Source of the DNA: Actinomycetes bacterium
GTDB taxonomy: Bacteria > Actinomycetota > Thermoleophilia > Gaiellales > Gaiellaceae
DNA length: 41,118 nt
NCBI GenBank assembly: GCA_030598925.1
Contig: JAUVPB010000002.1
Location: 1-41,118 of the forward strand
Reading direction: 5' to 3'
Below are positions 1 to 41,118 of the stretch, in pieces. A program made the translations under genes and the position numbers. Numbering within the stretch: the first letter of the stretch is position 1; every line of letters begins with the position of its first letter. The notes under the pieces were generated by a model. That model saw only the letters and a program-made list of their open reading frames with translations, made no database searches and had not been told where the DNA came from.

Positions 1-2
1 CG

Positions 3-377
3 AACCGGTTCCCGGGGTTCACAGGAGAGCCGTACGACATCGACCTCGAGATCGCGCCGCCTGAACGCCAGAATCGCTGGATCACAGGCTTCCGCCTGAT
101 TCTCATCTTCCCAGCCGCCATGATCGCGGGCGTGTTGGGAGGGGCGCTCTTCTTCGTCGCGTTCTTCGGCTGGTTCGCCGCTCTCGTGCAAGGACGGATG
201 CCGCGCGGCTTTCGAAATCTCGGCGCGTATGCCTTGCGCTACTCGGCTCAGGTGAGCTCGTACTTCTACGTTGTCACGGACACGTATCCGTTCAGTGGCC
301 CACCGGCAGTGACCGATCTCGCGGAAACAACGGACGAGCTGCCCGTACCGGACGCAGGAACCGAGTTCGTCACGTAG
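3..377 (+). CDS. DUF4389-like membrane protein, C-terminal part (5' truncated by window edge)
   Basis: Frame open from the window start; ...PPERQNRWITGFRLILIFPAAMIAGVLGGALFFVAFFGWFAALVQGRMPRGFRNLGAYALRYSAQVSSYFYVVTDTYPF is typical of DUF4389 proteins. Confidence 0.7.
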   Translation, partial: NRFPGFTGEPYDIDLEIAPPERQNRWITGFRLILIFPAAMIAGVLGGALFFVAFFGWFAALVQGRMPRGFRNLGAYALRYSAQVSSYFYVVTDTYPFSGPPAVTDLAETTDELPVPDAGTEFVT

Positions 378-419
378 TTTCGCTCCTCCACTCGGGGGCT
401 GGCGGGTAGCGTTATTCGG

Positions 420-1295
420 ATGGATGCGGTTGGTTTCGCGCTGCTCGCGGGCGGTCTGCTGGGGGCGTTGACGGTGATGGTGCGGCTCGGGCTTCGAGCC
501 GCACCTGACGTGACGGCCAGCGCTTTCGTGATCACGTTCGTCGGGCTTCTCGTCACGGTCGCCGTGGCGATCGCCGTCGGAGTGAAGGGCGCGGAGGTAC
601 GAATCGAGGAACTCTGGCCGTTCCTCGCCATCGGCGTGTTCGTCCCCGGGACCGCGCGCCTGCTCTACGTTCAGGCCGTTCGGGACGCCGGTCCTTCCCG
701 GGCCGCCATCCTCGTCGGCACCGCGCCACTCCTGTCCGTCTTGATCGCGGTCGCAGTCCTGCACGAGACCATCGGGCCCGTGCTGGTCGTCGGGACCCTG
801 CTGATCGTCGGCGGTGGGATTGCGCTCGTGCGAGAGCGGACGCGGCCAGCCTACTTCAAGCTGATCGGTGTCGTACTCGCGCTGGTCGTGGCGTTGCTGG
901 TCGCGATTCGCGACAACGTCGCGCGATCCGTAACGAGCGGCGCCGACATGGAGCCCGTGCTCGAGATCGCGGCCGTGCTCGTCGCCGCAAGCACGATGGC
1001 GTTCGTCTACCTGCTGGTGGGGAGTCGCGGTACGGGGGCCTTCGCGAGAACGTGGAAGGTCTTCCTCCCGTTCCTCCCGATGGGCGTGATTGCCGGCTTC
1101 GCGTCGCTCGCGGTGCTCGAGTCACTCGATCGTGGGCCGGTGACGGTGGTCGCGCCGCTGATCGCGACACAGGCCCTGTGGGTTGTGATCTTCTCCAGCC
1201 TCCTGGTAGGGCGAGCCGAGGCGGTCACTGCTCGAGTCGTGGTGGCTGCCGTGTGCGTCGTTGGCGGTGGCGCGCTCGTGGGCATCGGTCAGTAG
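420..1295 (+). CDS. EamA/DMT superfamily transporter
   Basis: 291 aa, about 10 hydrophobic segments, two EamA-like halves. Confidence 0.8.
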   Translation: MDAVGFALLAGGLLGALTVMVRLGLRAAPDVTASAFVITFVGLLVTVAVAIAVGVKGAEVRIEELWPFLAIGVFVPGTARLLYVQAVRDAGPSRAAILVGTAPLLSVLIAVAVLHETIGPVLVVGTLLIVGGGIALVRERTRPAYFKLIGVVLALVVALLVAIRDNVARSVTSGADMEPVLEIAAVLVAASTMAFVYLLVGSRGTGAFARTWKVFLPFLPMGVIAGFASLAVLESLDRGPVTVVAPLIATQALWVVIFSSLLVGRAEAVTARVVVAAVCVVGGGALVGIGQ

Positions 1296-1314
1296 GCTCG
1301 GGACGGTAGCCGGC

Positions 1315-2295
1315 TCACGGCCTGCCCTCTGCGTCCTCGATGTAGGCGAGAGCGATCGAGTCGAGGTCGATGTCGCCCTGGATCCCGAGCTCGCCTGCGC
1401 GACGTGCCCCGAGTCGCGTCGGCCACGAGTTGAAGATCGCCTCGATCTGGGGGTCGACTTCGACCCGAACGTCGCCAAGCGAGCGGTCGCGTCCGACACG
1501 CTTCATGCTCTCCACCATCTCAGCAGCGGTCACGGACAGGCCCGGGAACAGCACCGCGCGATCGGCGCCGAGCGTGGAGGCGCCGAGCTCGTGCAGGCGG
1601 ATGAGACCGTCCACCACCGTGCGAGCCCCGATAACGATGGTGCGTGTCTCGAGGGGTACCGGCACCACACACTGTTTGCCGGCCAGCGGCTCTCGAAACA
1701 CCGAGCTGCACCAGGAGGACGCTGCGAGGTTCGGCTTGCCAGGGCGCACGATCACCGTGGGAAGGCGCGCGGTCCGGCCGTCGAGAAACCCCTTCCGGGA
1801 GTAGTCGTTGATCAGGAGCTCGAGGATCGCCTTTGTGGTTCCGTAGGTCGACTGCGGCGTCAGCTTGGTGGCGTCGTCGACCTCGATCGGAGGCCAGCCC
1901 CCGCCATAGGCCGCGAAGCTCGACGCGAGAACGACTCGCGGCTCGGAGCGGAGGGCCCGGCACGCCTCGAAGACATTGAGGCCGCCGTCGAGGTTCACTC
2001 GCAGTGCGAGATCAAAGTCCTGTTCGGCGCCGTGGCTCACGACCGAGGCGAGATGGAAGACAGCGCAGTCGTCACGGTCGATCACCGACCCGACGGCGTC
2101 GGCGTCGGTGATATCGCCGACGACGCTACTGATCAGCGGGCTCGCGCTCTGCCCAGCCTCCTGGTTGTCGAAGAGAACGATCTCGTCGACAGCCGTGGGC
2201 TCGCCGTCCGGCCCGGAGATCGATCCGCGAGCAGCAACGGCGGCCGCTACGGAACGCCCGAGAAACCCGGCTCCTCCTGTGATCACAAGCTTCAT
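1315..2295 (-). CDS. NAD-dependent epimerase/dehydratase, D-erythronate dehydrogenase (DenD)-like
   Basis: N-terminal Rossmann motif MKLVITGGAGFLGRSVA; extended SDR with STYGTTKAILELLINDYSRKG (YxxxK). Confidence 0.8.
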   Translation of the reverse strand: MKLVITGGAGFLGRSVAAAVAARGSISGPDGEPTAVDEIVLFDNQEAGQSASPLISSVVGDITDADAVGSVIDRDDCAVFHLASVVSHGAEQDFDLALRVNLDGGLNVFEACRALRSEPRVVLASSFAAYGGGWPPIEVDDATKLTPQSTYGTTKAILELLINDYSRKGFLDGRTARLPTVIVRPGKPNLAASSWCSSVFREPLAGKQCVVPVPLETRTIVIGARTVVDGLIRLHELGASTLGADRAVLFPGLSVTAAEMVESMKRVGRDRSLGDVRVEVDPQIEAIFNSWPTRLGARRAGELGIQGDIDLDSIALAYIEDAEGRP

Positions 2296-2354
2296 GTGCC
2301 GATCAGCCTCCGACGCCGCCGCGTCGCGGACACGAGCGCCGCCCTGCCGTAGGC

Positions 2355-3419
2355 CTACGCACCGGCCAGCGCCCCTTCGACGGCCGTAACGGCCGTTTGT
2401 ACGTGTGCTGACGTGATGTCGAGATGGGTTACGGCCCGCACCTTCGTTGTGTCGATCTGCTTCATTCGCACGCTCGAGGCAGAGAGGCGGGCGAGTAGGT
2501 CACGCGAGCTCAAGCCGGTTGCGGCCACGTCAAAGTAGACGAGGTTCGTGTCGATTCGCTCCTGGGCGATCGCGACGCCCGTCAACTCCGCGAGACCCCC
2601 CGCGAGCTCCGTCGCGCGGGCGTGATCCCCGCTGAGGCGCTCGACATGGTGGCGTAGAGCGTAGATGCCGGCGGCTGCCATCATTCCCGCTTTGTGCGTG
2701 ACGCCCCCGAAGAGGTACTTGGCCTCGCGTGCCTTGGCGACGAATCGCTCATCGCCGACCATGACCGCGCCCATCGGGCAGCCGAGGCCTTTGGAGAGGT
2801 CGATCCAGGCGGAGTCGAAGGGTGCGCAGTAGTCCGCAGTTGAGACGCCGCTGGCGGCAACCGCGTTCAGCAGCCGAGCCCCATCGAGGTGCGTTTCCAG
2901 GCCGTGGGCCCTTGCGGCTTCGCACGCGGCTTCGATGTCGGCGAGCGACCACACGCTTCCACCGGTCCGGTTGTGTGTGTTCTCTACGCTCAACAGCCGT
3001 GCCGCGCCGCCTCGATCCCTGACGCTGCGCAGTGCATCTTCGATCGACGTTGCTCCCATCACGCCACGCTCGCCGTCGAGCGTCTGCAGCTCCAGCCGCT
3101 TGTGGATGTCCGGTCCGGCGTATTTCGAGTACACGGGATGCGTGTCCTCATGCAGCAGCAGCGTGTCGCCCGCGTCGCACCAGACATCGAAGGCAACGAC
3201 GTTGCACATCGTTCCCGAGGGCATGAACACGGCGGCTTCCTTCCCCGCGAGTGTGGCAACGATCCGCTCGAGCTCGCACACGGTCGGGTCCTCGCCACGT
3301 TCCTCGTCGCCGACGTCCGCGCTGGCCATGAACTCCCGCATCGCCGCCGTTGGGCGGCTGGCATTGTCGCTCACGAGATCGATCTCGAAGGGCGTGAAGC
3401 CGCCGTCGGGAGAAGGCAC
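2355..3419 (-). CDS. low-specificity L-threonine aldolase family (PLP)
   Basis: DLVSDNASRPTAAMREFMASADVGDEERGEDPTVCELE...HLDGARLLNA...DSAWIDLSKGLGCPMGAVMVG; PLP Lys context SKGLGCP. Confidence 0.88.
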   Translation of the reverse strand: MPSPDGGFTPFEIDLVSDNASRPTAAMREFMASADVGDEERGEDPTVCELERIVATLAGKEAAVFMPSGTMCNVVAFDVWCDAGDTLLLHEDTHPVYSKYAGPDIHKRLELQTLDGERGVMGATSIEDALRSVRDRGGAARLLSVENTHNRTGGSVWSLADIEAACEAARAHGLETHLDGARLLNAVAASGVSTADYCAPFDSAWIDLSKGLGCPMGAVMVGDERFVAKAREAKYLFGGVTHKAGMMAAAGIYALRHHVERLSGDHARATELAGGLAELTGVAIAQERIDTNLVYFDVAATGLSSRDLLARLSASSVRMKQIDTTKVRAVTHLDITSAHVQTAVTAVEGALAGA

Positions 3420-3446
3420 GGACTCAGACTACAAGTGCAACTCTGC

Positions 3447-4062
3447 CTACTGCGGGGCGCGGGCGGCGCGGCTAGGGGCCCCGGTCACACCGGCTGCTGT
3501 GACGGTGATGTCTGCATGGTTGTTGAAGACAGCGACCTCGTCCGTCGGGCCGATCAGGCAGACGCGCGCCTTCTCGGTGTCGAGTCCCACGAGCGCGCTT
3601 GTCTCCGGGATGCTGTCGATCCGGTAGTAACCGCCGCCACCCTCGAGGTGGTCGCCGTTGCTGGCCTGCTGCCCGTCAGGGAAGCGCACACTGAACGCTG
3701 GCCGTGACGCGGTGGTACCGGTTGGCCAGACGACCGGGTAGCCGTCAAGCCAGACACACCCATTCTCGATCTCTGCGGTCAGGACGCCCTCGACCATGTA
3801 GGCGGGTCCGTCAACGGGTTCGGCCTGCGCTGGTCTGACCAGCAATGGCCCTTCTGCTTCGGCACGGCCGCCCTCCTGCTCCAACCGCCCCATCCCGCTG
3901 GGCCACTGACTCATGCGATATCTCAGCAGGGGACGGCACCTCGACCGGCGGTTCTTCTCCACTCGGCTGTGCCGACTCAGCGGCCGTATCGGAGTCATCC
4001 GCACCGCAGCCGCCCAGGACCAACATGGCTTCGACCACGAATGCGGCCAACTGCCGACGCAT
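3447..4062 (-). pseudogene. putative lipoprotein gene with an apparent +1 frameshift
   Basis: Start at 4062 gives MRRQLAAFVVEAMLVLGGCGADDSDTAAESAQPSGEEPPVEVPSPAEIS (lipobox LGGC), which stops at 3811; the other frame continues as ...GGRAEAEGPLLVRPAQAEPVDGPAYMVEGVLTAEIENGCVWLDGYPVVWPTG... to 3447. Confidence 0.55.
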
Positions 4063-4144
4063 ACCACCCTTGAGACTGCCGCGCCACCCAGAGTTCCGGC
4101 GTCCGGCGACCACCAGCCGGTAGTCGAAGGGCAGATGCCGGCCA

Positions 4145-4717
4145 ATGGCATCATGGCGCCGAATGACCCGCCCACCCGTCGATGAAGGGTTCGACCCTGC
4201 AGTAAGAGTTGTAGAGCACAACGGCGGATGGGCGGACCTCTTCGCGCGGGAGGCCAGCGCGATCGCAGCCGGTCTCTTGGATGCGGCTGCCCGAATCGAT
4301 CACGTTGGCTCTACTGCTGTTTCCGACCTGCCTGCGAAGCCGATCGTGGACATCCAGGTTTCGGTGCGCGACATACGCGCGTGGAGCGACTACGTGGAGC
4401 CGCTCGAGAGACTCGGGTACCTGTTCGTGCCTGATCCTGCCTTGCCCGAGCACCACTTCTTTGGCAAGCCTCTGACGCGTCCGAGACAGTTCCATGTTCA
4501 CGTCTGTGAGGCGGGCGGTCATGAGGAGAGACGCCACCTGGCAGTTCGTGATTATTTGCGCGCAGATCCCGATGAGCGTGACCGGTACGGAGCGCTCAAG
4601 GTCGAGCTGGGCCGCCGGCACCTCGGCGACCGAGCGGCTTACATGCGAGCGAAAGAGCCGTTCTTGCCCGCACTGGAAGATCGGGCCTTGCGGTGGCGTT
4701 CAGGTGAGTCCACGTAA
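4145..4717 (+). CDS. GrpB family protein (nucleotidyltransferase-like)
   Basis: VRVVEHNGGWADLFAREASAIAAGLLDAAARIDHVGSTAVSDLPAKPIVDIQVSV is the GrpB signature. Confidence 0.88.
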   Translation: MASWRRMTRPPVDEGFDPAVRVVEHNGGWADLFAREASAIAAGLLDAAARIDHVGSTAVSDLPAKPIVDIQVSVRDIRAWSDYVEPLERLGYLFVPDPALPEHHFFGKPLTRPRQFHVHVCEAGGHEERRHLAVRDYLRADPDERDRYGALKVELGRRHLGDRAAYMRAKEPFLPALEDRALRWRSGEST

Positions 4718-4765
4718 CGCCGCTCGTTCGCTAACAGGCCGGTCAGTTCTTGGCGTAGCCAATGC

Positions 4766-5779
4766 TTACGTCGAAATCATCTTCTTTTCGATCCCGACAC
4801 CGGCACTCAATGCGCGCTCGTACTCGAGCGGGACCGTTGCGGAGTCCTGCAATGCGATACCGGTGGAGTCGAAGACGGTGACCTGCGCGTCCGTCTGCCG
4901 TCCCTCGATCTTCTTGGCGACGACGGCGCCGAAGTCAGCTGCGACGTTCTCGGCCGCGTAGAGCCCTTGGCTGATAGCGACGTTGATCTCGCCATCGTCG
5001 ACGCACTGACGAATGTCGTCCGTGAACACGCGCGCCCGGTTGAGGATGCGAGGGTCGAGCTCCTGGCTGCCCGCGAGGCCGCCTCCGATGCACGCGAGGT
5101 GCGTTCCAGGCTCGATCCACTCGTCGTCGACGAGCCAACTCGTCGCTGCGGTCACGGTGACGACGACGTCGGCGCCGCGAACGGCGTCTTCCACATCGCT
5201 CGCGGCGCGGATCGGGAGGTCGGCGCAGTCGGCCTGGACGTCGGCGAGGCACGCCTCGATCGTCTGCTCCGAACGCGACCAGACCCGCACCTCATCCCAA
5301 TCGAACAGGTTGCGACAGCACTTCAGCGCCCCACGGGCCGAGTCGCCGGCGCCCACCACGGCAAGGATCTTCGAGTCGGCTCGCGCGAGCCATTTGGCTG
5401 AAACGGCTGCCGAGGCTCCGGTTCGCATGTTCGTGTGGTGGCTCCCGTCACAGATCGCGAGCGGGAACCCGGTTTCGGGGTGCGTATAGATCAGGATCGA
5501 GAACACGGTGGGCAGGTCGTGCTTGGCACGGTTGTCGAACCGGATCGACACCCACTTGCACGCGGCCGCCTCTGGCTCCTCGATGTACGACGGCATGATC
5601 TCCCACTCGCCCGGGTAGTCGTCGAGCACGATGTGCCCCTTCGGTTCCATGTAGACGCGCTCTTCGCCGAACATGCGAAAGGCTTGCTCGACGCAGTCGT
5701 TGTACTCCTCAGGGCTCAAGAGTCCGACCATCTCGTTGCGACTGAGGATCAGCGTCTTCCGATTGCGCCAGCTCTCCAT
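4766..5779 (-). CDS. ornithine cyclodeaminase / mu-crystallin family protein
   Basis: ILSRNEMVGLLSPEEYNDCVEQAF...AVVGAGDSARGALKCCRNLFDWDEVRVWSRS...GADVVVTVTAATSWL...GTHLACIGG; start taken as the internal ATG at 5779, preceded by GGAGGA. Confidence 0.85.
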   Translation of the reverse strand: MESWRNRKTLILSRNEMVGLLSPEEYNDCVEQAFRMFGEERVYMEPKGHIVLDDYPGEWEIMPSYIEEPEAAACKWVSIRFDNRAKHDLPTVFSILIYTHPETGFPLAICDGSHHTNMRTGASAAVSAKWLARADSKILAVVGAGDSARGALKCCRNLFDWDEVRVWSRSEQTIEACLADVQADCADLPIRAASDVEDAVRGADVVVTVTAATSWLVDDEWIEPGTHLACIGGGLAGSQELDPRILNRARVFTDDIRQCVDDGEINVAISQGLYAAENVAADFGAVVAKKIEGRQTDAQVTVFDSTGIALQDSATVPLEYERALSAGVGIEKKMIST

Positions 5780-5937
5780 GCTTCCTCCGTGTCGGTTGGT
5801 TGAGGCACCGTAGGTGCTAAGTGACGACTGGGTAGGGCTCGGCCCGAGTCCGTCGACCCGGGCTCGACGGTGTCTCGGCTGCGCGTTCGTGTTAGCGTCG
5901 TGCACGCCCGCCGCTGATTGCCTCAACAATCACCCGC

Positions 5938-7056
5938 ATGATCAAGGCTCCGAGGGATCGGCCGCTCACTACGTTCCTCGATGGCCGGGGCGATCTCAGG
6001 GCGCTCGAGCTCCTGCGTATTGCCGCCGGGCCGATAGTGATCGCGCACCTGTGGCCGTTCCTTCAGCGGGCGGTCGACGGCGTCGTCTACTCAGACCGCT
6101 TCTATCAGCCCTACGTGAGCTGGTACCCGGAGGCGTCAAGCGACGTATATGTCGTGTTGCTCTGGCTCGCGGTCGGATCTGCGATTGCGCTCAGCCTGGG
6201 CGCCGCCACGAGAGTGGCAGCCGCTTACACGGCCGGCTTCGTCGCCTACAACCTCTTTCTCTCGCAAACGCACTTTCATCACAACCGTGCGTTTCTGCTC
6301 GTCATGTTGCTCGGTCTGGCGCTCCTACCGATGGGTCGTCGCCTGTCAGTCGATGCCTGGGTACGGCGCCACTTAGGAAAGCCGGCTTCGTCCGAAGGGC
6401 CGCTCTGGCCTCTGCTTCTCATGCGGTTCGAGGTCGTGGCGGTGTTCCTCGTGTCGGGGTTCTCGAAATTGATCGATCCCGATTGGTGGGGCGGCACGGT
6501 TCTGCGGATCCGCTTCGCCGATGGACGGACACAGGCCGAGGATCTTGGCGTTCCGGACTGGCTGCTGGACTTCGTCGCAACGAGCGAGTTCCACGCTGTC
6601 TTCGGGAAGGTCGCCGTTCTGACCGAACTCGCCATCGGTCTCGGCCTCGCGTTCCGGGCCACGAGGCTCGCCGCGCTGTGGCTCGAGGTGGCGTTCCACG
6701 TGTCGATCGAGGCCATCTTCGCCGTGCAGGTGTTCTCGTACGCGGCCCTCGCCGCAACGGTCATCTGGGTCACGCCCAGCGCACGCGACCGTACCCTCGC
6801 GCTCGCCGGTGCCGCTCGCGGTACGCGCCTGCTCCAGCACACCGTCCGCTGGCTGGATTGGACCGGCCGGATGCGCCTAGAGAAGGTCGCAGCGAACGGC
6901 CACGCGATCACCCTCAGCGACCGCGACGGCTCGGTCGTCCATGGAGCGGCCGCGGTGCGCCTGGTCCTTAGCCGACTGCCGCTGACGTTCTGGTTCGTCG
7001 CGCCAGTCAGGCTGATCGACGTCTGGCGGCGCGCGCGGTTCGGTCGACTGAGCTGA
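5938..7056 (+). CDS. HTTM domain (vitamin K-dependent gamma-carboxylase-like) membrane protein
   Basis: ALELLRIAAGPIVIAHLWPFL...TRVAAAYTAGFVAYNLFLSQTHFHHNRAFLLVMLLGLALLPMG...FSKLIDPDWWGGTVLRIRF. Confidence 0.8.
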   Translation: MIKAPRDRPLTTFLDGRGDLRALELLRIAAGPIVIAHLWPFLQRAVDGVVYSDRFYQPYVSWYPEASSDVYVVLLWLAVGSAIALSLGAATRVAAAYTAGFVAYNLFLSQTHFHHNRAFLLVMLLGLALLPMGRRLSVDAWVRRHLGKPASSEGPLWPLLLMRFEVVAVFLVSGFSKLIDPDWWGGTVLRIRFADGRTQAEDLGVPDWLLDFVATSEFHAVFGKVAVLTELAIGLGLAFRATRLAALWLEVAFHVSIEAIFAVQVFSYAALAATVIWVTPSARDRTLALAGAARGTRLLQHTVRWLDWTGRMRLEKVAANGHAITLSDRDGSVVHGAAAVRLVLSRLPLTFWFVAPVRLIDVWRRARFGRLS

Positions 7057-7088
7057 GCCAACCGGGACGAGACGCGAGCGGCGAGAAC

Positions 7089-7108
7089 TGAGACGGGCGT
7101 CGGTCTCA
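7089..7108. terminator. candidate hairpin TGAGAC-N8-GTCTCA
   Basis: Perfect 6-bp inverted repeat 32 bp downstream of the HTTM stop; no clear U-tract. Confidence 0.25.
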
Positions 7109-7188
7109 TCTGGATCTCATCCCTGACTTCCTGTCCAGTGTGGCGCGAGCCGCCGCCCAGCTGCCGTCACCGCCGCGCTCAGCTTAGA

Positions 7189-7782
7189 GTGGCCGGAGTC
7201 GTGGATCTCACTCGTCTTCCCGCCAATCTTCCCGAGCCGATCGACGATGGCGCTTGCGATCATCTGCAAGCGCTGGATGTTCCTGCGCTCGAGTTTCGTT
7301 CGACCGCGGGCGGGCACCGGTCGCTCGTTGACGTGCCGTCGCGCTCGCTCGTGCTGTTCGTCTATCCGCAGACCGGCGGGCCTGGTGTTGACATCCCCGA
7401 CGACTGGGATCAGATCCCCGGTGCCCGCGGGTGCACGCCACAGTCATGCGCGTTCCGCGATCACTACGCCGAGCTATCGGCGTTGGAAGCGACGGTGTAT
7501 GGCCTCAGCTCGCAGCCGCTCTACCAGCAACGGGAGTTCGTCGAACGGATGCACATCCCGTTCCCGCTCCTCAACGACGGGGCCCGCCGCCTGACAGACG
7601 CGCCGCTTCGGCTGCCGACGTTCACCGTACGCGAGCAGGTTCTCTACAAGCGCGTCACGCTCGTCGCGGAGCACGGGCGCATTACCAAGGTCTTCTACCC
7701 CGTATTCCCGTCCGACGAGAACGCGTCGAACGTTCTCGAGTACCTGCGCGCGGTCGCGTCAGCGCCGGCGCCCGCGCCGTAA
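7189..7782 (+). CDS. peroxiredoxin / redoxin (AhpC/TSA-like)
   Basis: SRSLVLFVYPQTGGPG...GARGCTPQSCAFRDHYAELSALEATVYGLSSQPLYQQREFVERMHIPFPLLNDG; GTG start inferred within ORF 7138..7782. Confidence 0.78.
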   Translation: MAGVVDLTRLPANLPEPIDDGACDHLQALDVPALEFRSTAGGHRSLVDVPSRSLVLFVYPQTGGPGVDIPDDWDQIPGARGCTPQSCAFRDHYAELSALEATVYGLSSQPLYQQREFVERMHIPFPLLNDGARRLTDAPLRLPTFTVREQVLYKRVTLVAEHGRITKVFYPVFPSDENASNVLEYLRAVASAPAPAP

Positions 7783-7822
7783 CCGTGGCTCGCTGCCTCC
7801 GGCGATCTCTGCGGCCGCCGCC

Positions 7823-8131
7823 CTACTCGGCGAGGAAGCGGTACGAGCCAACGATCGTCGCATCCTGTGCAGCGGGCGGCTCGTCGCAGCGCTCGCCGAG
7901 CTGGCTCTGAAACTCCTTGAAGGCCGCTATCTCGCCAAGCGGATTGCTGCCGTCGTCAGTCTCGATCGACGCAAGGTGGACAAAGGTGACCTCGTCCGCG
8001 AGCCGGAACGTGGCGTAGCGGACGCCGCCCGGGTCGGTGCTGGCGAGCTCCTCGAAGACGTTCTCGACGAGGCGCTGATTCTCGTCGGCGTGTTCCGGCT
8101 TCGTCTTGTATCGAACGACGACCTTCCTCAT
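7823..8131 (-). CDS. small dimeric alpha/beta-barrel (antibiotic biosynthesis monooxygenase-like) protein
   Basis: MRKVVVRYKTKPEHADENQRLVENVFEELASTDPGGVRYATFRLADEVTFVHLASIE..., 102 aa; the listed 459-aa ORF is an over-extension. Confidence 0.75.
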   Translation of the reverse strand: MRKVVVRYKTKPEHADENQRLVENVFEELASTDPGGVRYATFRLADEVTFVHLASIETDDGSNPLGEIAAFKEFQSQLGERCDEPPAAQDATIVGSYRFLAE

Positions 8132-8325
8132 CGCGTGACCTCCGGTGTCTCGTTTCGGATAGGGGCGTCTCAGGGTACGGGCTATCGGTAGCCGAATGGG
8201 CCGAGATCTAGTACGTTCGTGCGCCGTGCGCGAGATCGAGCTCACCCACCCGACGTGCGAGTTCTGCGGGCGCATGTTGTCCCCGGGCGAGCCGAGGATC
8301 GACTCTCCACAGGGAGCGGGCGCGA

Positions 8326-8448
8326 CTAGAGGATCCCGGTCTCTCTGTGCTGATCGCGATGCCCGAGGCCGTCGAGCACGTCGGCGATGACAGCCGTCTA
8401 GAGCTCCCGCTCGATGCTCTCGTAGTAGTCGGTGCTGTGTTCCTTCAC
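8326..8448 (-). pseudogene. possible remnant of an RraA-family gene (5' fragment with internal TAG)
   Basis: Hand translation: VKEHSTDYYESIEREL*TAVIADVLDGLGHRDQHRETGIL*; the TAVIADVLDGLGHRDQ stretch resembles RraA/HMG-aldolase N-termini. Confidence 0.4.
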
Positions 8449-8506
8449 GATCGGGCGATCCTAGTGCAAGACTTCGCTCGGGCGACAGAAGGGAGACGAA
8501 CGACAG

Positions 8507-9199
8507 ATGTCGCACTTCGAGGGTTTTCCGCCGGCCGGGCTCAGGTTTCTCGCGGACCTGGCGCAGAACAACCACCGCTCGTGGTTCGATGACCACCGGA
8601 CCGTGTGGGAGGAGCAGCTTCTCCGCCCGGCCAAGCTGTTCGTCGAGGCAGTCGGTGCCGAGTTCGCGCGCGCAGACATCGCCGTTCATGCGGAGCCCAA
8701 GATCAACGGCTCGATCTTTCGGATCAATCGCGACACACGGTTCTCGAAGGACAAGAGCCCGTACAAGACTCACCTCGACATGTGGTTCTGGCAGGGGACC
8801 GGGCCCAGCCGCGCATGCCCGGGCTACTTCCTGCGGCTCAGGTCTTCGTCTCTCGTTCTTGGTGCCGGCATGCATGCTTTCGACAAAGACGTGCTCGCGC
8901 AGTATCGCGAGGACGTGATTGACGATCGGCGCGGGGTCGCGCTCGTGAAGGCGATCGAGGCGGTCGAGTCGGCCGGACCGTACGACGTCGGCGGGCAGGC
9001 GTTGAAGCGAGTGCCACGAGGGTTCGACGCCGAGCACGATCGCGCCCAGTGGCTCATGCACAAGGGGCTGCACGCGGGCCTGGATCTCCCCGTGGCCGAG
9101 GAGGCGCTCGCCCCGTCGTTTCCCGGCTTCTGCGCGGAGCACTTTCGCGATCTTGCTCCGCTGCAGGACTGGCTTGTTGAGCTCGTCGGCAGTCGCTAG
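8507..9199 (+). CDS. DUF2461 (TIGR02453) family protein
   Basis: FPPAGLRFLADLAQNNHRSWFDDHRTVWEEQLLRPAKLFVEAV...INRDTRFSKDKSPYKTHLDMWFWQG. Confidence 0.9.
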   Translation: MSHFEGFPPAGLRFLADLAQNNHRSWFDDHRTVWEEQLLRPAKLFVEAVGAEFARADIAVHAEPKINGSIFRINRDTRFSKDKSPYKTHLDMWFWQGTGPSRACPGYFLRLRSSSLVLGAGMHAFDKDVLAQYREDVIDDRRGVALVKAIEAVESAGPYDVGGQALKRVPRGFDAEHDRAQWLMHKGLHAGLDLPVAEEALAPSFPGFCAEHFRDLAPLQDWLVELVGSR

Positions 9200-9260
9200 C
9201 AACCGATCTCGTCACCAAGGAACGGGGTGCGGCAACTGCGCCTCTCGCGCCCGGGTCAAC

Positions 9261-10298
9261 CTAGAGCTTCTGTGAGTGGTCGGCCCACGGCGCCGACGGT
9301 GCGAGCACGGCGTCGGCAAGCATCAGCACCTGCGGTGCGTAGCTGCTCCGACGATCGCAGAACGACGCCCATGCCTCTTCGGGACTAGCCAGCACGGGGA
9401 AGCCGCGCGACTGGAGGCGTTCGTACTCGGATAGGAACTCCTCGAACGTCAAGGCGGTTGCCATTGCGTCGCCTCGTCCGCGATCGGTCGCGAACGCGAT
9501 CGTCCTCGACACGGTGTCGAGCGCGTGCGCACCGGTGCGCACCACCGTCCGGCATTCGACGGGAGCTACGTCCGGCGCGAGTGCGGCGTAGAGCGCTGCC
9601 GAGTCGAGTACGGCGAGCAGACTCGTCGACCACGACGTGCGCGGGTGAGGGCCCCTGAACCACGCAAGCAGCGGATAGTGCGTGATCGCCACGCTGACTT
9701 CGGCTATGAGCTGGTCCCACCGCGCGTACAGCGCGGGAAGGCCGTCGATCAGGCCGTGCTCCTGGTGGCTCGCGAGCAGCTCCGGGCCCCAGGGCGGGGC
9801 TCCGATCAGGCTTTCGAGCTGGGAGACAGCGGCCTCGCGCGCGTTGAACTGTGCGTAGAGGGAGGGGAGGTACGCGATGTAGAGGGCGACCACGACGATC
9901 CCGGTCGCCGCCGTTACGAAGATGAGCGCGGTCGGTCCGTCGCCAGCTGGCCCGGAGATGCCGAGGGTGAAGAGAGACGAGCCGCTCGCCCTCGTCCCCT
10001 CGTCGAGGCCGCCCTCCACGAACGGCCAGAACATCAGCGCTGCGGCGCCGAAGAACAGCGCCAGCCACACTGCAAGTTGGACGAGCAACGCTCCGGGAGC
10101 CATGGTCGAGAGGAAGTCGTCCTTCCGCTCGTACCCCGGGATCACGCGGGCTGCCGCCGTATAGAGGCGCCGGAGCACGAGAATCACGCCGCGCTCGAGA
10201 ATCGGCACGCGAACCCGAGTGAAGACGAGCGTCCTGGCGACGGTCGCCCAGGTGAACAGAGCGAGGCCGACCCCGACGACGAACCCGAACCAACTCAC
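9261..10298 (-). CDS. membrane protein with two-TM channel-like core
   Basis: N-terminal TM, then TM - pore-like GSSLFTLGISGPAGDGPTALIFVTAATGIVVVALYIAYLPSLYAQFN - long cytosolic C-terminus. Confidence 0.6.
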   Translation of the reverse strand: MSWFGFVVGVGLALFTWATVARTLVFTRVRVPILERGVILVLRRLYTAAARVIPGYERKDDFLSTMAPGALLVQLAVWLALFFGAAALMFWPFVEGGLDEGTRASGSSLFTLGISGPAGDGPTALIFVTAATGIVVVALYIAYLPSLYAQFNAREAAVSQLESLIGAPPWGPELLASHQEHGLIDGLPALYARWDQLIAEVSVAITHYPLLAWFRGPHPRTSWSTSLLAVLDSAALYAALAPDVAPVECRTVVRTGAHALDTVSRTIAFATDRGRGDAMATALTFEEFLSEYERLQSRGFPVLASPEEAWASFCDRRSSYAPQVLMLADAVLAPSAPWADHSQKL

Positions 10299-10322
10299 GC
10301 AGGGAGGCTAGCGACCGTGAGC

Positions 10323-10358
10323 GTCGGTGTGGGCGTCGGCGTCGGTGTGGGCGTCGGC
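10323..10358. repeat. two perfect copies of GTCGGTGTGGGCGTCGGC (18-bp unit)
   Basis: 10323-10340 and 10341-10358 are identical. Confidence 0.9.
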
Positions 10359-10487
10359 GATCCGAGTCTCGGGCCACGGCTGCGGTGGGCGGACACGGCC
10401 CGCCACCGGCCGGTACGGTCAGCCTCCTTGGCTGGGCGGAGCGAGATCAGAACAGGAGCGCGTGCTGCGCGAACTGCGGCCGCGCGG

Positions 10488-11393
10488 GTGGGGTCGCGAT
10501 TTTCTCGAGCGTCATCCGAGCTGATCCTGATCGTGACCGTGCTCCTCTGGAGCGGGAGCTACACCGCGACGCGGTACGCCGTCACGCACGGCTTTGAGCC
10601 ACTCGCGTACTCCGCGGTTCGCTTCTTCATCGGTGCCGTGGTCTTCGTCGTCGTCGTCCTCGTACGCGAGGGGAGCATCCGCATCGAGCGGCGGGACATC
10701 CTCTACCTCATACCGGCGGCGCTCATCGGTGTCGTGCTGAATCAGGTCACCTTCACCTACTCGATCTCGTACGCAACCGCGGCCACGGTAGCCCTCATCT
10801 TCGGGACGTTGCCGATCTTCACGTCCGTCCTCACACGGATGCTCGGCTGGGAGCAGCTGACCCGCCGTCACTGGATCGCGACGGGCGTGTCGTTCGGAGG
10901 TGTCGCGTTGGTGGCACTCGGCGTCGGTGGGCAGCTATCGGCAGATCTCGGTGGCGTGTTGCTCGCAATCGCCGCCTCGGCGAGCTTCGCCGCCTTCTCC
11001 GTGTTCGCAGGCCGGCTGATGCAGCGGCACTCCGCCTATCGCGTGAGCGCCGTTGTCGTCCTGGCCGGGGCGATCCCTCTCCTCTTGATCGCGAGCCCGC
11101 AGATCGCGCGGCTCGACTGGGCTGGTCTCGACCCGCTGGCATGGGCCGCCTTCGCATACATCGTGTTCATGTTCATCACGACGACCTACCTGTGGTTCGT
11201 TGCGCTCGAACGGGTCGGTGCCTCCCATGGGACGCTGTGGGCGAACCTGCAGCCCTTCATCGGAGCGTTGCTCGCCGTCGTGATCCTGTCCGAGGGCCTG
11301 GGCCTGTTCCAGATCCTGGGCGGGGTCGTGATCGCCATCAGCATCCTGCTCTCCCGTGCCCGGCGCCAACCCGTTGCGGCGCCGCTCGAGTAG
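10488..11393 (+). CDS. EamA/DMT superfamily transporter
   Basis: ELILIVTVLLWSGSYTATRYAVTHGFEPLAYSAVRFFIGA...; GTG start at 10488 inferred. Confidence 0.85.
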   Translation: MGSRFSRASSELILIVTVLLWSGSYTATRYAVTHGFEPLAYSAVRFFIGAVVFVVVVLVREGSIRIERRDILYLIPAALIGVVLNQVTFTYSISYATAATVALIFGTLPIFTSVLTRMLGWEQLTRRHWIATGVSFGGVALVALGVGGQLSADLGGVLLAIAASASFAAFSVFAGRLMQRHSAYRVSAVVVLAGAIPLLLIASPQIARLDWAGLDPLAWAAFAYIVFMFITTTYLWFVALERVGASHGTLWANLQPFIGALLAVVILSEGLGLFQILGGVVIAISILLSRARRQPVAAPLE

Positions 11394-11402
11394 CGACGGT
11401 CC

Positions 11403-12386
11403 TCAGGCGATGCTCGCGGCGAGCACCTCCTGGCGCCCGCCGCGCCAGCGGACGACCGAGAGCCGATGGCCCATCTGCACGCCCGTCGATGGGTCGAGCC
11501 CGAAGGCACCGTAGAAGGTCGCCGTCCTGAGCGTGCGTGCGATCGACAACGGATCGTCGGGCGCCAGCGCGCTGCAGTGATCCGCGATAAGCGCTGTCGC
11601 GAAGGCCTGGGCGGCGACATAGTCGAGCGCGGAGCCGGAGCTCGCGACCACTTCCGAGCTCTGCGGTCCCAGCGTTGCCGGCTCGTCCAGCTCCGGGTGC
11701 CATTGAACCGGTGCGAGCATGCCCTCCGGGTCAACGCCGGCAAGGCGTGCGAAGTCGGCGAGACCCGGCGAGACGCCGCCGTACAGAATGCCGCGTGCGC
11801 GAGAAGCGAGCGCGCTGACCAGCGCGAGCTCGCGTTGAAGTGAGCCGCACGCCAGGACCGCCGCCGGCTCGGTCTGTTCGATCGCTGCGTTTGCTTCGCG
11901 GAACCCGACGTTGGCGACCACTTCGAGCGCGAGCGACGGAAGTGCGGTCTCCAGCCCTGAGCGTGCGAACTCGCCGAAGGGGCCCGAGGCAGTGACCACG
12001 ACGGCACGGACGCCAGGATGCAACCTGGCGCAGGCTCGGGCGAGGGCGACGAGATAACAGCTCGCCGGCGTCGGTAGCGAGACGACCCCGGGGAGCTTTT
12101 GGACGTCGTCGGCGGCGGCGCCGTGGTTCCACACGAGTGGCGCTGACTGTGCAACAGCTCGTGTGGAATCGCTGCCGTAAGGGCCGATGACGAACAACGA
12201 CTCTTCGAGCAACCGCGAGTGCAGTGCGGTCGCGCGGCTCGGGCTGCTCTCGTCGTCTGCCACGACTAGCTCGTGGCCCGTATGCCCTGACCAGAGCTCG
12301 AGCCCGGTGCGCATCTGCTTGCCCTGGGCCGCGTAGCGGCCGGTCAACGGAACGACCGCTCCGACTCGTCGCCGCAAGCCGTCCAC
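11403..12386 (-). CDS. ABC transporter substrate-binding-like protein (Peripla_BP_6 / Leu-binding fold), no obvious signal peptide
   Basis: MDGLRRRVGAVVPLTGRYAAQGKQMRTGLELWSGHTGHELVVADDESSPSRATALHSRLLEESLFVIGPYGSDSTRAVAQ. Confidence 0.75.
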   Translation of the reverse strand: MDGLRRRVGAVVPLTGRYAAQGKQMRTGLELWSGHTGHELVVADDESSPSRATALHSRLLEESLFVIGPYGSDSTRAVAQSAPLVWNHGAAADDVQKLPGVVSLPTPASCYLVALARACARLHPGVRAVVVTASGPFGEFARSGLETALPSLALEVVANVGFREANAAIEQTEPAAVLACGSLQRELALVSALASRARGILYGGVSPGLADFARLAGVDPEGMLAPVQWHPELDEPATLGPQSSEVVASSGSALDYVAAQAFATALIADHCSALAPDDPLSIARTLRTATFYGAFGLDPSTGVQMGHRLSVVRWRGGRQEVLAASIA

Positions 12387-12389
12387 GCG

Positions 12390-13223
12390 TTAGGACGTGC
12401 GTGCCGACATCGTGCGGCGACCCCTGGTGGTCGCGAGGAACACGAGGGCGAAAACGCCTGCGCACACGAGCACGATGGTCGCGCCCGAAGACACATCGAG
12501 GTGGTAGCTGAGGTTCATGCCGACGAAGCCCGATGCGGCTCCGATCGCCGCCGACAGCAGCACGATGTGACCGAACGAGTTCGACAGCATCCGCGCGATC
12601 ACGGTCGGGATGACAAGAGCGGCGGCGACCAGCGTGACGCCGAGGATCTGCATGGTCGAGATCACCGTCGCTGCGAGTGCGAGTGAGAGCAGGGCGTCCG
12701 TACGGGCGGTGCTCACCCCGAAGACATCGGCGACGTCGCTGTCGAACGTCGTGAAGAGCAACGCCCGGTAGCGAAAGAAAATGGCCGCGCAGGTAGCCAC
12801 CGCAACCAGCGTGAGGACGTAGATGTCGGTGGCCGTGACACCGAGGACGTTGCCGAAGAGCGCCGCTTCGAAGTTGCGTGTGAACGAGTCGTAGCGACTA
12901 ATCAGGACGAGTCCCACCGCAAACGACGCGGTCGTGATCACGCCGATGGCAGCGTCGGCACCGATGGAGCGGCGCCGGGAGACCCCGCCGATCAGCAGTG
13001 TCGAGACAAGGCCCCAGACGCCGGCGCCGAGGTAGAAGTTGATCGAGAGCACGTAGCTTGCGACCGCGCCACCGAAGATCGCGTGAGACAGGCCGTGGCC
13101 GATGTAGCTCATTCCTCTTAGCACGACGAAGACGCCGACCAGGCCGCACAGCGCGCCCGCGAGCGTGGCGACGATCAGGCCGTTCGTGAAGAACGAGAAC
13201 TGGAACGGCTCGAGCAGATCCAT
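12390..13223 (-). CDS. znuB: metal (zinc/manganese) ABC transporter permease
   Basis: ABC-3 family: GALCGLVGVFVVLRGMSYIGHGLSHAIFGGAV...DADIYVL...IATVVSTMQILGVTLVAAALVIP-type motifs. Confidence 0.88.
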   Translation of the reverse strand: MDLLEPFQFSFFTNGLIVATLAGALCGLVGVFVVLRGMSYIGHGLSHAIFGGAVASYVLSINFYLGAGVWGLVSTLLIGGVSRRRSIGADAAIGVITTASFAVGLVLISRYDSFTRNFEAALFGNVLGVTATDIYVLTLVAVATCAAIFFRYRALLFTTFDSDVADVFGVSTARTDALLSLALAATVISTMQILGVTLVAAALVIPTVIARMLSNSFGHIVLLSAAIGAASGFVGMNLSYHLDVSSGATIVLVCAGVFALVFLATTRGRRTMSARTS

Positions 13224-14041
13224 CAGTTGCGGCTCGCCGTCTCGACACGACGCTGAGTAGCGGTTGCCCCGTGCGCGTCGACCACGAGGAGCATCCCGGC
13301 GTGCTCGAGTACGTCGAGCGGCGCACCATAGGTTCGCTCGAGCACGTCACGGCGGAGCACATCGATCGGAGCTCCGCGGGCGATCACCTCACGGTTGAGG
13401 CAGATCAGTTGTGGGAGGTGCGTTGCGAGGCCGTTGAGGTCGTGCGTCGTGAGCACGATGCCCATGCCGCTCAGGTTCAGGTCGTGGAGTAGGTGGAGAA
13501 GCTCGTGCCGCGTCGGTGCGTCGACGCCAGAGGCCGGTTCATCCAGGAGCAGAAGCCGGGGTCGGCGCATCAGCGCTCGAGCGACGAACACGCGCTGCTG
13601 TTGGCCGCCGGAAAGCTCGAGAATATGTCGTGCGCCGAGGTCGCCGATCCCGAGTCGCTCGAGTAGTTCGGCTGCAGCTGCGCGCTCGCGCCGGCTCGCC
13701 CAGGGCACCATCCGACGCGTCGGGCTCGCCATCAACACGACCTCGTTGACGGTGACGGGAAAATGCCAGTCGACGGTCTCGAGTTGCGGGACGTAGCCAA
13801 TGGTCAGGTCTTTTGCGCGGCGCACCGACCCGGAGCTGGGCGCGACACCGCCCGTCAGCAGGCGCAGCAGCGTGGTCTTGCCCGACCCCGAGGGGCCAAC
13901 GACTCCGATGTAGTCGTGCGAGTGCACGACGAGGTTGATGTCAACGAGAGCCGGCTGCGTCCCGTACGTGCAGGTCGCCCGTTCCAGGGTGACGAGCTCG
14001 TCTGGACGAGCCTCCGACCTACCGCGCGTACTCGGCGTCAT
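13223..14041 (-). CDS. znuC: metal ABC transporter ATP-binding protein
   Basis: Walker A GPSGSGKTT, signature ELSGGQQQRVFVARAL, Walker B LLLLDEPASGVD; ATG at 14041 inferred. Confidence 0.88.
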   Translation of the reverse strand: MTPSTRGRSEARPDELVTLERATCTYGTQPALVDINLVVHSHDYIGVVGPSGSGKTTLLRLLTGGVAPSSGSVRRAKDLTIGYVPQLETVDWHFPVTVNEVVLMASPTRRMVPWASRRERAAAAELLERLGIGDLGARHILELSGGQQQRVFVARALMRRPRLLLLDEPASGVDAPTRHELLHLLHDLNLSGMGIVLTTHDLNGLATHLPQLICLNREVIARGAPIDVLRRDVLERTYGAPLDVLEHAGMLLVVDAHGATATQRRVETASRN

Positions 14042-15020
14042 CGCTGGTCGGGTTCGTCGTGTCGAGCTCACGCAGGGCGGTCGCGTCTCCCCCGAGCGCG
14101 TCGACGATCGTGGCGTAGTCAAACTGGAGCAGCGCGAGCAGCGAGTGCTCGGCGTCGCCCGGCTCGCCGGGAAGGTCGTCGTCACGCAAATCGTCGACGT
14201 AGTCGGCCCCCGTCTCACGGGCTAGCTGTTCAAGCACCGGGCTCGGGAACACCTCTGACCCGAAGATTGCTCGAACCCTTTCCTGCTTCACCTGGTCGAT
14301 GAGTCGCGCCAGCTCGCGCGGTGTCGGCTCCGAGAAGTCGGCCGGCTGGATCGCGCCGACGATCAGCCACCCGTGATCGCGGGCGAAGTAGGGAAACGAG
14401 TCGTGGTAGGTGAGGAGCTTGCGCGCTTCCTTCGGGAGGGAAGCGGAAGCCGTCGCAAGTGCCTGATCCAGAGCGTCGAGCTGTGCAGCAAGCCGCTCGT
14501 AGTTACGCCGGTAGGCCTGAGCGTTGGGTGGATCCTGCGCCGCCAGCGTCAGCATCGCGAGTTCTGCGTACCGCTTCGCGTAGCGTGGGTTCGTCCACAG
14601 GTGCGGGTTAGGGTTGTCGCGGGCTTCCGGCGACGATGCGTCGTACAGATAGTCCGGTTCCGCGATCGTCGCCTCACCAAGTTCGATCAGGTGCGCACCG
14701 GCCTTGTGGTTCGCCTCGGCAAGTTGCTTCATCGGCTCATCGAGGCTCAGCCCGTTCAGGAAGATCACGTCGGCCTCGGCCAGGAGCTTCACCGTGCTTG
14801 GGGCCGGCTCGAAGGTATGCGCGTTGACACCCTCCGGGACCACGCCGCGGACGATGGCGAGGCCTCCCGCGACATTCGCGACGAGATTCGTGACCGGCGA
14901 GATCGTTGCGACGACTAGGAGACGACCATCGCCGGCCGCTGCCGGCGGCTCCGTGCGTTCGCCGCAGGCTACGAGGCCGACGGACAGGGCTGCGGCGGCG
15001 AGGGGGAGGAGCCGTGACAC
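14019..15020 (-). CDS. znuA: zinc ABC transporter substrate-binding lipoprotein
   Basis: Lipobox SVGLVAC; LLVVATISPVTNLVANVAGG...EGVNAHTFEPAPSTVKLLAEADVIFLNGL; GTG start at 15020. Confidence 0.88.
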   Translation of the reverse strand: MSRLLPLAAAALSVGLVACGERTEPPAAAGDGRLLVVATISPVTNLVANVAGGLAIVRGVVPEGVNAHTFEPAPSTVKLLAEADVIFLNGLSLDEPMKQLAEANHKAGAHLIELGEATIAEPDYLYDASSPEARDNPNPHLWTNPRYAKRYAELAMLTLAAQDPPNAQAYRRNYERLAAQLDALDQALATASASLPKEARKLLTYHDSFPYFARDHGWLIVGAIQPADFSEPTPRELARLIDQVKQERVRAIFGSEVFPSPVLEQLARETGADYVDDLRDDDLPGEPGDAEHSLLALLQFDYATIVDALGGDATALRELDTTNPTSDDAEYAR

Positions 15021-15025
15021 GTCGC

Positions 15026-15493
15026 CTACTCGCCGTCCGCCGCTCTGCACGACGCACAGCGACCAACGATCGGGAAATGATCGAAGCGAGCTTCGTAACC
15101 TGATGCGAGGTGCACGGCGGCTCGTACGCCGTCGAGCTGCGCGGGCTCGCACGCCTGCACGCTGTCGCAGGACTCGCACACGAGGTACTCGCGCCCGTGT
15201 GTCTGGGCAAGTGCGTACAGACTGGGTCCGTGCCCGAGGTGCACGTGACGTACGAGCCCGAGACCCTCGAATGTCTCGAGGTTGCGGTAGACCGACGCGA
15301 CGTCCGAGCGTGGGATGGTGCCCCCTAGACCGTCGGCGATGCGCTTGGCGCTGAGCGGGCTGTCGGCTGCGAACAGCGCCTCGAGCACGAGTCGGCGGGC
15401 AGCCGACACCCGGAGACCTCTCGCCCGCAGCTCATGCACCGCGTCGTCGATCGAAGCGACGTGGGTTGTTGGGCCGCCCCGGGCCACCGTCAC
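15026..15493 (-). CDS. zur: Fur family transcriptional regulator, probable Zur
   Basis: ELRARGLRVSAARRLVLEALFAADSPLSAKRIADGL...SDVASVYRNLETFEGLGLVRHVHLGHGPSLYAL...YLVCESCDSVQ, adjacent to znuACB. Confidence 0.85.
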   Translation of the reverse strand: MTVARGGPTTHVASIDDAVHELRARGLRVSAARRLVLEALFAADSPLSAKRIADGLGGTIPRSDVASVYRNLETFEGLGLVRHVHLGHGPSLYALAQTHGREYLVCESCDSVQACEPAQLDGVRAAVHLASGYEARFDHFPIVGRCASCRAADGE

Positions 15494-15546
15494 GGCGATC
15501 GCCTTGCCTGCGTCGTGTGGTGAAGGCGTCTGTGCGGGTCACCTAA

Positions 15547-15563
15547 CTGCATGCGAGTTGCAA
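15547..15563. promoter_or_regulatory. candidate Fur/Zur operator TTGCAA-CTCGC-ATGCAG (minus-strand reading)
   Basis: Imperfect 6-5-6 dyad about 54 bp upstream of the zur start codon. Confidence 0.35.
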
Positions 15564-15738
15564 TAACCAACCAGGTGCAGGATCGACTGTCAAGTCAATC
15601 CGCCCACTGCTCGAAACGTTCCGGGTGGTCTCAACGATTGCGGCTCGCGAGCACTCCCTCGTTGGGCTAAGCTCATCCGCACAGTTTCTGCGGTCTTGCC
15701 CGCCGGTAAGCCGTGCCAGAGCGACGGAAGGAGCACAC

Positions 15739-16293
15739 ATGTCCGCGACTGAAGTAGACAATGGCGTGAATGTCGAGGCCCTGCTCGGCGCTCGCGAAGC
15801 ACTGACCGAGACGCCCGAGGCGGGCCAGTTCAACTGGCGTGTGACGTGCAACTGGGTGAAGGGCACTCACAGCAACTCCGTCGTGGAGGGCTTCTTCGGC
15901 CTCGGCGCAGAGCAGCAGCATCGCAAGCAGTTCACATTCGACGCCGATCATCCAGAGGTCTTTGCGTCCGAGGACCTTGGGGCGACTCCCGCCGAGATCG
16001 TGTTGGTCGCTCTGGGTAGCTGCCTGACTGCCGGCGTCGCGGCCGTCGCCCAGCACCGCGGTATTCAGCTGAATTCGGTCTCTGCCACGGTCGACGGCGC
16101 GATGGACATTCAGGGCATCCTGGGCGTTGACGGTGACGTTCGCAACGGCTACAGCGACATCAAGGTCACCTACGAGATCGATGCTGATGCGACCGACGCT
16201 GAGAAAGAGGCTCTCGTGGCGCAGTCCCAGAAGCGCTCCGCTGTATACGACTGTGTGACGAACCCGACGAACGTCACCGTCGCCGTTAACTGA
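15739..16293 (+). CDS. OsmC family protein
   Basis: HPEVFASEDLGATPAEIVLVALGSCLTAGVAAVAQHRGI (OsmC Cys region); GGAAGGAG upstream of ATG 15739. Confidence 0.88.
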   Translation: MSATEVDNGVNVEALLGAREALTETPEAGQFNWRVTCNWVKGTHSNSVVEGFFGLGAEQQHRKQFTFDADHPEVFASEDLGATPAEIVLVALGSCLTAGVAAVAQHRGIQLNSVSATVDGAMDIQGILGVDGDVRNGYSDIKVTYEIDADATDAEKEALVAQSQKRSAVYDCVTNPTNVTVAVN

Positions 16294-16329
16294 CGAACCT
16301 TCACCAACACGAATAGGGGAGCGGGTCCG

Positions 16330-17577
16330 ATGCGCACGGTGACGGCCGTGGTAATCGGTGCTGGCCACGCTGGCCTGGCGATGAGCCGCTGTCTCGCCGA
16401 GCGCTCGATTGACCACGTCGTGCTCGAGCGCGGCGAGGTTGCGCACTCGTGGAAGACCGAGCGCTGGGACTCGCTCCGCCTACTCACACCCAACTGGCAG
16501 AGTCGCCTGCCCGGCTTTGGCTACGCCGGCGACGAGCCAGACGACTTCATGACGGTACGTGAGGTCGTCGAGTTCATCGAGGGCTACGCGAATTTCGTCT
16601 CGGCGCCGGTGGAAACCGGCACGACGGTTGAAGCGGTACGGGCGAACGGCGACGGCTACGTGATCGAGACCGACCAGGGAACGTGGGGCTGCCGGGCCGT
16701 GGTTGTCGCCTCTGGAGGGTTCAGCGCTGCTCATGTTCCAGCGGTCGCCGCCGCCGTTCCCGCCTCGGTAGAGCAGATCACGACGGTGCGGTACCACGCC
16801 CCCGCGCAACTCAGCGAAGGCGGCGTCCTCGTGGTCGGCGCGTCGGCCACCGGTATTCAACTCGCCGACGAAATCCATCGCTCGGGCCGCCAGGTCACCG
16901 TGGCCGTGGGCGAGCACGTTCGGTTGCCGCGCGTGTACCGCGGCCACGACATCCAGTGGTGGATGGACCGGGCCGGGGTACTGGATGAGCGTTACGACGA
17001 GGTCGACGACATCGTGAGGGCGAGGAGAGTGCCGTCGCCGCAGCTCGTGGGCTCGCCGGAACGGATTACGCTCGATCTGAACGCGCTCACCGGCATCGGC
17101 GTTAACCTGGTCGGGCGCTTCGCGGGGCTAAGCGACGGCATGGCTCAGTTCTCGGGCTCGCTACGGAACGTGTGCGCGCTGGCGGATCTCAAGCAGACCA
17201 GGTTGCTCGATCGGATCGACGAATGGGCGACGGACGCAGGTCTCGATCCCGACGTGCCGGCCGCCGAGCGCTTCCCGTCGACCACAGTCGAAGACGCGCC
17301 ACCGCTAGGCATCGACCTGACGAGCGGGGAGATCGAGACGATCGTCTGGGCGACTGGCTTCCGACCGGACTACTCATGGTTAGACGTTCCTGTGCTCGAC
17401 CACAAGGGTCAGGTTCGGCACGATGGTGGGATCGTCGCGGCACCGGGCATGTACCTCCTCGGCACGACCTTCCTCCGGAGACGCAAGTCGAGCTTCATTC
17501 ACGGAGTCGGCGATGACGCGAGCGATCTCAGCGACCACCTCGCCGGGTATCTCGCCGGCAGCGCGCCTCCGCTCTAG
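16330..17577 (+). CDS. FAD-dependent oxidoreductase / flavin monooxygenase-like
   Basis: AVVIGAGHAGLAMSRCLAERSIDHVVLERGEVAHSWKTERWDSLRLLTPNW; VLVVGASATGIQLADEI; ETIVWATGFRPDYSWL. Confidence 0.88.
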   Translation: MRTVTAVVIGAGHAGLAMSRCLAERSIDHVVLERGEVAHSWKTERWDSLRLLTPNWQSRLPGFGYAGDEPDDFMTVREVVEFIEGYANFVSAPVETGTTVEAVRANGDGYVIETDQGTWGCRAVVVASGGFSAAHVPAVAAAVPASVEQITTVRYHAPAQLSEGGVLVVGASATGIQLADEIHRSGRQVTVAVGEHVRLPRVYRGHDIQWWMDRAGVLDERYDEVDDIVRARRVPSPQLVGSPERITLDLNALTGIGVNLVGRFAGLSDGMAQFSGSLRNVCALADLKQTRLLDRIDEWATDAGLDPDVPAAERFPSTTVEDAPPLGIDLTSGEIETIVWATGFRPDYSWLDVPVLDHKGQVRHDGGIVAAPGMYLLGTTFLRRRKSSFIHGVGDDASDLSDHLAGYLAGSAPPL

Positions 17578-17581
17578 ACGT

Positions 17582-18922
17582 CTACTCACGCTCCGTGGCG
17601 GCCGCGCTTGCGCGATTCGCCGGCTCGCCGCGCGTCAGGCCGCTCGCGCGCCTGAGCGTCTCGTAGGCCTCGGCATGTCTGCCCTGCTCGTTGAGGAACT
17701 CCGCGTAGGCATGGAGCGTGTCGGCGAGGTACTTGACCGGCGCCGCCTCGAGCGACTCGATTGCGTGGCTGAAACAGTGACCTGCAAGGTCCTGCTCGCC
17801 GAGGTCGGCGTACACCTGCGCGAGCGTCCGCCAACAGGTGCCGGCATCGTCGGCGTCGACGGCGCCGTTGTCAAGTTCGTCGAGGGCGCTCAGCGCCAAC
17901 TGCTTCGCCTCGTCGGCCCGTCCGGCATGCGCCGCGTAGCGGGCGCGCTCGACAGTGAGGCTCGTGAGATAGCCGGGAGCGGCGCTGTTCCGATACAGCA
18001 GCTCTGCTGTGTCGAGGTGCGGGAGGGCTCCGCTGGCGTCGTTCTGGTCGAGCAGCGCGGAAGCCAGCGCCTCATGCGCCGATGCGAGGTGGAAATGATC
18101 CTCGGTTCCCTCGAGTAGCGCAATCGCTCGCTTGCAGTACGCGACGGTCAGCTCTGGGGAGCCGTCGACGCTGTTGAGGCGTGCAAGCGACCAGTAGAGC
18201 CGGATACGGGCATACGTGTCTCCGAGCCCGTCCGCGCGTTGGATCGCACTCGCGAGTACTTCGTGCGCCGACGCGAGGTTCCCGCAATCGGTGAACGCGT
18301 AGCTCAGGTCGACGGCGAATCGCACGTAGAGCGCGTCATCGACGATGTCCATGCCGGTGATCTCGTCGAGGCAGGACTGGAGGAGCGCCACGGCCTCCGT
18401 TGCCCGTCCCAGAGATGCGAGCGAGCGGCCGGCCGTTGCGTAGAGATCGGGCCGCGCGGCGACCGCCGGACGGGCGGTAGCCGGGATAGCTTCGAAACGC
18501 TGGACCGCCCCGTCGTGATCTCCGAGTGCGGTCGCTGCGAGTATGAGCCCGGCCTCCGCTCGGCCCATCGTCTCCGCGTCGCCCAGCGCGCGTGCCTGCT
18601 CGAGCGTGCGTTCGAAGGCTGGGACAGCAGTGGCGACGCTGCCAAGGCGGAGCTCGAGCTCGGCGTCCAGGATCGCTGTGTCACGAGCGCTCGTCGTCGC
18701 GCCGGTCTCGAGGTACTCAACACTGACACCGAGCTTGTTCGCGAGGGTTCGAAGGGCCTTGTGCGACGGCGCGCGCCTGTCTCGCTCGAGGTACGAGACG
18801 TAGCTCGTCGACACGCCCTCGCCGCTCAGATCGTCCTGCGAGAGACCCCGCTCACGCCTCAGGCGACGCAGCCGCTGTCCGACGGTCTCCTGTTCGCTGG
18901 GCCGAGACACATCCAGCATCAT
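17582..18922 (-). CDS. XRE-family HTH regulator with C-terminal TPR repeats (RRNPP-like architecture)
   Basis: MMLDVSRPSEQETVGQRLRRLRRERGLSQDDLSGEGVSTSYVSYLERDRRAPSHKALRTLANKLGVSVEYLETG, then about 350 aa of A/L-rich TPR-like helical repeats. Confidence 0.88.
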   Translation of the reverse strand: MMLDVSRPSEQETVGQRLRRLRRERGLSQDDLSGEGVSTSYVSYLERDRRAPSHKALRTLANKLGVSVEYLETGATTSARDTAILDAELELRLGSVATAVPAFERTLEQARALGDAETMGRAEAGLILAATALGDHDGAVQRFEAIPATARPAVAARPDLYATAGRSLASLGRATEAVALLQSCLDEITGMDIVDDALYVRFAVDLSYAFTDCGNLASAHEVLASAIQRADGLGDTYARIRLYWSLARLNSVDGSPELTVAYCKRAIALLEGTEDHFHLASAHEALASALLDQNDASGALPHLDTAELLYRNSAAPGYLTSLTVERARYAAHAGRADEAKQLALSALDELDNGAVDADDAGTCWRTLAQVYADLGEQDLAGHCFSHAIESLEAAPVKYLADTLHAYAEFLNEQGRHAEAYETLRRASGLTRGEPANRASAAATERE

Positions 18923-18974
18923 GGCGCGCTCTCTGCCTCGGGTCAAATCTGCGTCGAGTCTGAAGTCGTGTCGT

Positions 18975-18987
18975 CCGGAGCCTCCGG
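18975..18987. promoter_or_regulatory. 13-bp palindrome CCGGAG-C-CTCCGG, candidate operator
   Basis: Perfect 6-1-6 inverted repeat in the divergent intergenic region. Confidence 0.35.
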
Positions 18988-19028
18988 GATCATTTCTCGC
19001 CACCAAAGTCACAAAGGAGGAATGACGT

Positions 19029-19124
19029 ATGTGGAGGATTCTCGCGTCGAAGAGGTACCCGCTGCTTGTTGCGGTAGCCGTCGGGGTGGCGGCGGTTGCG
19101 GGATCGTTCAGGTGGGGCCCGTAG
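19029..19124 (+). CDS. 31-aa small hydrophobic peptide MWRILASKRYPLLVAVAVGVAAVAGSFRWGP, putative pro-pheromone or small membrane protein
   Basis: AAAGGAGG at 19013-19020, 8-nt spacer, ATG, 31 codons, TAG, then terminator-like hairpin; divergent from the XRE-TPR gene. Confidence 0.65.
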   Translation: MWRILASKRYPLLVAVAVGVAAVAGSFRWGP

Positions 19125-19142
19125 GCGCTCTGTCCATGCGCG

Positions 19143-19182
19143 TTGATGGGAGGCCCGCCGGCGAGCGGGCCTCTCGCATCAA
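19143..19182 (+). terminator. strong hairpin TTGATG-G-GAGGCCCGC-CGGCGA-GCGGGCCTC-TCG-CATCAA
   Basis: Perfect 9-bp GC stem with outer 6-bp arms, 19 nt after the small ORF stop. Confidence 0.5.
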
Positions 19183-19232
19183 GGGGGTAGTGGGCGAGGG
19201 CGGGTCGGCGTCCGGGGCCGGGACCGGCCGCG

Positions 19233-20003
19233 TCAGCTTCCGTTGCCCGCGAACAGTCCGAACGCGGCTCCAGCCGGATCTGCAAGTACCGCGATCCGAC
19301 CAACCTCCGGAATATCGTCCGGGCCCATGTACACGGTTGCCCCAAGTTCTTCGGCGCCCGCGACGGTCAGGTCGATGTCATCGACGGCGATGTAGGTCAT
19401 CCAGCGTGGACGTGCGTCAACGCCGGGTGGGACCGCCATGAGTCCGGCGGCGTCTCGACCGTCGGTCTTGAAGAGGTTGTAGGGCGTCTCGCCGATTGGC
19501 CAGGTTTCGGCACTCCAGCCAAGCAAGTGCCCGTAGAACGACTTGGCGGCCTCGACATCGGTCGTCAGCAGCTCGTCCCAGGCGAAGGCTCCTTTCGGCG
19601 CAGGCCGCTCCGGCTGGCCGGGCCCGTCGCCGAACTGCTGGATCACGGCGAACGCCGCCCCTTGCGGGTCGGCAAGGACAGCGAATCGACCGACTTCTGG
19701 GATGTCGGTTGGTGGTAGATGGACGGTTCCACCGATCGCTTCGGCGCGGCCCACGGTGGCGTCGACATCCTCGACAACGACGTACCCGGTCCAGTGCGGC
19801 TGCATCTCCATCTGCGGTTTGACGAAGCCCCCCTGATGCGTGTCGCCGTTCTTGATCATGGGATACTCCATCTCGCCCGGTTTCCAGAGTTCAAGCTGCC
19901 AGCCGAGGAGCTGTGTGTAGAAGGCCGTGGCCACATCCGGGTCGTCCGAGGCGTGGTCGTGCCAGACGAAATGCCCGACCGCCGTCGTCGTTGGAGTGCT
20001 CAT
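19233..20003 (-). CDS. VOC (glyoxalase/bleomycin resistance) family protein, two domains
   Basis: GHFVWHDHASDDPDVATAFYTQLLGWQLELW and a second repeat GAFAWDELLTTDVEAAKSFYGHLLGWSAETW. Confidence 0.9.
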   Translation of the reverse strand: MSTPTTTAVGHFVWHDHASDDPDVATAFYTQLLGWQLELWKPGEMEYPMIKNGDTHQGGFVKPQMEMQPHWTGYVVVEDVDATVGRAEAIGGTVHLPPTDIPEVGRFAVLADPQGAAFAVIQQFGDGPGQPERPAPKGAFAWDELLTTDVEAAKSFYGHLLGWSAETWPIGETPYNLFKTDGRDAAGLMAVPPGVDARPRWMTYIAVDDIDLTVAGAEELGATVYMGPDDIPEVGRIAVLADPAGAAFGLFAGNGS

Positions 20004-20072
20004 CAAACCCTCCTCGTCTCTTCTTGTCGGCAGCCTACGCCTCCTAGCGGCCCCGTGCGGCCAGGGTGCGCG

Positions 20073-20123
20073 AGCGAGCCCGCGACGGGCGTCTTCAATC
20101 CGCCTCACAGGCGCGGGCTCGCT
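20073..20123. repeat. 12-bp perfect inverted repeat AGCGAGCCCGCG / CGCGGGCTCGCT (27-nt spacer)
   Basis: 20073-20084 and 20112-20123, in the gap between VOC (-) and hemA (+). Confidence 0.8.
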
Positions 20124-20211
20124 ACTCTGACCTGGGGCTTGGGTCGGGAAGGTCAGGTGCGGCCCGGCGGCTGGAGCGTCGCCCGCGAGTCTGGCGAAGG
20201 AGTGTGGAGAG

Positions 20212-21486
20212 GTGACGGACTACGACGCGGTTTTCGCCTCCGCTATCGCGGAGCTCAGGGCTGAGGGTCGGTATCGGACATTCGTCGAGCTCGATCGCCA
20301 CGACGCGGAGTTCCCACATGCGAGCCGCATGCCGGGCCCCTGGACCGACGAATCTGGAGCGCCCCAAGACACCGTTGTCTGGTGTAGCAACGACTACCTG
20401 GGCATGGGCGAGCATCCCGTCGTGCTCGACGCAATGGAGCGGGCGGTGCGTTCTGCAGGCGCCGGCTCAGGTGGCACGCGCAATATCTCTGGTACGAGCA
20501 CCGACCACGTGGAGTTGGAGCGCGAGCTCGCGAGTCTGCATGCCAAGGACGCGGCGCTGGTCTTCACGTCGGGCTATGTGGCCAACGAGGCCGCTCTCTC
20601 GAGCCTGGCGTCGGGCTTGCCAGGGTGCGTGGTGCTCTCGGACGAGCGAAACCACGCGTCGATCATCGCCGGCATCCAGCAGAGCCAAGCAGAGAAACGC
20701 ATCTTCTCCCACAGCGACATGGCGGATCTCGAGCGGCAGCTAAACGTGATCGTGCCCGAGCGGCCCAAGATCATCGTGTTCGAGGCGATCTATTCGATGG
20801 ACGGCGACGTAGCCCCTGTCGAGGCGATCTGCGATCTGGCGGAGCGTTACGGAGCGCTGACGTACCTCGACGAGGTCCATGCCGTCGGCATGTACGGCGA
20901 GACGGGAGCGGGCATCGCCGAGAGGGAAGGACAAGCCGCGCGGGTCGATGTGATCCAGGGCAGTCTCGCGAAGGGCTTCGGGGTGATGGGCGGCTACATC
21001 GCGGCCTCGTCGCCCCTGATCGACTTTGTGCGCTCGACCGCGCGGGGCTTCATCTTCACGACCTCACTGCCTCCCGCCCTGGCGGCCGCGGCGACGGCAA
21101 GCGTCCGCTACGTACGCCGGTACGGGACGGACGACCGGCAGCTCCTGCAACAACGCGCCGAGCGCCTGACGACCCTTCTTGTCGAAGCAGGGCTTCCGGC
21201 CATGAGCTCCGAGTCACACATCGTTCCGATTCTCGTTGGCGACCCGGTCCTGTGCGAGCGGGTCTCGCGCGCGTTGATGTTCGAGCATGGCGTCTACGTC
21301 CAGCCGATCAACTACCCGACGGTTCCGCGGGGCACCGAGCGGCTTCGCCTCTGCCCGACCCCGAAGCACACCGAGCGTCATGTTGACGAGCTTGTCGCCG
21401 CTCTGAACGATGTCTGGAGCCGGCTCGTCATGGAAGGCCCGCTCGAGACTCCGATTCAGGCCCTAGGCTCGGTCGGTCGAGCCTAA
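20212..21486 (+). CDS. hemA: 5-aminolevulinate synthase (Shemin-type, PLP alpha-oxoamine synthase)
   Basis: [21 protein letters not shown]...[50 protein letters not shown]...[12 protein letters not shown]...[36 protein letters not shown]. Confidence 0.9.
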
Positions 21487-22491
21487 GCGCCGCCGAACGC
21501 TCGCCGCTTCGCCCTGCCACGCTGCGAATTCGCGAAACGGGAGGAAGCCCATCTGCTCGTTGATCGCAAGGATCGTCGCGTTCGAGTCGGCATTCCACGA
21601 GTCCAGGTAGCGAACCTCGCGTCGGTCCGCTCGGAGGCGTTCGAACATCGTCGCCTTGAGCAGCCGGCCGAGGCCTAGGCCGCGATAGGAGGGCAGCACG
21701 ACCGTTGTCCATTGCTCGGCGCGCGTCGGCCTGTGCTCGTTGACGAGGATCTCAGTCACAGCAGCGACCGCATCCGTCGAGGGCTCGAGGGCCAGCAGCA
21801 CCCAGGGTTCGTGGCCGCTGTCAAGCCACACGCGGTCTCTCTCCAGCATGTAGGTCGGGTCGAACTTCCAGTCCTCGATGTCAAGGTCGCCTGTTGGTGC
21901 GTCATTCAGTCCCGTCTCCGCGTCGGCGTAGTGCGTCCGGTACAGCTCGGGACAGACGCCGCGCCAGAAAACGAGCTCGAAGCGCTTCGCATCGGCGTCG
22001 TCGTCGTCGATCCAACGACGCATCAGGAGCGCGTCAGTCTGATCGAGATCGGCGCGGACCACCCGCTCGACGTAGCGCTGCCTCAGGCCCATGGTCGTCC
22101 AGAACCCGGCGCACGCCTGCGTGGTCGGAGCCCAGCCAACAAGCGACGCGCGCTGGTCGGCGTCCGCGAGGTCGAGGACTGCAGCTAGCAACCGGCGTGC
22201 GATTCCACGCCGTCGCAGGGAGGGGTCGACGAATATCTCGCACTCCGCAAGATGGCGATTGGCGCCGACGAAGAAGCGTTCGACACCTGCGAGACCCGCA
22301 GCGCGGCCAGCGTCGTCGCGCGCGACGAACCAGTCGGATCTCTGCAGGTCACTGCCGGGATGGAGGTGGCGCTGCCGAAGCTCGTTGAGACCGATCGGAT
22401 CGTCACCCGGCGGCAGATCCGCCTCGCAGCGATTCCAGAGCAGAAGTACGTCGTCCCCGGCCTCGCTTGCCGCTAGCCGCTCGATTAGCAC
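21463..22491 (-). CDS. GNAT family N-acetyltransferase (two GNAT-like halves)
   Basis: [25 protein letters not shown] and [29 protein letters not shown] start inferred. Confidence 0.8.
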
Positions 22492-22568
22492 TGTGGGTTC
22501 CCCGACGTGATCGGATCGAGGGCCGGCGTCTCCCCGCTCGCGGGGGAAGGGCTTTCGCAAAGCATGTG

Positions 22569-23060
22569 CTAGTCGGCGCGCTCGGGTACCCGGACGTCAA
22601 CCGTGGCGCCGCCCCAGCCGTTGGCGAGATCGCGCGCCTCGATCGTTACGACTTCGACTCCTTCGGGGACCTCGACACCATCCAGAGATCGCGTAAACGG
22701 CTGCTCGCCCGCGTGATCGTGCAAGAGCTCGCGGACGCCGTACACGCTGCCGTCGGGGCCCCTGACGCGCCAAGCATCGGCGTAGCGGTCCGGGCTGTCG
22801 TACGGTGAGCTCACGGTCACGTCGAAGCGCAGGTCGTCTGCACCCTCGCGGCTTGCCGTCGCGGCAACGACATCAGGAAATGCGTCCTCGGCTGGGGCGG
22901 CCGGCGGCGCAGCCACCGATTCCTGGCTCGGGGTCACCGGCTCGGCGCTCGTCCCCTCAGCAGCCTCGTCAGCGTCGCCTCCGCAAGGCCGCTGCGCCCA
23001 GTACGAACAGGACGACCAAGATGAGCAGGCGTCTGATGTGTCTCAGCTCGTTCTCGCTGA
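22569..23060 (-). pseudogene. putative secreted/lipoprotein gene with an apparent frameshift at the signal peptide/lipobox junction
   Basis: Frame A: HIRRLLILVVLFVLGAAALRRRR*; frame B continues from CGGDADEAAEGTSAEPVTPSQESV... to VDVRVPERAD; removing one T from GCCTTGCGG fuses them as ...VLGAAACGGDADE. Confidence 0.4.
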
Positions 23061-23077
23061 CGGCGCCGGGCCGGAGC

Positions 23078-24454
23078 CTACGAAGCTGAAGCGCCCACGC
23101 TCGGAAGCTCGCCGAGCGCCCGGTCGACATCCTGCTGCGAGTACTCGAAGTCGGGCAGTTGGCCTGACAGGTACGCGTCGTAGGCGGACATGTCGAAATG
23201 GCCATGCCCGCAGAGGTTGAACGCGATCGTCTTCTGCTCTCCCGATTCTCTGCAGGCGAGCGCCTCGTCGATCGCAGCTCGGATCGCGTGGGACGCCTCG
23301 GGCGCAGGCATGATCGCTTCGGTGCGAGCAAATGTCATCGCCGCTTCGAATACCGGGTTCTGCGGAACGGCTCTGGCCTCGATCAGGCCCTGATCGAGGA
23401 GCGCGCAGACGATAGGCGCCATGCCGTGATAACGGAGCCCGCCCGCGTGCACGGGAGCAGGAATGAACGAGTGCCCGAGCGTGTACATCTTGATGAGGGG
23501 CGTCGTCATCGCCGTGTCGCCGAAGTCGTAGACGTACTGGCCCTTCGTAAGCGTTGGGCAGGCGCTCGGCTCGACCGCAACGATGCGCGTCTGCTTTCCA
23601 TCGACGATGTTGTCGCGCACGAAGGGAAGCGCGAAACCGGCGAAGTTCGAGCCACCGCCGGCACAACCGATCACGACGTCGGGATACGCTCCCGCCTGCT
23701 CGAACTGCTTCTGCGCCTCGAGCCCGATCACGGTCTGATGCATGAGGACGTGGTTGAGAACTGACCCGAGGCTGTACTTGACGGTGCCGCCGCTCGTCGC
23801 TGCCGTCTCGACCGCCTCGGAGATTGCGATCCCAAGCGAGCCGGGCGAGTCGGGGTCGTCGGCGAGCACGTTCCTTCCGGCCTGCGTGCGCTCGGACGGG
23901 CTCGGTGAGACCTGCGCACCGAACGACTCGATCAGGTTGCGCCGGTAGGGCTTCTGGTCGTACGACACGCGGACCATGTAGACGTCACAGGGCAGGTCGA
24001 AGAACGAGCACGCCATGGCGAGTGCGCTGCCCCACTGGCCGGCGCCGGTCTCGGTCGCGAGGCCTTGGACGCCTTCGGCCTTGTTGTAGTAGGCCTGTGC
24101 TACGGCTGTGTTCGGCTTGTGTGAGCCGGCAGGTGAGACACCCTCGTACTTGTAGAAGATGCGAGCCGGCGTGTCGAGTGCGGCCTCGAGGCGGCGGGCG
24201 CGAAAGAGCGGCGTCGGTCGCCACAAGCGATACACGTCGCGGATGGCGTCCGGGATATCGATCCAGCGCTCCTGGCTCACCTCCTGCCCGATTAGCTCCA
24301 TCGGAAAGAGCGGTGCGAGGTCGTCCGGCCCGATTGGCTCGCCCGTGCCCGGATGAATAACGGGAGGAAGAGGGGTCGGCAGATCGGCCTGGATGTTGTA
24401 CCAGGCGGTTGGAATGTCGTCCTCGTCCAGCAAGAATTTCACCTGCTCGCCCAC
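23078..24454 (-). CDS. trpB: TrpB-like PLP-dependent enzyme (TrpB2 type)
   Basis: [32 protein letters not shown]...[12 protein letters not shown]...[23 protein letters not shown]; matches the long TrpB2 (TIGR01415) layout. Confidence 0.9.
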
Positions 24455-24535
24455 GGAAAGCTCCTTCCTTGTCGCTGTATCTCTATCGAGACGGCCACCT
24501 GAGCGTACCGCGGCCAGCGTTGCGCCCGAGCAGGC

Positions 24536-25507
24536 TCAGCCGGCGTCGTCAGCCCGTGGGGTTGTGCGTCCGTGTAGCTCGGTCACCTCGGCCAGCGTCG
24601 GCATCGCCTCGGCGCAGAGCAGGCGCGACGCGACGATCGCGCCGGCCGTGTTGGCGAACCGCACGGCCTCAACGAGATCCCAATCCTCCAGGAGGCCATG
24701 GCATAGAGCTCCGCCAAAGGCATCACCGGCGCCAAGCCCGCAGACGACCTCGATCGAGACGGGAGGTACGAGCTCTCGGCGGCCGTCGGCGAGCGCGACG
24801 AGAACGCCATCGGCGCCGAGCTTGACAATGGCGGCCGCAACGCCACGATCGATCAGACGGTCGGCCGCCTCGTCCGGTTCTGCGCTGCCGACGGCGATCT
24901 CGCACTCCTCGCGATTACCGACGGCTATCGACGCGTACTCGACGGCTGCGCCGATTTCCCGCGACGCGTCGGCGGTGCTCGGCCAGAACATCGGGCGGTA
25001 GTCGAGGTCGAGGATCGTGTGCTGCCGGCGTGTTCGCGCCTCGAGCATCGAGAGCACGGTGGATCGGCTGGGCTCCTCGCTGAACCGCGACCCGGCGATC
25101 CACAGGATCGGGGCGGCGTTCGTCGCCGCATGATCGAGATCAGCGGATCGCAGGTTCATGTCCGGCGCCCGCGGGTAGCGGTAGAAGATGAGGCGAGGGC
25201 TGTCCGGCGGGTCCAGCTCTGCGAACACGATCGGTGTCGGCAGCTCCGGGTCGACGCTGACGAAGCGGGTGTCTACGCCGAACTGTCCTTCGAGCGCCCC
25301 GCGGACGTAGCTACCGAATGCGTCGTCGCCCACACGGGTGATGACGGCGGCCCGGCGCCCGAGGCGGGCAGCCGCGACAGCGACGTTCGTCGCCGTTCCA
25401 CCCACCGACTTCGCGAACGTCTTGACCCCGGCGATTGGAACGTTCGCCTGCTCCGGGTAGAGATCGACGCTGACGCGACCGACGGTGATGAGCTCGAGTT
25501 CAGCCAT
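24536..25507 (-). CDS. iolC: PfkB family carbohydrate kinase, 5-dehydro-2-deoxygluconokinase-like
   Basis: LITVGRVSVDLYPEQANVPIAGVKTFAKSVGGTATNVAVAAARLGRRAAVITRVGDDAFGSYV...FAELDPPDSPRLIFYRYPRAPDMNL; start ATG at 25507. Confidence 0.82.
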   Translation of the reverse strand: MAELELITVGRVSVDLYPEQANVPIAGVKTFAKSVGGTATNVAVAAARLGRRAAVITRVGDDAFGSYVRGALEGQFGVDTRFVSVDPELPTPIVFAELDPPDSPRLIFYRYPRAPDMNLRSADLDHAATNAAPILWIAGSRFSEEPSRSTVLSMLEARTRRQHTILDLDYRPMFWPSTADASREIGAAVEYASIAVGNREECEIAVGSAEPDEAADRLIDRGVAAAIVKLGADGVLVALADGRRELVPPVSIEVVCGLGAGDAFGGALCHGLLEDWDLVEAVRFANTAGAIVASRLLCAEAMPTLAEVTELHGRTTPRADDAG

Positions 25508-25539
25508 CAGGGGGCTGCCGTGGCGGCGGCGCCTACCGG

Positions 25540-27174
25540 CTAGGCGAGGACGAAGCCGTCGTAGCCCATCGCCGCTACCTCGTCGCACTTCTTCCGGTAC
25601 GTCCCGACGCCACCTACGTACGGCGTGAAGATGCGTGCCTTGCCGGGGATGTTGGCACCCGTGTACCAGGAGTCTGCTTCCGGAAAGAGCGTCCCGTTGG
25701 CGACCTTGTTCACGTGCTCGACCCAGTCGTCTTCCGCCTCGACTCGGGGTTCGATAGTCTCGACGCCTTCGCTCGTCAGATGTTCCAAGCAGTCGGCGAC
25801 CCATTCGACGTGCTGCTCGATTGACGTCATCATGTTGCTGATCACCGAGGGGCTACCGGGGCCGGTGATCGTGAACAGGTTGGGGAAACCTGCGGTGCCG
25901 ATTCCGAGGTAGGTGCGCGGGCCGGCAGCCCACTTCTCCTTGAGCGCCTCGCCGCTTCGTCCACGGATGTCGATGCTGAACAGAGCCCCCGTCATGTTGT
26001 CAAAGCCGGTCGCGAAGACGATCGCGTCGACGTTGAACTGCGCGTCGGTGGTGCTCAGGCCGCTTGGCGTGACGGCCTCGATGGGCGTTTCCCGCAGGTC
26101 TATGAGCGTGACGTTGTCGCGGTTGTACGTCTCGTAGTAGTCCGTGTCAACGCATAGCCGCGTGGTAGCGAACGGGTGGCTCCTCGGGCACAGGGTCTCA
26201 GCCACCTCGGGGTCGTCGACGCGACTACGGATCTTGTTGCGGACGAACTCTGCGACTTCCTCGTTGGCCTTGCGATCGGTGAGGATGTCGCTATAGGCGA
26301 ACAGGAACGAGAAGCCGCCTTGCGCCCAGCGCCGCTCGAACTCTCGCTCGCGTTCTTCCTCTGAGTCGTCGAACAAGGAGCGCTCGCGAATCTCGAACAT
26401 CAGTCCCGTCGACGACCAGCGAGCCATGTCCCAGTACTTGTCGTAGTTGTCTTTGATTTTGCGCTCGTGGCGAGGGTCGAGCGGTCCGTTCCAGGCAGGA
26501 ATGCTGAAGTTCGGTGTCCGCTGGAACACCGTGAGCTCTTCGGCCCGCGCGGCGATCATCGGAATGGCCTGGATGCCTGTTGAGCCGGTGCCGATGACCG
26601 CAACGCTCTTGCCCGTGAAGTCGACGTCGTCCTTCGGCCAGCGCGCCGTGTGGTACGTCTCGCCCTCGAAGCTGTCGACGCCCTCCCAGTCTGGGAGATT
26701 TGGTTTCGTGATGCAGCCCGTGGCCATGATGCAGAACCGCGCCGAGAAGGTGTCCGGGCCGTCGGTCTCGATCGTCCACCGCTTTGCGGTCTCGTCGAAC
26801 GCCGCCCGGGTGACGCGGGTCTCGAACTGCATGTCCCTGCGCAGATCGAACCTCTCCGTCACGTGGCTGATATAGCCCTGGATCTCATGCTGCTCCGGGT
26901 AGCGAGACGACCAGGTCCATTCCTCCCGCAGATCTTCGGGCCACGAGTACGAGTAGAACATGCTCTCCGTGTCGCAGCGTGCGCCTGGGTACCGGTTCCA
27001 ATACCAGGTACCGCCGACGTCTGTCCCGGCTTCGAGAACCCGCGCCGTCAGACCGAGCTCGCGCAGCCGGTGCAGCATGTAGACGCCCGAGAGACCGGCG
27101 CCCACGATCACGGCGTCAAACTCAGTCGTCACCGCGTCAGCGCTCGTGCCGTGGCTTTCCATTTCGTCCGCCAT
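25540..27174 (-). CDS. flavin-binding (Baeyer-Villiger type) monooxygenase
   Basis: DAVIVGAGLSGVYMLHRLRELGLTARVLEAGTDVGGTWYWNRYPGARCDTESMFYSYSW; FxGxxxHTxxWP motif FEGETYHTARWP. Confidence 0.92.
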   Translation of the reverse strand: MADEMESHGTSADAVTTEFDAVIVGAGLSGVYMLHRLRELGLTARVLEAGTDVGGTWYWNRYPGARCDTESMFYSYSWPEDLREEWTWSSRYPEQHEIQGYISHVTERFDLRRDMQFETRVTRAAFDETAKRWTIETDGPDTFSARFCIMATGCITKPNLPDWEGVDSFEGETYHTARWPKDDVDFTGKSVAVIGTGSTGIQAIPMIAARAEELTVFQRTPNFSIPAWNGPLDPRHERKIKDNYDKYWDMARWSSTGLMFEIRERSLFDDSEEEREREFERRWAQGGFSFLFAYSDILTDRKANEEVAEFVRNKIRSRVDDPEVAETLCPRSHPFATTRLCVDTDYYETYNRDNVTLIDLRETPIEAVTPSGLSTTDAQFNVDAIVFATGFDNMTGALFSIDIRGRSGEALKEKWAAGPRTYLGIGTAGFPNLFTITGPGSPSVISNMMTSIEQHVEWVADCLEHLTSEGVETIEPRVEAEDDWVEHVNKVANGTLFPEADSWYTGANIPGKARIFTPYVGGVGTYRKKCDEVAAMGYDGFVLA

Positions 27175-27325
27175 GCTGGGCTCACAGCGTAGCCAAGCGA
27201 CGCCCCGGAAGTCACGCCAGCAACCCGTGAGTCACGCTTACTTCTCATGACGGATGCGTCCCTCGATGGAGGGATCTCCAAGCCCGCGTAGCCAATTCTT
27301 CGCTTGCCCAGGCAATAGTTCGTCT

Positions 27326-27850
27326 ATGCGGCGCACCATCCTTATCCTGGTGATTCTGTTCGCGTTCGAGCCTGCGGCCGGCGCGATCAATCCGCCCGAA
27401 GCCGCAGCGGCTGGAGCCAGTACGAGCGCCAGCGTTGTGACGACCAAGCAGCTGATCAAGGGCTTCAAACGTGTCACCAAGGGAGATCGACTGACGCGCG
27501 ACGCGCGCGCCTCCTGGGCCGGTGTTGTCGCCCTCCGATTCGGCAGGGTCGCCTCGCAGTCGAGGATTGGAAAGTACGGACACTTCGTGCTGTATGTCGC
27601 ACGGCGAGCGAGTATCGATCCCGAGGTGGGGAGGCTCCTTGCTGACATCCATACGGCTGAGCCGATTACTCCGAATCGCAAAGGCATCCGTTGGGAGCAA
27701 AACGTCTCCCTGCGGGGCGATGGTCGCTTCTGGACTGCGAAGACGAAGTACGCGCGCAATGTCGTACTGATCTGGAACGGCTCAGCCAAGAAGGGCGTCA
27801 CGCCCGCCTGGAAGCGGCTCCACAGGGCACTCCGCAAGGCGACGCGCTAG
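27326..27850 (+). CDS. hypothetical secreted basic protein
   Basis: MRRTILILVILFAFEPAAGA signal-like N-terminus; internal ATG of ORF 27254..27850. Confidence 0.55.
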   Translation: MRRTILILVILFAFEPAAGAINPPEAAAAGASTSASVVTTKQLIKGFKRVTKGDRLTRDARASWAGVVALRFGRVASQSRIGKYGHFVLYVARRASIDPEVGRLLADIHTAEPITPNRKGIRWEQNVSLRGDGRFWTAKTKYARNVVLIWNGSAKKGVTPAWKRLHRALRKATR

Positions 27851-27914
27851 CGCGACAATCGCCCGATGCCGTCGCCGCGCCGGCTTGCCGACGCGGCCAC
27901 GGAGTGAGCTCGGA

Positions 27915-29498
27915 CTAGAGCTCGACCACCATGGCCTTGACCACGGCGGGCACGTCCGCGAGTTCCTCGAGGACGTGATCGCCAGGAGGTGAGTCAAGGT
28001 TGATGAACGACAACGCTTGGCCGCCTTCCTTGTCCCGACCCAGGCGCCACTCGGCGATGTTGACGCGATGGTTGCCAAGGAGCGTGCCGACCTCGCCGAT
28101 CACGCCCGGCATGTCCTTGCTGAGCATCAGCAGGATCACGCCTCTCGGCTCCGCGTCCAGGTGGTAGTGGCTGACCTGCACGATGCGTCCCTCGCGGTTC
28201 TCGAACACGACCCCGGACATCGTTCTATCGCCGCCATCCCAGGCGACGCGGCACGAGATCATGTTCGGGTAGTCGCGCGAGCCGATGCCATGTGCCTCGG
28301 CCACGGCGATTCCATGCTCTGCTGCGAGCGCCGGAGCGTTGACGAGGTTGACGGAGTCGGTCAGGAAGCCCGCCAGGAGGCCGGCGAGCGTGCCTGTTGC
28401 CACGGCGCGAATCGAGTCCTCGATCGCGTCGCCCCTGGCCTCGATCTCGATCCGGTCGATCCGCTCCGGTGCCATGGCGAACTGGATCCGGCCCATCGCG
28501 TGAGCCAGCTCGAGCCACGGTTTCATCTCAGCGTCCATCTCGAAGGGGAAGTTCACGCTGTTACGGATCCCGTCGCCGCGAACGGCGTCAACGACCTGCT
28601 CGACGACCTGGACTGCAACATCACGCTGTGCCTCGTGCGTGCTTGCGCCTAGGTGTGGGGTGTGCACGACACCTGGGTGTCCGACCAGCGGGTTGTCGGG
28701 CGCCGGAGGTTCGGTCGAGAATACGTCGATCCCGGCGGCGAGAACGTGGCCGGAGGCGAGCGCAACGGCGAGCGCTTCCTCGTCGACGAGGTCGCCGCGT
28801 GCCGCGTTGACGACGATCGCGCCGTGCTTGAGCTTGCCGAGAGCGGCTTCGTCGAGGAGGTGGCGCGTTGCAGGGGAAAGGGCGCAATGGAGCGAGACAA
28901 CGTCAGACTTCGCCAGCAGCTCGTCTAGTTCCACGAGCGTGACGGCCTGATCTCGTGCGACCTGCTCTGAGACGTACGGGTCGTACGCGACCACCTCCAT
29001 CTGGAAGCCGCGGGCACGTCTTGCGACCTCGCGGCCGATCCGGCCAAAACCGATGATTCCGAGCGTCCGGCCGGCTAGCTCGATGCCGGTGAACTCGCTT
29101 CGCGACCAATCCCCTGTCGCCACGGAGACGTGGGCGCGCGCCGTGTGACGGCTCGCCGCGAGCATGAGCCCCATCGTCTGTTCTGCTGTCGCGATCGAGT
29201 TTGCCTGCGGCGTGTTCATCACGACGATGCCTTTCCGCGTGGCTGCGGCGACGTCGATGTTGTCGACGCCCACGCCGGCGCGCCCGACGACCGCGAGCCG
29301 GCTGCCGGCGGCGATCACGTCGGCGTCCACCTTCGTCGCGCTTCGCACGATTAACGCGTCGTAGGTGTCGATGATCTCGAGCAGCTCGCCCTTCTCGAGG
29401 CCGATCCTGACGTCCGCGTCGATGTCCTTCAGATCTTCGAGCAGATCGAGGCCCGCGGCACCGAGCTTGTCGGCAATCAAGATCGAATGTTTCGTCAC
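27915..29498 (-). CDS. serA: D-3-phosphoglycerate dehydrogenase
   Basis: LIVRSATKVDADVIAAGSRLAVVGRAGVGVDNIDVAAATRKGIVVMNTPQANSIATAEQTMGLMLAASR; C-terminal ACT domain. Confidence 0.95.
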   Translation of the reverse strand: MTKHSILIADKLGAAGLDLLEDLKDIDADVRIGLEKGELLEIIDTYDALIVRSATKVDADVIAAGSRLAVVGRAGVGVDNIDVAAATRKGIVVMNTPQANSIATAEQTMGLMLAASRHTARAHVSVATGDWSRSEFTGIELAGRTLGIIGFGRIGREVARRARGFQMEVVAYDPYVSEQVARDQAVTLVELDELLAKSDVVSLHCALSPATRHLLDEAALGKLKHGAIVVNAARGDLVDEEALAVALASGHVLAAGIDVFSTEPPAPDNPLVGHPGVVHTPHLGASTHEAQRDVAVQVVEQVVDAVRGDGIRNSVNFPFEMDAEMKPWLELAHAMGRIQFAMAPERIDRIEIEARGDAIEDSIRAVATGTLAGLLAGFLTDSVNLVNAPALAAEHGIAVAEAHGIGSRDYPNMISCRVAWDGGDRTMSGVVFENREGRIVQVSHYHLDAEPRGVILLMLSKDMPGVIGEVGTLLGNHRVNIAEWRLGRDKEGGQALSFINLDSPPGDHVLEELADVPAVVKAMVVEL

Positions 29499-30361
29499 CT
29501 TTGAGTCTCCCCCGAAGCCAGCGCGGCGCGCAGCTGTTCTCGCTTGTCGTCTTCCTGGAACAGGACGTCTCCGCGCTCGACCAGCTCGATGCCGCGCTCG
29601 AATGTTCGCAAGGCCTCGGGCGACGTTAGCCGGTCACGGCCGCCCGGGCCGGCGGCGAGCGGCAGGACCGGGGCGAGGGTGTTCGCTCTGATGTACACGG
29701 GGGCGCCTGTCGCGACGCGCTCACGGTGCGCGACGCCTCCGAAGCCAACGAACAGATCAACCGTGTCGGCGGCTTGCAGATCGCTCGCGCCGTCGCCGAC
29801 CAGCATCGTCAGCCCGCACGACTTCGCAAGCAGATCTCGAATGACCTCTGGCTTCCCGTTAGAGCGGGTGAGCGCTCCGGCTTCGAAGCCCGCGAACTCG
29901 TTTTCGTGTGCTTGGCCAGGCCGCCACCACTCGCCGCTTAGCTCGTTGTATCGCGCCTGCACGCCGCGTACGTTGGCCGGGTCGACGCCGAGATGCACGG
30001 CAAACTCGGCAACCGGCTCAACGAGGCCACCGCTCACGACGTACACCTTGGTCCCGAGTTCGCGGAGGGCCGCAATCACGGCGCCGGCGTGTGGGACGAC
30101 GTTACGTTTGTACGCTGCTCGGAGTCCAGCGACGGCTTGCTCCGTCGGCCGCAGCATCTCGAGCCGTGCCCCGTAGATATCGCCAAGATCGACCTCGCCG
30201 GCCATCGCAGCGTCGGTGAGCGCTGTGACCTCGGCCTCTAGTCCGAGACCTTCGGCGAGCACGTCGATGCCTTCGATCGTCGAGAGCGTCGAGTCGCAGT
30301 CGAAGACGACGTGGGCGAACTCCGGCCATCGCACGCGCGTAGTCGGCGAAGTTTCTAGCAT
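29495..30361 (-). CDS. serB: phosphoserine phosphatase-like HAD hydrolase
   Basis: VVFDCDSTLSTIEGIDVLAE...VYVVSGGLVEPVAEFAVHLGVD...LTMLVGDGASDLQAA; 4-bp overlap with serA. Confidence 0.88.
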   Translation of the reverse strand: MLETSPTTRVRWPEFAHVVFDCDSTLSTIEGIDVLAEGLGLEAEVTALTDAAMAGEVDLGDIYGARLEMLRPTEQAVAGLRAAYKRNVVPHAGAVIAALRELGTKVYVVSGGLVEPVAEFAVHLGVDPANVRGVQARYNELSGEWWRPGQAHENEFAGFEAGALTRSNGKPEVIRDLLAKSCGLTMLVGDGASDLQAADTVDLFVGFGGVAHRERVATGAPVYIRANTLAPVLPLAAGPGGRDRLTSPEALRTFERGIELVERGDVLFQEDDKREQLRAALASGETQR

Positions 30362-30529
30362 TGCCTGCAATCGTGCCACGGAGAGCTGACCTCGGCGCTG
30401 ATGACGTGCCGGCTCGTTCGGCAAGAGCAGCGCCTTGAGTCGAAAATCCACCACGCTGTTCGACGCGTAGTGGAAGTGACGTCGTAGCCGCTCAGTCGCA
30501 TTTCGACCATCAACCAAAGGAGGCATGCC

Positions 30530-30883
30530 ATGAAGTTCGTGTGCTTGATCTACTCAGACGAAGCTGACCCAACGAGCCATCCCAGGCCAGGGAGTGCCGA
30601 GTTCGAGCCCATCATGGCCGGCTATCAGAAGTTCGGCGAGGAAGCCGGCGAGCGCGTGCTCGCCGGCGAGCCGCTTGAACCGACGGCAACCGCAACCTCG
30701 GTGCGGGTGCGGAACGGCGAGGTGCTCACCACAGACGGCCCGTTCGCCGAGACCAAAGAGCAGCTCGGTGGGTTCTACATGCTGGAGTGCGAGAGCCGTG
30801 GGGAGGCGATCGAGCTGGCCGCGAAGATTCCGCATGCAAGCATGGGTACGATCGAGGTCAGGGCCGTACCGAGCTTCTCCTAG
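30530..30883 (+). CDS. YciI / DGPF (DUF1330/YCII-like) family protein
   Basis: MKFVCLIYSDEA...VRVRNGEVLTTDGPFAETKEQLGGFYMLECESRGEAIELAAKIP; AAAGGAGG upstream. Confidence 0.93.
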   Translation: MKFVCLIYSDEADPTSHPRPGSAEFEPIMAGYQKFGEEAGERVLAGEPLEPTATATSVRVRNGEVLTTDGPFAETKEQLGGFYMLECESRGEAIELAAKIPHASMGTIEVRAVPSFS

Positions 30884-30931
30884 CTCGCGACGGTCATTTC
30901 ACGCGCCAGGCAATCCGAGCGGAGGAGCCAC

Positions 30932-31564
30932 ATGATCAAGCTCTATTACCTTCCAGGTTCGGCCGCGCTCGCACCGCACGGGTGTCTGGAGGAGGCCGGT
31001 GCCGACTACGAGCTGGTACGAGTTGTTCGGGAGAACGGTCGTCCGACTGAGCCGCGTAACTATCTCGATCTGCAGCCCATGGGTCGGGTTCCCGCACTGG
31101 TGGACGGCGAGATCGTGACGTACGAGTCGGCAGCCGTCTGCATGTATGTCGGTGACCGATTCCCCGAAGCACGTCTCGGACCGGGTACCGATCCCGCGGC
31201 GCGTGCGGCATGGTACCGCTGGCATACCTACCTCACCAACACCGTCCAGGCCGACTTCATGCGCATGTTCGCGCCGGAGCGGGACGTCGACAGCGACTCT
31301 GCCAAGGCAGAGGTCGAAGCGTGCGCGAAGCGACGGCTCGCGGCAACGCGCGATTGGATCGACGGAGAGCTTGCGAAGGCAGGCGGCTACCTAGTCGGCG
31401 GGACATTCTCCACCGCCGATCTGTTCCTCGCGATGGTGACGCGCTGGGGGCGGCGGCTCGACGAGCCCTGGTGGGGCGCGCCAAACCTCGGCTCCCACTA
31501 CAGGCGCATCACGAGCCGGCCGGCGATCCAGCGCGTCTACGAGCAGGAAGGTCTCGAGGACTAG
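30932..31564 (+). CDS. glutathione S-transferase family protein
   Basis: MIKLYYLPGSAALAPHGCLEEAGADYELVRV...NYLDLQPMGRVPALVDGEIVTYESAAVCMYVGDRFPEA. Confidence 0.92.
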   Translation: MIKLYYLPGSAALAPHGCLEEAGADYELVRVVRENGRPTEPRNYLDLQPMGRVPALVDGEIVTYESAAVCMYVGDRFPEARLGPGTDPAARAAWYRWHTYLTNTVQADFMRMFAPERDVDSDSAKAEVEACAKRRLAATRDWIDGELAKAGGYLVGGTFSTADLFLAMVTRWGRRLDEPWWGAPNLGSHYRRITSRPAIQRVYEQEGLED

Positions 31565-31656
31565 TTCGGTCGCTCCGAGGTCGCACCGCAGTCGAACTCG
31601 GCTAGCTCGTAGTCGTGAGGAGGGCGTGCGGCTGCTAGCTTCGACAGATCGCCACC

Positions 31657-32415
31657 GTGCCTCCCGACGCCGCTCCTGCGCAAGAAGCCCGCACTCTTGT
31701 CTTCGTTCCCGCCTGGAACGAGGAGGAGAACCTGCCCGCCGTGCTCGAGGAGCTGGCCGCCGAACTTCCGGCGGCCGACGTCCTCGTCGTTGACGACGGG
31801 TCGACCGACGGCACGTCCGAGGTCGCTCGTGCTGCTGGTGCCGCGGTCGAGCGGTTCGAGGAGAATCGCGGCCTGCGCGCAGGCATTGCTGCCGGCTACG
31901 CCTATGCGTTGGAGCATGAGTACGACTTCTGCGGCCGCGTCGACGCCGACGGACAGCATCCGGTCGCCGAGCTGTCGCGGCTGCTCGAGCGCGTGCGGTC
32001 CGATGTGTGTGACGTAGCCGTCGGTTCTCGGTTCGTGTCCGGGGATGGCTACGCGGCCTACAGGTACGAACCCAGCAAGACTCGTGCTTTCGGTATCAGC
32101 GTCCTTCGGCGCGCAATGCACCTGCGGCTCGGCCGCTCGTTTGCGGACGCGACGAGCGGGATGTACGCGGCCAACGCCCTCGCGCTTCCGCTGCTCGCCG
32201 AGCCTTATGAGAGCGGCGCGCCCGAGGTCGAGTCACTCATCCGCCTCACGGACGCTGGACTCCGCGTCGACGAGGTTCCAGTGAACATGCGCGAGCGCGC
32301 GAGCGGAGAGTCGAAGCTCCGGGGAGGTAAGGCGGTCAAGCTCGTGCTAACGGTAATCGGGACGTTGATCGCCTTCGAGGGAATTCGTCGCGTGATCTCT
32401 TCACGCAGGCGATGA
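31657..32415 (+). CDS. family 2 glycosyltransferase
   Basis: TLVFVPAWNEEENLPAVLEELAAELPAADVLVVDDGSTDGTSEVARAAG...RVDADGQHP. Confidence 0.9.
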   Translation: MPPDAAPAQEARTLVFVPAWNEEENLPAVLEELAAELPAADVLVVDDGSTDGTSEVARAAGAAVERFEENRGLRAGIAAGYAYALEHEYDFCGRVDADGQHPVAELSRLLERVRSDVCDVAVGSRFVSGDGYAAYRYEPSKTRAFGISVLRRAMHLRLGRSFADATSGMYAANALALPLLAEPYESGAPEVESLIRLTDAGLRVDEVPVNMRERASGESKLRGGKAVKLVLTVIGTLIAFEGIRRVISSRRR

Positions 32416-32425
32416 TCGCGGTCTG

Positions 32426-33007
32426 GTGGCCGGCAGCCAGCGAGATGCCATGAGCAGCTCTCCCGTTCACATCGCCGATGCGGCGAGCGTGCTCGAGCCG
32501 CGCGCTGGCGGCGTAATCGTCGCGATCCTCGGCTACTCGTCTCGGAGCGGGTCCGATCTGCATCCGATTTGCGCAGGGCGGCTCGCGAGAGGGACCGAAG
32601 AGCTCCCGCACGCACGTGCTGTCGTTCTCTCCGGCTGGGCGCGTCGGAACGGCGGGCCGTCTGAGGCCGAGCTGATGTGGCAGGCCTGGCCCGGCGATGG
32701 CGTGCCGCTTGTCGCGGACCCGCACGCGCGCACGACCGCGGAGAGTGCATTGCGGGTCGCGGCCTTGGCCCGATCCGTGGCAGCCAGCGAGGTCAGAGTC
32801 GTGACGTCGCGCTGGCACATGCGCCGGTCGCTGTTTCTCTTCCGGGGCGCGCTACGCGATGCGGAGATCGAGATCAGCGCGGCCTGCGCCGACGATCCAC
32901 CGACGGTTCCCCGGAGGATTCGCGAGCTCGGTGGCTGGCTCGTGGCGCCGGCGCAGCTACGGCGCAAGGCGGACATCGGGGTTACCGCTGCCGAGACTGC
33001 ACGGTGA
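32426..33007 (+). CDS. DUF218 / YdcF-ElyC-like protein
   Basis: GGVIVAILGYSSRSG...ARAVVLSGWARRNGGPSEAELMWQAW...HARTTAESALRVAALA...VRVVTSRWHMRRSLFLFRGA. Confidence 0.75.
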   Translation: MAGSQRDAMSSSPVHIADAASVLEPRAGGVIVAILGYSSRSGSDLHPICAGRLARGTEELPHARAVVLSGWARRNGGPSEAELMWQAWPGDGVPLVADPHARTTAESALRVAALARSVAASEVRVVTSRWHMRRSLFLFRGALRDAEIEISAACADDPPTVPRRIRELGGWLVAPAQLRRKADIGVTAAETAR

Positions 33008-33032
33008 CTGCGACACGCTGGTTCCGCCCTCG

Positions 33033-33488
33033 TTAATCCTCGTCGATCAGCCCCTTGCCTCGTAGCTCATCGAGGGCCTCCTCGGTTTTCGCTACGTCTT
33101 CGATTCCCATGCCGGCGAGGACCGCGGATGATTTCGTGAACTGGACATCGCGGTAGTCGACGATCTCGACCTGATTGCCCCAGGGATCACGAAAGCGTAG
33201 TCCCCGGCCGGCGAGGGCGTCGACGCCCGCGGCCGCCATCGCCCGTCGCGTCTCTTCCTTCGAGTCGACGACGAGGCCAAAGTGCCGATCGGCATCTGGT
33301 GGCAAGGGAGAGCTGGCCGAAAGCGCGATGAATTGGTCGCCGAGGTCGATCCACGCCATCGTCTCGAACCGGTTTCTGAGGGTGAACTCGAAGATGCGCT
33401 CGTAGAACTCGAGCGCCTCGCCGATGTCTCCGACCTCGATGGCGACGTGATTCAGGCCGATGAGACGTGGCTTGCGCGGGGACGACAT
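33033..33488 (-). CDS. VOC family protein
   Basis: LIGLNHVAIEVGDIGEALEFYERIFEFTLRNRFETMAWIDLGDQFIAL...LRFRDPWGNQVEIVDY. Confidence 0.92.
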   Translation of the reverse strand: MSSPRKPRLIGLNHVAIEVGDIGEALEFYERIFEFTLRNRFETMAWIDLGDQFIALSASSPLPPDADRHFGLVVDSKEETRRAMAAAGVDALAGRGLRFRDPWGNQVEIVDYRDVQFTKSSAVLAGMGIEDVAKTEEALDELRGKGLIDED

Positions 33489-33633
33489 CTCTGAGATACC
33501 TCCATCGTCGTGGACTTCGGCATTCTGACAGCGCCGTGGTCGAATGCCGTTGATCCAGCATCGAAGTGCCGGTGCGGATCCTCCCGACGGGTGATGTAGC
33601 GGCCGCTGGCGATGATCAGGATCCGAGAGCGCC

Positions 33634-34365
33634 ATGTCCTCGTCTGCCGCCCTCGCACGACGACAGCTTGCCGGAGTCGTCGCAGCCGGCCTGTCCGCCC
33701 TGGCGCTCGCCGGGTGTGGCGGGAGCGTGCCCGACGTCCAGTTCGCGGCCGAGGCCGAGCCGATTGCGCCGGCCGAGCCGGTTGTCGACCTCACGAGGCC
33801 AAGCGTGCCCGACGGCGCTCAGCGTTACGAGCCGGTCGACGGAGCGTTCGCGCTCTCGATTCCAGGCACCTGGAGAGCGCCGGAGAGCGAGCTCGAGCTA
33901 GCAGAAGCGGTCTGGTTCACCGACACGGGCGCCTCTGGGTTCGACGCGAACGTCAACGTGCTGGTCGAGCAGTTGCCTCGCGCGCTGTCGATCGACGAGT
34001 ACCTCGAGCTCAGCGTTCAGAACGGTCCGCGGCTCGTCGACAACTTCGTGGCGATCGACGCTCGACCCGTGCTGCTCGCTACCGGCGAGACCGGTGGCAG
34101 GTTGGAGTACAAGGGCGAGTTCGAGGGCAGGCTTTTTCGATTCCTAGCGATCGTCTCGCTCGGCGAAACCCAGGCTGTCATCGCGACCTACACCAACATC
34201 GAAGCGGAATACGACAATGCTGCCGGGCTCGTCGAGCCCTACCTGTTGACTGTTGCCTCAAACGCGCTCATCGCATCGCCCGACCCTGAGTCTCCAAAGA
34301 AGAAGAACAAGAAGAGGAAAAAGAAAAAGAAGAAGCAGAGGGAGTCGACCGAGGCAGCGAAGTAG
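33634..34365 (+). CDS. putative lipoprotein with poly-lysine C-terminal tail
   Basis: Lipobox ALAGC (LSALALAGCGGS); C-terminus SPKKKNKKRKKKKKKQRESTEAAK. Confidence 0.75.
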   Translation: MSSSAALARRQLAGVVAAGLSALALAGCGGSVPDVQFAAEAEPIAPAEPVVDLTRPSVPDGAQRYEPVDGAFALSIPGTWRAPESELELAEAVWFTDTGASGFDANVNVLVEQLPRALSIDEYLELSVQNGPRLVDNFVAIDARPVLLATGETGGRLEYKGEFEGRLFRFLAIVSLGETQAVIATYTNIEAEYDNAAGLVEPYLLTVASNALIASPDPESPKKKNKKRKKKKKKQRESTEAAK

Positions 34366-34455
34366 CCACCGCCAAGGCCGTCGGCAACGCGCTACGTGGC
34401 TCGACCGCGGAACGACCGCTGCACGGCCCGAGCAACCGCTTCACAATGGGCGGTA

Positions 34456-35547
34456 GTGCCACGTGCACGTGTCGTCGCTCTCATCGTCGGGCTGGTCGCG
34501 CTCGCGGCGGTCGTTGCCGCCTGGTCGCTGCGCTCAGACGACGTCGCGCCCGGCGGTGTCAGCAGTCGCGGCGAGCCAACGCCCGGAGCGGATCGTCTTC
34601 GCGGCCCCGATGTTCCGCCGGAGGGCGTTCTGCCAGGGCGGCTATGGACAGTCGTCCCCGGTCACGACCGAGCCGGCTCGAGCTGTGAGATGCGGGCAAT
34701 CGATCTCGGAGCGCTGGAGCTCGAGCCGCCGGGCCAGCTGACGCATTGCACGCTGGTCGATATCTCGTCGGATGGGCAGTTTGCCGCGGCCTACGACGAT
34801 CAGCTGCGGCTCGCACTCCTTGATCTCCGTGATCGTCCCGAGTGGATCCGTGACCTCGACACCCGGCTGCGGGAGAACTCTTCGCGGACGTCGCGCATCG
34901 CCGCGCTCGCCGGCGACGGTCGGGCCGTTGCGTGGTGTGTGGGCGGGAACGAGACGGCTGTTCTTACGATCGAGTCCGGAGACGTGCAGAGCGTCACGGG
35001 TTGCGACCCACGGTTCGGGCAGGATGGCGAGTTGTTCACGCGCACAGGTGCTCCGCGAAACGAGGAGATCCGCGCGGACGGGCGGGTGGTTCTCTCCCAA
35101 CCGGACTTCCGAGAAGGTCTCGATCTGACGCCCGAGGAGGAGTCAGACCTCCTGGCCTATGACGTCGGGGCAGACGGGGCGATCGCGACGAAGGTGCGGC
35201 GCGTCATCGGTTTGCCGCTGGCGACGATCCAGCTCTGGCAAGACGAGCAGTTCCAAGGCGCGTACCGAGTCTCGGGAGTTGACGGAGCGCTCGAGTCGAG
35301 TGGGCTCGAGCTCAGCCCGGACGCGACGCGCGTCGCGCTGGGTTGGCGCGGACTCCTTGCGGGCGTACTCGACTTCGGCTTCGGGCGGGTTGGACGCACC
35401 TCAGACCATGGGTCGTACGCGTGGTCGCCCGACGGTCGCTGGCTCGCGATCGGCAACGCCGAGAGCATCTCGATCTACGCTCGCGGCAGCGACGCTCCCA
35501 CCTACTCGCTGCCGGTCACGACGCTGATGATCGCCTGGAGCCAGTAG
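34456..35547 (+). CDS. membrane-anchored beta-propeller-like (WD40/PD40-like) protein
   Basis: N-terminal TM VVALIVGLVALAAVVAAWSL; later SYAWSPDGRWLAIGNAESISIYARG. Confidence 0.6.
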   Translation: MPRARVVALIVGLVALAAVVAAWSLRSDDVAPGGVSSRGEPTPGADRLRGPDVPPEGVLPGRLWTVVPGHDRAGSSCEMRAIDLGALELEPPGQLTHCTLVDISSDGQFAAAYDDQLRLALLDLRDRPEWIRDLDTRLRENSSRTSRIAALAGDGRAVAWCVGGNETAVLTIESGDVQSVTGCDPRFGQDGELFTRTGAPRNEEIRADGRVVLSQPDFREGLDLTPEEESDLLAYDVGADGAIATKVRRVIGLPLATIQLWQDEQFQGAYRVSGVDGALESSGLELSPDATRVALGWRGLLAGVLDFGFGRVGRTSDHGSYAWSPDGRWLAIGNAESISIYARGSDAPTYSLPVTTLMIAWSQ

Positions 35548-35629
35548 CGCGGGAGACCACAGCACGGCGCCGCCGGCAACCGACTCGCTTCCCTCGTCGA
35601 GGGAGGCCGCCGGGCGGCAAGATGGACAT

Positions 35630-36019
35630 GTGACCGAAGACCGCCGACGTCGATTGCTCATGCTCGGCGATCTGACGCCGATCCTTGTCTTTTCGCTCGT
35701 CGGCGGGTTCACGCATGACGGTGGCTTCTCGCTCGTCGACGTCCTCCGCAACATCGCCTTGCTCGGCGCCGGCTGGATCGCGGCGGTGATCGTGCTGCGA
35801 CCGTATGCGAAGCAGGGGCTGCTCCGGCTTGTCGGCACCTGGGCGCTCGGGATTACGGCTGGAGCGCTTCTGCGGGCCGCTGTACTCGGCCGATCCGTCG
35901 ACGCCGAGTATTTGGGATTCTGGGGCGTCACCATGGCGGTGACACTTGTCGTGCTCGCCACGTGGCGGTTGCTGGCGCGAACCCTCGGAGCAAGCCTCGA
36001 TCCGACAGCACCCAGCTAG
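35630..36019 (+). CDS. DUF3054 domain membrane protein
   Basis: LLMLGDLTPILVFSLVGGFTHDGGFSLVDVLRNIALLGAGWIAAVIVLRPYAK. Confidence 0.85.
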   Translation: MTEDRRRRLLMLGDLTPILVFSLVGGFTHDGGFSLVDVLRNIALLGAGWIAAVIVLRPYAKQGLLRLVGTWALGITAGALLRAAVLGRSVDAEYLGFWGVTMAVTLVVLATWRLLARTLGASLDPTAPS

Positions 36020-36091
36020 GCTGACTAGATCGCTACCGAGCTCGCAGCAGGGCAGTTTGCGCGGTTCGCGCTCGAACTCAAACTCGCGAAC

Positions 36092-37417
36092 GTGCCCGAC
36101 GATGTCGTCGACGCTGCCAAGCTTCATCTGCTCGATACGCTCGGATGCGGTCTGGCGGCTGACGGACTCGGCGTGGCCACGGAGGCCAGGCAGACTGCGG
36201 CACGCACGGGCGGCCGCGCGGAGGCGTCAGTGCTCGGCTTGGACGACGCCCTGCCTGCAGCAAGTGCCGCATTCGCCAACGGCATGTTGTGCCACGGTCT
36301 CGACTTCGACGACACGCACGCTGCCTCGGCCAGTCATGTGAGCACGGTTGTCTGTCCGGCCGCACTCGCCGTCGCGCAGTCCGTCGGCGCGAGTGGCGCC
36401 GAGACCCTCGCCGCGATCATCGTGGGCAACGAGGTCGTCACGCGTGTTGGGATGGCGGCGCCGACCGAGTTCCACCGGCGCGGTTTTCATCCCACGTCGG
36501 TCTGCGGCGTGTTCGGCGCGACGCTCGCGGCGTCACGACTGCTTGGGCTCGATCTGCCGACGGCGACGAGCGCGATGGGACTCGCCGGTTCGCTCGCGTC
36601 GGGGATCTTCGCCTACCTGGATGAGGGCACGCCGACCAAGCCGCTCCATGCAGGCTGGGCGGCGCAGGCTGGCGTACACGCTGCCTCGCTTGCGGCAGCA
36701 GGGGCGGCCGGACCAGGTTCCGTGCTCGAGGCGAAGTTCGGTCTCTACCACGCGTTCGTGGGTCGCGAGCCCGGCGATGTGGATCTCGCGACGCAGCTGG
36801 CTGATCTCGGCAGCCGCTGGGAGACGCCGAGGATCGCGTACAAGCCGTATCCCGCATGCCACGCGATGCACGCCGTCGTGGGCGCCGCTCGGGAGGCGAG
36901 CGCCGGTCGGCGTCTGCAGGCGGCGGAGGTTACGTCGATCGTGGCCGAGGTTCCCGAGATCGCGGTCGATCTCGTCCTCGAGCCGCTCGCCGCCAAGCGC
37001 AGGCCGAGGACGGAGTACGAGGCGAAGTTCAGTCTGCCCTACTCCGTAGCGGCCATGCTCGCCCGGGGCGAGCTCGGGCTCGCCGACTACGAACAGGCGG
37101 CCGTAACAGACGGCCCCGTGCTCGAGCTGGCGGGCAAAGTGGGCTATGTCGAGCGCCAGTTCCCTACGTATCCGCAGGCGCTACCGGGCGCTATCGAACT
37201 GCGGCTCGCGTCGGGCGAGACGCTGAGAGCCGAGCAGCCCTACCAGGAAGCGAGTCCCGAGAATCCTTGGATTCGCGATGACGTGCTGGCGAAGTTCAGG
37301 GGGAATCTCCGCGCCGGCGGGCACAGCGGAGCGGGAGCCCCGCTGGAAGAGATCGTTCTGTCACTCGAGTCGCAGGCGTCGCTCGCGAGTCTGCGCGAGG
37401 CGCTGCTCGTTCAATGA
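36092..37417 (+). CDS. MmgE/PrpD family protein (homologous frame extends to 36029 without a standard start codon)
   Basis: VPDDVVDAAKLHLLDTLGCGLAADGLG...NGMLCHGLDFDDTHAASASHVSTVVCPAALAVAQ. Confidence 0.9.
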   Translation: MPDDVVDAAKLHLLDTLGCGLAADGLGVATEARQTAARTGGRAEASVLGLDDALPAASAAFANGMLCHGLDFDDTHAASASHVSTVVCPAALAVAQSVGASGAETLAAIIVGNEVVTRVGMAAPTEFHRRGFHPTSVCGVFGATLAASRLLGLDLPTATSAMGLAGSLASGIFAYLDEGTPTKPLHAGWAAQAGVHAASLAAAGAAGPGSVLEAKFGLYHAFVGREPGDVDLATQLADLGSRWETPRIAYKPYPACHAMHAVVGAAREASAGRRLQAAEVTSIVAEVPEIAVDLVLEPLAAKRRPRTEYEAKFSLPYSVAAMLARGELGLADYEQAAVTDGPVLELAGKVGYVERQFPTYPQALPGAIELRLASGETLRAEQPYQEASPENPWIRDDVLAKFRGNLRAGGHSGAGAPLEEIVLSLESQASLASLREALLVQ

Positions 37418-39202
37418 GTGGGTCGCCCGCGGGGCTCAAAGGGGCCCCGCTCGATGGCGCTCAGCTGCCGATCATCGCCAGCCGCTTCGAAGGAATTGCC
37501 AGCAAGATGGGCAACACCCTGCTTCGCGCCGGACGCTCCGCTCCCGTCAACCGAGCGCGTGACTTCTCGTGCTGCGTCGTGACGGCGGCGGGTGACCTTC
37601 TCGCCTACGCGGAGAGCATCCCGATCCACGTTCTCGGTGCCGACCTCCTTGTCGCTTCGATGAAGGAGTTCCACCCCGACCTCGCGCCGGGTGACGCGTT
37701 TCTGCACAACTCGCCGTATCACGGAAACACGCACGCGGGCGACCATGTGATCCTCGTTCCGGTGTTTGACGACGCTGGCGAGCATCGCTACACAATGGTT
37801 TGTAAGGCGCACCAAGCCGACATCGGCAACTCGATCCCGACCACCTACCACGCTGAGGCTCGCGACGTGTACGAGGAGGGAGCCTTGATCTTTCCGTGCG
37901 TGCGGGTGCAGCGTGACTACGCCGATGTCGCCGACGTCGTCCGGATGTGCCAGGTCCGCATCCGCGTGCCCGAGCAGTGGCATGGTGACTACCTCGGGAT
38001 GATCGCGGCGGCCCGAATCGGCGAGCGCGAGCTCTGCGCCGCGGCTGACGACGTCGGCTGGGACGTCCTCGAGACGTTTGACCGTCAATGGCTCGACTAT
38101 TCGGAACAGCGAATCGCCTCGGCCATCGTGCAGCTGCCGGCGGCGACGGCGACGGGCTTCTCGATCCACGACGCGATCCCGGGCACACCCCCGGCAGGCA
38201 TCGAAATCCGCTCGAACGTGACTGTTTCGCCAACGGACGCGACGATCGTGGTGGACCTGCACGACAACCCTGACAATCTGCCGTGCGGGCTCAACATGAC
38301 CGAGGCGACCGCCCGCGCCGCGGCGTTGATCGGCGTCTTCAACAGCCTCGACCCGTCCATCCCAAAGAACGGCGGCTCGGCGCGCAGGATCCGCGTGCTG
38401 CTGCGCGAGGGTTGCATCGCTGGCATTCCGCAGCATCCGGTGAGCTGCTCCGTCGCGACCACCAACGTCGCGGACCGCATTGTCAACTCCACGCAGCAGG
38501 CGATGTCTGGACTCCGGCACGGCATCGGGATGGCGGAGTTCGGGGCGTTCTTCGTCGCGAGCTCGGCCTCGGTGTCAGGCACCGATCCCGACACCGGCAA
38601 GCCGCACGTCAACCAGATATTCCTCGGCGGTACCGCCGGCGCCGGCAGCCCGTTCTCCGATGGCTGGCTCACGTACCTGAACGCCGTCAACGGCGGCATG
38701 TGCCACCTCGATTCGATCGAGGTGGCGGAGTACTACCAACCGCTCGTCGTCAACCAGCGCCGTGTTCAGGCATACACTGAGGGGGCGGGCTGGAGGCGGG
38801 GCGCGCCCCGCGCTGCTCGTCGAGTACGGGCCTAGGCGCGGCGAGCTGACACTGGGCTTCGTCTCCGATGGGGAGCAGAACCCGGCGCAGGGCGTGCGAG
38901 GTGGTCTCGGTGCGGTACCGGCATGGAACGTTCGCCGGTCGCCGCGAGGCGAGGAGCAGCCACTGCCGCAGTCGGGTCTTGTGACACTCGCCGAGGGAGA
39001 GACAGTCGTCTGTCTCGCGCAGTCGGGCGGCGGGTACGGTGAGCCCGTCCTGCGCGAGCCGGAGCGAGTGCTGGACGACGTGGAGCAGGGGATCGTGACA
39101 CCGGAGCGCGCCCGCGACGTGTACCGCGTATCGATCACCGACGAGGGGTTGCTCGACGAGTCGGAGACGTCGCACTTGCGTCGGCGACCTGTCGGGGCCT
39201 AG
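37414..39202 (+). pseudogene. hyuB: hydantoinase B/oxoprolinase family protein, interrupted by an apparent +1 frameshift near 38790-38812
   Basis: First frame 37414..38835 ends ...YTEGAGWRRGAPRAARRVRA*; second frame 38762..39202 resumes with ARPALLVEYGPRRGELTLGFVSDGEQNPAQGVRGG, the expected HyuB C-terminus. Confidence 0.8.
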
Positions 39203-39420
39203 GTGGGTCGTCGAGCGCTCCGAGCAAGAGGGCAAGCCCGGGGTCAAGGGCAGGACTTGGCTCGCTCGGTCACGAAATCGAACAGATCAGAGAAGACGCG
39301 CAAACGGCGCGGGCAGCCGCGGATGCTGGCGACGAGGGCCAGCGTGGCGGCCCCGGAGCCGAGCCGCCCGATGCGACGGTAAGGCACGCGCCGCACGAAG
39401 CACCGCCGGTCACACCGACT

Positions 39421-40320
39421 ATGCCGCGGTCCGTGCTACCACCGCAGCCGCGCGAGGAACGCCAACGGGGTGCGAGCGCGGAGGCGGGAGCGTTCGTCGC
39501 GCGCGAGACGAAGGGAGTCGTCCGCACGTTCCTCGACGTCCGCGGGACACACCTCGCCGCCCTCATCGCCTTCTACGGCCTGCTTGCGTTCTTCCCGCTT
39601 GTGCTGATCGGTCTCGCTCTGGCGGGATTGTTCGGAGAGCAGACCGAGTCGAGTTTCCTGATCGAGCAGTTGAATCGCACATTCCCCGGAGCATCCGGTC
39701 GGCGTCTCGCGAACACCGTGAACGAGTTCCGCGAACAGGCGGTGTATCTCGCCGCGATCGGCGGCGTCGCGGTGCTCTGGAGTTCGCTGGGACTCTTCAG
39801 TGCGCTCGAGTCAGCATTCAACCTTGTCTACGGTGTGAAGAACCGGCCTTTCGCGCGCGGCAAAGCGTTGATGTTCGTGATCCTGGTCGGCTCGGTCGCG
39901 GCGCTCTTCCTTGCCTTGATCGCCGGTTCGCTGGGCGTCGAGTTGCTCGTGCGACTCGGCGGTACCGAGACGCCGTTTGCGTACGGATTCGCGATCGCGC
40001 TGTCGTCGATCATAGTCTTCGGCCTGCTCTGGGTGGCCTACCATGTGCTTCCGAACGCGGCGGTGACTTGGACGCAGGCTCTCCCGGGAGCGGCTGGGGC
40101 GGCGGTCGCGCTCGTCGCGAGCTTCCAGGCCGTCCCGCTGTTCGTGCGCGCCACCGACAACCTCGTCGCGCTACGCGCCTTTGGTGGTGCGACGCTCCTG
40201 CTCGTCTGGTTGTTCCTGATGGCCAACATCATCGTGCTGGGAGCCGTTGTCAACTGGCGCCTCTCGCGTGGCGCGCGACAGAGAGCCGCCCTCGAGGGCA
40301 CTAGCGGTAGGGCGCCATGA
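39421..40320 (+). CDS. YihY/virulence factor BrkB family membrane protein
   Basis: THLAALIAFYGLLAFFPLVLIGLALAGLFGEQ...AVLWSSLGLFSALESAFNLVYGVKNRPFARGKALMFVI...VTWTQALPGAAGAAVALVASF. Confidence 0.92.
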   Translation: MPRSVLPPQPREERQRGASAEAGAFVARETKGVVRTFLDVRGTHLAALIAFYGLLAFFPLVLIGLALAGLFGEQTESSFLIEQLNRTFPGASGRRLANTVNEFREQAVYLAAIGGVAVLWSSLGLFSALESAFNLVYGVKNRPFARGKALMFVILVGSVAALFLALIAGSLGVELLVRLGGTETPFAYGFAIALSSIIVFGLLWVAYHVLPNAAVTWTQALPGAAGAAVALVASFQAVPLFVRATDNLVALRAFGGATLLLVWLFLMANIIVLGAVVNWRLSRGARQRAALEGTSGRAP

Positions 40321-41118
40321 GCGCTGCGTAGTCCTCGAGTATCGGAACCATCTCGTCGGGGGGCGCCGACGGCAGGCGCAGAATCGCCCGATCGACGCCG
40401 GCGCTCGCGTGCTTCGCGAGCACGGCCCCATCGGCGGCCGCACCGTAGAGCGACACGGTGGGTGCGGGCTTGCCTGCGCCCGCATAGGCGGCGCGCAACT
40501 CTTCGATCAGCGGGCCCCAGTCCGTAATGCCGCGAAGACCGCTCGGCATCCACCCGTCGCAGTAGCGGACGGCTCGCGCCACCGCCTCCGCCGTACTCGC
40601 TCCCAACAGCACCGGAGGATGCGGACGCTGCAGGGGCTTGGGCCACTGCCACAGGGCGTCGAAGTCAACCGTCTCTCCGTGGTACTCGGCGCTCTCGTTC
40701 GTCCAGATCTCGCGCATCGCCTCAACCCGCTCGCGCAGTACCTTCCAGCGCTGGTTCGGCGTGGTCCCGTGGTTCTCCATCTCCTCTTCGTTCCAGCCGG
40801 CGCCGACGCCGAACAGGAAGCGCCCGTTCGAGAAGTGGTCGAGCGTCGAGACCTCCTTGGCCGTGACGATCGGGTCGCGCTCGGTCACGAGACAGACGCC
40901 GGTGGCGAGCACTAGCCGCTCGGTCGCCGCCGCGACCGCCGTCAGCGTCAGGAAGGGATCGAAGGTCGAAGAGTACTCACGCGGGAGCTCGCCCCCGGCG
41001 GGAAACGGCGTTCGCCGGCTTGTCGGAATGTGCGTGTGCTCCGGCAGGAACAGCGACTCGAACCCATGATCCTCGAGCCGCTTTGCGAGCTCGACGGGCT
41101 GAATCGTGTACTCGGTCG
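40301..41118 (-). CDS. LLM class F420-dependent oxidoreductase (5' end beyond window)
   Basis: LATGVCLVTERDPIVTAKEVSTLDHFSNGRFLFGVGAGWNEEEMENHG; frame open to the window edge. Confidence 0.92.
   Translation of the reverse strand, partial: TEYTIQPVELAKRLEDHGFESLFLPEHTHIPTSRRTPFPAGGELPREYSSTFDPFLTLTAVAAATERLVLATGVCLVTERDPIVTAKEVSTLDHFSNGRFLFGVGAGWNEEEMENHGTTPNQRWKVLRERVEAMREIWTNESAEYHGETVDFDALWQWPKPLQRPHPPVLLGASTAEAVARAVRYCDGWMPSGLRGITDWGPLIEELRAAYAGAGKPAPTVSLYGAAADGAVLAKHASAGVDRAILRLPSAPPDEMVPILEDYAALMAPYR

Follow-up and report, generated by a model that had tools for sequence, protein, structure and literature searches.

A candidate peptide signal precursor divergent from an XRE-TPR regulator in Gaiellaceae and related Actinomycetota

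The described systems closest to the locus reported here set a gene for a short peptide beside the gene of its regulator. In PlcR-PapR of the Bacillus cereus group an XRE helix-turn-helix and TPR receptor adjoins a short secreted precursor, the C-terminal end of which is the signal. In the Rgg-SHP and ComR-ComS systems of streptococci a hydrophobic precursor of 22-32 aa lies beside an XRE-type regulator, often divergently, and ComS/XIP signals carry Trp motifs. NprR-NprX and Rap-Phr employ a nine-TPR superhelix with a peptide ligand. In RopB-LCP the bare peptide is encoded by an ultrasmall, SD-preceded ORF that lies divergently beside the gene of a TPR-type receptor, and in some cases the target gene follows this ORF; such LCPs (leaderless communication peptides) are reported only from Firmicutes (PMC10518010). 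RRNPP signalling is portrayed as peculiar to Firmicutes, the phylum on which the large surveys were likewise carried out (PMC10075063, PMC9765709, PMC10518010), and the signals ascribed to Actinomycetota are enzyme-made small molecules (PMC10075063). The RRNPP signature comprises five criteria: a receptor of 250-500 aa, a TPR HMM match at E < 1e-5, a propeptide of 10-100 aa, genes adjacent at -60 to 400 bp, and secretion by Sec (SignalP) or PptAB (PMC10075063).

The locus considered here lies in a 41,118-nucleotide stretch of DNA (the window) from a 2.87-Mb MAG of Thermoleophilia/Gaiellaceae that is 83% complete. It holds a 31-aa ORF divergent from a gene for an XRE-TPR protein. The ORF is read as encoding a precursor from which a short peptide signal is made, and the XRE-TPR protein as the cytoplasmic receptor of that signal and as transcription factor, with a probability of roughly 0.8; the two are very probably cognate partners, and quite likely the pair works in extracellular population signalling. 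Four of the five RRNPP criteria agree with the pair (446 aa; TPR_12 E 5e-12; 31 aa, with 24-40 aa in most relatives; 106 bp between the divergent ORF and the regulator ATG, a distance of about 70-350 nt in relatives). For the fifth, secretion, a basic N-terminus, a hydrophobic core and A-x-A-like cleavage sites are seen, but the A-x-A test is uninformative and not selective, since the peptides are Ala-rich and all 68/68 pass it. The leaderless forms in relatives, at 6-9 aa, are too short for the propeptide range.

PlcR is the best match to the regulator among solved RRNPP structures; compared with PlcR-PapR, however, the focal regulator is longer (about nine TPRs versus five), the peptide gene is divergent, the peptide end is of the WGP/WP type and the host belongs to Actinomycetota. 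Unlike Rgg, in which no TPRs are recognisable by sequence (PMC9765709), the focal regulator has recognisable TPRs. None of the Rgg family models in Pfam and NCBIfam matched it, nor did any RopB model, and the pair is therefore not filed as Rgg or RopB but placed in an Actinomycetota XRE-TPR family of its own. The first-pass annotation had proposed an RRNPP/Rgg-SHP-like pair; the general RRNPP resemblance, PlcR included, survives, whereas the likeness to Rgg in particular does not. The ropB-SIP-speB layout (PMC10518010) is similar to that of the PWGx mini-ORFs followed by a Wzy_C gene described below, and the leaderless-ORF trait of the LCPs is found in three relative clades, although the focal ORF has a leader. 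The receptor subfamily is unrelated to that of RopB, and here leaderless and leadered forms share an end motif within one receptor family. With respect to NprR-NprX and Rap-Phr, phylum and peptide code differ, and a Rap-type three-helix bundle was not seen.

The open-access literature searched yielded no RRNPP-type system from Actinomycetota; earlier reports may exist beyond it. The evidence leans slightly towards Actinomycetota owning a large unrecognised pheromone family, in which XRE-TPR receptors are combined with WGP/WP-ended peptides that switch between leadered, multi-repeat, tandem and six-codon leaderless forms with clade-private codes; its origin may be separate from that of the Firmicutes RRNPP systems. 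With such a family, cytoplasmic-receptor peptide signalling would reach into an abundant, hardly cultured soil class and into further Actinomycetota families; dozens of receptor-peptide codes would become available, one clade having a possible link to surface polysaccharide through a Wzy_C ligase gene. Because one signal comes in leadered, repeated, tandem and leaderless versions, the family would amount to a natural experiment on the starting point of the active peptide and the origin of leaderless signals, and the six-codon ORFs would rank among the smallest conserved bacterial genes.

The Gaiellaceae peptide gene and the divergent regulator gene

The elements of the locus are collected in Table 1. 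The positions that the first-pass annotation gave for the Shine-Dalgarno sequence and its spacer, the start and stop codons, the hairpin and the regulator gene were each confirmed, and its description of the opposite-strand product as an XRE-HTH and TPR protein is borne out by Pfam (HTH_3, E 1.6e-10; TPR_12; TPR_14, 5e-9). The hairpin is indeed strong: the folding energy of 19125-19200 (76 nt) is -43.7 kcal/mol, with a z of -3.3, but a clear U-tract is lacking. The peptide itself matched no family in Pfam or NCBIfam. The next gene past it, a convergent glyoxalase gene (19233-20108), is followed by an aminotransferase class I/II gene (20212-21486, +) that reads as 5-aminolevulinate synthase-like; in the sister genome G001 the counterpart of the latter is the next co-directional gene after the peptide, whereas in the focal genome the glyoxalase gene lies between.

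Table 1. Coordinates of the features of the locus, in positions of the window
Feature	Position	Strand	Basis or remark
Shine-Dalgarno AAAGGAGG	19013-19020	+	8-nt spacer; conserved in sister-genome orthologue
31-aa peptide precursor MWRILASKRYPLLVAVAVGVAAVAGSFRWGP	19029..19124	+	ATG 19029, TAG 19122-19124; sister orthologue MWRLVASKRFTLLLTVAGTVAALAGSIRWGP
Predicted active C-terminus GSFRWGP	19101..19121	+	A-x-A-like site before it (AVA|GSFRWGP); precise mature ends predicted
Hairpin 3' of peptide ORF, likely terminator	19143..19182	+	fold energy
Divergent intergenic region, putative promoter/operator	18923..19012	.	block ACCAAAGTCACAAAGGAGGA (19002-19021) identical in sister genome
446-aa regulator with XRE-HTH and TPRs, putative intracellular receptor of a peptide	17582..18922	-	Pfam; AlphaFold2; sister orthologue 72% identical
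Regulator helix-turn-helix domain, residues 14-74	18701..18883	-	Pfam HTH_3/HTH_31/HTH_19
Regulator TPR superhelix, residues 79-430	17633..18688	-	AlphaFold2 helices

The whole region aligns with that of the sister genome, which is of the same genus, including the SD block ACCAAAGTCACAAAGGAGGA and the ORF MWRLVASKRFTLLLTVAGTVAALAGSIRWGP. The two peptide genes differ by 19 synonymous and 12 non-synonymous changes (pS 0.74, pN 0.19), and the ORF is thus constrained at the protein level; absence of codon constraint across relatives had been named in advance as counting against the peptide, and instead purifying selection is clear. Other close pairs give synonymous versus non-synonymous counts of 12 vs 1 (L096/L108) and 4 vs 1 (L118/L131). 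Within close pairs the C-termini are mostly unchanged while the hydrophobic core drifts. In homology searches with the peptide alone the sister-genome match was the one convincing match; the others, except one in G015, were due to chance and lay inside longer frames, so that an approach through the neighbourhood of the regulator was needed.

The longest mechanical ORF for the regulator spans 17582-19345 with a TTG start, but the start is likely the ATG at 18922 because homology to relatives begins at that point; the homologues are about 430-450 aa long. The AlphaFold2 model, based on a 32-row alignment, has a mean pLDDT of 88 and consists of the HTH followed by the TPR superhelix. Profile search matched PlcR in the PDB (2qfc/3u3w, E 2e-10) over residues 2-198, i.e. 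the HTH and first TPRs, with generic TPR proteins outscoring it. Foldseek against the PDB returned TPR proteins generally, and its top 25 included PlcR-PapR7-DNA (3u3w, E 1.4e-6) and phi3T Rap (8rsv, E 2.1e-6). Since the unrelated eukaryotic TPR superhelices of LGN and OGT score above PlcR, the fold match to PlcR is nonspecific. Conserved polar and aromatic residues number 19 on the A helices versus 4 on the B helices; A helices form the usual concave face of TPR superhelices. The cluster R201, S207, Y208, R241, Y243, W244, S245 and R248 of the model is a candidate ligand site.

Pairing across the regulator family and its distribution

Regulator homologues were gathered in relatives, across the class and in named genomes, and dereplication on the first 60 residues left 101; these rows are related, and 101 is not a count of independent events. 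A locus was scored as paired when an ORF 5-45 codons long stood in the 450 nt upstream, preceded by at least 5 nt of SD match at a spacer of 3-11 and with a Trp within the last five residues. A divergent ORF of this type stands upstream of 65/101 homologues, as compared with 5/101 on the same strand as the regulator, 0/19 for paralogous XRE-TPR genes of the same genomes, 0-1/102 within the regulator gene, 3-5/85 farther upstream, and a mean of 2.55/101 (maximum 4) in dinucleotide shuffles. At an SD of at least 6 there are 47 divergent ORFs versus 1 on the same strand, 0 at paralogues, 0-1 in-gene, 1 farther upstream and a shuffle mean of 0.35. The Trp criterion was set after the first examples had been seen, and the controls were scored by the same criterion. 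The pairing is conserved: a short ORF with strong SD, variable core and conserved C-terminus beside XRE-TPR orthologues had been set beforehand as support for the pair, and this is what was found; orthologous loci without a short ORF, which had been expected to count against it, are outnumbered by those that carry one.

For 24/100 scored family regulators no peptide was detected upstream, and a search of the downstream side of these 24 found none either. One regulator (L079) has upstream a leadered peptide, MRKAALMRALVVLASLVAVLASADLIDPH, with a strong SD and no Trp; its end motif may have diverged past the Trp criterion, which makes the 65/101 count conservative. A pattern of fixed PWGP codons plus a TGA stop had no match in 103 family genomes, a pattern too strict for this to be evidence of absence. 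A second XRE-TPR subfamily (L215-L234), often with one match per genome within the same family, is consistently without a peptide and served as a control.

The named relatives in which the regulator occurs are MAGs of Thermoleophilia, Gaiellaceae and other Actinomycetota. In the class sample it is present in 98/399 genomes, mostly of the focal genome's own family, at E 1e-20, a threshold that also lets in control paralogues; in the phylum sample it is present in 22/397 at E 1e-45. Among loci outside the class and outside Streptomyces, 9/15 have a divergent SD-preceded peptide with Trp near the end, and none has one on the same strand; two of this set (L240 and L242) are near duplicates and another (L255) has a weak start. 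The ends of these peptides include GAANWPHH, MANWPHVP, SAGWPKH, AAKWPWG, TAGFPWPK, ASFPWGGT and RYPWR. Viral contigs gave HTH-only matches, and plasmids gave no match to the focal regulator protein.

Beside the regulator of six Streptomyces-like loci no Trp-ended peptide ORF stands out. The secreted peptides of ~57 aa in such loci were rejected as candidates, an M64 metallopeptidase gene being divergent there in two annotated Streptomycetaceae plasmid records. In these (L269:1493-4332 and L272:1418-4293) the regulator homologues are divergent from an M64 metallopeptidase with a signal-peptide-like N-terminus. Because of the M64 gene and the lack of a Trp-ended ORF, Streptomyces is not counted as having the pair.

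Peptide forms, the regulator tree and the proposed signal

The 67 distinct precursors are mostly of 24-32 aa with a hydrophobic core and, in most, an N-terminal charge of +2. Most peptides end in a short variable stretch around PWGP, WGP or WP, e.g. GSFRWGP, NGSLPWGP, GTEPWGPW, GGDPWGPH, GAMDWGP, GGGLFWGP, GFYRGW and ADLVTYWP; the residue after the last Trp is G or P in 47/53, and P comes next in 36/41. Precursor genes occur in two or three tandem copies in L095 (three), L111, L117, L048, L088 and L190. Of these copies the last alone is followed by a strong hairpin, an arrangement that looks like one transcript with one terminator. Repetition also occurs within one ORF: that of L110, METRSGVWPWGSETRSGVWPWGS, contains ETRSGVWPWGS twice, and a 59-aa ORF upstream of the L057 regulator consists of SAGWGPYPS-type units ((SAGWGPYPS)n), both repeating the C-terminal motif with little hydrophobic sequence. 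A second L057 ORF of 31 aa has similar units, and the two ORFs resemble multi-copy pheromone precursors. Phr-type genes carry repeated pheromone units per precursor through intragenic duplications, according to work cited in PMC10075063.

Loci that lack the hydrophobic ORF have at the same place ORFs of 6-12 codons with near-perfect SDs. These are of three types: PWGx ORFs (MAPWGS, MLPWGS, MAPWGC, MYPWGC, MHPWGS, MWPWGE); a second type comprising MREKWPIW, MREKLPIW, MRSKLPWW, MRSKTQWW, MRDKWPWW, MHGKLLWKLPWW and M(L/V)RSRLGWF; and a third comprising MYAGRLWP, MYGGRIWP and MPGGKAWP. In the PWGx group the third codon positions of Pro and Gly vary (CCG/CCC/CCA, GGT/GGC) and the residues are kept. 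That three separate clades of the regulator tree keep such ORFs in place of the precursor points to the C-terminus as the functional part. Forms switch between leadered and leaderless 4 times on this tree, whereas each of 60 shuffles gave at least 14 switches, and judged from the tree the leader was probably lost independently at least three times. Peptide ends are congruent with regulator phylogeny: distances between regulators and between peptide ends correlate (Mantel r 0.25, p 0.001), also among regulator pairs of <65% identity (r 0.20, p 0.001). Such a correlation is a prediction of a receptor-ligand pair, and shared descent of linked genes contributes to the correlation too.

In the cycle proposed for this pair, the precursor would be inserted or exported by means of its basic-hydrophobic N-terminus, and proteolysis would release a C-terminal peptide of about 6-9 residues with a WGP-type motif, as the leaderless and repeat versions suggest. 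An oligopeptide importer would bring the peptide back in, where it would bind the concave face of the TPR superhelix, consistent with the conservation there. The bound peptide would change DNA binding by the HTH domain at the shared intergenic region, with feedback on the peptide gene as the layout implies, so as to sense the population. The genome encodes two oligopeptide-binding proteins (SBP_bac_5, PF00496) and one site-2-type M50 protease (PF02163), which make uptake and processing possible; both kinds of protein are near-universal in control genomes.

In a rival reading the peptide is the regulator's ligand but never leaves the cell that makes it, serving there as a feedback or timer device without export or uptake. 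The leaderless ORFs, which have no export signal, are in keeping with this, as is the distribution of promoter sequences. Members of a clade share conserved blocks in their intergenic regions; one example is CTTGACAACAAATG, with its -35-like TTGACA, and another is GTCAATCGGCGCTTCCTCRTGRCAACAT, present in eight PWGx-group loci. In 7/8 genus-g6 genomes GTCAATCGGCGCTTCCTCRTGRCAACAT occurs once, at the peptide gene, and in G341 twice on one contig. For genus g6 such a distribution points to a circuit that acts locally, not to a large regulon, and an autoregulatory loop would fit it. Most versions, however, retain a basic-hydrophobic leader, for which a ligand confined to the cell would have no use, and the SIP of RopB acts between cells despite having no leader (PMC10518010); a wholly internal role is accordingly unlikely. 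As a separate observation, the two GTCAATCGGCGCTTCCTCRTGRCAACAT copies of G341 (C91, 474-501 and 2602-2629; L274, L282; compare L100) are oppositely oriented, next to two complete or fragmentary regulator genes, and give the impression of a pair that was duplicated.

The first-pass annotation had left the choice between a pro-pheromone and a small membrane effector under control of the regulator. The latter takes its appeal from the focal ORF, which resembles a single transmembrane segment with a positive-inside N-terminus, and from the frequency of small membrane proteins in bacteria. It is argued against by the leaderless 6-12-codon versions that carry the same C-terminal motif: in three regulator clades there is no membrane segment, and only mini-ORFs of the MxPWGx or MREKWPIW type remain. 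It also sits poorly with the repeats of L110 and L057 and with a core that drifts while the last residues stay. An effector is thus quite improbable, and the pro-pheromone half of the earlier proposal is the one supported.

Genes behind the peptide

Genes downstream of the peptide vary between relatives and are often convergent. Behind the PWGx mini-ORFs come a terminator-like hairpin and, next on that strand, a Wzy_C (O-antigen ligase) gene (L105, L099, L101, L107, L109, L115, L112, L121). This recurrence suggests control of surface polysaccharide in those clades, and the layout is such that the regulator might control the O-antigen ligase-like gene as well as the peptide gene.

A hairpin after the ORF, with the Wzy_C gene behind it in PWGS-type loci, would also fit a role of the ORF as a leader or arrest peptide, with attenuation or ribosome stalling as the means of controlling a gene downstream; arrest peptides have Trp/Pro-rich ends similar to these. 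But the focal ORF has no cis target in the gene that follows it, which is convergent, and among relatives the downstream genes differ in the manner just described. Neither the placement of the hairpin after only the last tandem copy nor the tie to a single regulator family (0/19 paralogues) is explained by such a mechanism, which is very improbable. That the ORF is a chance or assembly or annotation artefact, as might be feared of short ORFs easily found in GC-rich DNA from genomes that are mostly MAGs, is a negligible prospect in view of the pairing controls, the purifying selection, the congruence with the regulator tree and the recurrence in many independent assemblies.

A gene of the Wzy_C type, multi-TM, also follows the peptide gene on the same strand in L048/L263 (L263:4010-5491, -), and in L264 (10178-11617, +) one lies behind a methyltransferase gene.
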